From Gemmiger sp. An120 (GTDB lineage: Bacteria; Bacillota; Clostridia; Oscillospirales; Ruminococcaceae), in NCBI RefSeq assembly GCF_002160955.1, contig NZ_NFLN01000013.1:1-64000 (forward strand): a stretch of DNA of 64,000 nucleotides. The letters run 5' to 3'. This document shows positions 1-64,000 of this stretch, piece by piece (within the stretch, counting starts at the first letter, position 1; every line of letters starts with the position of its first letter). Made by a program: the position numbers and the translations under genes. The notes under the pieces are model-generated. The model was not told the origin of the DNA. It saw only the letters and a program-made list of their open reading frames with translations, and did no database searches.

Positions 1-344
1 CGGTAATCGCCATGGGCTGGCTCAGGTCAGAGGTAATCATGAACGCGATCACCGATACCAGGGCAGGCACCACACCCAGCAGGTGCAGCGGACCACCGCG
101 GCCGGTAAACCGCATGCCCCGGAGGAGATCCCCGAGGAGGAGACCGCCCAGGCCGCGGCCGGCAGCTGGGCGCTGCTGGACCTGATCCTGGCGATCCTGA
201 CGGTAGCCGTCGGCCTGGTGATGCTGGGCATGCGGTTTACCGGCCGCGGTGGTCCGCTGCACCTGCTGGGTGTGGTGCCTGCCCTGGTATCGGTGATCGC
301 GTTCATGATTACCTCTGACCTGAGCCAGCCCATGGCGATTACCG
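1..344. repeat. 119-bp perfect inverted repeat (fold-back) at the window edge
   Basis: Bases 1-119 are the exact reverse complement of 226-344, with a 106-base unique spacer (120-225). The match stops at base 120/225. The right arm lies inside a good reading frame for a membrane anchor, while the left arm carries the same sequence backwards and truncates that gene. Perfect arms of this length with no coding logic on the left are typical of a contig-end fold-back artefact, though a true palindromic rearrangement cannot be excluded. Confidence 0.93.
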
Positions 345-433
345 GGCGCTGGACATTGCTGATGGCCGGTCTGGCCGTGGTGCAGCTGGTGCTGCTGATC
401 GCGGGCCGCGGATTCCGCAGCACAGAGGAATGA
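120..433 (+). CDS. C-terminal membrane anchor of a surface protein (5' part missing)
   Basis: Only about the last 104 codons are real. Upstream of base 120 the frame runs into the fold-back arm, so the N-terminus is lost. What remains is an acidic linker (EEIPEEE), a Trp-containing first membrane segment (WALLDLILAILTV), a short basic loop, a second hydrophobic segment (VVPALVSVIAFMI) and a third (LLMAGLAVVQLVLLI), ending in a short charged tail. I recognise this arrangement from the C-termini of large repeat-bearing surface proteins (InlB-B repeat type) of gut Firmicutes, where it replaces an LPXTG anchor. The extracellular part and its function cannot be read here. A strong terminator follows the stop codon. 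Confidence 0.6.
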
Positions 434-466
434 ACATCTGCCGACATCCGCTGAACTTCCCATAGA

Positions 467-500
467 AAAGCGCGCCGCCCGGTTTCGGGCGGCGCGCTTT
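467..500. terminator. bidirectional terminator
   Basis: A 15-bp perfect stem (467-481 with 486-500, loop GTTT) starts with AAAG and ends with CTTT. It lies between the convergent surface protein (+) and the ydbT-like gene (-) and can serve both. Confidence 0.85.
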
Positions 501-516
501 GTATCCGATAGATTCT

Positions 517-1908
517 TTACATTTCCAGCGGCAGGTGGGCGGCGCGGTAGCGGTTGACGCTGCGCACCCGCAGCCGGAACCCGCAGGGCAGCTGTATGGT
601 CAGGTTGCAGCGACCCACCGACTGGGCAAAGGGGGAGGCATACAGCCGGAAATTTATGTCCGGCGTGAACACACAGACACAGTGCCGGGTAAAGATGCGG
701 CTGTACTGCACCGTCAGCACCCGGCCGGGGGTGCGGGCCGCGCCTTCCAGCCGGTAGCCCTCGGCGGAGATCAGCACCGCCGCCGCGCTGAGCACGCAGG
801 GGATGACCAGCAGGCCGGTCACAGCCGGCAGCTGCCACATGGATACCCCCAGCAGCGCCAGGCTGAACGCCAGGCAGGCGCCGCTTTTCCAGAAAAACAT
901 GGGAACGGAACGGCCGATCCGGTTTTCGGTGGGGCCGCCGGGGGGCACAAAGCCGGGCATCAGCGCCTGCAGCAGGTCGGTCTGGCCTTTTTTGCAGACC
1001 AGAATCGGCACGTCGCCCGCATGGTAGGAGCCGGCGGTCAGGTAGACCGGATACCGGCGCAGCAGCCGGGCCACCGGGGTAATCCGCACGTCGCAGGCGC
1101 TGACCGCCGCGGCCAGGATCCGCCGCTCGGTACGCAGGATAAACCCGCCGTGACACAGGATAACCCCGCCGCTGTGGGCCACCGTGAACCCCACCGTGCG
1201 CAGCAGGCTTACCAGCAGGCTGGCGCCCCACAAAAGAAACACCGCCGTAAACAGCCAGGCCACGCCCGCCGGCACGACCTTTTCCACCAGCTGCTCCAGG
1301 CGGGTGAAATTGTCCCGGATGGGCAGGGTCACCGCCGCGCCCAGCAGCTCTTCGGTCTGGCGCAGGCTGACCATCAGCAGCAGCGCCGTACTGATCACAT
1401 TGGCGCTTACCATCACAAAGGCCAGCCGCTGCCCGCCCACCGGCTTGAACAGCGGCGGTTTCCGGGGCGGCGGCAGCAGGGTGTCCGCCAGGGCCATCGC
1501 CGCCCGGCGGGGCAGATACAGGGTGATAGTCTGGCGCACCCGGCATCCGTACAGGGTCACCCGGGCCGCGCCCAGCAGCTGCAGAAACGGGTTGCGGGTG
1601 ATCTCCACCACCGCCAGTTCACTGCGGCGCAGCACCCGCGACCGGTGCAGCAGCACCCCGCTGTACAGCTCCAGCCGGTCCGGGTACTGGCGCCAGCCGG
1701 TGTTCCGCCACAGCACCAGCGATACCGCGGCCAGCGCCAGCAGGATCAGCGCCTCCTGCCGCAGCACCCCGTACAGGCTGGGCAGGTCCCAGCTGATCAA
1801 GGCCTGCACCAGCGGAACCAGGCAGAAAAACAACCCCTTTTTCAAAAGGTGCAGCGAATAGACAATATGATACCGGCCCTGTACCGCCGGGGTCTGCGGG
1901 GCGGTCAC
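517..1908 (-). CDS. YdbT-like membrane protein with bacterial PH (bPH2/DUF304) domains
   Basis: 463 residues from a GTG start whose GTGA overlaps the stop of the upstream ydbS-like gene by 4 bases, which decides the start; longer open frames upstream are shadows. Hydrophobic stretches near the N-terminus (about 10-60), the middle (about 175-240) and the C-terminal third (about 325-375) separate beta-rich, Arg-rich modules such as YPDRLELYSGVL followed by the AVVEIT pattern, typical of the bPH2 fold. YdbT family members are multi-module membrane proteins paired with a one-module YdbS partner, exactly as here. In Bacillus the pair is linked to tolerance of antimicrobials made by competitors; that role is only inferred here. 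Confidence 0.8.
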   Translation of the reverse strand: MTAPQTPAVQGRYHIVYSLHLLKKGLFFCLVPLVQALISWDLPSLYGVLRQEALILLALAAVSLVLWRNTGWRQYPDRLELYSGVLLHRSRVLRRSELAVVEITRNPFLQLLGAARVTLYGCRVRQTITLYLPRRAAMALADTLLPPPRKPPLFKPVGGQRLAFVMVSANVISTALLLMVSLRQTEELLGAAVTLPIRDNFTRLEQLVEKVVPAGVAWLFTAVFLLWGASLLVSLLRTVGFTVAHSGGVILCHGGFILRTERRILAAAVSACDVRITPVARLLRRYPVYLTAGSYHAGDVPILVCKKGQTDLLQALMPGFVPPGGPTENRIGRSVPMFFWKSGACLAFSLALLGVSMWQLPAVTGLLVIPCVLSAAAVLISAEGYRLEGAARTPGRVLTVQYSRIFTRHCVCVFTPDINFRLYASPFAQSVGRCNLTIQLPCGFRLRVRSVNRYRAAHLPLEM

Positions 1909-2315
1909 AGGCGGCCTCCCGTCAGGGCGGATTCCAGGCGGCGGGCGTCGTCCGCGTCCAGGCCGGGCAGCAGCAGGGTGCCCGCCGGGCTGTGCACCAC
2001 CACCAGGCTGGCATGCAGGCGGCGCAGCAGCGGTGTTTCCACCCGGGTGACCCCGCTGATGAATCGGGTGGGCATGCGGCGGGTGGTCTGGAACAGAACC
2101 CCCCGGCTGACCGACAGCTCCCCGGCCCGCAGGCGGCCCAGCAGACTGCCCAGCCGCACACGGCAGGTCAGGATGGCCGATCCGCACCAGCCCAGCACAA
2201 ACAGAAACCCGGCCGCCGGGCTTTGCCAAAAGACAAAGGGGCTGAGCAAAAGGCCCGGCACGCACCACCAAAGCCCCACGGCCAGTGCGCCGGCCGTACT
2301 GCAGCGTATCTCCAT
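1905..2315 (-). CDS. YdbS-like membrane protein with one bPH2 domain
   Basis: 136 residues. Two N-terminal hydrophobic segments (about 8-28 and 33-50) precede one bPH2 module, with conserved-looking stretches RLRAGELSVSRGVLF and TRRMPTRFISGV around residues 62-87. AAAGGAGG lies just before the ATG. It is the first gene of a two-gene operon with the ydbT-like gene (4-base overlap), and a TTGTTC-N17-TATACT promoter lies upstream. Length and gene order match the YdbS/YdbT pair of Firmicutes. The molecular function of the family is poorly known. Confidence 0.8.
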   Translation of the reverse strand: MEIRCSTAGALAVGLWWCVPGLLLSPFVFWQSPAAGFLFVLGWCGSAILTCRVRLGSLLGRLRAGELSVSRGVLFQTTRRMPTRFISGVTRVETPLLRRLHASLVVVHSPAGTLLLPGLDADDARRLESALTGGRL

Positions 2316-2353
2316 AAGGGGCCTCCTTTCCGGGCCGAACAGCGTTTTGTATC

Positions 2354-2382
2354 AGTATACCGTATTTTGGGCAAAAGAACAA
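2354..2382 (-). promoter_or_regulatory. sigma-A-type promoter of the ydbS/ydbT-like operon
   Basis: Read leftward: TTGTTC (2382-2377), a 17-base spacer, then TATACT (2359-2354), about 40 bases before the ydbS-like ATG. Confidence 0.6.
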
Positions 2383-2399
2383 ATCGAAACGGGGCGCGC

Positions 2400-2428
2400 T
2401 TCTGTTTTGCGGCGCTCTATGCTATAAT
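2400..2428 (+). promoter_or_regulatory. candidate extended -10 promoter of uppP
   Basis: TGCTATAAT ends at 2428 (extended -10 element) and a weak TTCTGT lies 17 bases upstream. It is divergent from the ydbS promoter and 59 bases before the uppP start. Confidence 0.55.
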
Positions 2429-2486
2429 GTACCAGTAATAAAACCGAACGCGGCCCCGCCGGCCGCGGCAAACCGGGAGGTTTTCT

Positions 2487-3308
2487 ATGGATTTTCTGAT
2501 AGCGGCGATCATGGGCCTGATCGAGGGTATCACCGAATGGCTGCCCGTGAGCAGCACCGGTCACCTGATCCTGGCCGAGCGCATCTTTTTATTCAATCAG
2601 CCGGAGGAGTTTGTCTCCATGTTCCGGGTGGTGATCCAACTGGGGGCGATCCTGGCGGTGGTGGTGCTGTTCTTTGGCAAGCTGTGGCCCATCGGGCGGC
2701 GCACCACGCGGGACGGCGAATTCCTGATGTTCAAGATGCCGGTGCTGCGGCTGTGGGGCCGGGTGCTGGTGGGCACCATCCCGGCGCTGGTGCTGGGCCT
2801 TTTGCTGGACGACTGGCTGGATGCTCATCTGTACAACTACATCGTGGTGGCGGCGATGCTGATTCTGTACGGCATCTTCTTTATCCTGGTGGAGCGGTTC
2901 CCCCGGCCGGTAAAGGTGCGCACCGTGCAGGACATCACCCTGACCCAGGCGCTGATCATCGGGTTCTGGCAGGTGCTGGCCATGATTCCGGGCACCTCCC
3001 GCAGCGGAGCCACCATCGTGGGCGGCATGCTGCTGGGGCTGAGCCGGGCCGCTGTGGCCGAGTTCACCTTCTATCTGGCCATCCCGGTGATGGCGGGGGC
3101 CAGCTTTTTGAAGGTGCTCAAGTTCCTGCTGGGGGCGGGCAGCTTTACGCTGATGCAGCTGGGTATCCTGGCGGTGGGCTGCCTGGTGGCCTTCCTGGTC
3201 AGCCTGTTTGCCATCCGGTTCCTGATGAACTATGTGAAAAAGCACACCTTTACGGCTTTTGGCTGGTACCGCATCGCCCTGGGCGTGCTGGTGCTGCTGG
3301 TAATGTAA
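2487..3308 (+). CDS. uppP: undecaprenyl-diphosphatase UppP/BacA
   Basis: 273 residues, the normal size of the family. This integral membrane enzyme removes a phosphate from undecaprenyl diphosphate outside the membrane so that the lipid carrier can be reused for peptidoglycan synthesis; extra copies give bacitracin resistance. The two family signatures are present: residues 13-26 (EGITEWLPVSSTGH, with the catalytic Glu pair and His) and about 168-174 (PGTSRSG). Seven or eight hydrophobic segments cover the rest. GGGAGG precedes the ATG. The gene appears monocistronic or weakly linked to the next gene, 64 bases downstream. Confidence 0.95.
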   Translation: MDFLIAAIMGLIEGITEWLPVSSTGHLILAERIFLFNQPEEFVSMFRVVIQLGAILAVVVLFFGKLWPIGRRTTRDGEFLMFKMPVLRLWGRVLVGTIPALVLGLLLDDWLDAHLYNYIVVAAMLILYGIFFILVERFPRPVKVRTVQDITLTQALIIGFWQVLAMIPGTSRSGATIVGGMLLGLSRAAVAEFTFYLAIPVMAGASFLKVLKFLLGAGSFTLMQLGILAVGCLVAFLVSLFAIRFLMNYVKKHTFTAFGWYRIALGVLVLLVM

Positions 3309-3372
3309 ACCCTTGCCGCGCCGGATTTGGGAGAAGCCGCGCGCGGCGGATTGTACAAGGAGGATAAGACCG

Positions 3373-4500
3373 ATGGAAAAAGCAAAGGTATGGTTTACCG
3401 ATCTGCGGGCGGTGCCGGGCACCAGCCTGCAGGACAAACTGCGCCGCCTGCTGAACGCAGCCGGGTTCGCCCAGCTGGATCTGGAAAAGAAGTTTGTGGC
3501 CATCAAGATCAATTTTGGTGAGCCGGGCAACCTGTCCTACCTGCGGGCCAACTGGGCGCGCACGGTGGCGGAGATGGTCAAGGCCAAGGGCGGTATCCCG
3601 TTCCTGACCGACTGCAACACCCTGTATGTGGGCCGCCGCAAAAACGCGGTGGAGCACATTGAAGCCGCCTGGGAAAACGGGTTCGGCCCGCTGGCCGCCG
3701 GATGCCCGGTGATCATTGCGGACGGCCTGAAAGGCACCGACGAGGTGGAGGTGCCGGTGGTGGGCGGCGTCTACTGCAAGACCGCCAAGATCGGCCGGGC
3801 GGTGATGGACGCGGACGTGGTGATCAACCTGGTTCATTTCAAGGGGCACGAGAGCACCGGGTTCGGCGGCGCGCTGAAAAACCTGGGCATGGGCTGCGGA
3901 AGCCGCGCCGGCAAGATGGAACAGCACAACACCGGCAAGCCCTCGGTGCACGAGGACAAGTGCCGGGGCTGCCATGCCTGCACCCGGGTCTGTGCTCAGA
4001 GCGCGATTTCCTTTACTGAGAACAACCGCGCCCATATTGATCACGACAAGTGCGTGGGCTGCGGCCGCTGCCTGGGCATGTGCAACTTTGACGCGATCGA
4101 AAACGAGAACTGGTGCGCCAACACCGACCTGGTCTGCAAGATTGCCGAGTACGCCAAGGCGGTGGTGGACGGCCGGCCTTGCCTGAACGTGAACTTTGTC
4201 ATGGATATCAGCCCCTACTGCGACTGCCACGAGGAGAACGATCTGCCGATCCTGCCGGACGTGGGCATTTTTGCTTCGGCTGACCCGGTGGCGGTGGATC
4301 AGGCCAGCGTGGACGCCTGCCTGGCGCAAAGCCCGGTGCCCGGCAGCCTGCTCTATGAGCGGATCAAGGCGCCCGGGTTCAAGGACAAAGGCGATCATTT
4401 CACCAACACCACCCCCGAGGTGGAGTGGAAGGCCGGCCTGGCCCACGCCGAAAAGATCGGCCTGGGTACCCGGGAGTATGAGGTCACCGTGGTGAAGTAA
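3373..4500 (+). CDS. DUF362 domain protein with two [4Fe-4S] ferredoxin clusters
   Basis: 375 residues starting at the ATG preceded by AAGGAGG; an upstream in-frame ATG lacks such a site. A DUF362 domain (about 1-180, with FVAIKINFGEPGN near the start and HFKGHESTGFGGALKNLGMG before the clusters) is followed by two ferredoxin motifs: Cys197/200/203/207 and Cys227/230/233/237. The C-terminal DUF362 part has the usual SADPVAVDQAS segment. Such proteins are common in anaerobes and are thought to be iron-sulfur electron-transfer or metallocentre proteins; the substrate is unknown. No partner redox gene is next to it. Confidence 0.88.
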   Translation: MEKAKVWFTDLRAVPGTSLQDKLRRLLNAAGFAQLDLEKKFVAIKINFGEPGNLSYLRANWARTVAEMVKAKGGIPFLTDCNTLYVGRRKNAVEHIEAAWENGFGPLAAGCPVIIADGLKGTDEVEVPVVGGVYCKTAKIGRAVMDADVVINLVHFKGHESTGFGGALKNLGMGCGSRAGKMEQHNTGKPSVHEDKCRGCHACTRVCAQSAISFTENNRAHIDHDKCVGCGRCLGMCNFDAIENENWCANTDLVCKIAEYAKAVVDGRPCLNVNFVMDISPYCDCHEENDLPILPDVGIFASADPVAVDQASVDACLAQSPVPGSLLYERIKAPGFKDKGDHFTNTTPEVEWKAGLAHAEKIGLGTREYEVTVVK

Positions 4501-4589
4501 GCGCGGGGGAACGGAGCCAATCTGGGGGACCAGTCCCCCAGCCCCCCATTCAGGGCCGGAATACTCCGGCCCTGGGGAAAAAGAAAAGG

Positions 4590-4619
4590 AGAGGCCTGCC
4601 GCAAACACGGCAGGCCTCT
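4590..4619 (+). terminator. terminator after the DUF362 gene
   Basis: A 12-bp perfect stem AGAGGCCTGCCG (4590-4601) with 4608-4619, followed by a T-rich tail (GTTTGTTAT). Confidence 0.75.
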
Positions 4620-4812
4620 GTTTGTTATATGCAGGGACTGTGCGCCGGGTTTTCCACAGAAATTTGACCGGTTGTGGAAAACCTGACCGGGTGTACCGGC
4701 CGTGTTTCTCGGCAGGCGGTGCGCCCCTTTTTTCATTGCGGATAGTTTACAGGCTTTGCGCCCCGGGCCGCTGCCGGGGGCTCCGGTACGCGGGATAAAT
4801 GGCCTTGCGGAA

Positions 4813-4912
4813 ACTACGGGCGCAACAAGTATGCGCCCGTTCCGCTTCGCGGACCGTTTCGCCGGTCCAAGGTTCCACCGGAACCTTGGCCGCTTCGCGG
4901 ACCCGGAACCCG
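4813..4912 (-). repeat. dispersed structured repeat, copy B
   Basis: Its reverse complement aligns over about 95 bases with the copy at 7237-7334. Both contain GGGTCCGCGAAGCG, then a CCAAGG...CCTTGG hairpin, then a second GC-rich stem, then a GGGCGCAT...GCGCCC hairpin. Loop and stem bases differ in a compensatory way (stem AAGGTTCC/GGAACCTT here against AAGGCCAC/GTGGCCTT in the other copy). Confidence 0.75.
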
Positions 4913-5022
4913 GGCCTTGCCCGGCCCCCGCGCACCTGCGCCCCCGTTCGCTATGTGAGGGGGACATCTGCGGATTCATCGGCGCCCTTTGGGGCGCCGA
5001 TTCACCTCGCAGCTGTTGCCCC

Positions 5023-5571
5023 TTACTTACCCGTCGACCGGTTCACCGCGTTGTACAGCTTGGTGTAATTGGTCAGGCTGTAGGCGGTTTTGCTCAGGGT
5101 GACGCCGGCGCTTTCCAGCAGGTCTTTCTGGGAAGCCGGGTCCTCGATCAGCTGGCGGCAGAAGGTATCCAGATCGGCCCAGTTGTCCCAGAATTTTTCG
5201 TAGTTGGTCTCATCCAGGCCGCTGATCCAGTCGGCTACCAGCACCGCCAGGGTATCCTCGTCGATATCGGCGGCGTAGCTTTCGCTCCATTCCAGCAGCC
5301 CGGCGGCCGCGGCGGCGGTTTTCAGGCTTACGCCCGCTTCACCCTGGCCGTAGCCCACGCAGGCATCCAGCGCGGCGGACAGTTCCGGGTAATCCCCGAT
5401 CACCGGTACCGGCGTGGGGGTGGGTGCGGGTTCGGTGGGCGCGGGGGTGGATACCGGCGCCGGGGTAGGGGTGGCTTCGGCATTCTGGCCGTCGGGATTT
5501 TTCCCGCATCCGGCCAGCAGGCTCAGCGCCAGCAGCGCCGCCGTACAAGAGATCCAAATCTGTCGTTTCAT
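5023..5571 (-). CDS. small secreted lipoprotein of unknown function
   Basis: 182 residues. A lipoprotein signal peptide (MKRQIWISCTAALLALSLLAGC) with lipobox LAGC gives Cys22 as the lipidated residue. Then comes a Pro/Thr-rich linker (about 28-57, repeated TPTPAP-like units), and an acidic helical domain of about 120 residues rich in Trp, Tyr and Asp (for example EWSESYAADIDEDTLAVLVADWISG). I recognise no family. The linker suggests the helical domain is held away from the membrane surface. It is transcribed alone, convergent with nothing nearby and divergent from the M18 peptidase gene. Confidence 0.75.
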   Translation of the reverse strand: MKRQIWISCTAALLALSLLAGCGKNPDGQNAEATPTPAPVSTPAPTEPAPTPTPVPVIGDYPELSAALDACVGYGQGEAGVSLKTAAAAAGLLEWSESYAADIDEDTLAVLVADWISGLDETNYEKFWDNWADLDTFCRQLIEDPASQKDLLESAGVTLSKTAYSLTNYTKLYNAVNRSTGK

Positions 5572-5616
5572 TCTGATTCCTGCCTTTCCCGGGCCGTGGG
5601 CCCGTTGGTTTCAGGG

Positions 5617-5645
5617 TTGCGCCCCGGGCTTGCTGCTCGTATAAT
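5617..5645 (+). promoter_or_regulatory. promoter of the M18 aminopeptidase gene
   Basis: TTGCGC (5617-5622), a 17-base spacer and a perfect TATAAT (5640-5645), 90 bases upstream of the ATG. Confidence 0.65.
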
Positions 5646-5735
5646 AGAGGCAGCGCTGCAGGGCCTTTACCCTATATATGCGCCAGATCGTCAAAATATT
5701 TCAAAATCCCACGATTTGAAAGGAAGTTGTTATAG

Positions 5736-7022
5736 ATGGCTATCCAATCCCTGTTTGATTACCTGAAAGAAAGCCCCAGCCCCTACCATGCGGTGGCCGC
5801 CGCCGCCCGGCGTCTGGAAGCCGCGGGCTTTGCGCCCTTGGCCGAGCACGAGGCCTGGACCCTGGAGCCCGGCAAGGGTTACTACGTCACCCGCAACCAG
5901 AGCAGCCTGATCGCGTTCCGGCTGCCGGAAGGCCCCCTGACCGGCTGGCGGATCACCGCCGCCCACGGGGACGCCCCTACATTCTATGTAAAGAACACCA
6001 GCCTTGGCAGTGACAGACAGTACGAACGCTGGGAGGTGGAGGGCTACGGCGGCATGAACTGCGCCACCTGGCAGGACCGCCCCCTGGGTGTGGCCGGGCG
6101 GCTGGTGGTGCGCACAGCCGCCGGGGTGGAGAGCCGTCTGGCGGCCAGCGACCGGCCGGTGGCGGTGATCCCCAGCCTGGCCATCCACATGCAGCGGGAT
6201 GTGAACAAGGGCCACGAATACAACATCCAGCGGGACATGCAGCCCCTGGCCGGTCTGAACGGCGCCGCCCCCGATCTGCTGGACGCGCTGGGCCAGCTGG
6301 AGGAAGGGGAGACCCTGCTCGGCGCCGACCTGGTGGTCTTCCCCTGGCAGGAGCCGTGCCTGGTGGGCGGCGGGCTCTTCATGGCCCCCCGCATTGACGA
6401 CCAGGCCTGCGCCTGGGCCACCCTGGAGGGTCTGCTCACCGCCGAGGTGCATCCCTTTGCCGGGCAGGTGTACTGCCTGTTCGACAACGAAGAGGTGGGC
6501 AGCGGCACCCGGCAGGGCGCGCTGAGCAGCTTTTTGCCCGATGTGCTGACCCGGGCCGGGCAGGCGCTGGGCCTCTCCGACGAGCAGCGCCGCCGGGCCC
6601 TGACCGCCTCCTTTGCCCTGAGCGCCGACAACGGCCATGCCGTGCACCCCAACTTCCCGGACAAGTCCGACCCGGAGAACAAGGTCTACCCCAACAGCGG
6701 GGTGGTGGTCAAGTTCAGCGCCGCCCAGAAATACACCTCCACCGGCCTGACCATCGGGCTGTTCCGGGCCCTCTGCGACCAGGCCGGCGTACCCACCCAG
6801 CTCTTCGCCAACCGGGCCGACGAGCCCGGCGGCAGCACCCTGGGCCACCTGCTGGGCCAGCAGGTGAGCATCCCCATGGTGGATATCGGCATGGCCCAGC
6901 TGTCCATGCACTCCGCCGTGGAGACCGCCGGCGCCGAGGACCCCCAGTACATGGCCGACGCCTGCCGCGCCTTCTTCAACAGCCGCTTTGCCCCCACCGC
7001 CGACGGCAGCTGGACCCTGTAA
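5736..7022 (+). CDS. M18 family metallo-aminopeptidase (aspartyl aminopeptidase type)
   Basis: 428 residues, normal for M18. These cytoplasmic two-zinc enzymes remove N-terminal residues, often acidic ones, from peptides. Metal and catalytic elements can be read: His77 and Asp79 (AAHGDAPTF; many relatives have HSD), the FDNEEVGS block at about 249-256, DNGHAVHPN near 295, and a C-terminal block with HSAVETAG. AAGGAAGTTGT precedes the ATG. The gene is alone after its own promoter and is followed by an AT-rich spacer. Confidence 0.92.
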   Translation: MAIQSLFDYLKESPSPYHAVAAAARRLEAAGFAPLAEHEAWTLEPGKGYYVTRNQSSLIAFRLPEGPLTGWRITAAHGDAPTFYVKNTSLGSDRQYERWEVEGYGGMNCATWQDRPLGVAGRLVVRTAAGVESRLAASDRPVAVIPSLAIHMQRDVNKGHEYNIQRDMQPLAGLNGAAPDLLDALGQLEEGETLLGADLVVFPWQEPCLVGGGLFMAPRIDDQACAWATLEGLLTAEVHPFAGQVYCLFDNEEVGSGTRQGALSSFLPDVLTRAGQALGLSDEQRRRALTASFALSADNGHAVHPNFPDKSDPENKVYPNSGVVVKFSAAQKYTSTGLTIGLFRALCDQAGVPTQLFANRADEPGGSTLGHLLGQQVSIPMVDIGMAQLSMHSAVETAGAEDPQYMADACRAFFNSRFAPTADGSWTL

Positions 7023-7376
7023 AACACCCCGCAACCGCCAGTTGTATAAACGAACTGTATAGCGTTTACAATTCGTATAACACGTGAATCGCATCTAAAT
7101 CAACAATCTGTAAATTCATTACTTTTTGTATAGAATGGCGGCAGTAAGCCAATAGGGGAGAATAAAGCCCTGCGTAAAGGATTGAATTTCCCTGAGGGCC
7201 GGAGTATTCCGGCCCTCGATTTCAGGGGGTGTGGGGGCCCGGGTCCGCGAAGCGTCCAAGGCCACGGTGTGGCCTTGGACCGGCAGGGCGGTCGGCGCAG
7301 CCGAGCGGGCGCATCGTTGACGCGCCCGCAGACCCTAGTTATTCCCCCCACATCGGCCCAAAGGAGCGTGAACCCA
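7023..7376. other. gap with palindrome and structured repeat
   Basis: No gene is supported before the gluQ start. An AT-rich stretch (7025-7135) is followed by a GGGCCGGAGTATTCCGGCCC palindrome (7197-7216) and structured repeat copy A. The open frame that extends gluQ upstream through this stretch is repeat sequence. Confidence 0.7.
7237..7334 (+). repeat. dispersed structured repeat, copy A
   Basis: Homologous, in opposite orientation, to 4813-4912. Three successive hairpins: CCAAGGCCAC...GTGGCCTTGG (7257-7279), CGGTCGG...CCG and GCGGGCGC...GCGCCCGC (about 7302-7330). Confidence 0.75.
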
Positions 7377-8324
7377 TTGTCGCAAGTTGTGGGGCGGTTT
7401 GCCCCGTCGCCCAGCGGACGGATGCATCTGGGCAACCTGCTGTGCAGTCTGCTGGCCTGGCTCAGCGCCCGCAGCGCCGGTGGCCGGGTAGTGCTGCGGA
7501 TCGAAGACCTGGACGCCATGCGCTGCCCCCGTACCTTTGCCGACCTGCTGGAACAGGACCTTTCCTGGCTGGGCCTGGACTGGGACGAGGGCGGCAGCAA
7601 GGGCGGCCCCCACGGTCCCTACTACCAGAGCGAACGCAGCGAAATATACAATTCGTATTATCAACGCTTGGTAGAACGCGGGCTGGTCTATCCCTGCTTT
7701 TGCAGCCGGGGCCAGCTGCACGCAGCCAGCGCCCCTCACCGTTCGGACGGGCAGGTGGTCTATCCCGGCACCTGCCGGAACCTGACCGCCCGGCAGGTGG
7801 CCGAAGCCGCCAAGCGCCGTCCGCCTGCCTGGCGTCTGCGCCTGCCGGAGGACCTGACCCTTTCGTTCACCGACGGCCACATGGGCCCCGTGACCGAAAA
7901 CCTGCCCGCCGACTGCGGCGACTTTGTGCTGCGCCGGGCGGACGGGGTGTTCGCCTACCAGCTGGCCGTGGTGGTGGACGACGCGCTGATGGGGGTCACC
8001 CAGGTGGTGCGGGGCGGCGACCTGCTCTCCAGCACCCCCCGGCAGCTCTGGCTGCATCAGCTGCTGGATCTGCCCGCCCCGACCTTCTGCCACCTGCCGC
8101 TGCTGCTGGCCCCGGACGGCCGCCGCCTGAGCAAGCGGGACGGTGACCAAAGCCTGGAAAATCTGCAGGCCCGCTTCACGCCCGAACAGATCATCGGCAA
8201 GCTGGCCTACGCCGCCGGGCTGCGCCCCACGCCCGACCCGGTGCGCGCCGCCGATCTGGTGGCTGATTTCTCCTGGGACAAGGTTCCCCGGCAGGATATC
8301 TGCCTGCCGGACGGACTATTTTGA
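7377..8324 (+). CDS. gluQ: glutamyl-queuosine tRNA(Asp) synthetase
   Basis: 315 residues from a TTG start ten bases after AAGGAG; a GTG nine bases earlier is too close to that site. This is a truncated glutamyl-tRNA synthetase without the anticodon-binding domain; it activates Glu and attaches it to the queuosine of tRNA-Asp. The class I motif GRMHLGN (about 14-20) and the LSKRDG form of the KMSKS loop (Lys253) are present. A zinc-site-like Cys107-x-Cys109 ... Cys133 pattern (CFCS ... YPGTCR) is diagnostic for GluQ over GltX. It ends just before a shared terminator. Confidence 0.92.
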   Translation: MSQVVGRFAPSPSGRMHLGNLLCSLLAWLSARSAGGRVVLRIEDLDAMRCPRTFADLLEQDLSWLGLDWDEGGSKGGPHGPYYQSERSEIYNSYYQRLVERGLVYPCFCSRGQLHAASAPHRSDGQVVYPGTCRNLTARQVAEAAKRRPPAWRLRLPEDLTLSFTDGHMGPVTENLPADCGDFVLRRADGVFAYQLAVVVDDALMGVTQVVRGGDLLSSTPRQLWLHQLLDLPAPTFCHLPLLLAPDGRRLSKRDGDQSLENLQARFTPEQIIGKLAYAAGLRPTPDPVRAADLVADFSWDKVPRQDICLPDGLF

Positions 8325-8357
8325 AATACTTTTTGTATAACTACACGCAGATATAAC

Positions 8358-8387
8358 AAACGGGACGCGCCTTTGCGCGTCCCGTTT
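8358..8387. terminator. bidirectional terminator between gluQ and the enzyme I-like gene
   Basis: A 13-bp perfect stem (8358-8370 with 8375-8387, loop CTTT), AAACGGG at one end and CCCGTTT at the other, between convergent genes. Confidence 0.85.
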
Positions 8388-8393
8388 GCTGTA

Positions 8394-10019
8394 TCAGGCC
8401 AGCGAGGGTACCTCGCTCAGGTCGGTGTTCAGCAGAACCTCTTTTATGTCCATCAGGCTCTGGCTGGCCATGGACAGGCTGCTCACCCCCAGCTTCACAT
8501 AGAGCGGGGCGATCTTCGGGTCGGCCGCTGCCCGTCCGCAGACGCAGACCGGGATGCCTGCCTCCCGGGCGGCCCGGGCGGTCATGGCGATCATCCGCTG
8601 GATGGCCAGGCTGTCCGCCTTGTAATACATGTCCAGCCGGGCGTCCATCCGGTCCACCGCGTGGGTGTACTGGATCAGGTCGTTGGTGCCGATGCTGAAG
8701 AACGCCGCCCCCGCCGCCGCCAGTTCCGCCGCGCAGAGCGCCGCCGACGGCACCTCGATCATGCAGCCGAACTTCAGATCCTCGTCAAAGGGCAGGCCCC
8801 GCATCCGCAGGTTGGCCTTGGCTTTTTCCACCTCGTCCATCGCCATGCGGAAATCCATCACCCCGCCCACCATCGGGAACATCACGTCCATGGGCCCCTT
8901 GGTGGCGGCCCGCAGCAGCGCGCACAGCTGATCCTGGAACAGGTCCCGCCGTTCCAGACAGAACCGCAGCCCCCGCAGGCCCAGCGCCGGGTTTTTCTCC
9001 GGCAGCATCATGCCCTCCACCAGCTTGTCGGCGCCCACGTCAAAGGTGCGCACCGTCACCAGCCGCCCCTGGGCCGCCGCCAGGCAGCTGCTGTAGAAAT
9101 AGTATTGCTCCTCCTCGTCGGGAATGGAGCCTTTCATCAGGAAAAACTCGGTGCGCAGCAGGCCGACGCCCTCGGCGCCCTCGGCCACCGCCTGTTCGAT
9201 GCCGCCCGGCTCGCTGCAGTTGGCCAGCAGCGAAACCGGCACGCCGTCCCGGGTGATGCAGGGGGTGCCCCGCAGCCCGGCCAGACGGGCCTTTTCCCGG
9301 GCCATCTCCTCCCGCTGCCGGCGAACCTGCTGCTGCAGCGTCTCGTCCGGGTCCAGGATCAGCCGGCCTTCCAGCGCGTCCAGCACCGCCTCGTGCCCGT
9401 CGCAGTGCTTCAAAAATTCTTCGCCCAGCTCGATCACCGCCGGGATGCCCATGGTGCGGGCCACGATCGCCGCGTGGCTCTGGGCACTGCCCTTGCTGGT
9501 GGCGATCCCCAGCACCATGCCCCGGTCAATGGAGATGATGTCGCTGGGCAGGATGCTCTCCGCCGCCAGGATCGCCGGCTGCTCCAGCTCCAGCTTCTGG
9601 CGGGGCTTGCCGTCCAGAATCTCCACCACCCGGCTGCACACGTCCAGTACGTCCGCGCCCCGCTGCCGCAGGTACTCGTCCGGCAGATCCCGGATGCGCC
9701 GGGCAAAAATCTGCCCCGCCCGCTCGGTGGCCGCCGCACTGCCCGCGCCCGCCGCTATGTAGTTGCTGATCTCGGTCAGCAGCGCCTGGTCGTCCAGCAT
9801 CACCAGCTGAAACCGCAGCATATCCCGCTCGTCCCCGTCGGCCTGTTCCATCAGGCCCCGCAGCTCGTCCTTGGCCAGAACCACCGCCGCTTCAAACAGC
9901 GCCCGCTCCTTGCTGCGGTCGTGGATCAGCCGCCCCAGGCCGCTGACCCCCCGGTCGATGCGCCGCACCGGCCCCATGACCAAGCCTTCCGATACCGTTA
10001 CGCCTGTGTATTCCCGCAT
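8394..10019 (-). CDS. ptsI: phosphoenolpyruvate-protein phosphotransferase (PTS enzyme I type)
   Basis: 541 residues from the ATG after GGAGGAGAG; an in-frame extension upstream has no such site. Enzyme I takes phosphate from PEP and passes it to HPr. Visible: the phosphohistidine block SAQSHAAIVAR (His182), PEP-site GLLRTEFFLM (Arg near 288), metal ligands in CMIEVPSA and FSIGTNDL, and the C-terminal acid Cys in CVCGRAAAD (about 494). The usual CGEMA there is altered to CGRAA. No HPr or EII gene is nearby, so whether it serves sugar uptake or a regulatory PTS is open. It is 69 bases downstream of the patatin gene and probably co-transcribed. Confidence 0.85.
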   Translation of the reverse strand: MREYTGVTVSEGLVMGPVRRIDRGVSGLGRLIHDRSKERALFEAAVVLAKDELRGLMEQADGDERDMLRFQLVMLDDQALLTEISNYIAAGAGSAAATERAGQIFARRIRDLPDEYLRQRGADVLDVCSRVVEILDGKPRQKLELEQPAILAAESILPSDIISIDRGMVLGIATSKGSAQSHAAIVARTMGIPAVIELGEEFLKHCDGHEAVLDALEGRLILDPDETLQQQVRRQREEMAREKARLAGLRGTPCITRDGVPVSLLANCSEPGGIEQAVAEGAEGVGLLRTEFFLMKGSIPDEEEQYYFYSSCLAAAQGRLVTVRTFDVGADKLVEGMMLPEKNPALGLRGLRFCLERRDLFQDQLCALLRAATKGPMDVMFPMVGGVMDFRMAMDEVEKAKANLRMRGLPFDEDLKFGCMIEVPSAALCAAELAAAGAAFFSIGTNDLIQYTHAVDRMDARLDMYYKADSLAIQRMIAMTARAAREAGIPVCVCGRAAADPKIAPLYVKLGVSSLSMASQSLMDIKEVLLNTDLSEVPSLA

Positions 10020-10088
10020 GGATACCTCTCCTCCTCGGGGCGGGGCAATGCCCGCCATGTACCGCGTTGCTGTCCGGCCCACGCCGGT

Positions 10089-11237
10089 TCAGTCGGGAAA
10101 TTCCGGGCCCTGGATCACCCGGTAAACCGCCGCCGACACAAATTCCGCCGGCTGCAGCGAGGCCAGCGCCCCCTCGGCCCCCGCTTTGCCCTCAAACAGC
10201 GGCCACAGCCGCCGGGCAGGCACCGGATCCCAGGCGTCCACAAACGCCTGCTCCAGTTCCTCCAGTGTGTAGGCCCGGGCCGGGTCCACCCCGGCGGTCA
10301 GCGCCGCCAGTTCCAGCGGCGCCAGCGCCCGGTCGGCCTCCGGGCCCAGACGGTTCAGCGCCAGCCCCTCGGTCAGCGCCAGGGTGGGCCAGCGCCGCAG
10401 CACCGGGCTCAGCACTTCCGCATAGGGGGCCGCAAACGCCCGTTCCGGATCTTCGGTGCGGATGCCGTAGGCCACCCCCCGCAGCCGCCCGAACGCCCGG
10501 TAGGCGTCCAGATACCCCAGCGCGATGTTCCGCCGGGCGGTTTCCGGCTCAAACTGCAGGATGCTGCCCAGTTCCCAGAAACTGCGGATCAGGGTGGTGG
10601 GCAGGCCCGACCGGTTTTTCCGGGTGATGCCCACACCGTCCACATCCACCGCCACCAGCTCCTCCGCACCCATGCGGGCCGCCAGGGCGATGGGCATATT
10701 GTCGTTGTACCCCCCGTCGATGAATTCCACCCCGTCGATCTGCCGGGGCCGGAATGCCGGAAAACAAGCCGCCGATGCCAGCAGGTACTGGGCCAGCTGC
10801 CCCTGGGGAATCTCTTCCAGCGTCAGCTGGCGGGGTTTCAACCCCCGCAGCTCCACCGTCACCAGCCCGAACCGGACAGGGGAGGCCCGCAGCGCGTCTT
10901 CATCCAGAACCCGCTGCACAATGCCCTCCAGCGGGGTCACGTCCAGCCCGCCCTGTTCCACAAACTGCCGCAGCATCACCCCCGAGGGATCCGCCGCCCG
11001 GTCGCCGGGCAGGGCCATCACGTCGTGGCTGTTGATGGTCAGCCACATGTCCCGGGCCACGTCGGTCAGCCCCAGGGCAAACATCGCCCCGTTCAGGCAG
11101 CCCACCGAGGTGCCCGCGATCACACCGGGCTCCCAGCCCATCTCCTGCAGGGCCTGCCAGACACCTACCTGGTAACTGCCCCGGGCCCCGCCGCCGGCCA
11201 GAACCAGCCCCCGCACCGGGGTCTCCCGCCGGGTCAT
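10089..11237 (-). CDS. patatin-like phospholipase family protein
   Basis: 382 residues. Patatin-like lipid acyl hydrolases use a Ser-Asp dyad. All elements are present: the oxyanion loop GGGARG (15-20), nucleophile Ser44 in GTSVG, and Asp174 in the IDGGYNDN block. The rest (about 230-382) is Ala/Leu-rich and helical with no recognised domain; there is no signal peptide, so a cytoplasmic or membrane-surface location is likely. GGGAGGTG precedes the ATG. It probably forms a unit with the enzyme I-like gene downstream. The substrate is unknown. Confidence 0.85.
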   Translation of the reverse strand: MTRRETPVRGLVLAGGGARGSYQVGVWQALQEMGWEPGVIAGTSVGCLNGAMFALGLTDVARDMWLTINSHDVMALPGDRAADPSGVMLRQFVEQGGLDVTPLEGIVQRVLDEDALRASPVRFGLVTVELRGLKPRQLTLEEIPQGQLAQYLLASAACFPAFRPRQIDGVEFIDGGYNDNMPIALAARMGAEELVAVDVDGVGITRKNRSGLPTTLIRSFWELGSILQFEPETARRNIALGYLDAYRAFGRLRGVAYGIRTEDPERAFAAPYAEVLSPVLRRWPTLALTEGLALNRLGPEADRALAPLELAALTAGVDPARAYTLEELEQAFVDAWDPVPARRLWPLFEGKAGAEGALASLQPAEFVSAAVYRVIQGPEFPD

Positions 11238-11538
11238 GGGCGCACCTCCCGGAAACAGGATAATTTAGCAAAGTATTGCGTTATCATATTGAATTGAAAC
11301 AAGTGTACCATATTTCACCCGAAAAAGAAAGAGCCAAAGCCGCCCGCCCGGGCGATCCGGGCTGTTTACAGGGCCAAAGTCTGTTTTTCTTATTATAACA
11401 CACTGTTTTGGCGGGTGTGTGTCGGAATCATTAACCTGCAAAGATTTTCCGTGCCCCGGCCGCCGGCAAAAAGATTGACGCGGCCCGCCCGGTTTGGTAT
11501 AATTAAGCGTAGCCCGCGCCGCAGCGGGCTCCATACAG
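11238..11538. other. intergenic gap before the tRNA-Ser locus
   Basis: No gene visible. The left part is AT-rich and must hold the patatin promoter, although no clear consensus stands out; the right end carries the tRNA promoter. Confidence 0.5.
11475..11503 (+). promoter_or_regulatory. strong promoter of the tRNA-Ser locus
   Basis: TTGACG (11475-11480), a 17-base spacer and a perfect TATAAT (11498-11503). The first tRNA-Ser-like 5' half starts 35 bases downstream, so this was probably the native host promoter of the tRNA gene. Confidence 0.8.
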
Positions 11539-11918
11539 GGAGCAGCACTCAAGTGGTCGAAGAGGCGTGACTCGAAAGTTTGAGGCTCTCTGGCTGATTC
11601 GTCCGCGGGGTTTGGCTTCACACGGGGCTGAATCCGGGGTGTGTATCAAAATTTTTCCCGCTTATCTTGCATCGAAATCTTGCATTTGTCCGAAGGACGC
11701 GCAAGGCGGTGCTGGAGAAAATAGAATATGGAGAGTTGTCCGAGTGGTCGATGGTGCAGCACTCGAAAGACTCTCGCCCTTTGGTCAATTTGTCCGCAAG
11801 GAATGGCTTAACAGTGGGCTTTTCCTTGGGTGCGCATCCGATTTTTCCTGCGTTATCTTGCATCGAAATCTTGCATTTTTCCAAATATCTTGCAAGGCGG
11901 TGCTTGAAAATTAAATAT
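11539..11918 (+). repeat. two tandem 190-bp units, each beginning with a tRNA-Ser 5' half
   Basis: Units begin at 11539 and 11730, and the intact tRNA at 11919 is the third (spacing 191 and 189). Each begins with GGAG..., has a Ser-type D-arm (AAGTGGTCGA or GAGTGGTCGA) and reaches an anticodon-loop-like ACTCGAAAG, after which tRNA similarity is lost. The remainder of both units shares a GTCCGC...TGGCTT segment, then ATCTTGCA repeats (near 11663-11682 and 11857-11892) and a GCAAGGCGGTGCT segment just before the next tRNA half. They look like remnants of earlier insertions at the same site. Confidence 0.7.
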
Positions 11919-12009
11919 GGAGACGTATCGAAGTGGTCGTAACGAGAACGACTCGAAATCGTTTTGTCCAGAGATGGGCACGTGGGTTCGAATCCCACCG
12001 TCTCCGCCA
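11919..12009 (+). tRNA. tRNA-Ser (anticodon CGA)
   Basis: 91 bases including an encoded CCA. The acceptor stem GGAGACG pairs with CGTCTCC, the anticodon arm AACGA-CTCGAAA-TCGTT gives anticodon CGA, a long variable arm typical of Ser follows, and the T-arm is GTGGGTTCGAATCCCAC. It is the integration target: the integrase gene lies 77 bases downstream and reads towards it. Confidence 0.93.
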
Positions 12010-12086
12010 GAAAACGGCGCTATGTCGAGGTTTATCGGCATAGCGCCGCTTTTTATTCTCCTGACGCCGACAGCATTTTTCTTGCC

Positions 12087-13274
12087 TTACCACCGGCTTT
12101 CGGGAAGTTCTGCGGGCAGGGCCAGGGCTTTTTCCATTGTGGCGGCGCTCAGCTGTTTCGACTGGGAATCCAGATGGGCGTAGATGTTCGCCGTGGTGGA
12201 GATGTCGCTGTGCCCCAGCCATTCCTGAATCTGCTTCATGGGTACCCCCTGTTTCAGCAGCAGGCTGGCACAGGAGTGGCGCAGATCGTGGAAGCGGATA
12301 TGCCGCAGACCATGTGCTTTCAGGAGCTTTCCAAAATTCTCGGAAACTGCATTGGGAAGAATGAGATTGCCCATCTCATCTACGAATAGATATCCTTTGT
12401 ATTTTTTGTTATAGCAGTTTCCGCAGAGCCGCTCGTTGTATTCCTGCTGTTCCTTCAACTCCTTCAGCCGCTGGGCAAAGCCTGCCACCAGTGGCAAAGT
12501 ACGCAGGCTGGAACTGGTCTTGGCCCGGTCAGCCTGGATGAGAATGTGCTTGCCTTCAATATTCGCACTGGTAACAATGTGCCGGATGGTCAGCGTTCCA
12601 GCCTCAAAGTCGATGGCGTCCCACCGCAGGCCCAGCACTTCGCTGCGGCGCAGTCCATAAAATGCCGCAAATAGGATGATTAGTTCCAGACGACTGCCTC
12701 GGGCCGCCTGAAATAACTCCTCCATCTCCTGGGCGGTATAGTAAGATGCCATATACTTCTGCAACTTTGGCCGCTCTACTTTGTCCACCGGGTTGCCGGG
12801 GATGAGGTCCAGCTTTACCGCATACTTCAAAGCCTTGTGCATGTTAGCATGCTGCTTGATCACGCTTGTGGCTTTGAGGGTCTCCAGCTCATGAAGGTAG
12901 AAGCTCTGGATATGGCTGGCTTTCAATCCTCCCAGCGTGATGCCGGTGGGTTCGAAGTACGGCACGATATGGTCCTTCACGTTGAAACAGTAGCTGGACC
13001 AAGTGGTTGGTTCCACAGAAGTTCGGATGATTTTCAGCCAGTAAAGCATATAATCGCTGAACAACATGTCCGGACTTAGGTCGGTGGAACGATCGGGTGC
13101 AGGCGGGGTAAAGCTATGGCGGGCCTGCCGCAGCAGATCCTCGGCCTTTTTCTTGTTGCCTTTCACCGGCAGTCCGGTACCCTGCCATTTCTGCACCCGC
13201 TTGCCGTCGGGGCCTTTGTAGCTGAGCACAATGTAAAAATACCCGTTCTTTTCGGTGAGTCGACCAGATACCAT
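12087..13274 (-). CDS. tyrosine recombinase / integrase of the mobile element
   Basis: 395 residues from the ATG seven bases after AAAGGAGG; a second ATG six bases upstream touches that site. Domains: an N-terminal arm-binding region (about 1-60, Tn916-Int-like), a SAM-like core-binding domain (about 75-165) and a catalytic domain (about 185-380). Catalytic residues: Arg in YGLRRSEVLGLRW (about 209), HDLRH (His329, Arg332), His355 in LGHSD and Tyr365 in ANIYAHLD. It lies at the tRNA-Ser 3' end and reads towards it, as usual for tRNA-targeting elements. It would cut at the tRNA and use the ATCTTGCA repeats as arm sites (inference). Confidence 0.95.
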   Translation of the reverse strand: MVSGRLTEKNGYFYIVLSYKGPDGKRVQKWQGTGLPVKGNKKKAEDLLRQARHSFTPPAPDRSTDLSPDMLFSDYMLYWLKIIRTSVEPTTWSSYCFNVKDHIVPYFEPTGITLGGLKASHIQSFYLHELETLKATSVIKQHANMHKALKYAVKLDLIPGNPVDKVERPKLQKYMASYYTAQEMEELFQAARGSRLELIILFAAFYGLRRSEVLGLRWDAIDFEAGTLTIRHIVTSANIEGKHILIQADRAKTSSSLRTLPLVAGFAQRLKELKEQQEYNERLCGNCYNKKYKGYLFVDEMGNLILPNAVSENFGKLLKAHGLRHIRFHDLRHSCASLLLKQGVPMKQIQEWLGHSDISTTANIYAHLDSQSKQLSAATMEKALALPAELPESRW

Positions 13275-13441
13275 GGACATTCCTCCTTTGTTTGGTTGAT
13301 GGTATTCTCCGGGTCCGACACAAGAATACCCGGAAGTTGTCTCGAAAGCTATTCACAAAACTGCACAAGGTCACGCGCCTGGAATGGGTACACATCCACC
13401 AGATTACCCGCGCCGATTCGTCCGGCGCGGGTGTTTTGGCT
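13275..13441. other. spacer between integrase and relaxase genes
   Basis: Contains the integrase ribosome site and a hairpin ACCCGCGCC...GGCGCGGGT (13406-13432) followed on the + side by GTTTT. A TCTCGAAAG at about 13341-13349 resembles the anticodon-loop core. This stretch is one of the few places where an origin of transfer could lie, but no known oriT is recognised. Confidence 0.4.
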
Positions 13442-14815
13442 TTAGCGGATTCGGTCTTTGTTCCGGTGTTTCTGGCGTGACTTGTCCCGCTCCTGCTGGC
13501 GGCGGTATTCCTCCCGGCAGGCGGCGGTCTTTTCCACCTTCTCGATGATACGTTTGGCGGCTGCATCCTCTTTGCGCAGGGCGGCGATTTGACGGTTCAG
13601 TTCCGCCCGCCGCTGGGCTGCCCCGGGCGGTGGCTCCTTCCACCGCAGCTGCCGGGCGCAGTCCGCCCGTTCTTGGCAAAGGGCGGTGATTTGTCCCGCC
13701 AATGTTTCCTGGTGGGCTTTTACCTCCGCCACCGTGGAAAAGCCCCGCCGACTGGTCAGGTGCAGTTCCTCCAGCGTCTTGTCGACGTCCCGCCACAGAG
13801 CATTGATCTCCGGCCAGTTCACCCGGGGCGCGGGCCGTTTCGGGTAGATGCCCAGCTGGTAGCAGTAGTAGAGATACAGCCGGAACAGGCTGCTCTTTTG
13901 ATGGGTGAACAGCCCTCGGCACCGATATCGCCGTGCGGGCGGATGATATGCGGGCCGGGGCCGCAGGCTATACTTGGGGTTGAAGTTCAGATCATAGAAG
14001 TGGAGGCCGTACCGGGCAAAGTTTTTGGCCAGCGCCCGCTCCAGGGCGGGCCAGTCGTATTCCGCTCCCAGTCGGTACACCCGCACCGCCCGGCCGCCGT
14101 CCAGCGAACGGAGGGTGGCGTATTTGCGCCCCTCCTCCCGCCGCCAGAGATACCCCTGCTGCCGCAGCACCCGGGCGAAGTCCCGCTCGGTGCTGGTCTG
14201 GGTCAGGGCCTTGCGGATGGCCTGACGCATCGCCTCATACCGGGTCTGGCCCGTGCCCTCGTAGAGAGGCCGGGGCTTTTTGCCGCCGGGCTGCCGGATA
14301 ACCGACAGGGCGTGCTCCCGGCAAAGCTGATCGGACACCCGGCGCATCTCCCGGTATTGATCTCGGCGCTGCTCGTACTTCTTGCCGTCCACATAGGACA
14401 CCGCATTGATGACGAAGTGGTTGTGCAGGCAGCCAGTGTTCAGATGGGTGGCCACCAGCACCTGAAATCGCCCGCCCCACACCCGGCGGGCCAGCTCTAC
14501 CCCGATGGAGTGGCACTGCTCCGGAGTCACCTCTCCAGGCTTGAAACTCTGGTAGGCGTGCATTGCCACCACTCCTTCGGTCTTGCCGAACTGCTCCTGC
14601 ACCGCCCGCATCTCCGCCCAGGCGGTCCCCGGACGGCAGTGGACGCCGCTCACCAGCTGGGCCGTTTCCCGCAGGGTGGTTTTGGCGTCGTTCTCCGCGT
14701 AGTGCAGCGCCTGGGCCAGACCGCTGTACTCGGTCTTGTCCGGGTTGGCGGCGTAGTCCACCACCCGGCGCAGGCTGTCCCGCACCGGCCAGATTTTAGT
14801 GGTCGCCAGAGGCAT
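13442..14815 (-). CDS. relaxase / mobilization nuclease
   Basis: 457 residues. A relaxase nicks the transfer origin and stays bound to the 5' end of the transferred strand. The metal site is HLNTGCLHNH (His122, His131, His133), and candidate nucleophile tyrosines lie near the start (VDYAANP, about 20). The C-terminal third is highly charged, with a likely coiled coil (about 360-440). ATG overlaps the end of the mobC-like gene by 20 bases, so the Rep, MobC and relaxase genes form one leftward operon. No coupling protein or type IV secretion gene is present, so the element needs a helper. Confidence 0.9.
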   Translation of the reverse strand: MPLATTKIWPVRDSLRRVVDYAANPDKTEYSGLAQALHYAENDAKTTLRETAQLVSGVHCRPGTAWAEMRAVQEQFGKTEGVVAMHAYQSFKPGEVTPEQCHSIGVELARRVWGGRFQVLVATHLNTGCLHNHFVINAVSYVDGKKYEQRRDQYREMRRVSDQLCREHALSVIRQPGGKKPRPLYEGTGQTRYEAMRQAIRKALTQTSTERDFARVLRQQGYLWRREEGRKYATLRSLDGGRAVRVYRLGAEYDWPALERALAKNFARYGLHFYDLNFNPKYSLRPRPAYHPPARRYRCRGLFTHQKSSLFRLYLYYCYQLGIYPKRPAPRVNWPEINALWRDVDKTLEELHLTSRRGFSTVAEVKAHQETLAGQITALCQERADCARQLRWKEPPPGAAQRRAELNRQIAALRKEDAAAKRIIEKVEKTAACREEYRRQQERDKSRQKHRNKDRIR

Positions 14816-15092
14816 CCTCCTTCCGCAAGAGGCTGTCCAGCAGCCCTTCCCGGCAGCGGCGGTACTCTTCCGCCAGAGGCGGATCCAACCGGGCCAGCTG
14901 ATCGGTCAGGTTGTCCATCCAGGTCAGGTAGCTAAAAAACGCCTGGGGCGGGTGGAACCGTGGCTCATGCCCCAGCGCCCGCTGGCGCAGATATTCTGAC
15001 AGGGTCAGCCCACACCGGCCGGCCGCTGTTTGGATTCGTTGTTTCTCGGCGGGGCTCACCCGCACATTGAGGCCCACGCTTCTTGTTCTCAC
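14796..15092 (-). CDS. MobC-like mobilization accessory protein
   Basis: 98 residues from a GTG start behind GGAGGTG; longer frames lack a ribosome site. The N-terminus (VGLNVRVSPAEKQRIQTAAG followed by LTLSEYLRQRALG) is a ribbon-helix-helix-like DNA-binding segment typical of MobC proteins that help the relaxase melt the transfer origin. The C-terminal half is helical. The start overlaps the Rep gene stop by 4 bases (GTGA) and the end overlaps the relaxase start by 20 bases. Confidence 0.8.
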   Translation of the reverse strand: MRTRSVGLNVRVSPAEKQRIQTAAGRCGLTLSEYLRQRALGHEPRFHPPQAFFSYLTWMDNLTDQLARLDPPLAEEYRRCREGLLDSLLRKEDASGDH

Positions 15093-16252
15093 AGGGCCAC
15101 CTCCGCACGGGGGTTCGGGGCGCTCCCCGTACCGGCGAAGGGTTGCCCGGCGGCAACACAAAGCCCATGCTTGTTACCCCCAAGCGCCTCCTGTGACGAT
15201 GATGACGGTGCTGACGGTGTTTCTGGGGTATACCCGCCGTCCGGGGGTGTGCCGGATTTATCGTCATCCGCGTCATCACCGTCATACCAGAGTCGGAGCT
15301 GCCGGGCGCTGGCGGTGCGGCGGCTCTCGCAGCGGATGCCCAGGGGCGCCAGGTCGGTGGGATAAAACTCTACCAGTTTGCGGGTCAGCTGGTTGGGCTG
15401 CAGATCGGGGATGCCGGCGGCGGCCAGCAGCTCGGTGGCGGTGCCCTGCCAGCACTTCTGCCGCTTCACAAAGTCAGCCACCGCCCACACACAGGCGGGC
15501 ACGGCCTTGCGGGCCAGCTCCTCGGAGGTCTCCTCCTGCTCCAACTCCCAACGGCAGTCCTCCCAGCGCAGGTCCAGGGCGCGGCTCTCCATGTCCCGGC
15601 CGGTCACGTGCAGCTGGGCGTTCAGGCTCATCCGCCGGCGGCGCAGCACCCAGCTGGTGTCCGCCCCGCCCATCAGGGCCACTGAGCCGGAAATGTCATC
15701 GAAGGGATCGTCGGTCCGGTCCTTGCGCTGGTGGTGCACCAGCAGAATGCCGATGTTGTGCCGGTCGGCCAGAGATTTCAAGGTGCTCATATCCCGGTAG
15801 TCGCAGGCGTAGACGTTGCCGTTGGCATCGCCGGTGCGCACCTTTTGCAGGGTGTCGATGACCACCAGCCCGGTGTCCGGGCGGACGGCCAGGAACTGCT
15901 CGATCTGTTCCTCGAGGCCGTGGCCCAGCCCCTCGCAGGCGGTCTGGAAATAGAGGTTGTCCGGCATCTCCTCCTCGCTCAACCGGAACAACCGGTTCTG
16001 GATGCGGCTGTATGTATCCTCGAGGCACAGGTACAGCACTGACTGGGTGCGGACCGGCCGTCCCCAGAGTTCTCCACCTTTGGCCAGCTGCAAACACAGC
16101 CAGAGGCAAAGCCAGCTTTTACCGATTTTGCTGCCGCCCGACAGCATGGACAGCCCACCGGACAACAGATCGGGAACGAGCCACCGCACCGGCGGCAGCG
16201 GAGTGATGGAAAGAGTTCGCGCGTCAATGGGTTCGAATTTTGTCAAAAGCAT
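15089..16252 (-). CDS. RepA-like RecA-fold ATPase (element replication)
   Basis: 387 residues. Walker A is GGSKIGKS (39-46), Walker B is the LVVIDTL stretch, and a sensor-like LLVHHQRKD follows: the layout of hexameric RepA/KaiC-fold ATPases found in small plasmids and mobilizable elements. The C-terminal 130 residues carry a helical domain and a low-complexity Ser/Pro/Asp tail. ATG 16252 sits two bases after AAGGAGAA; a TTG at 16246 (spacing 8) is a credible alternative start. It heads the mob operon and suggests the element can replicate after excision, with the iteron-like repeats upstream as possible origin. Confidence 0.82.
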   Translation of the reverse strand: MLLTKFEPIDARTLSITPLPPVRWLVPDLLSGGLSMLSGGSKIGKSWLCLWLCLQLAKGGELWGRPVRTQSVLYLCLEDTYSRIQNRLFRLSEEEMPDNLYFQTACEGLGHGLEEQIEQFLAVRPDTGLVVIDTLQKVRTGDANGNVYACDYRDMSTLKSLADRHNIGILLVHHQRKDRTDDPFDDISGSVALMGGADTSWVLRRRRMSLNAQLHVTGRDMESRALDLRWEDCRWELEQEETSEELARKAVPACVWAVADFVKRQKCWQGTATELLAAAGIPDLQPNQLTRKLVEFYPTDLAPLGIRCESRRTASARQLRLWYDGDDADDDKSGTPPDGGYTPETPSAPSSSSQEALGGNKHGLCVAAGQPFAGTGSAPNPRAEVAL

Positions 16253-16430
16253 TTCTCCTTTTCCGTTGGTTTGATCGGATGGGGCGGGATGCGGCCGCAG
16301 CGGCCCAAAACAGGCCTGCAAAACGGCCTTGACCCCGCCTGCTGGGGAAAACGCCCGAACCGCCTGTCAGGCCCCGCACAGGGCGAACATCGGGCGGACA
16401 GCGGCGAAGGGCGTTTTGCGGCGCAAAGGG

Positions 16431-16673
16431 TCAGGAACCGGCGGCCCGGGCGGCGGGCTGCACGCCGTTCTCCACCACATAGCGGATCACGTTGATCTTG
16501 GGGATCTTGTAGGCGTTGCCCAGCTTCAGTCCCCGGATGCTGCCGTCTGTCAGCAGGTCGTAGGCCGCGTGGCGGCTGATGCCCAGCATGACCTGCAGCT
16601 GGCGCACCGTCACGATGTCGGGATAGTCGGCGAATAACAGTTTGTAAAGGGTTTGGATGTCAATATTCTTCAT
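16431..16673 (-). CDS. excisionase-like helix-turn-helix protein
   Basis: 80 residues. A MerR/Xis-type winged helix-turn-helix (TVRQLQVMLGISRHAAYDLLTDGSIRGLKLGNAYKIPK) covers almost the whole protein. Such small proteins usually direct excision or act as regulators of mobile elements. It is upstream of the Rep/Mob genes with a 178-base gap that shows nothing else. It may be the recombination directionality factor, although it is not adjacent to the integrase. Confidence 0.75.
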   Translation of the reverse strand: MKNIDIQTLYKLLFADYPDIVTVRQLQVMLGISRHAAYDLLTDGSIRGLKLGNAYKIPKINVIRYVVENGVQPAARAAGS

Positions 16674-16795
16674 CGATCACCTGCTCTCAAAAGATTTTCG
16701 CGGCGCGAAAATGCGCCTGGGCGGATAAACGGACAGCGGACGCCGGCCGGAAGCGGCGCTACCCCTCCTTTCTGTGGGAATGTTTGACGGCGGCC

Positions 16796-16923
16796 AAGGG
16801 TTCCTTATGCAGGGTTCCTTGTTTTGAATGTGACGGGATTCCAGGATTCCTTATGTAGGATTCCTTGCGGCGGCGGACGGCGGAATTTGCCCGAACAAGG
16901 AACCCATCATGTAGGGTTCCTCG
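16796..16923. repeat. iteron-like GGRTTCCTT repeats
   Basis: Three blocks: 16796-16821 and 16844-16867 each carry two direct GGRTTCCTT copies separated by ATG-containing spacers (pattern TTCCTTATGYAGGRTTCC). 16896-16923 is a palindromic version (AGGAACCC, 8 bases, GGGTTCCT). The location beside the excisionase/Rep genes suits an origin or operator. Confidence 0.7.
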
Positions 16924-16942
16924 CGGTGGTAACGTGGTCGGG

Positions 16943-17365
16943 AAAAAGTCCTCTCGTTATATACCAGTAGCTCAGACCCTCGAAAACGAAACACCTTCCA
17001 AAAAATTTTCGAAAGTTTGGCAAATTTGACGGGAAACCGACCATAGAAAAAGTCCCTCGTTATATCCATGTAACACAGACCCCCTCAAAACGGTCACCCT
17101 TCCAAAAATTTTTTTAAAGTTTGGCGAATCTGACGGGAAGACGATTACAGAAAAAGCCTTCTCGTTATATACCAGTAACACGGACCCCCTTCAAAATTTC
17201 ACTGTTCCAAAAAGGAATTAAGAAATCTGGTAATTTAACGGCAAGTTGGCTGCAGAAAAAGTCCTCCCATTATATACCAGTAGCTCAGACCCCCTCAGAA
17301 TTTCACCCTTCTAAAAAATTTTCAAAAGTTTGGCGAATCTGACGGAAGTCTGGCCGCAGAAAAAA
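16943..17365. repeat. four tandem 104-105-bp repeats
   Basis: Units begin at 16943, 17047, 17151 and 17256, and the first bases of a fifth lie near 17360. Each starts AAAAAGYCYTC, then CGTTATATACCAGTA (or a close variant), CAGACCCCCT, CTTCCAAAAAATTTT, AAAGTTTGGCGAATCTGACGG. Units differ by substitutions and small indels. No gene overlaps them. The period equals ten helical turns, which suits cooperative protein binding. Confidence 0.88.
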
Positions 17366-17437
17366 GCCCCCTATCGGGCCATGGCCAAGCGGTTCGAAGA
17401 ATTTGACCAACTGCAAAAGAACTGAAAAACATTAATA

Positions 17438-17476
17438 AAAGAGACGCAGCGCCCAATATGGCCGCTGCGTCTCTTT
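17438..17476. terminator. bidirectional terminator
   Basis: A 14-bp stem, AAAGAGACGCAGCG (17438-17451) with CGCTGCGTCTCTTT (17463-17476), 11-base loop. Confidence 0.8.
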
Positions 17477-17594
17477 CGTTAAAGGTGTAAAGAATGGCAG
17501 AGAAACGAAAAGACGTGTCACTTGTTACATGAATTCTAGGTTTGGCAACAAGCTCGTCGTTCTCGCCAAAGTGTTATCCCAAATCGCGCACGCA

Positions 17595-17699
17595 TCACTT
17601 GGACTGTCGGAATTCGGCAGGCGAGATACCGTTGTATTTTCGGAAGTAACGTATCAAGCTACGTACATCATTATAACGGCTTAGATCGAAGTGAATAAT
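17595..17699 (-). pseudogene. C-terminal remnant of an AraC-family regulator
   Basis: Reading leftward, about 34 codons end in ...YNDVRSLIRYFRKYNGISPAEFRQSK plus a stop. This is the end of the second helix-turn-helix of AraC/XylS regulators (the RYFRKYNGISPAEFR block). An in-frame stop lies immediately upstream and no other part is present, so this is a truncated relic brought in with, or cut by, the cargo insertion. Confidence 0.7.
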
Positions 17700-17865
17700 T
17701 TACTGACTTTCTATGATTGTAGCTTTTTTCCCTTTCTTCTTCGTCCCCATCGCCGTGATCATGGCATAATGCTCCTTGCTTTTCCGGGTAATGCTGTTGT
17801 AGTCCTCGGAGGTGAGGAACTCCAGCAGCCACTCCTTGGGCACCTTATAGGCATGCTGGTAGTAT
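17696..17865 (-). pseudogene. truncated 3' copy of the element HTH gene at 26.3 kb
   Basis: Bases 17738-17861 match 26281-26403 at roughly 90% identity in the same orientation. The leftward translation YQHAYKVPKEWLLEFL...KEHYAMITAMGT matches the C-terminus of the protein at 26257-26889 and then ends in its own Lys-rich tail and stop. The 5' part is missing. Together the two copies flank the 8.4-kb cargo as direct repeats. Confidence 0.85.
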
Positions 17866-18176
17866 CATTGAATAAATCCTATGAGCCGATTATGAAATCC
17901 TTGGTTATGGTATTCCCGCCTATTAAACAAGATGCCGTCCTTCCGGGCGGCATCTTACTAAATACGAATTTCCTTCGTATTTGTTCCTTTCTACTTTGCA
18001 AACATCCATATAAATTCTATCTGAAGATTGTCTCCAAAAAACTTTTGCGTGATGACTTGTAATCGGCGGACTTTTTATTAACTATATAAAAATAGCGATT
18101 TCGTGTAAATTCTATTGCGTATTAGAAGAAAAAATGATATAATATATATCATGACACAACACTGTGGGGTGGAAAA
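17866..18176. other. AT-rich cargo left margin
   Basis: No gene is supported. It contains a hairpin GATGCCGTCC/GGGCGGCATC (about 17930-17954) that could end leftward or rightward transcription, and the promoter of the XRE/TetR pair at its right end. Confidence 0.55.
18115..18143 (+). promoter_or_regulatory. promoter of the XRE-TetR regulator pair
   Basis: TTGCGT (18115-18120), a 17-base spacer and a perfect TATAAT (18138-18143), 33 bases before the XRE start codon. Confidence 0.75.
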
Positions 18177-18401
18177 ATGGATAATGCAACGCTTAGCCTT
18201 TCTTATAACAGCCTTTGGAAACTGTTGATTGACCGTAAATTGAAGAAAAAAGATTTACAGAATATGGCACATCTCAGTTCGTCCGTGATTGCTAAAATGG
18301 GAAAAGATCAGCCGGTCCATCTGGATACGATTGTAAAAATATGTGTTGCCCTTCAATGTGATATTTCAGATGTCGTTACACTGTGTAATAAGGAGGCGTA
18401 A
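18177..18401 (+). CDS. XRE/Cro-type helix-turn-helix regulator
   Basis: 74 residues consisting of one helix-turn-helix of the YozG/Cro_C1-26 type (KLKKKDLQNMAHLSSSVIAKMGKD, then VHLDTIVKICVALQCDISDVV). Such stand-alone domains are common on Firmicutes conjugative elements and usually repress their neighbours. The stop lies four bases before the TetR start and the TetR ribosome site lies in its last codons, so the two are co-translated. The base composition is much more AT-rich than that of the element backbone. Confidence 0.85.
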   Translation: MDNATLSLSYNSLWKLLIDRKLKKKDLQNMAHLSSSVIAKMGKDQPVHLDTIVKICVALQCDISDVVTLCNKEA

Positions 18402-18404
18402 CGC

Positions 18405-18968
18405 ATGGCCAGTTTTACTAAAAAAGCCATTCGGGATTCATTTGTGAAACTATTGAACGAGAAGCCTTTGAGCCAAATTACCATTCGGGATATTGTAGAT
18501 GACTGCGGCGTGAACCGCAATACCTTTTATTACTATTACCAGGACCTGCCGCAATTGGTGGAAAGCGTTGTAGATGAGGATGCGGAGCGGATTATCCGGA
18601 GGCATCCTACCATCAATTCCCTGGACGATTGTATCAATGCAGCACTGGAATTTGCTCTGGCCAATCGGAAAGCGGTGCTTCATATCTATCATTCCGTCAA
18701 CCGAGACATTTATGAGCAATACCAATGGCGGGTCTGTACTTATGTGGTCAGGACGTATGTAGACGGCGTTCTAGGCAACCGAAAAATGACATCTGAGGAT
18801 TATACCACCGTTGTAGATTATCTGAAATGTGTCAGCTTCGGTATGATCATGGGCTGGCTGGAAACCGGTATGAACCCGAATGCTATGGCCCGGTTTCGGC
18901 GGATTTTAGAATTAAAGTGCGGTGATTTGGAGCATCTCATTGACCGTTGTGAGAAAATGCGGTCATAG
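18405..18968 (+). CDS. TetR/AcrR-family regulator
   Basis: 187 residues. The N-terminal DNA-binding domain (about 5-50: AIRDSFVKLLNEKPLSQITIRDIVDDCGVNRNTFYYYYQD) is a standard TetR HTH. The C-terminal ligand domain (about 60-187) resembles the TetR_C_8 class, with a conserved GMIMGWLETGMN segment near the end. It is the second gene of a regulator pair, immediately upstream of the lipase and oleate hydratase units. A 29-bp palindrome lies just after its stop and again before ohyA, so I infer it controls those genes, perhaps in response to a fatty acid. Confidence 0.87.
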   Translation: MASFTKKAIRDSFVKLLNEKPLSQITIRDIVDDCGVNRNTFYYYYQDLPQLVESVVDEDAERIIRRHPTINSLDDCINAALEFALANRKAVLHIYHSVNRDIYEQYQWRVCTYVVRTYVDGVLGNRKMTSEDYTTVVDYLKCVSFGMIMGWLETGMNPNAMARFRRILELKCGDLEHLIDRCEKMRS

Positions 18969-18986
18969 TCTTTAGGCAAACCTACC

Positions 18987-19015
18987 CCCTGTGTCTGAAT
19001 TTCAGACACAGGGGA
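18987..19015. promoter_or_regulatory. 29-bp palindrome upstream of the lipase gene (operator/terminator candidate)
   Basis: CCCCTGTGTCTGAA, one central base, then its exact reverse complement. It starts 18 bases after the TetR stop and lies about 100 bases before the lipase start. The same palindrome with flank CAAACCTA recurs at 20100-20128. Its position after a stop codon would also allow a terminator role, but the T-run is weak. Confidence 0.65.
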
Positions 19016-19112
19016 TATTTTCTCTGTGGAAAGTTTTTGAAAATGATTGATAATATGGTAACAAAATCCGAGTGGATGTTTTTCTTCGCTCTTATAAGGA
19101 AAAGGAGGCAAC

Positions 19113-20042
19113 ATGAGAATCGAAAAAATACTTTCTGAGTTTGACGGACTGGGGCTGGAAATCGCAGTGATTGTGCCAGAGGGGAATCCCAAAGGCGTTA
19201 TTCAGTTTTCCCATGGTATGGCTGAACACAAGGAGAGATACTACGACTTCATGAATTATCTTTCCGATCATGGATATGTGTGTGTTATTCATGACCATCG
19301 TGGACATGGTGGAAGTGTGGAAAAGGCAGAGGATTATGGCTTTTTCTATACCGAGAATGAACAGGCAATCATTGAGGATCTGCATACCGTTACAAAGTAT
19401 ATTAAACATATCTATTCTGGCCTTCCTGTATTTCTGTTTAGTCACAGCATGGGTACGCTTGTTGCCCGGGGTTATCTGAAAAGATATGATTCGGAAATTG
19501 ACAAAGTTGTTCTGTGCGGTCCGCCGACCTATAATGCGGCAGTGGGGCTTGGTCTGCTTCTGGCCAGGCTTTCAAAACCCTTCATTAAGGAAAAGGCTCC
19601 GAATAAAATGTTGAATGCTATGGCCTTTTCGCAGTTTAATGCCGGAAATTCGATTCCGAATGGCTGGCTCTCAGAAAACCAAGCCAATGTTGCACAATAC
19701 AACCAAGATCCGAAATGTGGATTTATCTTTACCACAAATGGGTTTGTCAACCTTTTGAGGCTGCAAAAAGCGGCTTTTGAGAAAAGAAACTGGCATGTAA
19801 GCAACCCACATTTGCCAATTCTTGTCATTGCCGGTGAGGAAGACCCGGTTATTCGATCAAGAAAGCGATTTGAACAGCTAATCGCTTTTTTATCGGAGCT
19901 GGGCTATACAAATATCAGCAGCAAACTGTATGAACATATGCGTCATGAGATACTCAACGAAGAGAAAAAGCTGGATGTATATAAAGATATTTTGCTTTTT
20001 TATGATGAATTCCAGCATACAACTTCATATTCCCAGGTATAA
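19113..20042 (+). CDS. alpha/beta hydrolase, monoacylglycerol lipase type
   Basis: 309 residues, full length for the family (hydrolase_4 fold). Visible triad: the oxyanion region SHGMAEH (about 34-40), nucleophile Ser in FSHSMGT (about 112), Asp in GEEDPV (about 244) and His in MRHEIL (about 276). A cap region lies between about 145 and 225. There is no signal peptide, so it acts in the cytoplasm. AAGGAGG precedes the ATG. The context (TetR, palindromic operator, oleate hydratase next door) suggests it frees fatty acids from glycerides or other esters; the true substrate is not shown. Confidence 0.87.
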   Translation: MRIEKILSEFDGLGLEIAVIVPEGNPKGVIQFSHGMAEHKERYYDFMNYLSDHGYVCVIHDHRGHGGSVEKAEDYGFFYTENEQAIIEDLHTVTKYIKHIYSGLPVFLFSHSMGTLVARGYLKRYDSEIDKVVLCGPPTYNAAVGLGLLLARLSKPFIKEKAPNKMLNAMAFSQFNAGNSIPNGWLSENQANVAQYNQDPKCGFIFTTNGFVNLLRLQKAAFEKRNWHVSNPHLPILVIAGEEDPVIRSRKRFEQLIAFLSELGYTNISSKLYEHMRHEILNEEKKLDVYKDILLFYDEFQHTTSYSQV

Positions 20043-20067
20043 GCAGGACTTCGGTCCTGCTTTTTTT
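20042..20067 (+). terminator. terminator after the lipase gene
   Basis: AGCAGGA (20042-20048), loop CTTCGG, TCCTGCT (20055-20061), then a run of T to 20067. It overlaps the lipase stop codon. Confidence 0.85.
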
Positions 20068-20099
20068 GCGATACGAGTCAAAAAACCAGTCAAACCTAC

Positions 20100-20128
20100 C
20101 CCCTGTGTCTGAATTTCAGGCATAGGGG
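20100..20128. promoter_or_regulatory. second copy of the 29-bp palindrome, upstream of ohyA
   Basis: CCCCTGTGTCTGAATTTCAG is identical to the copy at 18987; the right half has two changes (GGCAT for GACAC context). The identity extends left through CAAACCTA. A TATAAT (20165-20170) follows 36 bases downstream with only a weak -35, so the palindrome lies just upstream of the likely ohyA promoter. Confidence 0.7.
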
Positions 20129-20233
20129 GTATCTCTGTCCATAGGAAAGGAAGAATCTTCCCGATATAATGAGGGCGTAAACAAAAAAACACCTCTCAAA
20201 TAGAGGATGCCAATATAACAAGGAGGAAAAATT

Positions 20234-22012
20234 ATGTATTATTCCAGCGGTAATTACGAAGCCTTTGCCCGTCCCAGAAAGCCCGAGGGCGTGGACAACA
20301 AATCCGCCCACATCATCGGCACCGGCCTTGCGGCTCTGACTGCCGCCTGCTATCTGGTTCGTGACGGACAGCTGCAGGGTCAGAACATCCACATCTATGA
20401 GAAAGACCCCATTCCCGGCGGTGCATGCGATGGCTGGCAGTACCCCGATGTAGGCTATGTCATGCGGGGCGGACGGGAGATGGATAACCATTTCGAGGTC
20501 ATGTGGGATTTGTTCCGCTCCATTCCGTCCATCGAGACAGAAGGGGTCAGTGTTCTGGACGAATACTACTGGCTGAATAAGAAAGACCCCAACTACTCCC
20601 TCTGCCGGGCAACCGTCAACCAGGGTCAGGATGCCCACACCGACGGCAAGTTCGGTCTGTCCGACAAGGCTGCAATGGAGATCATGAAGCTGTTCTTCAC
20701 CCCCGATGAAGACCTGTACGATAAGCGCATCACGGATTTCTTCGATGATGAGGTGCTGAACTCCAATTTCTGGCTCTACTGGCGCACCATGTTTGCCTTT
20801 GAGAACTGGCACAGCGCTTTGGAAATGAAGCTGTATCTCAAGCGCTATATCCACCATGTGGGCGGTCTGCCGGACTTCAAGGCTCTGCGGTTCACCCGTT
20901 ATAACCAGTACGAATCTATGATTCTGCCCATGGTCAAGTATCTGGAAGGCTTCGGTGTCCAGTTCCACTATAACACCAAGGTGGTCAATGTGGAGTTCGA
21001 CATCCAGCCCGGTAAAAAGCAGGCAAAGCGTATTGAGCTGCTGTCTGAGGGCAAACATCAGTTTGTTGACCTGACGGAAAATGATCTGGTGTTCATTACC
21101 AACGGTGGCTGCGTGGAGAACGCCACCATGGGTTCCCAGAACACCGTGGCACCCTTCAACCCCGAAATCAAGCCCGGCGGCGGCTGGGATATGTGGCGCA
21201 GAATTGCTGCACAGGATCCTTCCTTCGGTCATCCCGACAAGTTCTGCCATGATCCTGAGCAGTCCAACTGGATGAGCGCCACCGTCACCACACTGGATCA
21301 GAAGATCATTCCCTATATCAAGAATATCTGCAAGCGTGACCCCTTTACCGGCGGCGTGGTTACCGGCGGCATCGTGACCGTGAAGGATTCCGGCTGGCTC
21401 CTGAGCTGGACCATCAACCGTCAGCCCCAGTTCCGGAATCAGCCCAAGGATCAGTGCCTGGTGTGGGTTTACGGTCTGTTCTCCGACAAACCCGGCGACT
21501 TCGTGAAGAAGCCCATGCGGGAGTGCACCGGTAAGGAAATCTGTATGGAGTGGCTGTACCACATCGGCGTGCCGGTGGGGGAGATCGAGGAGCTGGCCGA
21601 GCACAGCGCCAACACTGTGCCGGTGATGATGCCCTATATTACCGCTTTCTTCATGCCCCGTGCCGCCGGTGACCGTCCTGATGTGGTGCCCGAGGGTGCT
21701 GTGAACTTTGCGTTCCTGGGTCAGTTTGCCGAAACCAAGCGGGATACCATCTTCACCACCGAGTATTCCATGCGTACCGGCATGGAGGCTGTCTACACCC
21801 TGCTGGACATCGACCGTGGTGTGCCCGAGGTCTGGGGCAGCGTCTACGACATCCGTGATCTGCTGAACGCCACCATCCAGCTTCGGGACGGCAAGCCCCT
21901 GACGGAAATGAACCTGGGTTTCAAGGAGAAAATGGTGGTCAAGAAGCTGCTGGAGAATATCCGCGGAACAGATATCGAAAAGCTGCTGAAAGAATATCAT
22001 GTAATTGAGTGA
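20234..22012 (+). CDS. ohyA: oleate hydratase
   Basis: 592 residues, the family length (MCRA family). This FAD-binding enzyme adds water across the cis-9 double bond of free oleic, linoleic or palmitoleic acid, giving 10-hydroxy acids. FAD-binding GTGLAAL starts at residue 29. The RGGREM loop carries Glu82 and the KLYLKRYIHH segment has Tyr201, the same numbers I recall for the catalytic pair of Staphylococcus aureus OhyA. AAGGAGG precedes the ATG. It heads an operon with a radical SAM enzyme and metK. Higher GC than the lipase next to it hints at a mosaic cargo. Confidence 0.96.
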   Translation: MYYSSGNYEAFARPRKPEGVDNKSAHIIGTGLAALTAACYLVRDGQLQGQNIHIYEKDPIPGGACDGWQYPDVGYVMRGGREMDNHFEVMWDLFRSIPSIETEGVSVLDEYYWLNKKDPNYSLCRATVNQGQDAHTDGKFGLSDKAAMEIMKLFFTPDEDLYDKRITDFFDDEVLNSNFWLYWRTMFAFENWHSALEMKLYLKRYIHHVGGLPDFKALRFTRYNQYESMILPMVKYLEGFGVQFHYNTKVVNVEFDIQPGKKQAKRIELLSEGKHQFVDLTENDLVFITNGGCVENATMGSQNTVAPFNPEIKPGGGWDMWRRIAAQDPSFGHPDKFCHDPEQSNWMSATVTTLDQKIIPYIKNICKRDPFTGGVVTGGIVTVKDSGWLLSWTINRQPQFRNQPKDQCLVWVYGLFSDKPGDFVKKPMRECTGKEICMEWLYHIGVPVGEIEELAEHSANTVPVMMPYITAFFMPRAAGDRPDVVPEGAVNFAFLGQFAETKRDTIFTTEYSMRTGMEAVYTLLDIDRGVPEVWGSVYDIRDLLNATIQLRDGKPLTEMNLGFKEKMVVKKLLENIRGTDIEKLLKEYHVIE

Positions 22013-22025
22013 TAGAAGCTTCACT

Positions 22026-22048
22026 GGGGGGAGGCGTTGCCTCCCCCC
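22026..22048 (+). terminator. hairpin between ohyA and the radical SAM gene
   Basis: GGGGGGAGGC (22026-22035) pairs with GCCTCCCCCC (22039-22048); no T-run follows. It more likely trims or attenuates the transcript than ends the operon. Confidence 0.6.
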
Positions 22049-22070
22049 CCTTATATATGGAGAGATAAAG

Positions 22071-23441
22071 ATGTCATTTACAAATCAACTAAAAAAAGCA
22101 ACTCTGCGTACTGCTTTTGGCTACTTGGAGAAAAATCCGGAAGAAAATGCTCTGAAACTGATGTCCTGGGTGGATAAGCTGGCTGGCGATGGCCCAGACA
22201 GTTTCCCAGTCCAGCGCGCGGCAGTCCGTCAAGTGCTGGAAGACCCGCAGAACAACATGTATCAGCTCGTTATGAACATCCTGAAGGAGACGGATTCGGA
22301 GGTTCTAAAGGCCACCTTTGAAAATTTCTTCCTCAACGCGAATATCATCGGTTGGCCAAAGCAGGAGGAATACCGGAAGAAATATAACTGCAATATTCCT
22401 TGGGCCATTCTGCTTGACCCTACCTCTGCCTGCAACCTGCACTGCACCGGCTGCTGGGCCGCGGAATACGGCAACAAGCTGAACCTGACCTTTGACGAGA
22501 TCGATTCCATTATCACCCAGGGCAAGGAAATGGGCGTATATATGTACATATATACCGGCGGTGAGCCTCTGGTTCGCAAAAAGGACCTGATCGCCCTGTG
22601 TGAAAAGCACAGCGACTGCCAGTTCCTTTCCTTCACCAACGCCACATTGATCGACGAAGCTTTTGCAAACGAGATGCTCCGGGTGAAGAATTTTATCCCT
22701 GCCATCAGCGTGGAGGGCTTTGAGTCTGCCACCGATGGCCGCCGGGGCAACGGTACCTACCAGAAAGTGATTCAGGCAATGGCAATCCTGAAGGAGAAGC
22801 ATCTGCCCTTCGGCCTGTCCTGCTGCTACACCAGCCAGAATCTGGATTCTATCAGCTCCTATGAATTTATTGATCAGATGATTCAGTGGGGTGCTCGGTT
22901 TGTCTGGTACTTCCACTACATGCCCGTGGGCAATGACGCAGTGCCGGAACTGCTGCCCAATCCTGAGCAGCGGGAATTCATGTATCACCGGATCCGGGAC
23001 ATCCGGGCTACCAAGCCGATCTTCGCCATGGACTTCCAGAACGATGGCGAGTATGTAGGCGGCTGCATTGCCGGTGGACGGCGGTATCTGCATATCAACG
23101 CCAACGGTGACTGTGATCCCTGCGTGTTTATCCACTATTCCAACGCCAACATCCGGGACATGAGCCTGCTGGATGTGCTGCGCAGCCCCATTTTCATGGC
23201 CTATCACGATGGGCAGCCCTTTAACGATAACCATCTGCGTCCCTGCCCCATGCTGGAGAATCCGGAAAAGCTGCGGGAAATTGTGAAAGCTACCGGCGCT
23301 CATTCCACAGACCTGCAATCCCCGGAAACGGTGGATCACCTGTGCGATAAATGCGAGGCTTACGCAAAGAACTGGACCCCCACCGCCACCGAGTTGTGGA
23401 GCTGCAGCTGTGCGAAGAAAAATGGAGAAGCGGCAAAATGA
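22071..23441 (+). CDS. radical SAM enzyme with C-terminal Cys-rich (SPASM-like) region
   Basis: 456 residues from the ATG behind GGAGAG; the upstream in-frame start overlaps ohyA and has no ribosome site. The [4Fe-4S]/SAM motif is CNLHCTGC (Cys121, 125, 128), followed by the GGEP block (YTGGEPLV, about 163-170). The N-terminal 115 residues are helical. The C-terminal part has at least eight Cys ([28 protein letters not shown]), likely auxiliary clusters. ATGA overlap with metK shows tight coupling. The family resembles AhbD/SPASM-type enzymes; with ohyA upstream a lipid-chain substrate is an attractive but unproven idea. Confidence 0.88.
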
Positions 23442-24586
23442 CAACCTTCTTTACCTCTGAAAGCGTCACAGCGGGACACCCGGATAAGGTATGTGACCAG
23501 ATCGCCGATGCCATTTTGGATGCCCTTTTGGAAAACGATCCCCATTCCCATGTAGCCTGCGAAGTAACTGCCATTCCCAACGGGATCCACATTTTCGGCG
23601 AGATCACCTCGGCTGCCCGTGTGGACTATGCCGCTATTGCCCGGCAGGTGGTTCGGGATATCGGGTATGTGAAGCACGGCTATGGCTTTGACGCAGACAC
23701 CTGCCAAATCACAGTGGATATCCATGAGCAATCCCCCGATATCAACATGGGTGTGGAGAAGACGGATTCTATGGAAAACGGCGCAGGAGATCAGGGCATG
23801 ATGTTCGGCTACGCCTGCCGGGAAACAGACAGCCTGATGCCCCTGCCCATTGAGCTTGCCCATAAACTGACAAAGCGTCTGGCCTATGTGCGGCGGGAAG
23901 GAATCCTTTCCTATCTCCTGCCGGACGGGAAAGCTCAGGTCACCGTGGAATACCGGGATGGCCTTCCTGTACGGGTGGACACTGTGGTGGTTTCGTCCCA
24001 GCATGAAGCGGAGATATCTATGGATAAGCTCCGGGAAGATGTCCTTCTTCATGTCATCCGCCCGGTGATTCCGGAAGCCATGCTGGATGCCGACACGAAA
24101 TACTTTATCAATCCCACAGGCCGTTTCTGCATTGGCGGTCCCGCCGGAGACAGCGGCCTGACGGGCAGGAAGCTGATCGTGGACACCTACGGCGGCTACG
24201 CCCGGCATGGCGGCGGCGCGTTCTCTGGTAAAGATCCCTCAAAGGTCGACCGAAGTGGTGCGTATATGGCCCGGTACTTGGCGAAGAATGTGGTTGCGGC
24301 GGGATTGGCGGATCGGTGTGAGATCCAGATCAGTTACGCCATCGGCGTTGCCCAGCCGGTATCCCTCCTGGTAGACACCTTTGGTACGGGAAAGCTCCCG
24401 GCAGACCGGATCCGGGAACTGATTCTTAAAACGGTTGACCTGCGCCCCTCTGCTATCATAGACCGCCTTTCCCTGCGAACACCGTTTTACAGACACACCG
24501 CAAGCTATGGTCACTTTGGCTCAAATACTGCGGAATTACCTTGGGAACAGACAAACTTGCCGCAGCTTTGGCAGGATATCATCTGA
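23438..24586 (+). CDS. metK: S-adenosylmethionine synthetase
   Basis: 382 residues, family length. It makes SAM from Met and ATP. The ATP/Met motifs [13 protein letters not shown] (13-25), [12 protein letters not shown] (about 109) and [16 protein letters not shown] (about 249-264) are intact. It overlaps the radical SAM gene by ATGA, so SAM production is co-translated with a SAM-using enzyme. The chromosome must also have a housekeeping metK, so this is probably a dedicated accessory copy carried by the mobile element. A hairpin follows. Confidence 0.95.
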
Positions 24587-24606
24587 TTTCGTGATAGAAG
24601 GTCCTA

Positions 24607-24649
24607 ATAGCCGGATTGCCCCAAGGGTTGCATTGGGCAGTCCGGCTAT
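24607..24649 (+). terminator. hairpin after metK
   Basis: ATAGCCGGATTGCCC pairs with GGGCAGTCCGGCTAT (one G-U pair, 13-base loop). The downstream T content is low, so the terminator is moderate. Confidence 0.6.
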
Positions 24650-24705
24650 CTGTGTTATGGAGGGGTCAAAGTCCTGTCGGTTTAAAATGAAAAGGGGGAC
24701 TTATT

Positions 24706-25380
24706 ATGGACTTTGAAAGAATCCTGCAAATGACGACAAGTGAGCGTAATCTGGCGCTCTTACAGGACGAGGCTTTCGTGGATGATGTGACAGAGTTTCT
24801 CACAATCCGTCAGTTGTACAATGCTGCAATTAAGCAAGTAAGGACCAAACTTGAGATTCTTAATGATGGATTCCAAGTAGAGCACTGCCACAATCCTATC
24901 CACCATATTGAATGTAGGCTGAAGTCTCCAGGAAGTATGCTCGAAAAGCTCAGACGAAAAGGATACCCCATAGAAATGCAATCCCTTCGTGAGGGTATTC
25001 TTGATATTGCTGGAGTTCGGGTCGTGTGCAATTACCTAAATGATGTAAATCTAGTCGCTGACCTGCTCCTTTCTCAAGATGACATTCGTTTGCTTAAGAA
25101 AAAGGACTTTATTTCTAATCCAAAGTCAAACGGATACCGGAGTCTCCACCTAATTGTTTCAGTTCCCATTTTCTTGGCGGGGACAACAGAACACATTCCT
25201 GTTGAGATCCAAATACGGACAATTGCTATGGACTATTGGGCGAGTTTAGAGCATCACCTAAAATACAAGACTGAAAACGATGTGTCAGATTCCCTTAAAT
25301 GTCGTCTGAAACATGATGCAGATTTGCTGTCTGCAATTGATGCCGATCTGCAAGATATTTTTTGTCAAATGAATGCTTAG
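24706..25380 (+). CDS. small alarmone synthetase (RelQ/RelP-type GTP pyrophosphokinase)
   Basis: 224 residues, the size of single-domain small alarmone synthetases. It makes ppGpp/pppGpp from ATP and GTP or GDP without a hydrolase domain. The RelA_SpoT synthetase motifs are visible: GVRVVCNY (about 102-109), KSNGYRSLHL (about 142-151) and the EIQIRTIAMDYWASLEH block (about 168-184). Short helical segments flank the fold as in RelQ. It lacks the Rel hydrolase, TGS and ACT domains. On the element it may link the host stringent response or growth state to the lipid cargo, or act as stress or anti-phage cargo; neither is shown. Confidence 0.9.
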   Translation: MDFERILQMTTSERNLALLQDEAFVDDVTEFLTIRQLYNAAIKQVRTKLEILNDGFQVEHCHNPIHHIECRLKSPGSMLEKLRRKGYPIEMQSLREGILDIAGVRVVCNYLNDVNLVADLLLSQDDIRLLKKKDFISNPKSNGYRSLHLIVSVPIFLAGTTEHIPVEIQIRTIAMDYWASLEHHLKYKTENDVSDSLKCRLKHDADLLSAIDADLQDIFCQMNA

Positions 25381-25550
25381 TCTGCTCTACATTCAGATTG
25401 GCAGTATAGACGGAAGAGTTGGCTGATATGTTAGCTCATGTAGTAAATTACGATGCGAAATCACACTTTTTATATATAAAAAGATTGTCTATGAGGTACG
25501 TGACCTTCACGCAACCATGAGAATATTGACAAAACAAGGAGGTATTTTTT

Positions 25551-26159
25551 GTGCAACTGAACAACCGGATTAAAGCCGCAAAAATTGGCTATATCATGAT
25601 CTCTATTCTGTTATGTGTATTGGGAATTGTACTGATTGCTGTGCCTGATTTCTCGGTGACGCTGCTATGCAGGCTCGGCGGAGGAATCATGGTTCTATTC
25701 GGCTTGGTAAAGATCGTCGGCTATTGTTCCAAAGACTTATACAGGCTGGCATTTCAATTTGATCTGGCCTTTGGCATTCTGCTCGTGGCACTTGGCGTCA
25801 TTCTGATCATCCGTACAGATGCAATGGTTAATCTTATCTGCATTGTTATGGGCATCTGTGTTCTGGCAGACGCGCTCCTCAAAATACAGATTTCCATTGA
25901 TTCCAAAGCCTTTGGCATTCAAAAGTGGTGGCTGATTCTCGCTGTAGCAATTCTGACAGGGGCTGCCGGTTTCCTGCTGCTCTTACGCCCATCGGAAAGC
26001 GCCCAGGTCGTGATGATCTTGCTGGGGGTGACGCTCATAACCGAAGGTGTGCTAAATCTGATCACCATTCTGACCGCCGTTAAGATCATTCGTCACCAGC
26101 TGCCGGAGGTCATCGATGCCGAATATTGCCAGATAGACCCTAACAGAAAGGATATGTAA
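25551..26159 (+). CDS. HdeD-family (DUF308) membrane protein
   Basis: 202 residues from a GTG start behind AAGGAGG. Six hydrophobic segments (about 14-33, 38-58, 68-86, 92-110, 125-144, 152-172) in three helical hairpins with glycine-rich turns are typical of HdeD/DUF308, a family associated with acid or lipid stress in enterobacteria. The C-terminal 25 residues are hydrophilic (EVIDAEYCQIDPNRKDM). It is the last cargo gene before the backbone resumes. The biochemical role is unknown. Confidence 0.8.
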   Translation: MQLNNRIKAAKIGYIMISILLCVLGIVLIAVPDFSVTLLCRLGGGIMVLFGLVKIVGYCSKDLYRLAFQFDLAFGILLVALGVILIIRTDAMVNLICIVMGICVLADALLKIQISIDSKAFGIQKWWLILAVAILTGAAGFLLLLRPSESAQVVMILLGVTLITEGVLNLITILTAVKIIRHQLPEVIDAEYCQIDPNRKDM

Positions 26160-26210
26160 TCATCTATGCGTTTTTCAAAGGCGGTTGTAAAATACCGCAT
26201 ACCGATCTTA

Positions 26211-26244
26211 GGGGAGCATCTTCCGACCCGGAAAATGCTCCCCC
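26211..26244. terminator. hairpin between convergent cargo and backbone genes
   Basis: GGGGAGCAT (26211-26219) pairs with ATGCTCCCC (26236-26244). It lies between the HdeD-like gene (+) and the HTH gene (-); there is no clear T-run. Confidence 0.5.
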
Positions 26245-26256
26245 TGCTTCTATTCT

Positions 26257-26889
26257 TCAGCTCTTCTTGGGCTTCCAGGGCTTCGTTCCCACCGCGGCGA
26301 TCATGGCGTAGTGCTCCTTGCTCTTGCGGGTGATGCTGTTGTAGTCCTCGGAGGTGAGGAACTCCAGCAGCCACTCTTTGGGCACCTTATAGGTGTGCTG
26401 GTACGGGAACGCCTTTAACCTCCCCTCGGTGCACCAGCGGCTGACGGTACGGGAAGCGTAGCCGGTGACCCGGGCGATTTGGTGAGCATCCAGCACATCA
26501 GGCTGGCGGGCCAGAAGGTTCTCATACCAGCGGCGCACCCGCCGGCGGGTTGCGTCGGTGAGCAGGAGCGCACCGTTCAGGCCGAAGGCCGGGGGCTTGT
26601 GGTTCGGGTAGTTCTTGTACCAGCCGCTGGGCGGGGTGTAGTACTCCGGCTCCGTGAGGCGGCGGCGCAGGTAGGCGGCCACGTCGGCCTTGGCAATCTT
26701 GTAGCAGCGGGTCTGTTTGCCGGTGTTTTCGCAGGGCACCAGGCCGCTCTGCAGCAGGTAGATGGAGGTGCGGGTGCCGATGCGGCAGGCTTTGCGGAAG
26801 TCGGTGCGGCCCATGGGGTCGGGGTAAGGCGCCAGCAGGTCCTGAATTTCCCGCTCCAGAGTGTCCTGAAAGAGATTGTTTTTCTTCAT
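26257..26889 (-). CDS. element-encoded protein with two helix-turn-helix regions
   Basis: 210 residues from the ATG ten bases after AAAGGAG; upstream extensions are not needed. Two excisionase/MerR-like DNA-binding modules can be seen: residues about 27-70 (MGRTDFRKACRIGTRTSIYLLQSGLVPC, then CYKIAKADVAAYLRRRL) and about 137-185 (LDAHQIARVTGYASRTVSRWCTEGRLKAF, then YKVPKEWLLEFL). The tail ends KPWKPKKS. A truncated second copy lies at 17696-17865. It probably regulates or helps excise the element. It is transcribed towards the cargo. Confidence 0.75.
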   Translation of the reverse strand: MKKNNLFQDTLEREIQDLLAPYPDPMGRTDFRKACRIGTRTSIYLLQSGLVPCENTGKQTRCYKIAKADVAAYLRRRLTEPEYYTPPSGWYKNYPNHKPPAFGLNGALLLTDATRRRVRRWYENLLARQPDVLDAHQIARVTGYASRTVSRWCTEGRLKAFPYQHTYKVPKEWLLEFLTSEDYNSITRKSKEHYAMIAAVGTKPWKPKKS

Positions 26890-27842
26890 TTTTGGGGTTC
26901 TCCTTTGTTTTGAATTTGGACCCGGAGAACCACTATGTTTTCCACCAAAACAATACAAATTGTTGAAACCCGGAAAGATACTACACAAAATTGGCCCGAA
27001 ATCTTGCATTTGGCAAATCCCGTTTTCCGGCGGCGGGGTGAAAATCCAGTGTTCATCCGGCAAAACGGCCCCCAATTATCTTGCATGAAATCTTGCATTT
27101 TTCCAAAAAATCTTGCCAAACGGGGCCAAAACGGGGGATGCCGGTTTGATTCGTACTAAAGCCATTTTTCGGGCTTTTGCCTATCGAAAACGGCTTGATA
27201 CCGCCGAAAAATCGGGGACAAACTGACCAGTTTTGACCTGCCCTGTTCCACAAGAGCCTTTCCGGCACAGGACTCGAAAGCACGGAAGACGTCAACAGTA
27301 GCCTAAGGTCCAAATTTTTGCTTTGGTTATTTATTGCTTAAAGAATTGTAAGTTTAGAGAGTTTAGAGAAAGTGCATGGCCAACGATTATGTCATCATTT
27401 GGAAATAGACGGCCCAAGATATAGCTTGTTTATCTTGTCTCTTGAAACAATCATTTAAAGATGGAGACTATATATTTTTTCTGTGTTGTGATATTCTAAA
27501 AATATAGGCTGCAAAAAAGAAACAATTCCCTTTTATGGATGGTTTGCATAATGAAGGCGGCGAACGGTGCTCTAAAAGGAGAATGCTCCATTTACAGAGA
27601 CGCAGAGGAGGAAATTTGAATTTCCAAATCAAGCCAAGTGCATACTATATCCATTTGTTCGATTATGGATCGATAAAGTGCGGACTGCCAAGAATTAAGG
27701 CATATGGCTTCTCTTCCTTCACAGTCGTCCACAAACGACTGTTCCAGAGTAGAGCGACCACAGCTTTGATACATACGATGCCATCTTTGTCTGCAACTGA
27801 CTATTTCCTGCTCTGCCTGGACGGCATACAGACTTGGTAGTT
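26890..27842. other. right end of the element and gene-free junction
   Basis: No gene is supported. It contains ATCTTGCA-type repeats at about 26999-27116 and an ACTCGAAAG core at 27272-27280, which mark the probable right end. An AT-rich stretch (27300-27540) and then degenerate sequence follow up to the IS256 remnant. A leftward open frame around 27592-27894 is not recognisable. Confidence 0.6.
26999..27116. repeat. integrase arm-site-like ATCTTGCA repeats, right end
   Basis: ATCTTGCA occurs near 27001, 27079 and 27090, with a near copy (ATCTTGCC) near 27110. The block ATCTTGCAT-GAAATCTTGCAT-TTTTCC closely matches the left-end blocks at 11663 and 11857. The spacing between the paired copies (11-12 bases) is alike at both ends. 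Confidence 0.75.
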
Positions 27843-28274
27843 TACCGCAATGTGTTCTCTGTAACACCTCGCTCCAAGGTGAAGCTGGTGGCAAAGATGC
27901 TCAAGGCGATCCATGCCCAGGAGAGCAAGAAAGCTGCCCGGGAGAAAGCCCGAGCCGTGGTAGAAGAACTGCGTTCCATGAAACTGAAGGAGGCTGCCAG
28001 GAAAATAGAGGATGGTATTGAGGAGACTCTGACCTACTGTGAGTTTCCTAGTGAACACTGGACTCGCATTCGAACAAATAATGTCATTGAACGGCTGAAC
28101 CGGGAGATCCGCCGCCGCACCCGTGTGGTGGGCAGTTTCCCGGGCGGCAACTCCGCCCTCATGCTGGTCTGTGCCCGGCTGCGCCATGTGGCCGGCACCC
28201 AGTGGGGCAACAAGAAGTACATGAACATGAAGCACCTGGAGGCTGCTTTTGAGGACGCTTCCATCGCTGGCTGA
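27843..28274 (+). pseudogene. C-terminal remnant of an IS256-family transposase
   Basis: About 144 codons starting YRNVFSVTPRSKVK and ending in EDASIAG plus stop. They match the last third of Mutator/IS256 transposases, including the catalytic Glu region TNNVIERLNREIRRRTRVVGSFPGG. The N-terminal two thirds with the other two acidic residues are missing, so it is inactive. A TTGACACTACC stretch near 28317-28327 may be the right terminal repeat. Confidence 0.85.
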
Positions 28275-28719
28275 CTTCACTCATGCCAGAGCCTGCAAAC
28301 CATTTTGCGAAAAATACTTGACACTACCTTTTTTTCGCTCATGACTCTCATGGTTTTCACTCCTTCCGCCGATAATGGAACAGTTTATTTCATTAATTCC
28401 ATTATAAAACCCCTTGTTTCCAGAAACAAGGGGTGATTTTTTAATGGAACACAGGTGCACAAAATTTTGATCAATTGCCCCGCATCCGCCGATGATAAAG
28501 CAACGTGCGCATTTTAAATTTGACGCTCTACGCCTTTAGCTTTCCTTCAAAACGTAACTAGCGGAACACTTGCTGCTTCAGGTCTGAAGTGCTTGCATGT
28601 ATACGCCGAATGTTTCAATTTACTTGGCCTCCCAGATAAGCTAGTTAGTGTATTCTGTGTCCATCAGACAAGATATCCTTCGAAAAAGGCGTTGATATTA
28701 CCATAGAAAGAGCGCTTCA
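28275..28719. other. gap between the IS remnant and the carbohydrate gene array
   Basis: No gene. It contains the terminator below, followed by AT-rich sequence without recognised elements. Confidence 0.5.
28409..28434. terminator. terminator
   Basis: ACCCCTTGTTTC (28409-28420), loop CA, GAAACAAGGGGT (28423-28434), then GATTTTTT. Flanking TTCCATTA and TAATGGAA extend the symmetry. Confidence 0.8.
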
Positions 28720-30261
28720 TTATTGCTCTTCGGTCATCATATGCATCAATTCGCAAGTGGAGTCATAGAGCTTATCATATATTGCCTGATACTTCTGGTA
28801 GATTTTATATTTTTTGAAATCAGGCTTATATACTGTTCCCGTTTTGATATGCTGAGCCAAGCAAGAAAAATTCTCAAATCCCGGATGTCTCACTCCTACT
28901 GCGGCCATCATGGCATCGCCGTAACTCGCTCCCACTGTGACGTTCGGCGTGTTGATCTCTCTGCCCGTTACATCCGCCACAATCTGCATCCACAGCGCAT
29001 TGTTCACCCCGCCGCCCACAGCAAAGATTTGATCAATGGACACATCCTCATGACTTTCCATCAGGCGTAGCTGCTGCTGAATGGAATACGCTACTCCTTC
29101 CAGCGCGCTGCGGTATAAATGCCGACGCGTATGGGAGATCGTGAGTCCAAACAAGATACCACATGCCAGCGGATCATTGACCGGTGTGCGTTCTCCCGCA
29201 AAATAGGGCAGCGTGATCAATCCGTCCGAACCTGGCGGTACCTGATCCACTCCCTCCAGCATCAGTTGATAGGCATCAATCCCCGTCTTTTTCTCCTGTT
29301 CCAATGCATCACTGAACAGTTCATCTCTATACCATTTGGTTAAACTGCCACCAGTGTTCGTACCCGCGGAGATATCGCACAGTCCGGGCACAATGAATTG
29401 CTCACGCCACAACCGCTCGTCGTCCACCAGGTGTCTGGTACCCAGAATCATATAGATGGAGGAACCAAACTGAATCATCATTTTGCCCGGCTCCACCACG
29501 CCGGCGCTGATAGCTTCAGCACCAGAATCATCTGTCCCCGTGATCACTGGTGTTCCCGGGGTCAGGCCTGTCTCTTTGGCCGCAGCCTCGGTTACGTAGC
29601 CCGCTAGATCCGTTGCCTCCTGTACCTTCGCCAACTGGTCCGGTCGACAAACAGGCGCGCACAGTTCCGGGACCGGTCGCCAGGTTTTCGGATCATACAA
29701 CGGATTGAAACTGGCCAGTCCCAAGAAACGATCCACCACATAATTGTCTGTCAGCTTTGCCGCAAGAAAACTGGAGCCAGTTAAAAATTTGTAAGTTCTG
29801 GCATACACCTCTGGCTCGTTATTTTTGATCCACAGGATTTTGGGCATTACATCGCTGGAGCACAGCGGACGACCATACCAGCGGCGGATTTGTTCTGGGC
29901 CATACAGGCTGGTCAACTGTTCAATCTCTTTTCCTGCTCGCGCATCAATGCCATACAAAATGGCCTTGCGCAATGGACAGCACTGTTCATCAACTGGAAG
30001 GCAATCAGCTCCCAATGCGCTAAGCCCCACTGCCTTGATCTGAACCGGATCAATCCCGGATTTTTTCAATAGCCCTTGGCTGATACGACAGAAATCGCCC
30101 CACCAATCTTTTTCGGCATCGTGTTCGAAGTGATTCGGCTTCGGATTGGTCATCGTGTGCTGAGTAGAACAACACGCCACTACATTGCAATCCTCATCAA
30201 TGATCACACCTTTGCTGGAATTTGTTCCCGTATCAATTCCCATAAAATATGTAGCATCCAT
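28720..30261 (-). CDS. FGGY-family carbohydrate kinase (xylulokinase-like)
   Basis: 513 residues from the ATG behind AAGGAGG; 21 bases of upstream frame are not used. Both halves of the ribonuclease-H-like kinase fold are present: MGIDTGTNSSKGVIID at the start, GTDDSGAEAISAGV near 245, and the FGGY signature region FAVGGGVNNALWMQIVADV near 418. FGGY kinases phosphorylate sugars or sugar alcohols. The substrate is not readable; xylulose-type kinases are nearest by feel. It is the last gene of the leftward array and follows the HAD gene by 35 bases. Confidence 0.88.
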   Translation of the reverse strand: MDATYFMGIDTGTNSSKGVIIDEDCNVVACCSTQHTMTNPKPNHFEHDAEKDWWGDFCRISQGLLKKSGIDPVQIKAVGLSALGADCLPVDEQCCPLRKAILYGIDARAGKEIEQLTSLYGPEQIRRWYGRPLCSSDVMPKILWIKNNEPEVYARTYKFLTGSSFLAAKLTDNYVVDRFLGLASFNPLYDPKTWRPVPELCAPVCRPDQLAKVQEATDLAGYVTEAAAKETGLTPGTPVITGTDDSGAEAISAGVVEPGKMMIQFGSSIYMILGTRHLVDDERLWREQFIVPGLCDISAGTNTGGSLTKWYRDELFSDALEQEKKTGIDAYQLMLEGVDQVPPGSDGLITLPYFAGERTPVNDPLACGILFGLTISHTRRHLYRSALEGVAYSIQQQLRLMESHEDVSIDQIFAVGGGVNNALWMQIVADVTGREINTPNVTVGASYGDAMMAAVGVRHPGFENFSCLAQHIKTGTVYKPDFKKYKIYQKYQAIYDKLYDSTCELMHMMTEEQ

Positions 30262-30295
30262 GCAATTCAACCTCCTTGACAACTATTCGCACAGT

Positions 30296-31114
30296 TCATT
30301 GAATTTCTTCGAAAAAATGTGCAACAATATGGGCCACTGTATCTTCATTATTGCAAAAAGGAGATACATAATCTGCCGCCCCCTTGACATGAGGCCTCGC
30401 GTTGGCCACTGCTACACCGATGTCACTGTTCTTAATCATTTCAATGTCGTTATCGTAATCCCCAACAGCAATGATCCGGAACGGTCGAACCGGCAGCAGC
30501 GAAAGCAGGCGACAAATACCGTTCCATTTGCTGATTCCCGGTGCCATGATGTCTACACTGGTAGGGTCGCTTGGCGTAACACTGAGTGCAAGCCCCTTGC
30601 GCCGCACAAACTCCCACACGGGCTTCCAGTCCTGGGTCACAGTAAAGCCCTCGATGTCATCCAGCGGCAACTGATCACAGTGTTGAAATCGGCTGGGCCA
30701 AACCCCCAACTGATCAGCATACTCTCTCAGACTGTCATTTTCCTTATTCACCGCCCATAACGGTCCAGCCAGTACATGTAACAGATAGTCATGATGCAAG
30801 CAAAATTCCACCAGCTGCCGAGCCGACACTGGATCAATTCGTTCCCGGAACAATACCCGGCCACTGCCGGTCTCTACTAGCTTACCCCCGTTGTTCAGCA
30901 ACAGATAGTCGGCGCAGTCAGACACGTCTCCCAGTGGAAGCATGTCCACCTCTCGACGACCAGTGGCAAAGCAGACCATATTCCCCTGACTACGAACCCA
31001 TTGCAACGCTCGCCGGTTCTCCCTGCTGATGTTCCCCTGGTCATCGCAAGTAGTGCCATCCAGATCCAGAACCAACAAGGCCGGAACTCTGTTGCTATCT
31101 TTATGCCCCCTCAT
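30296..31114 (-). CDS. HAD-superfamily (Cof-type) phosphatase
   Basis: 272 residues. The N-terminal DLDGTTCDD (17-25) is HAD motif I with nucleophile Asp17. Threonine motif II is in CFATGR (about 51), and the C-terminal VGDYDNDIEMI (about 220) is motif IV, followed by VAVANARPHVK, typical of Cof/YbiV phosphatases with a C2B cap (about 85-190). The ATG overlaps the BtpA-like stop by 4 bases. It probably dephosphorylates a sugar phosphate formed in this pathway. Confidence 0.88.
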   Translation of the reverse strand: MRGHKDSNRVPALLVLDLDGTTCDDQGNISRENRRALQWVRSQGNMVCFATGRREVDMLPLGDVSDCADYLLLNNGGKLVETGSGRVLFRERIDPVSARQLVEFCLHHDYLLHVLAGPLWAVNKENDSLREYADQLGVWPSRFQHCDQLPLDDIEGFTVTQDWKPVWEFVRRKGLALSVTPSDPTSVDIMAPGISKWNGICRLLSLLPVRPFRIIAVGDYDNDIEMIKNSDIGVAVANARPHVKGAADYVSPFCNNEDTVAHIVAHFFEEIQ

Positions 31115-31938
31115 CTGGCTCGCACCTGGTACACTACCTGCATCAGCTCCCTGACCCGGTCAGCGCACACCCGCACATTCTCCAACTGTTCGTTTTCCAG
31201 TCTACCGCCCTCCTTGAAATAGGTCCCCACTACTGCTCCATCCGCCACCGCCAGCTTACGGGCAATGGTATCTGGCCGACATCCTGTATTGCACAGGATC
31301 ACCGTTTGAGGCGCAGCCTGTTTGACACTGGCAATCAGCTCCTCGTCCACATCTTGTCCGGCCGCATTGGCTGAAACACATAATCCATCCGGATGAACCT
31401 TGAAAATAGTGGATCGAGCAATGTCTGCCAATGGCCTGTTATCTAGGTTTTGGTCGGATTCCGGATTGATAAAATACAGCATCCGAAGCTGCTGCAGATA
31501 CAGCTCCGCACGCCGGCGCATCAATTTGGAAAAATCATTGTTATACAGGCCTCCATCTCCCACATACACGCCGGAAAAGGTCCCACGCACAAAGTCTGCA
31601 TCCACCGCGGCGGCCAGCTCAATCGTGGCGCGCCCATCCGAGATGCAGTCCACGCCAAAGGGGACTCTCAAATCCTGCTTGAGCCGCCCCACCACATAGG
31701 CCATGGCCGCCGGGGTCACAAAGTTCATCTGTCGCTCATAGGGCAGGCTGAACTCGTTGCTGATCAGCACCCCGTCCACGCCGCCCTCCTGCAGCGCCTG
31801 CAGGTCCTCCCGGGCATGTTCCACAATCTCTTCCATCGCGGTGTTCGGGCGAAAGCGGGGATCGCCAGGCAGTGGGTCCAGATGCAGCATAGCGATGATG
31901 GGCTTTTTTACGCCGAATAAGATTTCACTCCAAAGCAT
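31111..31938 (-). CDS. BtpA/SgcQ-family TIM-barrel protein
   Basis: 275 residues from the ATG eight bases after AAAGGAGG. The N-terminus FGVKKPIIAMLHLDPLPGDP is the BtpA family hallmark, followed by DGVLISNEFSLPY, GVDCISDG and DADFVRGTFSGVYVGDGGL. SgcQ-type members occur in sugar-utilisation operons, including SIS/kinase clusters, without a proven reaction. It sits between the deglycase-like SIS gene (81 bases upstream, with a hairpin) and the HAD phosphatase (4-base overlap). Confidence 0.85.
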   Translation of the reverse strand: MLWSEILFGVKKPIIAMLHLDPLPGDPRFRPNTAMEEIVEHAREDLQALQEGGVDGVLISNEFSLPYERQMNFVTPAAMAYVVGRLKQDLRVPFGVDCISDGRATIELAAAVDADFVRGTFSGVYVGDGGLYNNDFSKLMRRRAELYLQQLRMLYFINPESDQNLDNRPLADIARSTIFKVHPDGLCVSANAAGQDVDEELIASVKQAAPQTVILCNTGCRPDTIARKLAVADGAVVGTYFKEGGRLENEQLENVRVCADRVRELMQVVYQVRAR

Positions 31939-31962
31939 GGTTAGCATCCTCCTTTTTGAAAA

Positions 31963-32005
31963 GAGCCGCCGCAACGACTCATGCAAGGAATCGCTGCGGC
32001 GGCTC
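31963..32005 (-). terminator. hairpin between the SIS and BtpA genes
   Basis: GAGCCGCCGCA.CGA (31963-31977) pairs with 31991-32005 with one mismatch. Reading leftward it is followed by CTTTTC. It probably attenuates transcription into the btpA-HAD-kinase segment. Confidence 0.7.
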
Positions 32006-32019
32006 GTGCTGTAAATGGA

Positions 32020-33081
32020 TCAATACTCAAATTGGCGGTAGTAGCGGCGGATCGACAGCGGATGGCGCAGGAACAGCTCCATGTAAGCGTCCACGCGATT
32101 GTTCACACCGTGCATTACCAGATGAGAAATCGTGCCGCGGAATTCCGGGCTGATGCCCTTCAACGCAAACTCCTTGGTATCGATGATGGTATAATTGCCG
32201 CACACCTTGGGCAGGAAACGCGCCACCCGTTCGGCCAGCGGACGCTGCTCATCCTCGCCCATAAACAGGGTAACGGGGGTGTCCCACACCACAATCTCCT
32301 GCATGCCGTGGAAGAACTCCTGGCAGGAGATGGACTTGGTGCGAATCCACATCTGCTCTTCCCAGTAGCACATGGCATAGGAATAGGTGGCACCATACTG
32401 GTTGCCGGAACCAATGAAGTAGCGCGGCAGGTCCGGATGCTCGTTCCGGAACGCGACACAGGCCTTGGCGTAATCGTAGGCCCAGGCATCGGACTCCTTT
32501 TCCACATCCACCAGTACCTGCGCCAGATGAGCCTCCATCTCCCGGTTGTACCGGTCATAGTCCGCAAACTCGCCGTTTTTGTACATCAGGTAGTTCGCTA
32601 CCATGTAAAATTTCAGCTGTTCGTTCTTGGGATAGACCACCAGATAATCCTGCTTGTCCGGCTGGGTCAGCACACTGCCCGGCGTGTCGATAAAGCTGAA
32701 CACCCTGCCGCCAATCTGATGCACCCGGTCCACCAGCTGTACCATCTCCTTGGTGTTGCCGGAAACCGAAGAGAGAATCACCACCGAGCGATCGGTGAAT
32801 CGACGGTTGCCTGTGGTCAAAAATTCGGCGGCATTCTCCACGAACACCGGCAGTTTGGAGTGTCCGCGCATATAGACCTCCACCTGCATGCTGGAGGCGT
32901 AGGTGCCACCGATACCAATAAAATAGATTCCGTCGAAACCATCGGCCCAGATCTGGTCGATGATCTGTTCAATCTGGCCACGCAGTGCCAGCGCGCCATT
33001 TACACTGTCCAGAGCTTCTTTTTCATCAAAATTACGCAGACACGCACCAGTCTGTTCGTTCCACATAGAAGTCGTAACCAT
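32020..33081 (-). CDS. frlB: FrlB-like SIS-domain deglycase
   Basis: 353 residues. Two SIS (sugar isomerase) domains: the first around FIGIGGTYASSMQVEVY (about 54-70) and SSVSGNTKEMV (about 103-113), the second around FIGSGNQYGATYSY (about 208) and ISCQEFFHGMQEI (about 236). The C-terminus HPLSIRRYYRQFEY closely resembles the HNPDERRYYGGLVEY end I recall of FrlB. FrlB splits fructoselysine 6-phosphate into glucose 6-phosphate and lysine. With FrlD-, FrlC- and FrlA-like genes nearby, an Amadori-product deglycase is the best call; the exact amine is unknown. Confidence 0.8.
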   Translation of the reverse strand: MVTTSMWNEQTGACLRNFDEKEALDSVNGALALRGQIEQIIDQIWADGFDGIYFIGIGGTYASSMQVEVYMRGHSKLPVFVENAAEFLTTGNRRFTDRSVVILSSVSGNTKEMVQLVDRVHQIGGRVFSFIDTPGSVLTQPDKQDYLVVYPKNEQLKFYMVANYLMYKNGEFADYDRYNREMEAHLAQVLVDVEKESDAWAYDYAKACVAFRNEHPDLPRYFIGSGNQYGATYSYAMCYWEEQMWIRTKSISCQEFFHGMQEIVVWDTPVTLFMGEDEQRPLAERVARFLPKVCGNYTIIDTKEFALKGISPEFRGTISHLVMHGVNNRVDAYMELFLRHPLSIRRYYRQFEY

Positions 33082-33138
33082 AATACAAATGCTCCTTCTC
33101 TTTCATACTATCATGCAGTTTTCCCGCCAAGCGCCGGC

Positions 33139-33939
33139 TCAGAAAATCGGGCTGGTCTGCAGGTCCATTCCGCAAAAATACTGGAACGCCCGCTGGATCG
33201 CCACATCCCAGAAGGGCCACGCATGCTCTCCGGCCCATTCCAGATAGGTGTGTCCATATCCCGCCGCTCTGGCCGCATCCCGAAAGCGCAGGTTGTCTGC
33301 ATACAAAAAATCTTCCGTGCCGCAGATCTGCAGCAGCCCAGGGCGCCCAGGGTCGTTGGCCCGGTCCCTCAGCAGCTGAAACAAGTCCTCCTGCGGATCA
33401 GGCGGCATGCCCGTTCCGTGAAGGGCGTCCAGTTCCTGGGACAGCACATCCGGCCACTCTCCTTTGCGGACCCGTTCCACCATGGCGGCATAATCCATCA
33501 CGCCGGACAGACTTGCGCAGGCGGCAAAGCACTCCGGCCTGCGCAGGGCCACCTTGACCGCCCCGTAACCGCCCATGCTTTCCCCCGCAATAAATGTGGA
33601 GGCTCTTGCTTCGGGCAGTCGAAACCAGGTTTTGCACAACTCACTCAGTTCGTCGGCCACATACCCGAAATAGTCCGGGCCGTACCGGGCCGTGCAGTAA
33701 AAACTGCGCTGGACCTCCGGCATGATCACAATGAAATTGTATTTTTTGGCATAGTATTCAATTTTGGAAAAGCGGGTCCATTCGCTGGCGTTGGCCGCAA
33801 GGCCATGCAGCAGATACAGAACCCTGGGCTCCCCCGTCCACAGCGGAGTTACATCGTTGGAGGGGTCCGGGAAGATCACATACAGCTGGGTGGTCATGCG
33901 GAGCTTTTGGGAATAAAATTCCCCGCGGAACAACCCCAT
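33139..33939 (-). CDS. alpha/beta-hydrolase esterase (EstD/feruloyl-esterase-like)
   Basis: 266 residues from the ATG six bases after AAGGGAGG; an upstream in-frame ATG lacks such a site. The fold is that of the esterase D / S-formylglutathione-hydrolase group: VLYLLHGLAANASEW (oxyanion region, about 42), nucleophile Ser in AGESMGGYG (about 120), and a C-terminal EWAGEHAWPFWD (His about 243). No signal peptide. It may remove acyl groups from imported compounds. It lies between the GntR regulator and the SIS gene in the leftward array. A related esterase is at 59408. Confidence 0.85.
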   Translation of the reverse strand: MGLFRGEFYSQKLRMTTQLYVIFPDPSNDVTPLWTGEPRVLYLLHGLAANASEWTRFSKIEYYAKKYNFIVIMPEVQRSFYCTARYGPDYFGYVADELSELCKTWFRLPEARASTFIAGESMGGYGAVKVALRRPECFAACASLSGVMDYAAMVERVRKGEWPDVLSQELDALHGTGMPPDPQEDLFQLLRDRANDPGRPGLLQICGTEDFLYADNLRFRDAARAAGYGHTYLEWAGEHAWPFWDVAIQRAFQYFCGMDLQTSPIF

Positions 33940-33966
33940 TACAAGCCCTCCCTTCATAGGGCACGC

Positions 33967-34686
33967 TCATTTTTGAAAATGAACGGTAAAATTGCACTTG
34001 TCGCCCCGGGTATAGTTGCGCGAAAACTCAATCACCTGACCGTTTTCATCCTGGCTGGTGCACTCGAACAGCATCACGGCCTGCTCGCATGAAATGCCGA
34101 GCAGACGCGCGTCGTTTGCTTCCAGCACAGCCAGGTCCAGCGTTTGCCGCGCTTGTTTGGGGCGCACGTGATAAAAATCATAAACCTCATACAAAGAAAA
34201 GACGGACAGATCGATTCCTTCCAGCTTCGGGACCACATAATGCGGAATGAAAACCTCTTCCAACGAAACCGGCTCATCGCTCACATAGCAGATACGCTTG
34301 ATGTAATAGATGGAGTCTTCCGGCTGAATCCCGAAGACCAACGCATACTTGTTCCCCGCCGGGCGCAGCGCCTTGGTGAGGATTCGGGTGGAGGGCACCG
34401 CGTTTTTCTGCCGGATGGTTTGCGTAAACCCGCCCAGATTGTCCAGGTCCCGGTTCATCTTTTCCCCCAGCACATAGACGCCCTTGCCCTGCACCCGCTT
34501 GAGCAGTCCCTCGTACACCAGGGCTCCAATGGCTGTGCGCACGGTCAGACGGTTCACATCATATTGGGCTGCCAGTTCATTTTCCGCTGGGATCGCCGTG
34601 CCGGGAGGGTATATCCCTTCCTCAATTTGTGCGCGAATGATCTCCCGCAGCTGCAAAGAGACAGGTCCAGTTCCGATGTGTTCCAT
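33967..34686 (-). CDS. GntR-family regulator with UTRA ligand domain (1)
   Basis: 239 residues. A winged HTH (about 10-72: REIIRAQIEEGIYPPGTAIPAENELAAQYDVNRLTVRTAI) is followed by a UTRA domain (about 90-235) typical of sugar-phosphate-sensing FrlR/PhnF regulators. It sits immediately downstream of the FrlD-like kinase (36 bases) and upstream of the esterase. It is one of three GntR-UTRA proteins in this array, so separate branches may be sensed separately. Confidence 0.92.
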   Translation of the reverse strand: MEHIGTGPVSLQLREIIRAQIEEGIYPPGTAIPAENELAAQYDVNRLTVRTAIGALVYEGLLKRVQGKGVYVLGEKMNRDLDNLGGFTQTIRQKNAVPSTRILTKALRPAGNKYALVFGIQPEDSIYYIKRICYVSDEPVSLEEVFIPHYVVPKLEGIDLSVFSLYEVYDFYHVRPKQARQTLDLAVLEANDARLLGISCEQAVMLFECTSQDENGQVIEFSRNYTRGDKCNFTVHFQK

Positions 34687-34722
34687 GTCGAGCCCTTTCT
34701 TGTTCGGCTTATGCGGGACCGG

Positions 34723-35520
34723 TTACAGCCACGCGCCGAAATATTGCAATGTTTCTGTGGAGGTTGCGGCTCCCTTTTCCATGCACGCCTCAATAGGCAA
34801 TCCGTCCACCAGGCCATGCAGGAAACCAGCGATGTAGCTGTCGCCCGCACCCATCGTATCCACCACATTGGGGCAGGGAACGATCCCAAAGGGATGGAAG
34901 GTCTGGCCATCAAAACACAGACTTCCCTGCTCGCCCAGCATGGCAATCACCAGTTTGGGCCCCTGGCTGTGCAGCACCTTCATCAGCTCACGCAGGGTTT
35001 CGGTGTCTCCGTCATCCGAGGAAAAGAACAGATAATCCGTATAGGGGATTGCCTCCGCGCAAGCGGCGTCTCCGGGACGAGTGGCACAGTCAAATGCGGT
35101 TTTTACCCCGCGCTGCCGGAGCTGGCCGAAGAAACGGCCCACCTTGCCCCACAGGTCGCACACCACCACGTCATGTGTGCTGATGAAATCCATATCTTCC
35201 GACGACAGGGTGTACTGCTCCAGCACGCCCTCGTCATAGTCGCCGAATACCCGTTCACCGTCCACTAGGGTCACCTGGGAAACCGCCGTATGCCCGTGCA
35301 GCACGTGCAGATGACTTGTGTCCACACCCTTGCGAGTCATAGCTTCGGCCATAATCTGCCCATACACATCGTCGCCCACCGGCCCGATGTAGGAGGCCTG
35401 GCCCCCGTTGCGCACCGTGTAAACCGCCATGTTCACCGGGCCGCCGCCGGGATAGGCTGTTCCGCCCTCCACATTATTATAATAATCAATGCAATTGCTG
35501 CCAACTGCTGCCAGTTTCAT
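34723..35520 (-). CDS. frlD: fructoselysine 6-kinase-like PfkB kinase (FrlD)
   Basis: 265 residues. PfkB-family kinase; FrlD phosphorylates fructoselysine at the 6 position. The N-terminal AAVGSNCIDYYN, GGGPVNMAVYTVR and GPVGDDVYG segments and the anion-hole/base DTMGAGDSYIAGFLHG (about 225-240, catalytic Asp in GAGD) follow the FrlD pattern, including the RVFGDYDEGVLEQY segment. The ATG overlaps the stop of the upstream GntR gene (ATGA). It is smaller than ribokinases, as FrlD enzymes are. A second FrlD paralogue is at 40436. Confidence 0.88.
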   Translation of the reverse strand: MKLAAVGSNCIDYYNNVEGGTAYPGGGPVNMAVYTVRNGGQASYIGPVGDDVYGQIMAEAMTRKGVDTSHLHVLHGHTAVSQVTLVDGERVFGDYDEGVLEQYTLSSEDMDFISTHDVVVCDLWGKVGRFFGQLRQRGVKTAFDCATRPGDAACAEAIPYTDYLFFSSDDGDTETLRELMKVLHSQGPKLVIAMLGEQGSLCFDGQTFHPFGIVPCPNVVDTMGAGDSYIAGFLHGLVDGLPIEACMEKGAATSTETLQYFGAWL

Positions 35521-36263
35521 AACTGTTCCACCTTTTCTTTGGGTTGTGTTGTAAGGATACTGGAAAACCGGATCTTGTCGGCGCGCGTGACAGATTTGAA
35601 CACTTCGATTGGCCTGTTCTGGCTGTCGAACGAGATACCGGACACATAGAACAGCGGCGCCCCCACCGGAACCTCAAGCAGTTCACTTTCCCCTTCGGTG
35701 GCGTAAGTGATACCGATAGTCTGGTGACCATGATCCACCGTAATGCCGTAATGTGCCAGCACGTTGTAGAAGGATTCATCGGAAAAATCGTACTGCTCAA
35801 TCCCCGGGCAGATTGCCGGATCAAGGTAGTTGTCCTCAATCGTCACCGGCTGTCCGTTGATACAGCGCAGTCTCCGCAGCTGGAAGACCGGGCTTTGCTC
35901 CGCAAGCCCCAGCTTCCTTTCCACCGAGCGGGGGGCCGCTGCCGTTCGCACGTCCAGCGGCCGGGTCTGCATGCTGCGGTAGTTCTGCAGAACCTGATCG
36001 GTGAAGGACTTCACATCCTGCAGCGTCCGCTCCAGCTTAGGCGGCGCCACAAAGGTACCCGCCCCCTTGCGGTGGTACACCTTGCCCTCTACAATCAGTC
36101 GGCGGATCGCGCTGCGCAGCGTGGTCCGATTCATTTGCCACATGCTGCACATATCTCGTTCGCTGGGCAGCTTGGAATGCGGTGCAAGATCGTTCTGCAA
36201 AATATAGCACTCAATCTGTTCCGTTGCCTGGTCCCGCGGGCGTGCGCGAAATTGCTGCTCCAT
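35517..36263 (-). CDS. GntR-family regulator with UTRA ligand domain (2)
   Basis: 248 residues. HTH about 18-78 (ECYILQNDLAPHSKLPSERDMCSMWQMNRTTLRSAI), then UTRA (about 100-245), ending in the VFKSVTRADKIRFSS block. Co-translated with the frlD gene through a 4-base overlap, which makes it the best candidate for an FrlR-like repressor of the deglycation pathway. A perfect 23-bp inverted repeat lies 27-73 bases before its start. Confidence 0.92.
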   Translation of the reverse strand: MEQQFRARPRDQATEQIECYILQNDLAPHSKLPSERDMCSMWQMNRTTLRSAIRRLIVEGKVYHRKGAGTFVAPPKLERTLQDVKSFTDQVLQNYRSMQTRPLDVRTAAAPRSVERKLGLAEQSPVFQLRRLRCINGQPVTIEDNYLDPAICPGIEQYDFSDESFYNVLAHYGITVDHGHQTIGITYATEGESELLEVPVGAPLFYVSGISFDSQNRPIEVFKSVTRADKIRFSSILTTQPKEKVEQL

Positions 36264-36289
36264 AGAATCCCGTCTTCCTTATCCAATTG

Positions 36290-36336
36290 CCGGTCCCGGA
36301 TTTCCGCGGCTTTAAGCCGCGGAAATCCGGGACCGG
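36290..36336. promoter_or_regulatory. perfect 23-bp inverted repeat between the permease and GntR genes
   Basis: 36290-36312 is the exact reverse complement of 36314-36336, with one central base. No T-run follows on the leftward transcript. It may terminate the permease message or serve as an operator for the GntR-frlD unit. Confidence 0.7.
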
Positions 36337-36366
36337 CCGATTCACTGTTGTGGTTTGAGGAAACGA

Positions 36367-37728
36367 TCAGGCGTTCCCTTGCTTTTTCTGGTTCTGCCGC
36401 TCCATCAGGTAGTAAGCCGGCAGGCCGGTGCCCACCGCTACCACTGCAGAAATGATGCTGGGCAGCGCGGACCAGATGAAGGTGGAGTAGATCAGCGTGG
36501 CAGTCATCACCATGGCGATTACCGGCATGGCGTATCCGCCGGGCATTCTGTAGGTGGGTTTGTAATGCTCCTTGCGGCGCAGCACAAAGATGGTGCCGAA
36601 GGTCAGGAAGTTCTTCAGCAATGCGATCACGGTGAAGTAACCCAGAAGATCAGACAGGCTGGAGGCGAAGATCAGAACGATAGCCACCATGCACTGAACA
36701 ACGATGGAGAACGCGGGGGTCTGGTATTTGGGATGCACCTGGCCAAACTGCTTGAAGAACAGTCCGTCACGCGCCATCGCGTACTCGATGCGGGGCTGGA
36801 ACATGATGCAGCTGGACAGAGAGCCGATCACCACGATGATGGCCATGATCGCAACCACCACGTCGGCGCCCTGGCCGATCACGGGGATCTTGGAGGCCAG
36901 CAGCGCGATGGGCGCATCGGAAGAAGCCAGCTCATCGATGCTCAGCAGGCCGGAAGCTACGAAGGTCAGGCCCACATACAGGCCCAGAACGATCAGCGCG
37001 GTAAGAATCAGACCACGGGGCATATTCTTCTCGGGCTCTTTGATCTCGCCGGACATGTAGCAGGCAGCGCCCATGCCGTCAAAAGACCAAGTGGTGGCAG
37101 AGATACCGGCCAGCAGCGCCGTGATTCCGGTGACCGTGGTGCCCGCCAGAGGAGTGGCCGACAGCAGGGTGGACCCATTCATGAAGAACAGTCCTACACC
37201 CATGATCAGTATAAAGGGCAGAATTTTCAGGGCGGTGATGAAGGTCTGGAACTTGCCTCCTCCCTCTACACTGCGCAGATGTACCATCATGAACACCAGC
37301 ACGAAAGCCGTAGCAACGATCTTCAGCACGATGCCGTGCATGGGCAGGAAGTAAGCCAGGTAGTTAACGATCGCCAGCGCCATAATGGAGATGGACGGGG
37401 GATCGGTGGCCCAGAAGCTGATCCAACCGCACAGGAAGGCCAGCGGGCGGGACCCGGCTTCACGGAAGTAAACATACTGACCACCATCCTCAGGGAATGC
37501 GGAAGCCAATTCTGCGTAGCAGAAGTTGGCAGGTACCTGAAGCAGACCGCCAATCAGGAAGGCAAGCACCAGGAACAGGCTGCTTCCTGCGGCATTGGCC
37601 ACCTCAGACAGAGACGAGAAGATACCGGAACCAACGGTGGTGCCGACTCCCAATGCGATCACGGCGCCCAGACCTAATTTGCGTCCCAGCTCCGCGCTGG
37701 GTGCAGTCGTTGTTTCGTGTTTCGACAT
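36367..37728 (-). CDS. frlA: APC-family amino acid permease (FrlA-like)
   Basis: 453 residues from the ATG after AAAGGAG; 126 bases of upstream frame are not used. Twelve hydrophobic segments. The first helices carry the APC signature GAVIALGVGTTVGSGIFSS (about 21-39), followed by the CYAELASAFPEDGGQYVY stretch (helix 3). FrlA-type permeases import fructoselysine or psicoselysine; this one is placed inside an frl-like gene array behind its own promoter. Other APC substrates cannot be excluded. Confidence 0.85.
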   Translation of the reverse strand: MSKHETTTAPSAELGRKLGLGAVIALGVGTTVGSGIFSSLSEVANAAGSSLFLVLAFLIGGLLQVPANFCYAELASAFPEDGGQYVYFREAGSRPLAFLCGWISFWATDPPSISIMALAIVNYLAYFLPMHGIVLKIVATAFVLVFMMVHLRSVEGGGKFQTFITALKILPFILIMGVGLFFMNGSTLLSATPLAGTTVTGITALLAGISATTWSFDGMGAACYMSGEIKEPEKNMPRGLILTALIVLGLYVGLTFVASGLLSIDELASSDAPIALLASKIPVIGQGADVVVAIMAIIVVIGSLSSCIMFQPRIEYAMARDGLFFKQFGQVHPKYQTPAFSIVVQCMVAIVLIFASSLSDLLGYFTVIALLKNFLTFGTIFVLRRKEHYKPTYRMPGGYAMPVIAMVMTATLIYSTFIWSALPSIISAVVAVGTGLPAYYLMERQNQKKQGNA

Positions 37729-37856
37729 GCGGATTCTCCTTTCACACAACGATATCCCGGTTGCTGCCGGAATGATTCCGCCCCCGTTAGGACCACTCGA
37801 GGGCAATTGGCTTTCATCACATAACACATCGGGTTTTTCATACCACTTCGCCAATT

Positions 37857-37885
37857 ATTCTAGCACAATGAACAAATGCCGTCAA
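37857..37885 (-). promoter_or_regulatory. promoter of the FrlA-like permease gene
   Basis: Reading leftward: TTGACG (37885-37880), 17-base spacer, TAGAAT (37862-37857) preceded by TGC. The shared motif (ACATAACACAYCGGG ... ACCACTTCG on the + strand, 37819-37850) lies directly downstream, where a repressor would block transcription. Confidence 0.75.
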
Positions 37886-38110
37886 CACAATTCCAAAAAT
37901 AAAAAGCACAGTGCTCAAATTTTGACGTTATGCAGGAAAATCTCATTTTCTCTTTGTGGATAGTACAACATTTGAATCCTCAAACCGTACGTTAATAAAT
38001 AAACAGGCATACCGCTTTTGGAAATTTTTCCCACACGCTTTTCCCCACCCTGTTTTCCGCTCCGTTTTCAGCCCTTTCTTTCTTCGCCGTCCGTCGATCT
38101 TTTTCGACGG

Positions 38111-38160
38111 AAAAGGGCGGGGTTCGAAAGGAATAAATCCATTCTGAACTCCGCCCTTTT
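38111..38160. terminator. terminator after yjbQ
   Basis: AAAAGGGCGGGGTTC (38111-38125) pairs with GAACTCCGCCCTTTT (38146-38160), one G-T mismatch, 20-base loop; A/T ends on both sides. Confidence 0.75.
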
Positions 38161-38185
38161 GCGTCCGCTTTGTTTTAACGCCTGC

Positions 38186-38608
38186 TCACTCCTGGACTAT
38201 GACCAGGATGGTGCGTTTCGCCGGACCGTCAAACTCACAGAAATAGATATCCTGCGCACCGCCCCGAATCATTTCTCCCTCGACCAGAGGGAAATGACAA
38301 TGATTTCCGGTGAGATACGCCTTCAGGTGACCGGCGGGATTGCCGGCCGTAGATCCGTAATCCCGCAGCATGCGGGCATGGCTGTACGGTGCATCCTCCG
38401 GCGCCTGCCGCTGCAGGAACAGCGCAATATCGCTTTCCAGGCATTCCAGGGCCTCGTTCACCGTAATTCCCGTGGTGGTGTGCTTGGTCAGCACGGTAAC
38501 CATTCCGTTCTGAATCTCGCTTTCCTTTACGATCTGCTCCACCTGAGGAGTGATCACATCCATCTCGTTATAGGTTTTGGTCAAAAGTACGATAGGCTTG
38601 ATATACAT
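38186..38608 (-). CDS. yjbQ: YjbQ family protein (UPF0047)
   Basis: 140 residues, the whole family. Conserved stretches: TKHTTTGITVNEAL (about 41-54), RQAPEDAPYSHARM (about 67-80), GNPAGHLKAYLTG (about 89-101) and GAQDIYFCEFDGPAKR (about 116-131). The fold has been linked to thiamine-phosphate synthase side activity, but the true role is unknown. Here it is embedded between the permease and a TIM-barrel amidohydrolase of the Amadori array, 21 bases after the latter, suggesting a metabolic role in this pathway. Confidence 0.9.
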   Translation of the reverse strand: MYIKPIVLLTKTYNEMDVITPQVEQIVKESEIQNGMVTVLTKHTTTGITVNEALECLESDIALFLQRQAPEDAPYSHARMLRDYGSTAGNPAGHLKAYLTGNHCHFPLVEGEMIRGGAQDIYFCEFDGPAKRTILVIVQE

Positions 38609-38629
38609 TGCCCCTTCTCCTTTCCACCC

Positions 38630-39481
38630 TTACAGAGAACCGCCCAAAAACTCCAGGGCGTTACCACCCCGAATCAACTCCAGCGTACTGTCCCGCAACC
38701 CCAGCTGATCCAGTGCCTGGGCCATGCGAATCTGTTCAAAGCGGGGATTGTTGGACCCGAACATGACCTGGTGGCGCAGAGATCGATCGATCCAGGTGAC
38801 CGGGATATCCCGCGTAAAGGTCTGCTGATAAAACTCCCGGGCACAGTCAAAATAAAGCGCACCGGTGTCGGCGTACACGTTGGGATACTTCACCATCAAC
38901 ATCGCAGTCTCCCGCACCCAGGGCCATGCAAAATGACCCAGACAGATGCGCAGTTTGGGATGCCGGGCTGCCACCTCCTCAAAGCAGAGGGGATGGCAAT
39001 ACCTGGTCAGTGTATCCGGCTCCCAGGAAAGGCCCGCATGGAACATCACCGGCCGGTCATACTGTTCGCACAGCGCATAGATCGGCTCCAACCGCTCGTC
39101 GGCAGGATAGAAATGCTGGCGGCCGGGATGAAGATTCACGCCTCGCAGCTTCAAATCCGCAAAGGCATGCTCCAGCCGGTCCACCGCGCCCGGTGCAAGC
39201 GGATCCGCTCCCGCAAATCCGATAAAGCGGTCCGGCGCCAGTCCAACCAGTTGATGGATCTCTTCATTGCTCACCAGCGTATCCCCCACCGTGCTGGTGT
39301 AATCCTGGCCCAACAGGCAGAGTCGGTCCAGCCCGGCGCAGCGCATCTGGTTGAAGATATGCTCCAGCGGGGCGGTTCCGTTGCGGTGGATATCCAGTTC
39401 CCGATGGCGCAGTTCCTCTCGCTGCTCGTCCTGGTTGATGGGTTCAAAAAATGCGGGATGTACATGAATGTCGATAAACAA
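38630..39481 (-). CDS. amidohydrolase_2-type TIM-barrel hydrolase/decarboxylase
   Basis: 283 residues from a TTG that follows AAGGA and begins the usual metal site FIDIHVHPAFF; an ATG at 39529 in the same frame overlaps the epimerase stop and is an alternative. Other elements: GVNLHPGRQHFYP (about 129), VMFHAGLSW (about 159), ICLGHFAWPWVRE (about 193) and the terminal MFGSNNPR (about 249), as in the amidohydrolase_2/ACMSD superfamily. It may hydrolyse an amide or lactone intermediate. Co-transcribed between the FrlC-like epimerase and yjbQ. Confidence 0.82.
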   Translation of the reverse strand: MFIDIHVHPAFFEPINQDEQREELRHRELDIHRNGTAPLEHIFNQMRCAGLDRLCLLGQDYTSTVGDTLVSNEEIHQLVGLAPDRFIGFAGADPLAPGAVDRLEHAFADLKLRGVNLHPGRQHFYPADERLEPIYALCEQYDRPVMFHAGLSWEPDTLTRYCHPLCFEEVAARHPKLRICLGHFAWPWVRETAMLMVKYPNVYADTGALYFDCAREFYQQTFTRDIPVTWIDRSLRHQVMFGSNNPRFEQIRMAQALDQLGLRDSTLELIRGGNALEFLGGSL

Positions 39482-39515
39482 AGGTCCTTCACGTCCTTTC
39501 CGTTGATTCGACGGG

Positions 39516-40349
39516 TCACATACCCGCATGTGCCATCATAGCGCGCACGTTTTCCACCGCTCGGCGGGCATACATGCGGGGTTCGTTGATATACCCCAGC
39601 ACCAGCTCCAGTGTGGCAGTTCGGTCGTAACCGATACGAGCCAGTTCGTGGAACATCTCCTGCAGAGGCATGCTTCCCTCACCGGGCATGATATGGCTGT
39701 CCGTTCCCTGTTCCCCGTCAATGATGTGCATATGATCCATCTTGTCCCCCAGCTTGTCAAAGTAGGCCATGATGCTCTCATGCTGCACAAAAGGCGGCAC
39801 CACGTCGCACATGCCCACCACGTACGGGTTGTCGATCCGGTGGAACAGTTCGGCCAGATCGTTGGCCCGGGTAAAGAAGTTTGACTCATACGGGGTCAGC
39901 GCTTCCACGGTCAGCTTTACCCCCACCTTCGCCGCATGCTCTCCCAGTTCCCGGATGGTCTTTTCCAGACGGGGCCATAACTCGTCGTAGGTGGCAAGAT
40001 ATCCACCGTTGGCGGGGCTGGTCAGCATATATTCCGCCCCCATCTCCTTGGCCATGTCCAGGCACAGTTTCAGATATTCCACCGCGTCTTCCCGCTGGGC
40101 CTCGCTGCCAATCATGTAGTTGTAGGGGTAAGCATTGTGTTCCGGGGTGTAGCCCAGCACCGGCATCTCATATTTCTCAATCAGACGCCGCACCTCGTTG
40201 ATATCGCCCGCCTTCAGATCCGGTGCATAGGCGTGAGGCCGCCCTCCCCAAAGCTCTATGTAATCATAGCCGAATTCCTTTGCATCCTGGAAGCAATGTT
40301 CCAACGGGTTGCGCTGGTAACCGGATGTGAACATACCAAGTTTCATCAT
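39516..40349 (-). CDS. frlC: fructoselysine 3-epimerase-like TIM-barrel protein (FrlC)
   Basis: 277 residues. A sugar phosphate isomerase/epimerase-type barrel. MKLGMFTSGYQRNPLEHCF, YIELWGGRPHAYAPDLKAG, PVLGYTPEHNAYPYNYM and FDKLGDKMDHMHIIDGE match closely what I recall of E. coli FrlC, which interconverts fructoselysine and psicoselysine. Metal ligands would be Glu in VEALTPYES, Asp in MCDVV, His in HMHI and Glu in TLELV. It follows the second FrlD paralogue. Confidence is high in the family and good in the substrate class. Confidence 0.9.
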   Translation of the reverse strand: MMKLGMFTSGYQRNPLEHCFQDAKEFGYDYIELWGGRPHAYAPDLKAGDINEVRRLIEKYEMPVLGYTPEHNAYPYNYMIGSEAQREDAVEYLKLCLDMAKEMGAEYMLTSPANGGYLATYDELWPRLEKTIRELGEHAAKVGVKLTVEALTPYESNFFTRANDLAELFHRIDNPYVVGMCDVVPPFVQHESIMAYFDKLGDKMDHMHIIDGEQGTDSHIMPGEGSMPLQEMFHELARIGYDRTATLELVLGYINEPRMYARRAVENVRAMMAHAGM

Positions 40350-40375
40350 GATAAAACCCTCCTGCTATGAATTTG

Positions 40376-40448
40376 TTTTCTATGAATGCGTATCTTTCTA
40401 TGAATGCGTATCTCAGTCTGTGACGAATGCGTATCTCAGTCTGTGACC
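40376..40448. repeat. short tandem repeats at the 3' end of the kinase gene
   Basis: GAATGCGTATCT occurs three times (about 40385, 40403, 40425). The second and third share GAATGCGTATCTCAGTCTGTGAC, which includes the kinase stop region, and the first and second share TTTCTATGAATGCGTATCT. This is slippage-type duplication just beyond the stop codon. Confidence 0.8.
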
Positions 40449-41263
40449 CAAGGTTCAAAAACCTGCACCACACTGGAAGCTACCGTCGCTCCCTGCTTCA
40501 GGCAAGCTTCCAGCGCTGCCCCCTTCATATACTGATACAAAAATCCGGCGATGAAGCTGTCGCCCGCACCCACGGTATTGACCACCTCAGCCGCCGGCAC
40601 CACGCCAAACTGGACAAACTGCCGGCCATCGTAAGCCAGACTGCCCAATTCTCCGAATGTGGCCACTGCGACCTTCATGCCTCGATCCACTTTGTCCTTC
40701 AGATAGCCCTCGATGAATTCGTCCCGCTGTTTATGGTACGAATAAAACCCGATGTCCACATAAGGAAGTGTACTCTCCACCAGAGGATGATCTAGTCGAT
40801 CCGCATAGTCAAAACTGATTACCGCCTGGCTGCAACTGCGGATCTTGGGCAGTGCATCCTGGGCATTTCCCCACAGTGCGGTGTGCACCAGATCATGCCC
40901 GGCAGCAAATGCGATGTCCTCCTCATCAAACACGATATGTTCCAGGACTCCTTCGATGTAATCTCCATGTACCCGGTCATTGCCATTCAACGTCATGTAG
41001 GTGATGGCGGTGGGGCCTTGTCCCACCTTCAGATGGCTCACATCCAACCCTTCGCCCTTCAGGGTGTTCACCATCCACTGCCCGTTCTCATCGCTGCCGG
41101 TAGTGCTGATGATGGAGGTCTTCATCCCCAATTTCTGCAGGTTGACCCCGGTGTCCACCACGTTGCCCGTGGGATACTTGCGATCATGGAACACGTTTCC
41201 CTGTCGGTCCACGTATTCCGTGTAGTGGTCGATACAGTTGTCACCAATCATTGCTGCTCGCAT
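40436..41263 (-). CDS. PfkB kinase, FrlD paralogue
   Basis: 275 residues from the ATG nine bases after GGGAGGT; the longer frame starts downstream of the promoter but lacks a site. Pattern as in FrlD: MIGDNCIDHYTEY, RVHGDYIEGVLEHI, ALWGNAQDALPKIR and NTVGAGDSFIAGFLYQYM (catalytic Asp in GAGD). It is more like E. coli FrlD in several blocks than the copy at 34723. It heads the leftward unit frlD2-frlC-amidohydrolase-yjbQ. The last codons are tandemly duplicated downstream without altering the frame. Confidence 0.85.
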   Translation of the reverse strand: MRAAMIGDNCIDHYTEYVDRQGNVFHDRKYPTGNVVDTGVNLQKLGMKTSIISTTGSDENGQWMVNTLKGEGLDVSHLKVGQGPTAITYMTLNGNDRVHGDYIEGVLEHIVFDEEDIAFAAGHDLVHTALWGNAQDALPKIRSCSQAVISFDYADRLDHPLVESTLPYVDIGFYSYHKQRDEFIEGYLKDKVDRGMKVAVATFGELGSLAYDGRQFVQFGVVPAAEVVNTVGAGDSFIAGFLYQYMKGAALEACLKQGATVASSVVQVFEPWVTD

Positions 41264-41339
41264 CGTTTCGTTACCTCCCGTATACTTGATTTTCGAATAG
41301 ATGAGTCGCATTTCGTTGCAAACCACTTTTCTAAAAATT

Positions 41340-41369
41340 AGTATAGCGCCGGGTAAACTAGAGGGTCAA
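41340..41369 (-). promoter_or_regulatory. promoter of the frlD2-frlC-yjbQ unit
   Basis: Reading leftward: TTGACC (41369-41364), 18-base spacer, TATACT (41345-41340), about 77 bases before the kinase start. Confidence 0.7.
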
Positions 41370-41442
41370 TCACGAGCTTAACCAAAAAAATCAGGTATTC
41401 TCCGTGGAAAGAGAGAAAACTGGTGTGCTTTTTCTTCCGCGC

Positions 41443-42204
41443 TCAGACCAGTTCCCGGGAATCTGGCTCCCCAGCCCGCAAAATCCCCTCGAAACCGAAC
41501 TGGTCGTTGCGAATCACCGCAGAAAAGGATTCGATAGGAATTCCATAGTCATCCCGTGTTACGCCCCGCAGCAGGAGTAACGGCTGCAACACCGGAATCT
41601 GTAGTAATTCGGCTTCCATCTCATCTGCATAAGTAATACTCAGCGTCTGGTTACCGGAATCTGCATAAATCCCATACTCTGTAGCCATAATCTCAAACAG
41701 GCTGTTCTTAGCCAAATCAAACCGTTCCAGATCCCGTACCCGCAACGCAGATAGATATGTGGTTTCCAAAATGGCAGGCGTGCCATCCAGAAAACGCAGC
41801 CGACAAAGTCGATAGGCCTCACCCGCCTCGTTCAGTTTCAGGAGCCTCGCCACTCGTGGCACAGGCTTGAGCCTTTCCATGGAGATTACTCGGCTGGTAA
41901 ATTGACGTCGGTTCTGTTGCAGGAAATACCACAAAGGTTCAAAATCATAGAGATTGCGCCGAAAACGTGGCATTGCCACAGTAAATCCGCTGCCCTTCCG
42001 ACGGGTCAACTTTCCCTCACCCGCCAAACATCGAATAGCCGTACGCAGTGTATCACGGTGGCAGCCAAGCTCCTTCGCCAACGACTCTTCACTGGGTAGG
42101 CGCTGGCCTGCCTGCAGCCTGCCACTTTCAATCCAATATTCCAGCTGCTCAGCGATTCCGCTCCAACTTGCTCGTCGGGACGTCTCGTCTTTTTTCATTA
42201 CCAT
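41443..42204 (-). CDS. GntR-family regulator with UTRA ligand domain (3)
   Basis: 253 residues; an in-frame ATG 60 bases upstream lies inside the promoter and is excluded, and a second ATG two codons in (42198) is also possible. HTH about 13-75 (EQLEYWIESGRLQAGQRLPSEESLAKELGCHRDTLRTAIRCL), then UTRA (about 95-245). It is divergent from the amidohydrolase/NhaC operon and upstream of frlD2, so it could control both directions. Confidence 0.9.
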   Translation of the reverse strand: MVMKKDETSRRASWSGIAEQLEYWIESGRLQAGQRLPSEESLAKELGCHRDTLRTAIRCLAGEGKLTRRKGSGFTVAMPRFRRNLYDFEPLWYFLQQNRRQFTSRVISMERLKPVPRVARLLKLNEAGEAYRLCRLRFLDGTPAILETTYLSALRVRDLERFDLAKNSLFEIMATEYGIYADSGNQTLSITYADEMEAELLQIPVLQPLLLLRGVTRDDYGIPIESFSAVIRNDQFGFEGILRAGEPDSRELV

Positions 42205-42259
42205 CCGTCGGCCCCCCCTTCCTTCTTTTCCGGCAGTAGTGATACTGCCAGTTTCGATT

Positions 42260-42289
42260 ATCATATACTTCCACTCCCAGCCAAGTCAA
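42260..42289 (-). promoter_or_regulatory. promoter of the GntR(3) gene
   Basis: Reading leftward: TTGACT (42289-42284), 18-base spacer, TATGAT (42265-42260). Confidence 0.65.
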
Positions 42290-42416
42290 GCAATTCCATT
42301 CGTCCTGACCCGAGGAGCTGGTTCATCCGAAATCGGCCAAAGCAGACCAATTTTTGGCAGCTTGAAAGATTCCGTTTTTCCTTTCTGTGTCATCCTCCAA
42401 AAATGATTTTAACACC

Positions 42417-42445
42417 TTGAAATGACCGAATGCCCATGCTATTAT
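42417..42445 (+). promoter_or_regulatory. promoter of the amidohydrolase-NhaC-epimerase operon
   Basis: TTGAAA (42417-42422), 17-base spacer, TATTAT (42440-42445) preceded by TGC. The shared motif at 42492-42518 lies in the untranslated leader. Confidence 0.7.
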
Positions 42446-42600
42446 TTGGTCAAATTCAGGACAGCGTGTCAGGACCAACACCGCCTGAAATACATAACAC
42501 ACCGGGCTTACCACTTCGGATTTTCTTGCAAAACATTGCGCGGTACGCTGACCACTTCATTCCAGCGTCCGTTAGCAAGATGCTAAGGAGTGACGTAAGT

Positions 42601-44163
42601 ATGGCAGAACATACGCAGATCGTGCTGAGATCCAACTGTATCTTCGACGGGACTGGCGCAGAACCATTCTCCGGATATGTGGTTATCCGGGATGAGCGTA
42701 TCCTGCAGGTTGTACAGGGGGATCTTCCCTCCGAATTGGCCCATGGCTCCACCGTGTACGAACTGGGGAACCGGACCATCTGCCCCGGCTTTGCCGACGC
42801 GCATACCTTTTTTACCGGATGGGCGCTGAACTATCTTGGCGTGGACCTCTCCCCCGCTACAGACAGCAGTCAGATCGGTCAGATAGCACTGGCCTATGCC
42901 AACAGCCTTCCACCTGAGAAACCGGTGTGGGGGCATGGCTGGGACCCGACCATTGTCACCGGCGGACCTCAGAATCTGGACCGTGTTTTTCCGGACCGTC
43001 CCGCCGTGCTGTTTGCCGCAGGCGCTGAGACTTTCTGGATCAATAGCGCTGCAATTCAGCGGTACGGCTTTGACAACAGCGCCGACTGCAATGAGGTCTT
43101 CTGGCAACTGATGGAAGAGTTTCTGGCCGACCATGCCTTCTCCAAACCGTTGTTCCAACATTATATGCAGATGCTGAACCGTCGAGGTGTAACCTCGGTC
43201 AAGGAGATTGGCTATGATACCTTCAGCACCTTCCCGGAGGTGCTGGAGCAACTGGAACGGGACAACGCTATGACGCTGCGCGTACACTTTATGAGTCAGC
43301 CCGTCAAAGAAGGCGCAAATCTGGATTACGCACGCCGGATGCGGCAGCGGTTCCAGGGTGAGTTCGTCCGATTTTCCGGCTTTAACCGCATGACTGACGG
43401 CTCTATCAGCCAGATGTGTGGATATCTGAAACAGCCTTATCGCTGTGCACCGGATACACAGTGTGCTCAAGAAATCGACTGGGCACTGATCGAGCGCGAG
43501 GTGCTGCAGGCCGACGCGGAAGGCTTCCGTTTTTCGCTGAACGCACAGGGCGACGCCGCTGTGGCGCGCGTGCTGGATATTTACGAAAAATGCTGCCGAG
43601 ACTCCCGAGGAAAGGTGTGTAACCGGCATGCCATTACCGAAGCGGAATTCAGCGATCCACAGGACCTGGAACGAATGGGCCAATTGGGTGTAATTTGCGA
43701 ATTTTATCCTCAAATTCAATCCATCGCCGACCGTGCGGGCAAGGTGGGTATGATCGAGGAAAAGCTGGGCACTGAGCGCGGGGCTGGTTACTGGAATCGG
43801 CGCAAAATGGCGGACAGCGGCGTCTTGCTGTGCTGTGGCACCGATCTTCCTCTGGTCATTGATGACATCCCACAGTCCTTGTATCACAGTGTCACCGGAA
43901 AATTTCCTGAAGGTGGCGAGCCCTTCCACCCGGAGAACACACTGACAGTTAGCGAAGTATTACAGGCCTGGACAAGCGGCGGCGCATACGATATGTACCG
44001 TGAAGGGGACATCGGTACACTGGCGCCGGGCAATAAGGCAGACATCGCTGTTCTTGACGCTAACGTCTTTGCGATGCCTATCGATGAGGTCCGTAAGGCC
44101 AAGGTCTGTCTCACTTTGGTGAACGGCGCCGTTGTATACGACGTCTGGTCTACGGAGGGATAA
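42601..44163 (+). CDS. YtcJ-like amidohydrolase (amidohydrolase_3)
   Basis: 520 residues from the ATG ten bases after AAGGAG. A metal-dependent barrel hydrolase: the metal-site-like GFADAHTFFTGWAL (about 63-76; the usual HxH is reduced to DAHT), VWGHGWDPT, VTSVKEIGYDT (about 198), SLNAQGDAAVARVLD (about 313, where His usually replaces Gln), and the C-terminal CGTDLP (about 415) and LAPGNKADIAVLD typical of YtcJ/N-substituted formamide deformylases. Altered metal ligands mean activity may differ. Followed after 3 bases by the NhaC gene, with which it is translationally coupled. Confidence 0.85.
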   Translation: MAEHTQIVLRSNCIFDGTGAEPFSGYVVIRDERILQVVQGDLPSELAHGSTVYELGNRTICPGFADAHTFFTGWALNYLGVDLSPATDSSQIGQIALAYANSLPPEKPVWGHGWDPTIVTGGPQNLDRVFPDRPAVLFAAGAETFWINSAAIQRYGFDNSADCNEVFWQLMEEFLADHAFSKPLFQHYMQMLNRRGVTSVKEIGYDTFSTFPEVLEQLERDNAMTLRVHFMSQPVKEGANLDYARRMRQRFQGEFVRFSGFNRMTDGSISQMCGYLKQPYRCAPDTQCAQEIDWALIEREVLQADAEGFRFSLNAQGDAAVARVLDIYEKCCRDSRGKVCNRHAITEAEFSDPQDLERMGQLGVICEFYPQIQSIADRAGKVGMIEEKLGTERGAGYWNRRKMADSGVLLCCGTDLPLVIDDIPQSLYHSVTGKFPEGGEPFHPENTLTVSEVLQAWTSGGAYDMYREGDIGTLAPGNKADIAVLDANVFAMPIDEVRKAKVCLTLVNGAVVYDVWSTEG

Positions 44164-44166
44164 GCC

Positions 44167-45702
44167 TTGACATCTGTATACGCGGGGGCACTTTCCATTC
44201 TTCCGCCAGTTCTGGCTATCGTACTGGCTCTGCTCACCAAGGAAGTTGTCTCCTCTCTGTTGATTGGTATTTTGTCCGGCACGATTGTTTATGCAGTAAT
44301 GGCGGAGCTAAATCCGGTTGTAGCACCAATTCAGATCATGTTCGACATGACAATACAAACTGTGGACCTATATATCATTCTGTTCTGTTGTCTGCTGGGG
44401 GCTCTGGTCCACGTCGTCTCCATGGCTGGTGGCTCCATTGCTTACGGCAACTGGGCCAGCCGCAAGCTGAAAAGCAAGCGCTCGGCTATGCTGGCCACCG
44501 GGTTGTTGGGCTGCCTCATTTTCATCGACGATTACTTCAATTGTCTTACTGTCGGCACCGTCATGCAGCCAGTCACTGACCATCACCGAGTTTCCCGGGC
44601 GAAGCTGGCTTATATCATCGACAGCACTGCTGCCCCAGTCTGCATTATCGCCCCCATTTCCTCCTGGGCAGCAGCTGTGGGCAGCAATCTGCGGGATACC
44701 GCCGCCTTCCCTAGTGATTTTGCCGCATTCTGCGCTACTATTCCATACAATCTCTATGCGCTGTTGACCATTGTTACCGTAATCGTTGTTTGCTCTGCAC
44801 ACCTAGATTTTGGTCGGATTGCCCAGCTAGAAGCCCGTGCTGAACAGACGGGCGACTTGGGTGTGGTGAATTCTTCCGCTCAGGAACTCCCCCAGGGTAG
44901 CCGCCAGGGTCGGGTATGGGATATGTTACTCCCTATCGGCGTGCTGATTCTTTGCTCGATCCTAAGTATGCTTTACAGCGGTGGCTTTTGGGGAACAGAC
45001 CCTGCCTTCTACGGCAACTTCCCCGCGGCGTTGGGCAACTGTAACGCTGGCCAGGCTCTCACCTGGGGTGGATTTGCAGCGTTACTTTGCGCCTTTGTGC
45101 AATTTGTTCCCCGTGGGTTGATACGCTTTCGTGACTTCATGGACGGCGTGACCAAAGGGATCGCCGCCATGGTTCCCGCCATCATGATTTTGGTCCTTGC
45201 CTGGACCATCAGTGGTGTTTGCCGAGACCTACTGCAAACGGATGTATTTGTAAAAAACATCATGGCATCCAGCAACATTCCCGGTGCAGTTCTTCCCGCA
45301 CTGATTTTTGTGGCAGCAGCCTTCCTGAGCTTTTCTACCGGAACTGCTTGGGGCACCTTTGGAATCCTGATTCCCATTATCATTCCAGTGGCAGCTACTC
45401 TGAGCCCAAATCTGGTCATCGTTTCTCTGTCGGCCACTCTGGGTGGAAGCGTTTTTGGCGATCACTGCTCTCCTATTTCAGACACAACGATTCTGTCCAG
45501 TACAGGTGCTGGCTGCAATCATCTGGAACATGTGACTACCCAACTGCCCTACGCTCTATTGGTAGGCGCCTGTTGCATTGTCGGCTATCTGGTAGCAGGA
45601 TTCACTAATGGCAATCTACCGTTGATGCTTCTAACCAGCCTTAGCTGCTTGCTGACCACCCTTTTTATTCTTCATCGCCAAAGTGTATGTTCTTCCCTAT
45701 AA
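44167..45702 (+). CDS. NhaC-family Na+/H+ antiporter-like transporter
   Basis: 511 residues from a TTG start behind GGAGGG, three bases after the amidohydrolase stop. About eleven to twelve membrane segments. Family marks: FIDDYFNCLTVGTVMQPVTD (about 117-136), IIDSTAAPVCIIAPISSWAA (about 152-171), STGTAWGTFGILIPI (about 388-402) and FGDHCSPISDTTILSS (about 430-445). NhaC-like proteins may exchange Na+/H+ or carry organic acids or amines (as in malate/lactate or Met antiporters). Its placement in a catabolic operon points to uptake of the operon substrate. Confidence 0.88.
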   Translation: MTSVYAGALSILPPVLAIVLALLTKEVVSSLLIGILSGTIVYAVMAELNPVVAPIQIMFDMTIQTVDLYIILFCCLLGALVHVVSMAGGSIAYGNWASRKLKSKRSAMLATGLLGCLIFIDDYFNCLTVGTVMQPVTDHHRVSRAKLAYIIDSTAAPVCIIAPISSWAAAVGSNLRDTAAFPSDFAAFCATIPYNLYALLTIVTVIVVCSAHLDFGRIAQLEARAEQTGDLGVVNSSAQELPQGSRQGRVWDMLLPIGVLILCSILSMLYSGGFWGTDPAFYGNFPAALGNCNAGQALTWGGFAALLCAFVQFVPRGLIRFRDFMDGVTKGIAAMVPAIMILVLAWTISGVCRDLLQTDVFVKNIMASSNIPGAVLPALIFVAAAFLSFSTGTAWGTFGILIPIIIPVAATLSPNLVIVSLSATLGGSVFGDHCSPISDTTILSSTGAGCNHLEHVTTQLPYALLVGACCIVGYLVAGFTNGNLPLMLLTSLSCLLTTLFILHRQSVCSSL

Positions 45703-45739
45703 GATACTCATTTCATTTTGAAAAAGGAGGGGTTGCACC

Positions 45740-46597
45740 ATGTCTGTCATCACATTGGATCAGCTTGCCGTCATGAGCGTCCAGTATGTTCAGTACACCT
45801 TCGATTATTTCTTGGATTCCATGGATCGATGTGGCATCCACAATATCGATTTATGGGGCGGAAGCCCCCACTTTTGCCGCTTGGACTACCCCTGGGGTCC
45901 CGCTGCTGCCCGCCGCATCCGGGAGTTGCGTCGGCAAATTGAGGACCGTGGAATGAAGGTCGTAATCTATACGCCTGAAACCTTAGGCTACCCCTTCAGC
46001 TACAGCTCTCCTGACCGCGCTCTGCGGGACCGAACACTCGATTACATGGAAGCCAGCATGGAAGACGCATTGGAATTCGGCACGGACAAACTATTTTTAA
46101 ATACTGGCTGTCACCCCCGTAACTTAAACCGGGAAGATGGCTGGGCACGAACGGTAGATAGCCTCCAACAGTTGGCACAACGTGCGGAACGGATGGGCGT
46201 TACCCTAATGCTGGAACAGCTGCAACCCTATGAAAGCAACCTGTTGTTGAACCTGGAAGACATGAAACAGATGCTGCACCAGGTTGATTCCCCTGCGCTC
46301 GCGACCTGTGTGGATCTGGTCGCCATGGAGGTAGCCGGAGACAATCTAGAAAGCTTCTACCAACAACTGGGTAACAAAATCCAGTGGATTCATTATTCTG
46401 ACAGTCATCACGAAATTGTTGGTTCCGGTAACTTTGGTCGTAAAAAACTCGAAGGCTATATCCGTACACTGGAACATTTCGGGTATAGTGGCTGCATCGA
46501 TCTTGAGATCAACGACTCCATCTACTGGGAGGATCCTCACACATCCATTCAGCAATCGGTGGAATATCTGCGTAATTTTCTGCCTGAAAGGCAATGA
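45740..46597 (+). CDS. sugar phosphate isomerase/epimerase, FrlC paralogue
   Basis: 285 residues from the ATG after AAAGGAGG. TIM-barrel epimerase with the FrlC-like blocks NIDLWGGSPHFCRLDY, KVVIYTPETLGYPFSYS, LEQLQPYESNLL and CVDLVAM, QWIHYSDSHHEIVG, CIDLEIND, giving the usual Glu/Asp/His/Glu metal set. It is diverged from the copy at 39516. Third gene of the rightward operon with the amidohydrolase and NhaC transporter, so it probably rearranges the same or a similar Amadori-type compound. Confidence 0.85.
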   Translation: MSVITLDQLAVMSVQYVQYTFDYFLDSMDRCGIHNIDLWGGSPHFCRLDYPWGPAAARRIRELRRQIEDRGMKVVIYTPETLGYPFSYSSPDRALRDRTLDYMEASMEDALEFGTDKLFLNTGCHPRNLNREDGWARTVDSLQQLAQRAERMGVTLMLEQLQPYESNLLLNLEDMKQMLHQVDSPALATCVDLVAMEVAGDNLESFYQQLGNKIQWIHYSDSHHEIVGSGNFGRKKLEGYIRTLEHFGYSGCIDLEINDSIYWEDPHTSIQQSVEYLRNFLPERQ

Positions 46598-46722
46598 AAG
46601 CAGCTTTTGAGCAGCAATACCGCGAGAGCCTTGTGCACAACACTTCATATATTTTCTCCCTTTGTAATATGTGAAGCACCTAAAAAACAGAACCCTCTGG
46701 AAATGAACAGGTCCAGTAAAAA

Positions 46723-46898
46723 TGGACAGTGACAAAAGACCCCCTGATGTAGGAAAATAGAACTACATCAGGGGGTCTTATCATGAAGAAGCGGAACTAC
46801 ACACACGTACAGGCGCTGCTGCCAGAAATCAAAGCCATGCTGGCAGAAGGGAAAACCCAACGGGAAGTTGCGGAACACTACGGATTTCAGGATAAAAT
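46723..46898 (+). pseudogene. IS3-family left end with truncated orfA
   Basis: Starts with a terminal-repeat-like TGGACAGT and a hairpin (46738-46752 with 46763-46777, GACCCCCTGATGTAG arms). Then ATG 46783 opens a transposase OrfA start, MKKRNYTHVQALLPEIKAML...GKTQREVAEHYGFQDK, the HTH of IS3-type transposases. Similarity stops after QDK (about 46898) and the following codons are unrelated, so the element is truncated. Confidence 0.8.
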
Positions 46899-47062
46899 GT
46901 TACCTTCACCTTTGCAATCTACGCTAGTGTTTTTCTCATTGTATCAGAATATGGGTACGATAAGAAGGATGTTTAACGGATGTAGGCTCGGAACAGCACA
47001 ATTTTGTCCGCTTGTTATATCAAAAGCGTAAAAAGTTGTGCGGATTGCGATTAGCCGTTTCC

Positions 47063-47096
47063 ATTCTAACAATTTGCTAGCAAGGATTGTTAGAAT
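47063..47096. promoter_or_regulatory. inverted repeat upstream of the KAP NTPase promoter
   Basis: ATTCTAACAAT (47063-47073) with ATTGTTAGAAT (47086-47096), followed by another GTTAGAAT half-site. There is no T-run, so an operator is as likely as a terminator. Confidence 0.55.
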
Positions 47097-47179
47097 GTTA
47101 GAATCATGATTAGAAAGGCGCGGAGTGCATCATTTGACATGCTATTCTATGACTTGTTGACAAAACAGCACTTGGCAAG

Positions 47180-47225
47180 TTGAACAGAGCACATACTGCG
47201 TATATCATTTGCTTTGTGCTATACT
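47180..47225 (+). promoter_or_regulatory. promoter(s) of the KAP NTPase gene
   Basis: TTGAAC (47180-47185)-N17-TATCAT (47203-47208), and an extended -10 TGCTATACT ending at 47225. Either would start transcription upstream of the GTG at 47284 and exclude the earlier TTG start at 47209. Confidence 0.55.
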
Positions 47226-47283
47226 GAGAATAATAAACAGGATTGGTATTCCTGGCGCTAATGTAAATCAGAAAATAAAGAGG

Positions 47284-50200
47284 GTGAGTCCAATTATTTC
47301 TATTGATCGTATTTGCGGTGCAGTAAGTAAGGTCGCTTCTGCGTTGCAACACAAGTGCCCTTTTGTTCCAAAGGGGGATGCACAAAAAGGGGAAGATTAT
47401 ACCGAATATAGGGCTTTACTTCCAATCGACAATATTGAAAACGGCGATGAATATATCGCGGCATTACGCTGGGCGTTTGAAAACAAGAAAATCAGGAACA
47501 TCGCATTGACCGGGCCTTATGGATCAGGTAAGAGCAGCATTATTGAAACCTTCCTGACAGAAGATGAAGAAGCTGTTAAAAAGAAGGGCCGGCTAAAAAG
47601 ACTGCTTGCTCAAAATAAGGTCATAAGAAAATCTGCCCTCAAAATCTCGATGGCAACTTTTGAAAAAGGGAATCCAACACAGGATGGGAAGAATGAACTG
47701 ATTTCCGTTAATGAGGATGAAGTAGAAAAAGGAATCCTGAAACAGCTTTTTTACAAGGTTGAGCCCGGAAAAATTCCTCAAAGTAGATACAGAAAACTCC
47801 ATAAAATCCGACGCCTGACGGTGTTTCGCAATATTGCCATAGGACTTATTCTGATTAGTCTACTGGTAGCCATTTTCGGCGCTTCAATATTTGAAAAATA
47901 CATAAGGGCGATAACAGACTTCTTGCCCGCACGTTTTTCTGCGCCTGTTTTCACAGTGATGATGATGGCGCTGCTGCTTATAGTGCTTTCGGGAGTGGGA
48001 AGTTATCTGTATATTACGGTGATTTCCCGGTTCAAAGTGAAGGAAGTAAAATTGCCGACCGATACAACGGTCCAAAGTGACAACGAAACACCGGATTCTG
48101 TCTTTAATAAGAACCTGGATGAGATCATGTATTTCTTCGAGAGTACAGGATATAGAACCGTGTTTTTTGAGGATCTGGATCGCCTCACAGACCCCAAAAT
48201 ATTTGTCCATCTTCGTGAATTGAACAACCTGCTCAACAACGATGACGCTATCAGGAAAAGACCCATTGTGTTCGTTTACGCGGTTCGTGATGATATTTTC
48301 TCCAGGGAAGATAGGACAAAATTCTTTGACTTTATCATTCCGGTCATCCCGGTGATCAACTCCACCAACTCGGGTGAAATACTGCTCCAGATGCTACAGA
48401 AAGCAGCTGAAAACGACCACAAACATGAGGTTTCGGAAGGGTTTGTGCTGGATGTAGCACCGTATATTTCCGATATGCGGGTCCTTCGGAACATCTACAA
48501 TGAGTTTGTTGTCTATAAAAAAACGTTGCGCACAGCTCAGGGACTTTCGCTGTCAGATGAGCAGATGCTGGCAATGATGGTGTTCAAAAACCTTTATCCG
48601 AATGACTTTGCCGACATTCAGGATGAGAAGGGAATCATCAAAACGGCTTTTCTGGACAAGCAGGTTTTTCTTGCAAAGAAACAACAAGAGCTGCAAAAGC
48701 GAATCGATACATATACAGATACGATCACCGGGGCCCAGCAAGATGCGATGAAAACCATCCGGGAACTCAAGTATGCGATGGTTGGAACTTTTATGGAGGG
48801 GTTCCATGAGTTTGAAGGTTTCAGCGCAGATTTTTCTTATCACCCATCTATTGCGGCCGAGGTGGTAATGCATGATGACTTTGATATGACAGAACTCCTG
48901 AAAAAGGGCTGCAAGCATATCTGCGTATATGTTTATAATCGCGGAAGCCAATGCTACAAAATCGATACAACAAGTTTGAATTCCTATATAGAACGCTGGA
49001 AGCGGATAAAAGAAGTTTCGGAAAAGGGACTCCAAAACCTACAAGAGGAATTGCAAGAACTCCGTGATGAACAGCACTCTTTGTCGGGAATGACATTTGT
49101 ACAGATGTTAAAGAGATTTCCCGTCAAGGATGTACTGTCGGATGAGGTGCGCAGCAACAAACTGCTTGTCTTCCTGCTTCGGCGAGGGTATATCGATGAA
49201 AAGTATGCCAACTACATAAATTACTTTAAGGGCACCAGCATCACCAAAGATGATATGAACTTTATCCTCTCGGTGAAAAATCAAACGCCGCTGGCTTTCG
49301 ATTATTCGTTGACCAAGACGCCAATGGTTGTAGAACGACTGCAGCCCTATGAGTTTGAGCAAAAGGCGATTTGCAACTTTGCTCTGATGGAAGAACTGTT
49401 GGCCAAGAGCCCTTCGGACAAGCTGACGGCTTTTCTTGCGCAGCTGTCGGATGAAAGTGAGAACAGCTGGAACTTTATTGATGAATTTATTGACAAAACG
49501 AAACGGTTGGATCGTTTTATTGGTTTGTTGGCGGACAAATGGCCGGGAATGTGGGCATTTATTTCTGCCAATGAAACCTTAACGTATGAACGGCAATTGC
49601 AATATCTGCGCACGCTGTTGAATGTATCGGATGCTATGGCCATTAAAGCCCAGAATCAGGACGGATGCATGGCTTGCTATTTCGAGCAGCACGAAGATAT
49701 CCTTCAACAATTGGCATCGTGCAACACGGCAAATGTGATAGCGACCATAAACGACCTGGAGGTTCGCTTTGAAGCCTTGCAGATCGCCGGCGTACCGAAT
49801 GAAGTGTTGGACTGCGTTTTTGATGGCTGCCATTATGTGCTCAGCGATACAATGATCCACACGGTCGTAAGTTATAAGGACACCGATATGCTTGAGAGGC
49901 TTGCGGAGCAGCCTTATACAACGATCGTTGACTTGGGATATGAACCGCTGATCCAGTATGTTTATGAGAATTTTGCGTCCTACGTCCGTGATGTGGTTCT
50001 GGCACATGCAACGCTTTCAGATCGAGTAGAAGACATTGTGGACATGCTTGTCCGTTTGAAAGATCAACAAGATCTGCAGCTGAAGCTGGTCCGGAAAGAA
50101 AATTTCCACCTGGACAGCATTGAAGCGTGTGCGGGAGAGCAGGTCAGAGCGGAAAGCGAGAAGTGGAAGCCAGTTTGGAATGCGCTGTTGGAAAAGAACG

Positions 50201-51063
50201 CTGTCGGCATAAACTGGGAGAATGTTATTTCCTATTGGGAGGTATACAAACTCGGCGAGGAACTGAAACGGTATATTTCTCTCCATGCGGATGAACTGTC
50301 CAAAGCGGACCCCGAGGTTGTTCCGGATGACTTTATACAGGAATTCATTTTGGCAGATGTTGAGCCGACCATCCAAGAAAGACTCCTTCCCGTTCTACGA
50401 ATGAAGAACTTTACTCTCGCCATCTCGTCCATAGATGATCCGACGCTGCGCATTATGATTGACTGCCAATATTTTGCATTTACAGATAAGGCCTATTCGG
50501 AAGTTGCCAGTAAATCACCAGATCTTGGCCTAAGCTTCATTCTGCATAACCAGGATGCATATATGGAGCAGTGCGAGAAAATTCCTATGACGACAAATTT
50601 GCTGGAGGATCTTTTGCTTAGCAGCCTTCGACAGGAATATAAGTCCGAATTGTTTTCCGTATACGCAGAAAAGCATATGACAACGAAAATCGCTCTGCAA
50701 ATGAAGAGGCTTTGTATGCCGGTAACGCAAGATATCTTTGATGCGGCATGGGATTGTGTCGATGAAGGAGAACGCGAACAACTGCTGCTGGAAAACTGTC
50801 TGGTATTGGACGCCGTTGATCTCGAACAGAAGTTCAGGGAGATGGGCGGAAACTATACAACCCTTGCGGATCGTACGCGACGGCATGAAGCCGAGCTGTC
50901 CGCAACACCGCAGCACGCACTGCTGGCAGAGCATTTGCGGACGATCGGATATATCACAAACTGGGAGGAAAAAGAAGAAAAGAGTTTTGAACCTGTACGG
51001 GAAAAAGAAATGACCCCAAAACTTTTGAAATTACGAATCAGGCCGATAAAACTACGGGATTGA
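47284..51063 (+). CDS. large membrane-anchored KAP/YobI-like P-loop NTPase
   Basis: About 1,259 residues if the GTG at 47284 is used (an ATT codon nine bases on is better spaced from GAGGGTGAG; the start is uncertain). Walker A is GPYGSGKSS (Lys83). Two membrane segments (about 182-202 and 220-247) are inserted between it and Walker B, VFFEDLDRLTD (about 292-302). This insertion is the hallmark of KAP-type NTPases, and the architecture resembles Bacillus YobI. The rest (about 430-1250) is helical with a coiled coil near 465-495 and 580-615 and no recognised effector. Such STAND-like ATPases often act in phage defence. It is isolated between an IS remnant and a terminator, which suits accessory cargo. 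Confidence 0.78.
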   Translation: MSPIISIDRICGAVSKVASALQHKCPFVPKGDAQKGEDYTEYRALLPIDNIENGDEYIAALRWAFENKKIRNIALTGPYGSGKSSIIETFLTEDEEAVKKKGRLKRLLAQNKVIRKSALKISMATFEKGNPTQDGKNELISVNEDEVEKGILKQLFYKVEPGKIPQSRYRKLHKIRRLTVFRNIAIGLILISLLVAIFGASIFEKYIRAITDFLPARFSAPVFTVMMMALLLIVLSGVGSYLYITVISRFKVKEVKLPTDTTVQSDNETPDSVFNKNLDEIMYFFESTGYRTVFFEDLDRLTDPKIFVHLRELNNLLNNDDAIRKRPIVFVYAVRDDIFSREDRTKFFDFIIPVIPVINSTNSGEILLQMLQKAAENDHKHEVSEGFVLDVAPYISDMRVLRNIYNEFVVYKKTLRTAQGLSLSDEQMLAMMVFKNLYPNDFADIQDEKGIIKTAFLDKQVFLAKKQQELQKRIDTYTDTITGAQQDAMKTIRELKYAMVGTFMEGFHEFEGFSADFSYHPSIAAEVVMHDDFDMTELLKKGCKHICVYVYNRGSQCYKIDTTSLNSYIERWKRIKEVSEKGLQNLQEELQELRDEQHSLSGMTFVQMLKRFPVKDVLSDEVRSNKLLVFLLRRGYIDEKYANYINYFKGTSITKDDMNFILSVKNQTPLAFDYSLTKTPMVVERLQPYEFEQKAICNFALMEELLAKSPSDKLTAFLAQLSDESENSWNFIDEFIDKTKRLDRFIGLLADKWPGMWAFISANETLTYERQLQYLRTLLNVSDAMAIKAQNQDGCMACYFEQHEDILQQLASCNTANVIATINDLEVRFEALQIAGVPNEVLDCVFDGCHYVLSDTMIHTVVSYKDTDMLERLAEQPYTTIVDLGYEPLIQYVYENFASYVRDVVLAHATLSDRVEDIVDMLVRLKDQQDLQLKLVRKENFHLDSIEACAGEQVRAESEKWKPVWNALLEKNAVGINWENVISYWEVYKLGEELKRYISLHADELSKADPEVVPDDFIQEFILADVEPTIQERLLPVLRMKNFTLAISSIDDPTLRIMIDCQYFAFTDKAYSEVASKSPDLGLSFILHNQDAYMEQCEKIPMTTNLLEDLLLSSLRQEYKSELFSVYAEKHMTTKIALQMKRLCMPVTQDIFDAAWDCVDEGEREQLLLENCLVLDAVDLEQKFREMGGNYTTLADRTRRHEAELSATPQHALLAEHLRTIGYITNWEEKEEKSFEPVREKEMTPKLLKLRIRPIKLRD

Positions 51064-51089
51064 ATGGGCACGAAACGATCTGCACAATA

Positions 51090-51130
51090 AAAATCGCATG
51101 GCAACATCTTCTGCGTTGCCATGCGATTTT
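51090..51130. terminator. bidirectional terminator between the NTPase and LysR genes
   Basis: AAAATCGCATGGCAAC (51090-51105) pairs perfectly with 51115-51130, followed by GTTTTT; 9-base loop. Confidence 0.88.
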
Positions 51131-51155
51131 GTTTTTACCAGGCAGACTCCCGGCT

Positions 51156-52109
51156 TTATTCTTCGAAGAATTCCTGGTTGATGATCTGGCTGATGCGGCT
51201 GACATAGGTGCTTTGGCGGGGAAACTGGGCTTTGATGTACTCCACAAGATCCTTGTATTTGTATTGCATCTTGCCGCTTGTCACATAGGAGATGCCTACA
51301 TCCCGCCGCATGTCGGCGTGCTCAATCGGCAGGAAAACATAGTTGCTGCGTGTGCGCAGGTTCTGCTCATAGTTTTCCCGGGTGGAGAGGAATCCCGCCT
51401 GATCCGGTGTCAGCATGCGCTTGTAGTAGGCGGTGTAGTCGTCTTCGGTCACATACTTCAGATGAATGTCGATCGTCTGGCAGATCTGGTCGCAGAGTTT
51501 GCGGAAATTGTGATGCACGGTGAGCCCGTGCAGGGGGACTGTCTCCAGCTCCTGCACGGTGACCGACCCCTGCCGGGCGAGAGGATGGTTTTCGGAAAGA
51601 ACCAGACCGATGGGTTCGGACATGATATTCTCGGTGGAGATCAGGGGATGGAGGATGGGGTAAAAGGAGAGGGCGAAATCGGTCTGGTTGGCCAGCAGCA
51701 TGGCAGTCGCCTGTTTTACATCCACGTAGCTCAGCCGGACCTGCAGATCGCCAAACTGGTTCAAAAAGAAATTGGAGATATGAAAGACCGGGAAGAAAAA
51801 GGCACTGCCCGAAAAACTCACGTTTACATGGTTGTCCATCGGACGCACCAGCCCGGAAGCCTCGCTCACCAGCACGTCGTGGGCTTTGCGAAACTGCTCA
51901 AAGCGCGGCAGCAGGATCTCGGCCTCCTTGCTGAGGACCAGTTTGTTTTTGTCCCGGTAAAACAGAGAGAGGCCCAGTTCCTTTTCCAGCCGGGAGATGG
52001 AAAAGCTGAGAGCGGGCTGGGTGATGTACAGTTCTTTGGCCGCTTTGTTCATATTCATGTATTTTACGACCGTAAGAAAATGCAAAACCCTTGTATAATT
52101 CAGATTCAT
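51156..52109 (-). CDS. LysR-family regulator
   Basis: 317 residues from the ATG after GCAGGTG; the upstream extension crosses the promoter. An N-terminal winged HTH (MNLNYTRVLHFLTVVKYMNMNKAAKELYITQPALSFSISRLEKELG) is followed by a periplasmic-binding-like sensor domain (about 90-300). It is divergent from the ABC transporter operon, the usual layout for a LysR activator of that operon. The inducer is unknown; a ligand imported or released by the operon is the natural guess. Confidence 0.92.
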   Translation of the reverse strand: MNLNYTRVLHFLTVVKYMNMNKAAKELYITQPALSFSISRLEKELGLSLFYRDKNKLVLSKEAEILLPRFEQFRKAHDVLVSEASGLVRPMDNHVNVSFSGSAFFFPVFHISNFFLNQFGDLQVRLSYVDVKQATAMLLANQTDFALSFYPILHPLISTENIMSEPIGLVLSENHPLARQGSVTVQELETVPLHGLTVHHNFRKLCDQICQTIDIHLKYVTEDDYTAYYKRMLTPDQAGFLSTRENYEQNLRTRSNYVFLPIEHADMRRDVGISYVTSGKMQYKYKDLVEYIKAQFPRQSTYVSRISQIINQEFFEE

Positions 52110-52425
52110 AAAATACACCTGCTTTTCGAATATGAGGGGGATCGGATAAAACAAGTATAACGTAAATTTATTGATGCATCAAGGATTTGGAAGGACTTTA
52201 CTGGTTGCTTATTGGTCAATAAAAAGAATGAGTTGGACAAAATCCCCATTAAATATTACCATATAGATAGAATTTTTGAGCGAAACGATCTCTTTGAGGA
52301 TAGAAAGAGGATCGAAAACCAGAAAAAGAGAGGAAGATGCTATAAGATACTGTGACAAAAAGATTGCGGGAGGTATACAACTCTCTGGTTTCATGAAAAG
52401 GGTAAATATAAAAAGGAGGACGACT
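52110..52425. other. divergent regulatory region of the LysR and ABC operons
   Basis: No gene. It carries the LysR promoter with an overlapping palindrome. No consensus promoter for the ABC operon stands out (TATAAG near 52341-52346 lacks a -35), consistent with activator dependence. Confidence 0.55.
52154..52182 (-). promoter_or_regulatory. LysR gene promoter with overlapping palindrome
   Basis: Reading leftward: TTGATG (52182-52177), 17-base spacer, TATACT (52159-52154). The -35 lies inside the perfect palindrome TTGATGCATCAA (52171-52182), a T-N10-A LysR-type site that would give autorepression. Confidence 0.6.
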
Positions 52426-54018
52426 ATGTTTAGGCATTTGAAACGAACCATCGCGCTTCTTCTGGCTGTCTGCCTTCTGGCGGGACTGGTGGCCGGCTGC
52501 GGGAACGGTGCATCGGGAAGCAGCGCCGCCGGCGGAGAAGCGGGCGGCGAATCCCTGGCCGCCGACGGGGAACTGGTCATCGGGATGGCAAGCGCCTGGG
52601 AGACCCTGACTCCGTTCCGCAACATGACCGCCTACGGCATCCTGTATGCCCGCATGCTGTACGACTCGCTGGGCTACCGGATGGAGGATGGAAGCGTGAT
52701 CCCGGTAGTGGCCAAGAGCTGGACTGTGCGGGAGGACGGTGTGACCTGGGATATCGAGATCTATGATTATGTGACCGATTCCGCGGGCAATGCCATCACG
52801 GCGGCGGACATTGTGTGGGTGCTGGAAGAGCAGAAGGCCCGTGGTCTGAAGCCCATCTTCAACCGCATCGACACCGTGGAACAGACCGGCGACTACACCT
52901 TGGCCGTTAAGTTCACGGCCGATATCGCCGGCACCATTGAGAGCATCCTGCAGCACACCTATGTGGTTTCCAAAGCGGCCTTTGAGGCCAGTGGGGATGA
53001 GTTCGCCACCGATGTGGTCTCCACATCGCCGTACAAAGTGGTCGACTTTGTCTCCGGTTCCTCGCTGACGCTGGAGAAACGGGATGACTACTGGCAGAAG
53101 CCCGAGCTGATCGATCCCAGCATGGCCAATAACCTGGACCGGGTGGTATTCCGGTACATTTCGGAGGCCTCGCAGCAGCAGATCGCTCTGAAGACCGACG
53201 AGGTGGACATCTTCGCCTCCATCGACGGGAGCCTGGTGCCCGCCTTTGAGGGCAACGACAGCTTTGTGGTGGCGCCGGCCAACTACAGTGTGGGCAGCCA
53301 GATATTCTTCTCCGGTTATGAGGGCAGCCCGGTGGCCAACGACGTGAACCTGCGCAAGGCGATCGCCTACGCGATCGACGAGCAGGGCATCATTGACGGC
53401 GTGTACAGCGGTCTGGCCGGTCGGACATATGACTGTGCGCCGGACAGTCTGCTGGGGTATCAGGAAGACTGGAAACAGGAAGATTACTACAGCTATGATC
53501 CGGAAAAAGCCAAGGAATACCTGGCTCAGAGCGATTACGACGGCCAGGAGCTGGTGATCATGGCGTCCAGTTCTACCCGTAATACCCGATTGCTGACCAT
53601 GATCCAGGCCTATCTGCTGGAAGTGGGCATCAACGTGAAGATGAACCTGGTGGACCGGGCGCTGTACTCCGCTTCTATGAATGATGGAAGTGCTTATGAT
53701 ATGATTCAGGTCAGCGCCGGCGGCGCCGATTTCCCCTCTTTCTGGGCCAATCGTTTTGACAGCACTTCCTTCCCCAATGGCGACGCCACCGGGCGTAAAG
53801 ATGAAACGCTGACCCGGATGATCCAGGAAGCCTCCACCACCGAGGGCTTTACCGCTGAGAACATCAATGCCATTCACGACTATGTGAACGAAAATCTGTA
53901 TGGCTATAACATCTGCCAGCCCATGGTCGCGGACGTGTACAACAGCGCCATTGGAATGACGCAGGCCTCTGCGTTCTATGCAGGCGGTATTGATTACATC
54001 GCGAGCATCTACGAATAA
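52426..54018 (+). CDS. ABC transporter substrate-binding lipoprotein, family 5 (peptide/nickel type)
   Basis: 530 residues from the ATG after AAAGGAGG. A lipoprotein signal ends in the LVAGC lipobox, then a Gly/Ser/Ala-rich linker (about 26-44) and a full SBP_bac_5 domain: ESLAADGELVIGMASAWETL, VAKSWTVREDGVTW, FVSGSSLTLEKRDDYWQKP, DVNLRKAIAYAID, SYDPEKAKEYLAQ. Located outside on the membrane. It delivers the ligand to the two permeases downstream. Family 5 binds peptides, nickel chelates, opines or oligosaccharides; here the sulfatase and GH3 genes favour a glycoconjugate or decorated peptide (inference). Confidence 0.92.
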   Translation: MFRHLKRTIALLLAVCLLAGLVAGCGNGASGSSAAGGEAGGESLAADGELVIGMASAWETLTPFRNMTAYGILYARMLYDSLGYRMEDGSVIPVVAKSWTVREDGVTWDIEIYDYVTDSAGNAITAADIVWVLEEQKARGLKPIFNRIDTVEQTGDYTLAVKFTADIAGTIESILQHTYVVSKAAFEASGDEFATDVVSTSPYKVVDFVSGSSLTLEKRDDYWQKPELIDPSMANNLDRVVFRYISEASQQQIALKTDEVDIFASIDGSLVPAFEGNDSFVVAPANYSVGSQIFFSGYEGSPVANDVNLRKAIAYAIDEQGIIDGVYSGLAGRTYDCAPDSLLGYQEDWKQEDYYSYDPEKAKEYLAQSDYDGQELVIMASSSTRNTRLLTMIQAYLLEVGINVKMNLVDRALYSASMNDGSAYDMIQVSAGGADFPSFWANRFDSTSFPNGDATGRKDETLTRMIQEASTTEGFTAENINAIHDYVNENLYGYNICQPMVADVYNSAIGMTQASAFYAGGIDYIASIYE

Positions 54019-54050
54019 CCCCTGCAGCAAGCAGGGATCACACCCTTGCG

Positions 54051-54090
54051 GAAGGCCGGGCCGTCTCCCATACAGCGGGTCCCGGCCTTC
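54051..54090 (+). terminator. intercistronic hairpin after the binding-protein gene
   Basis: GAAGGCCGGG (54051-54060) pairs with CCCGGCCTTC (54081-54090); no T-run. Such hairpins usually stabilise the abundant binding-protein message and reduce readthrough. Confidence 0.65.
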
Positions 54091-54114
54091 TGCATACTGA
54101 CAAGGAGAGAGATC

Positions 54115-55074
54115 ATGGGAAAATACTTTCTCAAGCGCCTTGTGTGGATGATCCCGATCGTGCTGGGCGTGGCCATCCTGGTCTTTACCCTGATGACCTT
54201 CTGCCCGGGCGATCCGGCGGGGATCATCCTGGGCTCCTCTGCTACCGAACAGGACATGGAGATCCTGCGGGAGCAGATGGGGCTGAACGACCCGTACCTT
54301 GTGCGGCTGGGCCGTTTCCTCAGCGATACCTTCCTGCACTTTGATCTGGGCGAGTCCTGGGTCACCGGAGCGGACATCGGCGCCGAAATGCTGGAACGTC
54401 TGCCCCGGACGATGACCCTGTCCCTGGTCACGCTGGCCCTTTCGGTGCTGATCGGCATGCCGCTGGGCATCATTGCTGCTGTCAAGCAGAATCGCTGGCA
54501 GGACAACCTGTGTATGACCTTTGCTTTGGTGGGTATCTCCATCCCCAACTTCTGGCTGGCACTGCTGCTGATCCTGCTGTTCTCGGTGCAGTTGAACATC
54601 CTTCCCCCCATGGGCATCGGCAGCTGGCAGCATTACATCCTGCCTGCGATGGCCGGATGCATGGGCGGCGTGGCTCAGCTGGCCCGGCAGACCCGCTCCT
54701 CCATGCTGGATGTGATCCGTTCCGACTACATCACCACCGCCCGCTCCAAAGGCGTGCCGGAGTTCAAGGTCATCACCCGGCACGCGCTCAAAAACGGCCT
54801 GATCCCCATCATCACTGTGATCGGCACCCATTTCGGCCGGATGCTGGGCGGCGCGATGGTGATCGAGACCATCTTTTCCATCCCGGGCATGGGCACCTAC
54901 ATCGTAGGCGGTGTGGGCGCCCGCAACTATCCGGTGGTGCAGGCCGGCACGATCTTCCTGGCGATCGTGTTCAGCTTCTGCATGCTAGTGGTGGACATGG
55001 TGTACGCGGCGGTCGATCCGCGTATCAAAGCGCAATACGAACGTGGGAAAAGGAAGGTGAAACGCAATGCCTGA
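54115..55074 (+). CDS. ABC permease, DppB/OppB type
   Basis: 319 residues from the ATG after AAGGAGAG. Six membrane segments. The N-terminal YFLKRLVWMIPIVLGVAILVFTLM and CPGDPA segments are typical of DppB/GsiC. The EAA-type coupling loop is DYITTARSKGVPEFKVITRHALKNGLIPI (about 203-231). It pairs with the next permease, whose start overlaps its last 8 bases. Confidence 0.93.
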   Translation: MGKYFLKRLVWMIPIVLGVAILVFTLMTFCPGDPAGIILGSSATEQDMEILREQMGLNDPYLVRLGRFLSDTFLHFDLGESWVTGADIGAEMLERLPRTMTLSLVTLALSVLIGMPLGIIAAVKQNRWQDNLCMTFALVGISIPNFWLALLLILLFSVQLNILPPMGIGSWQHYILPAMAGCMGGVAQLARQTRSSMLDVIRSDYITTARSKGVPEFKVITRHALKNGLIPIITVIGTHFGRMLGGAMVIETIFSIPGMGTYIVGGVGARNYPVVQAGTIFLAIVFSFCMLVVDMVYAAVDPRIKAQYERGKRKVKRNA

Positions 55075-55960
55075 CGCCGCTGTCATGCAGGCCGGTTCCG
55101 TGCCGGTCCGGACAAAAAAGAATTCAAAGGTTCTTCAGGTCCTGAAGCAGATGAGCTACAACCGGATGGCGATGCTGGGCGCGGTCATCCTGCTGATCGA
55201 GGTCGTGCTGGTGCTTCTTGCACCGCTGATCGCCCCCTACAGCTATTCGACGATCGATATGAGCGTGGCCATGCAGGGACCGTCCCTGGCGCATCCTTTC
55301 GGCACCGACGATGTGGGCCGGGATATCCTGTCCCGCATCCTGATCGGGGGCCGGTATTCCCTGGGCATGGGCATCCTGAGCATTCTGATCTCCATGGTGC
55401 TGGGCATCTCGATCGGTTCCATTGCCGGCTATTTCGGCGGTACGGTGGACAACCTGATCATGCGATTCCTGGATATCGTACAGTCGATGCCCGGCATGCT
55501 GATGACCATTGTGCTGTCCACCGTTCTGGGGCCGGGCTATTTTAACACCATCCTGGCCCTGGCCATCAACAACATTCCCTCCAACGCCCGGCTGCTGCGC
55601 GCGCAGATGCTCAAGGTGCGGGAGAACGAGTACATCGAGGCGGCCCGGTCGATCAACTGCAACAAGCTGCAGATCATCGTCAAGCACCTGATCCCCAACT
55701 CCTTTTCGCCGATGATCGTTACCTCCACCATGGGCGTGGCCCATATGATCACGGCTGCCGCCGGCCTGAGCTTTATCGGGTTGGGCGTTCAGCCTCCCAC
55801 CCCGGAATGGGGTGCCATGCTGAGCGCTTCCCGCCAGTTCATCCGCAGCAGCCCCCATATGGTGATCTTCCCCGGTCTGGCGATCGCCATCACGGTGCTT
55901 TCCCTGAACCTGATGGGCGACGGCCTGCGGGACGCGCTGGACCCGAAACTCAAACGCTGA
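55067..55960 (+). CDS. ABC permease, DppC/OppC type
   Basis: 297 residues. An N-terminal cytoplasmic segment and TM1 (AMLGAVILLIEVVLVLLAPLIAPY), then the HPFGTDDVGRDILSRILIGGR signature of DppC, five more membrane segments and the coupling loop EYIEAARSINCNKLQIIVKHLIPN (about 186-209). The terminal PPTPEWGAMLSASRQF block is typical. It overlaps the upstream permease gene; 18 bases separate it from the first ATPase. Confidence 0.94.
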   Translation: MPDAAVMQAGSVPVRTKKNSKVLQVLKQMSYNRMAMLGAVILLIEVVLVLLAPLIAPYSYSTIDMSVAMQGPSLAHPFGTDDVGRDILSRILIGGRYSLGMGILSILISMVLGISIGSIAGYFGGTVDNLIMRFLDIVQSMPGMLMTIVLSTVLGPGYFNTILALAINNIPSNARLLRAQMLKVRENEYIEAARSINCNKLQIIVKHLIPNSFSPMIVTSTMGVAHMITAAAGLSFIGLGVQPPTPEWGAMLSASRQFIRSSPHMVIFPGLAIAITVLSLNLMGDGLRDALDPKLKR

Positions 55961-55978
55961 CGGAAGGAGGAGCTGAGA

Positions 55979-56986
55979 ATGAACGAGAAACATCCGCAGG
56001 ATGCAGCACCTTTTCTGGAAGTAAAGCACCTTACCGTGGAGTATTTTACAAAGGAGCAGGTGGTACATGCGGTGAATGACGTTTCCTTCCACCTGGAAAA
56101 AGGCAGGACCCTTGGCCTGGTGGGGGAGACCGGCGCTGGCAAGACCTCCATCGCCAAGGCAATTCTCCGGATCCTGCCGGACGTGGGGGCCCGGATCGCC
56201 GGCGGGCAGGTACTGCTGGAGGGGACCGATATCATCGCTCTTTCGGAACACGATATGCGACAGATCCGGGGCGATAAGATCACCATGATCTTCCAGGACC
56301 CGATGACCGCGCTGAACCCGGTGCAGCGGGTGGGCGACCAGATCGCCGAGGTGGTGGCGCTGCACAGCAAGGGCAGCAAAGAAGAGTGCCAGAACCGAGC
56401 CAAAGAGATGCTGGAGATGGTGGGCATCCCTGCCGAGCGATACCGGGAATATCCTCACCAGTTCTCCGGCGGTATGAAACAGCGGGTGGTCATCGCCATG
56501 GCGCTGGCCTGCAACCCGGATCTGCTGCTGGCGGACGAACCCACCACCGCCCTGGATGTGACCATCCAGGCTCAGGTGCTGCACCTGATCGACAAGCTGC
56601 GGGAGAAGTTCAATACATCTATGCTTCTGATCACCCACGACATGGGGGTCATTGCCAACACCTGCGACGAGGTGGCGGTGATCTACGCGGGCACCATCCT
56701 AGAATATGGCACCAAAGAGCAGATCTTCGACCATCCCTGTCACCCCTATACCATCGGGCTATTCAAGGCTATTCCCAACATGAATGTGGAGGAAGAGTGG
56801 CTGCATCCGATCGAGGGCCTTCCGCCGGATCCTACCCATCTGCCGGACGGCTGTCCGTTCCATCCCCGCTGCCCCTATGCGGACGAGGGATGCCGCAAAG
56901 AGCCTGTCCCGATGCAGGCCACCCCCTACGGCCATCAGTGCCGGTGCCGCCGTATGGACGCGGTGCTGAAAGAAGAGGTGAAATGA
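55979..56986 (+). CDS. ABC transporter ATPase, DppD/OppD type
   Basis: 335 residues. Walker [10 protein letters not shown] (about 51-59), Q-loop [10 protein letters not shown] (about 104), signature [15 protein letters not shown] (about 162), Walker [13 protein letters not shown] (about 183) and H-loop ITHDMG (about 219). The C-terminal oligopeptide/dipeptide region contains [14 protein letters not shown] (about 302), the Cys-rich element of this subclass. It works with the next ATPase as a heterodimer. Confidence 0.95.
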
Positions 56987-56987
56987 C

Positions 56988-57938
56988 ATGGCTGTGATCG
57001 AGGTCAAAAACCTGAAAAAATACTTCTCCACCCCGCGGGGGGTATTGCATGCCGTGGACGATGTGACACTCTCCATCGAAAAGGGAAAAACGCTGGGGGT
57101 CGTGGGCGAGTCCGGCTGCGGAAAATCCACGCTGGGGCGCACGATCATCCACCTGATCCCCAAAACGGAAGGGCAGATCCTTCTGAACGGCAAGGATGTA
57201 TCCAATGTGAAGGGGGCACAGCTGCGGGCGGCCCGGGAAAAGATGCAGATCATCTTTCAGGACCCGTATTCCTCTCTGGACCCGCGCATGACGGTAGAGG
57301 ACACCATCCGGGAGCCGCTGACCGTGTCCAGACGGTACAAGCGCAGTGAGATCGACGAGATTACCGGCGAGCTGATGGGCTTTGTGGGGATCGACACCCG
57401 GCTGCGCACCGCCTATCCCCACGAGCTGGACGGCGGCCGCCGCCAGCGGGTGGGCATTGCCCGGGCGCTGGCACTGAATCCGGATTTTGTGGTTTGTGAT
57501 GAGCCGGTGAGTGCCCTGGACGTGTCCATCCAGGCTCAGGTGCTCAATCTGCTGAAAAAGCTGCAGCAGCAGCGAGGGCTGGCGTACATGTTCGTCACCC
57601 ACGATCTGTCGGTGGTCAAGCACATTTCGGACGATATTTGCGTGATGTATCTGGGACAGGTGGTGGAGCTGTGTTCCTCCCGGGAACTGTTCCGGAACCC
57701 TCTGCACCCTTACACCCGCGCGCTGCTGTCGGCGATCCCGTCCATCGACATCCACAACAAGATGAAGCCGGAGATCATCCAGGGCGAGATCGTGAGCCCC
57801 ATCAATCCGAAACCCGGCTGCCGGTTTGCCGCCCGGTGCAAGTACGCCACCGAGGCCTGCCACCAACCCCAGAAGATGGAAGAAGTCGAATCCGGGCACT
57901 ATGTGGCCTGCTGTCGGGTGCATGAGGTGAACGGTTGA
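56988..57938 (+). CDS. ABC transporter ATPase, DppF/OppF type
   Basis: 316 residues. Walker A GESGCGKST (about 42-50), Q-loop FQDPYSSLDP (about 90), signature LDGGRRQRVGIARAL (about 143; the usual Ser of LSGGQ is Asp), Walker B VVCDEPVSALD (about 166) and H-loop VTHDLS. C-terminal oligopeptide extension with CRFAARCKYATEAC (about 281). The start lies one base after the DppD stop. The Asp-for-Ser change occurs in the second ATPase and may leave that site less active. Confidence 0.94.
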   Translation: MAVIEVKNLKKYFSTPRGVLHAVDDVTLSIEKGKTLGVVGESGCGKSTLGRTIIHLIPKTEGQILLNGKDVSNVKGAQLRAAREKMQIIFQDPYSSLDPRMTVEDTIREPLTVSRRYKRSEIDEITGELMGFVGIDTRLRTAYPHELDGGRRQRVGIARALALNPDFVVCDEPVSALDVSIQAQVLNLLKKLQQQRGLAYMFVTHDLSVVKHISDDICVMYLGQVVELCSSRELFRNPLHPYTRALLSAIPSIDIHNKMKPEIIQGEIVSPINPKPGCRFAARCKYATEACHQPQKMEEVESGHYVACCRVHEVNG

Positions 57939-58882
57939 TGGGTACGGCTGAAAAGGAAACCGCTCGTCGGGACGAGCTGGACCTGTCCTGTTCCGTATAC
58001 GGGTGCGGCTACCTGCACGACGTGGAGTATAAGCGGACCCGCACATTTCCCAAGGGCACCGGAATCTCCGCCCTGAAACAAAGCCTGCACCTTCAGATCC
58101 TGTTTCCCTCACCGGTGGGAGAGGCGGAGAAGGGGCCATTTCCCATTGTGGTCTTTGTTCCCGGCGGGGCCTGGCGAACGCCGCAGGTGTATTTCCGGGT
58201 GCCGTTTCTGGTGGATCTGGTCCGCCGCGGATTTCTTGTGGCGATGGCGGGCTACCGGGGATGTGAGTTGTTCCGCTGCGAAGACGCCGTCTCGGATGTG
58301 CGCAGCGCGGTGCGGTATATGCGTGCCCATGCGGCGGAGTATAACGGGGACCCGGACAACATCTTCCTGATGGGGGAGTCCGCGGGAGCCCACCTGGCCA
58401 TGCTGGCGGTCTGCGGCGGGCCGGACTTTGACGATCCGGAGGAAACGGCGGCCGGGAGTGTGCCTGTCCGGGGCGTACTGGAGCTATACGGCCCCACCGA
58501 TTGCAGCGGCCATGTGACCACCCCGGAATTCAGTGCCCTTTCGGACAAAGAGGCACTGACCAGCCCGCTGGCCATTCTGGTGCGGGGCTGCCTGCGCAGC
58601 GAGTTCGCGGACCGGCTGCGCCCGCTTTCGCCGCTGTGGCATCTGCAGCAGGGCGCTGTGCCTCCGCCCATGCTGCTGGCCCACGGAGACCAGGACCGGC
58701 TGGTGCCGGTCTGGCATGCCGAACGGATGTTTGAGGCGCTGGCCGGTGCGGGATGCCCGGTGGAGTACATCCGGCTGCGAAACGCCGGCCATGGAAGCTG
58801 GCTGTTCTATGAAACCTATATGATGGACCGTTACGCGCAGTTCATACGCAAACATACCGGGCCGGCGGCCCCGGGGATCTGA
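57938..58882 (+). CDS. alpha/beta-hydrolase (BD-FAE / acetyl-xylan-esterase-like)
   Basis: 314 residues from the ATG of TGATG, overlapping the ATPase stop; a TTG three bases earlier is possible. PGGAWRTP (HGGAW-like oxyanion loop, about 74), nucleophile Ser in MGESAGAHLA (about 149), Asp in AHGDQDRLVP (about 250) and His in NAGHGSW (about 286): the complete triad of the esterase_lipase/BD-FAE group, members of which remove acetyl or feruloyl groups from carbohydrates. No signal peptide, so it acts on imported material. Embedded in the ABC operon. Confidence 0.85.
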   Translation: MGTAEKETARRDELDLSCSVYGCGYLHDVEYKRTRTFPKGTGISALKQSLHLQILFPSPVGEAEKGPFPIVVFVPGGAWRTPQVYFRVPFLVDLVRRGFLVAMAGYRGCELFRCEDAVSDVRSAVRYMRAHAAEYNGDPDNIFLMGESAGAHLAMLAVCGGPDFDDPEETAAGSVPVRGVLELYGPTDCSGHVTTPEFSALSDKEALTSPLAILVRGCLRSEFADRLRPLSPLWHLQQGAVPPPMLLAHGDQDRLVPVWHAERMFEALAGAGCPVEYIRLRNAGHGSWLFYETYMMDRYAQFIRKHTGPAAPGI

Positions 58883-58892
58883 GGAAAAAACT

Positions 58893-59387
58893 ATGAAACG
58901 CTGCTTTGTCGTGAATCAGGAAAAGGCGGTCGTGGCCGGCATCGTGAGCGGCACCAGCCTGGTGATGGCGCTGGTCATGGTGTATCTGGGCAGGATGGGC
59001 TCTCTGCTGGCGTTTGGCCTGCTGGCGGCACTGTTCGGCTGGATCGCCGCGCAAAATGCAGCTGTGATCGTACTGGACCAGACCGGGGTCACCAAAACAC
59101 TGCTGGGGCGCCGGGTAAGTCACATGGACTGGAACCAGGTGCGGGAGGCGGGGGTGTGCGGAACCAACCCCCTGAACAAAGGCCGCCCGGAAAAAACCGG
59201 CCGCCTGTACATCTACTGCTCCGCCGAGCGGCTGGACGAAGACAGCCGGTATGCCATGATCTTGAAGTGGCCGCCGCCGGACGATCGGCAGCTTTGCTTT
59301 ACCTATGATCCGCAGCGGCTGGAGGCTCTGCGTCTGTGGTGGACGGGAGAGCTGGAGGAGTACAATACAGGCACGCATCGCCTGTGA
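58893..59387 (+). CDS. small membrane protein with PH-like domain, unknown function
   Basis: 164 residues; the ATG follows GAGGAAAAAACT. Two membrane segments (about 11-30 and 36-58) are followed by a beta-rich cytoplasmic part: NAAVIVLDQTGVTKTLLGRRVSHMDWNQVREAGV and FTYDPQRLEALRLWW resemble the start and end of bacterial PH-like domains, as in YdbS-type or YcxB-like proteins. I know no function. It sits between the two esterase genes of the ABC operon with 10- and 20-base gaps. Confidence 0.7.
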   Translation: MKRCFVVNQEKAVVAGIVSGTSLVMALVMVYLGRMGSLLAFGLLAALFGWIAAQNAAVIVLDQTGVTKTLLGRRVSHMDWNQVREAGVCGTNPLNKGRPEKTGRLYIYCSAERLDEDSRYAMILKWPPPDDRQLCFTYDPQRLEALRLWWTGELEEYNTGTHRL

Positions 59388-59407
59388 ACCGACAAAAGGA
59401 GAAACCG

Positions 59408-60193
59408 ATGACGGAGATAACACTGCAGTATTGTTCCAAGGCTCTGCGCCGGCATGTGACCGTCTGGATGCTGCTGCCGTTTGATACCTTCCATCCGGAT
59501 CGCTGCCCGGCTCCGCCCTACAGGACGCTGTATTTTCTCAACGGGTATCTGGCAAACGCGCGGCAGATCCTGGATACCACGACCCTGTGTTTGTGGGCGC
59601 AGCGGTACGGCCTGGCTGTGGTGCTGCCGGACGGGGAAAATTCCTTTTATGTGGATCATCCGGAGCGGAACGCCCTGTACGGGACCTATGTGGCCGAGGA
59701 ACTGGTGCAGGTCACCCGGCAGCTCTTTCCGCTCTCGGATCGTCGGGAGGATACCTTCCTGGGCGGGATCTCCATGGGGGGCTTCGGCGCCCTGATGCAG
59801 GGGATGCGCCATCCGGATACCTTTTCCCGGATCGCGGCGCTCTCGCCCGCTGCCCAGTTGTATGAAATGGTACGGCAGAACTGTCTGCCGCTTTCAGAAG
59901 TGGAGGCGGCTGTGGGCAGTGAAGAGCAGTATCTCCGGGAGTACGATCCCGGTTCCCTGATCCTGCGGGCGCATCAGTCCGGCCGGAAGCTGCCGGCCCT
60001 GTTCTTCTGCTGCGGTACCGAGGACCGCCTGACCTACCGGGTGGATCGGGCGTTGTATGAAACGCTGAAGAAGGCCGGTGTCCCTGTCCGATACAGTGAG
60101 GGTCCCGGCATGCACGACGCATTCTATTGGAATGAGGTCATCCCGGAGGCCCTGGAATTTCTGGTGAGCGGTGCCAGTAAGGAGGAATTGTGA
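59408..60193 (+). CDS. esterase D/feruloyl-esterase-like hydrolase
   Basis: 261 residues from the ATG after AAAGGAG. TLYFLNGYLANARQIL (a variant oxyanion region; Asn replaces His), nucleophile Ser in GGISMGGFGALMQG (about 118), Asp in CCGTEDRLTY (about 203) and His in GPGMHDAFYW (about 236). Similar in type to the esterase at 33139. Its stop overlaps the sulfatase start region (TGATG). In the operon it could deacylate imported glycoconjugates. Confidence 0.85.
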   Translation: MTEITLQYCSKALRRHVTVWMLLPFDTFHPDRCPAPPYRTLYFLNGYLANARQILDTTTLCLWAQRYGLAVVLPDGENSFYVDHPERNALYGTYVAEELVQVTRQLFPLSDRREDTFLGGISMGGFGALMQGMRHPDTFSRIAALSPAAQLYEMVRQNCLPLSEVEAAVGSEEQYLREYDPGSLILRAHQSGRKLPALFFCCGTEDRLTYRVDRALYETLKKAGVPVRYSEGPGMHDAFYWNEVIPEALEFLVSGASKEEL

Positions 60194-61692
60194 TGCGCGC
60201 CATTATGGTGATGTACGACTCGCTGAACCGGCATATGCTGGAACCTTACGGCTGTGACTGGACGCTTACGCCTAACTTTTGCCGGCTTGCACAGCGGGCG
60301 GTGCAGTTTGAGAACAACTACGTGGGCAGCATGCCCTGCATGCCGGCCCGCCGGGAGCTGCATACCGGCCGCTACAATTTCTTTCACCGGGGATGGGGAC
60401 CGCTGGAACCCTTTGATGATTCCATGCCGGAGATATTAAAGAACGCCGGTATCTATACCCACCTGGTCAGCGACCATCAACATTACTGGGAGGATGGTGG
60501 GGCTACCTACCATGGGCGCTATTCCTCCTGGGAGATCTCCCGCGGCCAGGAAGGCGATCCCTGGAAGGCAGACCTGCATGTGGAATATTCCCGGCAGTCG
60601 GTGTTCCGGGCAAAGCAGAAAGCTGGCGGAAGCGGCGCATCCCCGCGGGTGATCCAGGACGAGAGAAATCGTCGTTTTATGGACACCGAAGAGAAGACCA
60701 GCCAGGCGGTCACCTTTGCCGCTGGTCTGGATTTTATTCGACGCAACCACGACCAGGACAACTGGTTTCTGCAAATCGAGACCTTTGATCCCCACGAACC
60801 CTTCTACACCCTCCCGGCGGACAAAGCCCTGTATCCCCATCACTTTACCGGCGATGCCGACCTGGAAGCGGACTGGCCGCCCTACGCACCGGTGGAGGAA
60901 GATGCGGAAACGGTGCAGCATGTACGGTACAATTACGCGGCCCTGGTGAGCAAGTGCGACCGGTATCTGGGCCAGGTGCTGGACATGATGGACCAGTATG
61001 ACCTTTGGAAGGATACCATGCTGATCGTCAATACCGACCACGGCTTTTTGCTGGGCGAGCACGGCTGGTGGGGCAAATCGGCCATGCCGGTGTATGAGGA
61101 ATTGGCGCACATTCCGCTCTTTATCCATGATCCCCGGCAGCCGGCATGCGACGGCCAGAAACGAAAGGCCATCACCCAGACCATCGATCTGGCGCCCACC
61201 CTGCTGGAGTTCTTCGGGGTGGAAATTCCGGAGGACATGGAGGGCCGGTCCCTGACCCGGGTGATCGCGGCGGATGAGCCGATCCGGAACTGCGCTGTTT
61301 TTGGCTACTTTGGCAGCCAGGTCAATGCGGCGGACGGGCGCTACCTGTACATGCACTCCGGTGAACGGCCGGAGGTCGCGGTCTACGAATATACGCTGAT
61401 GCCCTGCCACATGCGGCAGATGTTTTCGCCGGAGCAGCTGCGCAACGCGCAGCTGGCGCCGCCATTCCGGTTTACCAAGGGATGTCCGGTGCTGCGCGTC
61501 CCGGCCAAAAAGCGCCGGGTGGATACCACAGGGTTCGGAAGTGCGCTCTATGATCTGCAAGGTGGAGCGGACAGCAACGTGCTGGAGGAGCACCCGGAGG
61601 TGGTGCAGGCTATGAAGCGGGAAATCTGTGCGGCCATGCGCCGCAGCGACGCGCCCGAAGAAGTTTTTCAACGGCTGGGCTTTGTGCGCTGA
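60193..61692 (+). CDS. sulfatase family enzyme
   Basis: 499 residues from the ATG seven bases after GGAGG. The sulfatase activation motif C-x-P-x-R is present as CMPAR (Cys49-Arg53), to be converted to formylglycine. Metal ligands are likely in the N-terminal VMYDSLN (an Asp; the usual second Asp is Ser) and NTDHGFLLGEHG (about 277-288). The DPHEPF block (about 199) is typical. No signal peptide, so a cytoplasmic enzyme working on imported sulfated (or phosphorylated) compounds. No anaerobic sulfatase-maturing enzyme is next to it. Confidence 0.88.
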   Translation: MRAIMVMYDSLNRHMLEPYGCDWTLTPNFCRLAQRAVQFENNYVGSMPCMPARRELHTGRYNFFHRGWGPLEPFDDSMPEILKNAGIYTHLVSDHQHYWEDGGATYHGRYSSWEISRGQEGDPWKADLHVEYSRQSVFRAKQKAGGSGASPRVIQDERNRRFMDTEEKTSQAVTFAAGLDFIRRNHDQDNWFLQIETFDPHEPFYTLPADKALYPHHFTGDADLEADWPPYAPVEEDAETVQHVRYNYAALVSKCDRYLGQVLDMMDQYDLWKDTMLIVNTDHGFLLGEHGWWGKSAMPVYEELAHIPLFIHDPRQPACDGQKRKAITQTIDLAPTLLEFFGVEIPEDMEGRSLTRVIAADEPIRNCAVFGYFGSQVNAADGRYLYMHSGERPEVAVYEYTLMPCHMRQMFSPEQLRNAQLAPPFRFTKGCPVLRVPAKKRRVDTTGFGSALYDLQGGADSNVLEEHPEVVQAMKREICAAMRRSDAPEEVFQRLGFVR

Positions 61693-61718
61693 GCAAAGAA
61701 AACAGGAGGATACAGCCG

Positions 61719-64000
61719 ATGCTGGATATTGAATCGTTGATCGGACAGATGACCCTGGAGGAAAAAGCCGCGCTTTGCTCCGGGGCGGACCAGTGGCATA
61801 CAAAGGCGGTGGAGCGGCTGGGGATCCCGGCGCTGCGGTTGAGCGACGGCCCCCACGGCCTGCGGTTCATCGAGGACGGGAAAGCCCGGCCGGCCGTGTG
61901 CTTTCCCACGGGCAGTGCGCTGGCGTCCTCCTTTGATCCGGATCTGCTGTGGCAGGTCGGCGCGGCGCTGGGGCGCGCCGCACGAAATGCGGGGGTGCAT
62001 ACCCTGCTGGGCCCGGCGGTCAACATGAAGCGAAGCCCGTTGTGCGGGCGCAATTTTGAATACCTGAGCGAAGACCCCTATCTGGCCGGGGTGCTGGGCG
62101 CCGCCATGGTGGAAGGCATCCAGGCGCAGGGGGTGGGGGCGTGCCCCAAGCATTTCGCCGCCAACAACCAGGAATACCGCCGCATGAGCGTAAGCGCCCA
62201 GGCGGATGAGCAGACGCTGCGGGAGATCTATCTGGCTGCCTTTGAGCGGATCGTTCGACAGGCCGCTCCCAGGACCCTCATGTGCGCCTACAACCGGATC
62301 AACGGCACCTATTGCAGCGAAAACGCCTGGCTGTTGGATCAGGTGCTGCGCAGGGAATGGGGCTTCGACGGCATTGTAATGACCGACTGGGCCGCGATGG
62401 CTGAGCGTCCTCGGGCGCTGAAGGCCGGCCTGGAACTGGAGATGCCCACCTCCTTCGGTGAAAACGACCGGCGGATCGTGGCCGCTGTGCGAAAAGGCGT
62501 GCTGGAGGAATCGGTCCTGAACGAGGCGGTCCGCCGGCTGCTGCGCTGGATCGACTGGTGCCTGGAAGCTGCGTCCCGTCCGCTTGCGCCGGAGAAGGAG
62601 TCTGCCGGGGCATTGGCCCGACGGGCGGCAGGGGAGTGTGCTGCGCTTTTGAAAAACAACGGGACACTGCCGCTGAAACAGGGCCAAAAGATCGCGTTTA
62701 TCGGCGGGTTTGCGCAAACGCCCCGTTTCCAGGGCGGCGGTTCCAGCAACGTGCAGGTGCGCGGGGCAGTGGGGGCGCTGCAGGCAGCCCAGGAACAAAA
62801 GATCGGCAACATCGTCTATGCCGAGGGCTTCAACACGGTGGATGACCAGACCGATCCCGAGCAGCTGGTCCGGGCGGTAGAGGCGGCCCGCGGCGCGGAC
62901 GCGGCGGTGATCTTTGCCGGCTTGCCCAACGCCTTTGAGGCGGAAGGGAGCGACCGGGAGAGCCTGGCACTTCCCCAAAGCCAGAACGCTCTGATCGAGG
63001 CGGTCTGCGCGGTGCAGCCCCATACGGTGGTGGTGATGCATGCCGGCAGCCCGGTGGTGATGCCCTGGCGGGACAAGGTTGCCGCGATTCTGTACATGTA
63101 CCTGGGTGGCCAGAGCGTGGGCGAGGCGGAGATCGATCTGCTGTTCGGTGTGGTGAACCCGTCCGGCCGCCTGGCCGAGACCTTCCCGGTCCGCCTGGAA
63201 GACACGCCCTGCTGGCTGGACTTCCCCGGCGCGGAGGATGAAGTGCAGTATTCGGAAGGGGTCTACATCGGCTATCGCTGGTACCAGAAGCGGGCGATCC
63301 CGGTGCAGTATCCCTTCGGCTACGGCCTGAGCTATACCCGTTTTGCCTACAGCAATCTGCGCCTTTCCACAGACCATATACAAGATACCGACGCCCTGAC
63401 CGCATGGGTGGATGTGACCAATACCGGCGACAGGGAAGGCCGGGAGGTGGTACAGCTGTATGTGGCGCCGCAGGGCAAACGCCGCCAGCCCCGGCCGCTG
63501 CGGGAACTGAAGGGGGTGGCCAAGATCGCGCTGCGGCCCGGCGAGACCCGGACGGTGGCCTTCCCTCTGGACAAGCGAAGCTTCGCGTTTTACAGCAGGC
63601 GTCTGCCGGGCTGGTACGTGGAGAGCGGGCCCTATGTGGTACAGGTGGGACCGTCCAGCCAGGACCTTCCCCTGCAGGCGGTGGTACAGGTGCAGAGCAC
63701 CGATACCCTGCCGGTGGTGTATACCGACCATATGACGGTGCAGGACCTTCGGGAGAGCGGCTTGGATGTGGCAGAGGCTCTGGAGGCGATCGGCGTGCGG
63801 AAGGTGGACCTGAGTGCGGTGGGCCTGGCCGGCGCGGATCCCCGGGAGGTGCATCTGGATGCGGTGCGCAACGGAATGCCCATTCACGCCACAGTGAGCA
63901 TCGCAAAACGAAACATGCCGGCGATTTACGACACGCTGCGGCGGATCGAGGGTCTGGGCGGCAAGGAAAATATCCCCCGCTGGGAGACCGAGGATGAAGA
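61719..64000 (+). CDS. glycoside hydrolase family 3 beta-glycosidase (3' end beyond the window)
   Basis: At least 760 codons, open to the window end. ATG follows AGGAGG. GH3 features: LSDGPHGLRF (about 44), CPKHFAANNQE (about 144), nucleophile Asp223 in GIVMTDWAAM, the second alpha/beta domain with GGGSSNVQV (about 342), FPVR...PFGYGLSYTRF (about 528), and a fibronectin III-like domain (about 550-650, NTGDREGREVVQLYV). No signal peptide. A further C-terminal region after about 680 is unusual. It probably releases a sugar from the imported conjugate after esterase/sulfatase action. Confidence 0.92.
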   Translation, partial: MLDIESLIGQMTLEEKAALCSGADQWHTKAVERLGIPALRLSDGPHGLRFIEDGKARPAVCFPTGSALASSFDPDLLWQVGAALGRAARNAGVHTLLGPAVNMKRSPLCGRNFEYLSEDPYLAGVLGAAMVEGIQAQGVGACPKHFAANNQEYRRMSVSAQADEQTLREIYLAAFERIVRQAAPRTLMCAYNRINGTYCSENAWLLDQVLRREWGFDGIVMTDWAAMAERPRALKAGLELEMPTSFGENDRRIVAAVRKGVLEESVLNEAVRRLLRWIDWCLEAASRPLAPEKESAGALARRAAGECAALLKNNGTLPLKQGQKIAFIGGFAQTPRFQGGGSSNVQVRGAVGALQAAQEQKIGNIVYAEGFNTVDDQTDPEQLVRAVEAARGADAAVIFAGLPNAFEAEGSDRESLALPQSQNALIEAVCAVQPHTVVVMHAGSPVVMPWRDKVAAILYMYLGGQSVGEAEIDLLFGVVNPSGRLAETFPVRLEDTPCWLDFPGAEDEVQYSEGVYIGYRWYQKRAIPVQYPFGYGLSYTRFAYSNLRLSTDHIQDTDALTAWVDVTNTGDREGREVVQLYVAPQGKRRQPRPLRELKGVAKIALRPGETRTVAFPLDKRSFAFYSRRLPGWYVESGPYVVQVGPSSQDLPLQAVVQVQSTDTLPVVYTDHMTVQDLRESGLDVAEALEAIGVRKVDLSAVGLAGADPREVHLDAVRNGMPIHATVSIAKRNMPAIYDTLRRIEGLGGKENIPRWETEDE

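Follow-up and report, generated by a model that had tools for sequence, protein, structure and literature searches.

Stacked tRNA-Ser(CGA) halves in Clostridia suggest conjugative-type elements that replace the tRNA gene they split and thereby renew their landing site

Background

The closest described system is tRNA-dependent lysogeny, reported for the mycobacteriophages Fionnbharth, Gaia and others (Guerrero-Bustamante and Hatfull 2024, PMC10865867), and, as far as the available part of that report goes, its logic is also that of the locus analysed here. In Fionnbharth, according to the same excerpt, the phage tRNA shares sequence with a protein gene of the opposite strand, whereas in the present case the tRNA is adjacent to the left crossover and to the integrase gene (int), holds the core, and is split by later elements with the formation of stacked 5' halves; moreover, the two carriers examined here are ICE/IME-type elements of Clostridia. 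A similar substitution is outlined in the accessible portion of a study of Sinorhizobium meliloti prophages, where the host tRNA is replaced by one resembling that of an unrelated species, and its authors liken this to tRNA-dependent lysogeny (PMC11476347). That case differs in involving prophages of Alphaproteobacteria, and the same portion of the description contains no stacked 5' halves. The anticodon-loop islands catalogued by Islander share with the present locus a crossover in the anticodon loop, a tRNA and a fragment at the ends, and tandem arrays, but in the excerpted account the attP fragment restores the gene, whereas here the whole gene is replaced (PMC4383910). Accretion of ICEs, IMEs and CIMEs is likewise comparable, in that later elements enter an earlier att site and composite or decayed elements result; however, accretion as summarized in the part available reuses the att site at the element end (PMC5704250), whereas the site newly offered to later elements here is a whole tRNA gene inside the element.

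The locus analysed here is an array of tRNA-Ser halves in a stretch of 64,000 nucleotides (the window), namely positions 1-64000 of contig C5 of the genome designated G000. To our knowledge, tRNA-dependent integration has been described in print for phages only, and within the partial literature searched, mostly titles and abstract openings, no published description of the arrangement in ICEs or Clostridia was found. As far as this literature shows, the new aspects are ICE/IME-type carriers, their presence in Clostridia of two orders, a tRNA placed at the element's left end, and target renewal together with the stacking of halves.

Results and discussion

The array in the window and its flanking elements

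The window presents, in order, a promoter, half A, spacer u1, half B, spacer u2, the complete tRNA C and int (Table 1). Direct reading of the sequence agrees with the first-pass annotation in finding three units about 190 bp apart (191 bp, then 189 bp, from start to start) with differing Ser-type 5' halves, all of which terminate in ACTCGAAA; units 1 and 2 are 71% alike over 168 nt. The sole tRNA recognized by ARAGORN in the window is tRNA-Ser(CGA) C, so that only the third half belongs to a complete gene, as had been claimed, and the next core sits in its anticodon loop; the Rfam tRNA model gave here the only match above its gathering score in the region searched (11200-12400). The placement of the first half behind a promoter also holds, in that a probable sigma-70-like site precedes it. 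A chance origin of the halves is excluded, the 5'-half pattern being found upstream of the tRNA at 58 of 67 loci but in none of 1460 420-bp stretches drawn at random from related loci. The genome contains 11 tRNA matches of at least 80 nt, of which the array's is the only Ser(CGA); the other Ser tRNAs have the anticodons GGA, GCT and TGA.

Table 1. Coordinates of the array and of element E2 in the window
Feature	Position	Strand	Details
Sigma-70-like site, probable host tRNA promoter	11475-11503	+	TTGACG-17-TATAAT; 11/12 consensus
Half A, orphan 5' half (GGAGCAG...)	11539-11577	+	39 nt; ends in core ACTCGAAA
Spacer u1, element left end with ATCTTGCA repeats	11578-11729	+	homologous spacers in G001, G002, G003
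Half B, orphan 5' half (GGAGAGT...)	11730-11768	+	39 nt; ends in core ACTCGAAA
Spacer u2, left end of E2 with ATCTTGCA repeats	11769-11918	+	block recurs in G033
Complete tRNA-Ser(CGA) C, E2-borne	11919-12009	+	ARAGORN; 5' half 11919-11958 (GGAGACG..., 40 nt)
Intrinsic-terminator-like hairpin after tRNA C	12015-12048	+	sequence prediction
Tyrosine integrase of E2	12087-13280	-	397 aa; PF00589 E 2.6e-31, PF14659
MobA/VirD2-type relaxase of E2	13442-14815	-	PF03432 E 2.4e-39
AAA_25 ATPase of E2	15089-16321	-	domain match
HTH_17 gene, right end of E2	26257-27075	-	domain match
Right end of E2	27001-27279	+	sequence read; ATCTTGCA repeats followed by core ACTCGAAA (27272-27279)
Decayed tRNA-Ser 3' half, A-type	27280-27332	+	z 4.2 for A-type; z -0.8 and 0.3 for B-type

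The ATCTTGCA repeats are putative integrase arm sites: across the 94.6-kb contig searched, all 11 plus-strand copies lie in u1, u2 or the two right ends, and four minus-strand copies lie elsewhere. The element E2, with boundaries at 11769 and 27279, combines an integrase with a relaxase, and no mating-pore protein was detected among the nine plus one E2 proteins checked, which suggests an IME-type element; its AAA_25 ATPase is presumably RepA-like. A second right end at contig positions 91435-92490 is 90% identical to 26262-27315 (1056 bp); both right ends finish with GACTCGAAA and contain ATCTTGCA repeats (27001-27097 and 92174-92270). The intervening E1 (27280-92453) yielded no PF00589 integrase and, being without an integrase of its own, is therefore decayed or composite.

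Behind the second right end, at 92454-92506, lies a tRNA-Ser 3' half with the acceptor CTGCTCC, which pairs 7/7 with the acceptor of half A and 4/5 in the anticodon stem. The two are thus the parts of one native tRNA-Ser(CGA) gene, now 81 kb apart. Joined in silico, they are called as tRNA-Ser(CGA) by ARAGORN, and half A joined to the 3' half of C gives no tRNA call. Of the earlier proposal that the 5' halves were captured from former hosts, the part that stands is that the later halves came from outside; half A, with its distant 3' partner, is native.

Several other features of the region were recorded. The cargo of E2 (20234-25380) encodes an MCRA-family protein, which we take to be an oleate hydratase, a radical SAM/SPASM protein, a SAM synthetase and a protein with a RelA/SpoT domain. 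Repeats about 104 bp apart and 74-80% alike occupy 16942-17364, immediately ahead of the low-GC stretch of E2. The right-end HTH_17 module recurs in incomplete form at 17739-17861 and at contig C5 positions 77249-77674 and 81211-81357, and these copies may stem from additional elements whose cores were lost. Two C69 peptidase genes, 87% alike, lie within the island (contig C5 67794-69315) and just past the native 3' half (92692-94210). Window positions 1-344 match their own reverse complement at 84%, possibly an assembly artefact as this is the contig end. Close to where the island ends (L032:9080-12214), a protein of 1044 aa is encoded that combines TPR repeats with a SUFU domain.

The left boundary of the element

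A scan of GTDB species genomes for the integrase gave 238 confirmed relatives, of which the best 80 were taken; the closest named relatives among these are from Gemmiger (Clostridia, Oscillospiraceae) and Candidatus Fournierella. At 69 of these 80 loci a tRNA-Ser(CGA) adjoins int, at most 2.5 kb away on the expected side; it is absent at the other 11, some of which are cut by contig ends. An orphan 5' half was found at 58 of the 67 loci having at least 230 bp upstream and, by pattern, at none of the remaining nine; these counts come from a relaxed pattern, a first, stricter one having given 21/67. The gap between core and tRNA is 120-180 bp in 56 of the 58 orphan-bearing loci, and no part of the complete tRNA extends outside the interval from orphan core to int.

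Integrase distance is strongly correlated with spacer distance (Mantel r 0.782, 0/999 permutations, 56 loci), but not with the distance of the orphan halves (r 0.065, 96/999, 56 loci) or of the 120 bp of host-side DNA (r 0.032, 169/999, 55 loci). The spacer following the integrase, with the orphan and the host side not doing so, argues that the element begins at the core of the orphan half. In the stricter set of 21 loci the coefficients were 0.31 for the spacer, 0.16 for the resident tRNA and 0.00 for the orphan. The resident tRNA is weakly linked to the integrase (r 0.129, 3/999) because whole tRNA genes vary among near-identical elements. The sequences flanking ACTCGAAA differ on both sides, attB overlaps the tRNA gene, as in integration of tyrosine-integrase elements at host tRNAs, and the common core is short, with the tRNA not restored at the junction. 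The suggestion that the units are gene-less remnants fails as a rule, the spacer correlation marking them as left ends whose bodies lie downstream of the tRNA. A general reading as remnants of excised elements was thus rejected in favour of left ends of int-bearing elements; a gene-less unit may still be the right description of B, since the partner to which the 3' half at 27280 is similar is that of A.

The arrangement recurs beyond the window. A search for the uninserted site within the genus found none: all three relatives seen have an array, with differing sets of halves (B-A-C in G001, A-A in G002, a decayed half followed by C in G003). The comparison with other genomes that had been proposed shows that A- and B-type halves occur there; for example, the L130 spacer, whose first 14 nt are identical to u1, is followed by a complete B-type tRNA. 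In another genus (G033), u2 and tRNA C are joined at the core to a different promoter and half (GCAGCGG), and on another contig the matching 3' half (CCGCTGC) is preceded by the same right-end sequence. Across the order, the 5'-half pattern is present in 266 of 394 genomes, with at least two matches in 64, where a single match may be an intact tRNA and pairs may be non-adjacent.

Distant cognate 3' halves

Since insertion of an element splits the tRNA, a cognate 3' half must remain elsewhere. Pairing was assessed in a non-random set of genomes with both a readable orphan and an isolated 3' half, comprising 28 isolates, with identical copies within a genome counted once, G221 added by hand, and the isolate of G003, which has no readable orphan, excluded. 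A same-genome orphan pairs 12/12 with 21 of the 28 isolates and at least 11/12 with 24. The corresponding figures are 36 and 115 of 896 for orphans of other genomes, and 2 and 3 of 27 for the resident 5' half of the same genome. Even unusual acceptors are matched, namely GCAGCGG with CCGCTGC, GGACAGG with CCTGTCC (two genomes), and GCAGAGG with CCTCTGC. All ten joins of orphan and isolate were called tRNA-Ser(CGA) by ARAGORN, vs 6 of 18 wrong joins, all six from three genomes with similar types. On the same contig, orphan and isolate are separated by 67 kb (G105), 40 kb (G457, on a 2.9-Mb contig of Lachnoanaerobaculum sp. OBRC5-5), 27 kb (G398), 25 kb (G401), 20 kb (G430) and 3.6 kb (G440); a further pair 28 kb apart in G300 is not discriminating.

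For four of the 28 isolates no orphan pairs at 11/12 or better (one in G044, two in G344, and one in G434, which reaches 10/12), and pairing of the G117 and G456 isolates peaks at 11/12. A first 3'-half pattern overlooked T-arms with GAGTTC; the relaxed search yielded the isolates of G457 and G401 and the unmatched one of G044. Long downstream stretches were examined for nine arrays: a cognate isolate is present in two (G457, G401), a poorly cognate or non-cognate one in two (G117, 78.5 kb, one scan; G044, 60 kb), and no isolated 3' half was found in five (G451, 60 kb; G446, 42.5 kb; G138, 40 kb; G126, 26 kb; G463, 20 kb, one scan). Six orphan-bearing genomes are without an observed isolate (G001, G002, G138, G126, G446 and G451), four of them over 26-60 kb downstream. 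Given these absences, an element body is demonstrated for some orphans and not for each.

Nesting, unit loss and exchange

In G398, whose array has three halves, a single isolate was found, and its match is the inner orphan, in agreement with nesting. A second integrase with 58% identity to the query comes directly after the isolate of G117 (whose contig is also that of L184, Merdimmobilis hominis An559), the arrangement expected of an inner junction; this isolate pairs 11/12 with the outer orphan and does not match the inner one. The inner 3' half of G000 (27280) is A-like, so the simple order A, B, C fails there, and the simplest account is one extra event, either the arrival of u1-B with E2 or the loss of an A-type unit.

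Unit loss is apparent in G003, whose sole spacer is u1-like in its first 90 alignment columns (0.87-0.97 vs 0.58-0.60) and u2-like in its last columns (0.97-1.00 vs 0.73-0.77), with the switch inside the identical arm-site block, a pattern that points to loss of a unit through homologous recombination in the shared block. No signal of decay with age was seen in the comparison of outer with inner orphans (12 lower scores, 11 higher, 4 ties), and scores are alike for orphans (60.2) and residents (60.0). As the orphans are no more decayed than the residents, they do not look like fossils, and the term used for them in the first-pass annotation is too strong; they may be restored upon excision.

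Elements that are otherwise nearly identical were also observed to have very dissimilar complete tRNA-Ser(CGA) genes between conserved flanks (L148 vs L149 and L150; L186 and L194 vs L191 and L162). The small differences in the latter comparison reach about 25 bp upstream, and L147 and L188 differ downstream of the tRNA as well. Arm-block recombination can explain the tRNA exchange in the Gemmiger group but not in the pairs of the L148 and L186 type.

Competing explanations

At least one orphan half is present in 93 of 108 distinct arrays, with two orphans in 22 and three in 5, many of the loci having been chosen for several halves. Such multiplicity, together with tight spacing classes (180-199 bp in 84 of 125 spacings, 78 bp in 8), would also be expected if the 190-bp units were small mobile cassettes, each an arm-site spacer with a 5' half and no gene-bearing body, moved into and out of cores by an integrase acting in trans. 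Unit B of G000, with no cognate 3' half, and the five of nine long stretches in which no isolated 3' half was seen fit this possibility, which we nevertheless consider unlikely: the spacer follows int and is situated at the border of elements that encode it, 21 of the 28 isolates pair exactly with an orphan, and the arm-site recombination in G003 accounts for unit loss with no need for unit mobility. The 78-bp spacings represent a second unit class (a 38-nt spacer and a 40-nt half; L081, L090, L097, L116, L118, L157 and L177), which perhaps belongs to another integrase type.

Far less probable is that these are ordinary anticodon-loop islands, which carry a partial tRNA and rebuild the gene by exchange of halves. 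The accessible part of the Islander account (PMC4383910) catalogues islands in which a fragment restores the gene, and a second element in G440 with another integrase fits that type; yet in the integrase clade studied here the complete tRNA is located entirely between orphan core and int, and the orphan pairs 7/7 with the resident acceptor at 13 of 58 loci, against 54 of 58 for the resident's own 5' half, so fragment exchange by an attP tDNA fragment was rejected for this clade. In G440 itself (Faecalibacterium hattorii; L239, L240, L282-L283), an isolated 3' half is followed by this other integrase (41% identity) and occurs once more 18.5 kb on, a layout suggestive of a canonical fragment-exchange element into which one of the new type has inserted.

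Local tandem duplication of the tRNA gene followed by decay, with no mobile elements involved, can practically be dismissed, since, for all that the units are similar, head-to-tail and subject to homologous exchange, half types differ within an array, the spacer starts at the core, and the distant location of the cognate 3' halves contradicts it.

Proposed mechanism

The reading that we favour, and hold to be very probable, is that a family of tyrosine integrases in Clostridia splits tRNA-Ser(CGA) at an 8-bp core, supplies a whole replacement, and so renews its target. The anatomy of the array, its left boundary at the core, the distant cognate pairing and the recurrence of the arrangement are apparent from sequence; excision and integration activity, use of the promoter and a requirement for the tRNA are inferred. 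The integrase would recombine two copies of the core, one on the circle (right end - ACTCGAAA - spacer) and the other, identical in all eight bases, in the anticodon loop, and the host tRNA would be cut in two and not rebuilt at the junction. What the element carries is a whole tRNA-Ser(CGA) gene, adjoining int and in most cases 140-150 bp in from the left end, and not, as had been supposed, a 5' half brought with each insertion. Its tRNA would come to lie about 190 bp downstream of the old gene's start, behind the promoter of the split gene, from which it would probably be transcribed. As this tRNA contains the same core, the landing site would be renewed; a second element would then split the first element's tRNA, leaving the 5' half in place and the 3' half behind the second right end. 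The claim that the halves record insertions at one site is thus retained.

With respect to transcription, no promoter was predicted in u1 or u2 of G000, and one terminator was predicted, 3' of the complete tRNA, although promoter-like and terminator-like sites are about as numerous when the local DNA is shuffled (means 0.9 and 1.4). Across loci, a promoter-like site precedes the orphan at 31 of 59 (shuffled, 55/590) and occurs in the spacer at 14 of 60 (shuffled, 54/600). Because such sites are commoner before the orphan than in the spacer, read-through from the host promoter into the element tRNA is likely for most loci. Ten of the 14 spacer sites lie 84-88 bp ahead of the tRNA, and spacer sites may be real in one clade; terminator-like hairpins are present in 13 of 60 spacers (shuffled, 59/600). 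UCG can possibly be read by tRNA-Ser(TGA) through wobble, and since G000 has such a tRNA the need for the carried one may be partial.

Range of carriers

The G457 element encodes an integrase (PF00589), a relaxase (PF03432), a coupling protein (PF02534), a TraG-type/T4SS ATPase (PF19044) and ArdA, and to judge from these genes it is an ICE-type element. A temperate phage identity was rejected for both E2 and the G457 element, as both have a relaxase and the latter has T4SS proteins. Phages may carry the arrangement too. Three unannotated human fecal records are filed as Bacteriophage sp.: L296 (MT836101.1) combines a related int with an adjacent complete tRNA-Ser(CGA) and two orphan halves, and of the other two (L297, L298) one has the tRNA alone and one an isolated 3' half. 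The phage collection contained three records at 60-80% identity, viral contigs two distant matches (23-24% identity), and plasmids none at 60% identity or above.

Conclusions

We lean, with less assurance than for the mechanism itself, towards regarding this as a distinct strategy of conjugative elements, in which whole-target replacement and takeover of the promoter would create a self-renewing landing pad. Successive insertions would be entered in a stacked ledger of mirror order, left-hand 5' halves being answered by cognate 3' halves at the right, which recombination at cores and arm sites would erase, shuffle or reduce to gene-less mini-units, and the host's only tRNA-Ser(CGA) would reside on a mobile element. 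The finding extends tRNA-dependent integration from phages to conjugative-type elements of Clostridia. If correct, the order of insertions would be readable from sequence and testable, and element ends would be exact where fragment-based island finders may miss them. A host translation gene would now be on mobile DNA, and the chromosome would keep a partly erasable stack of its past insertions.
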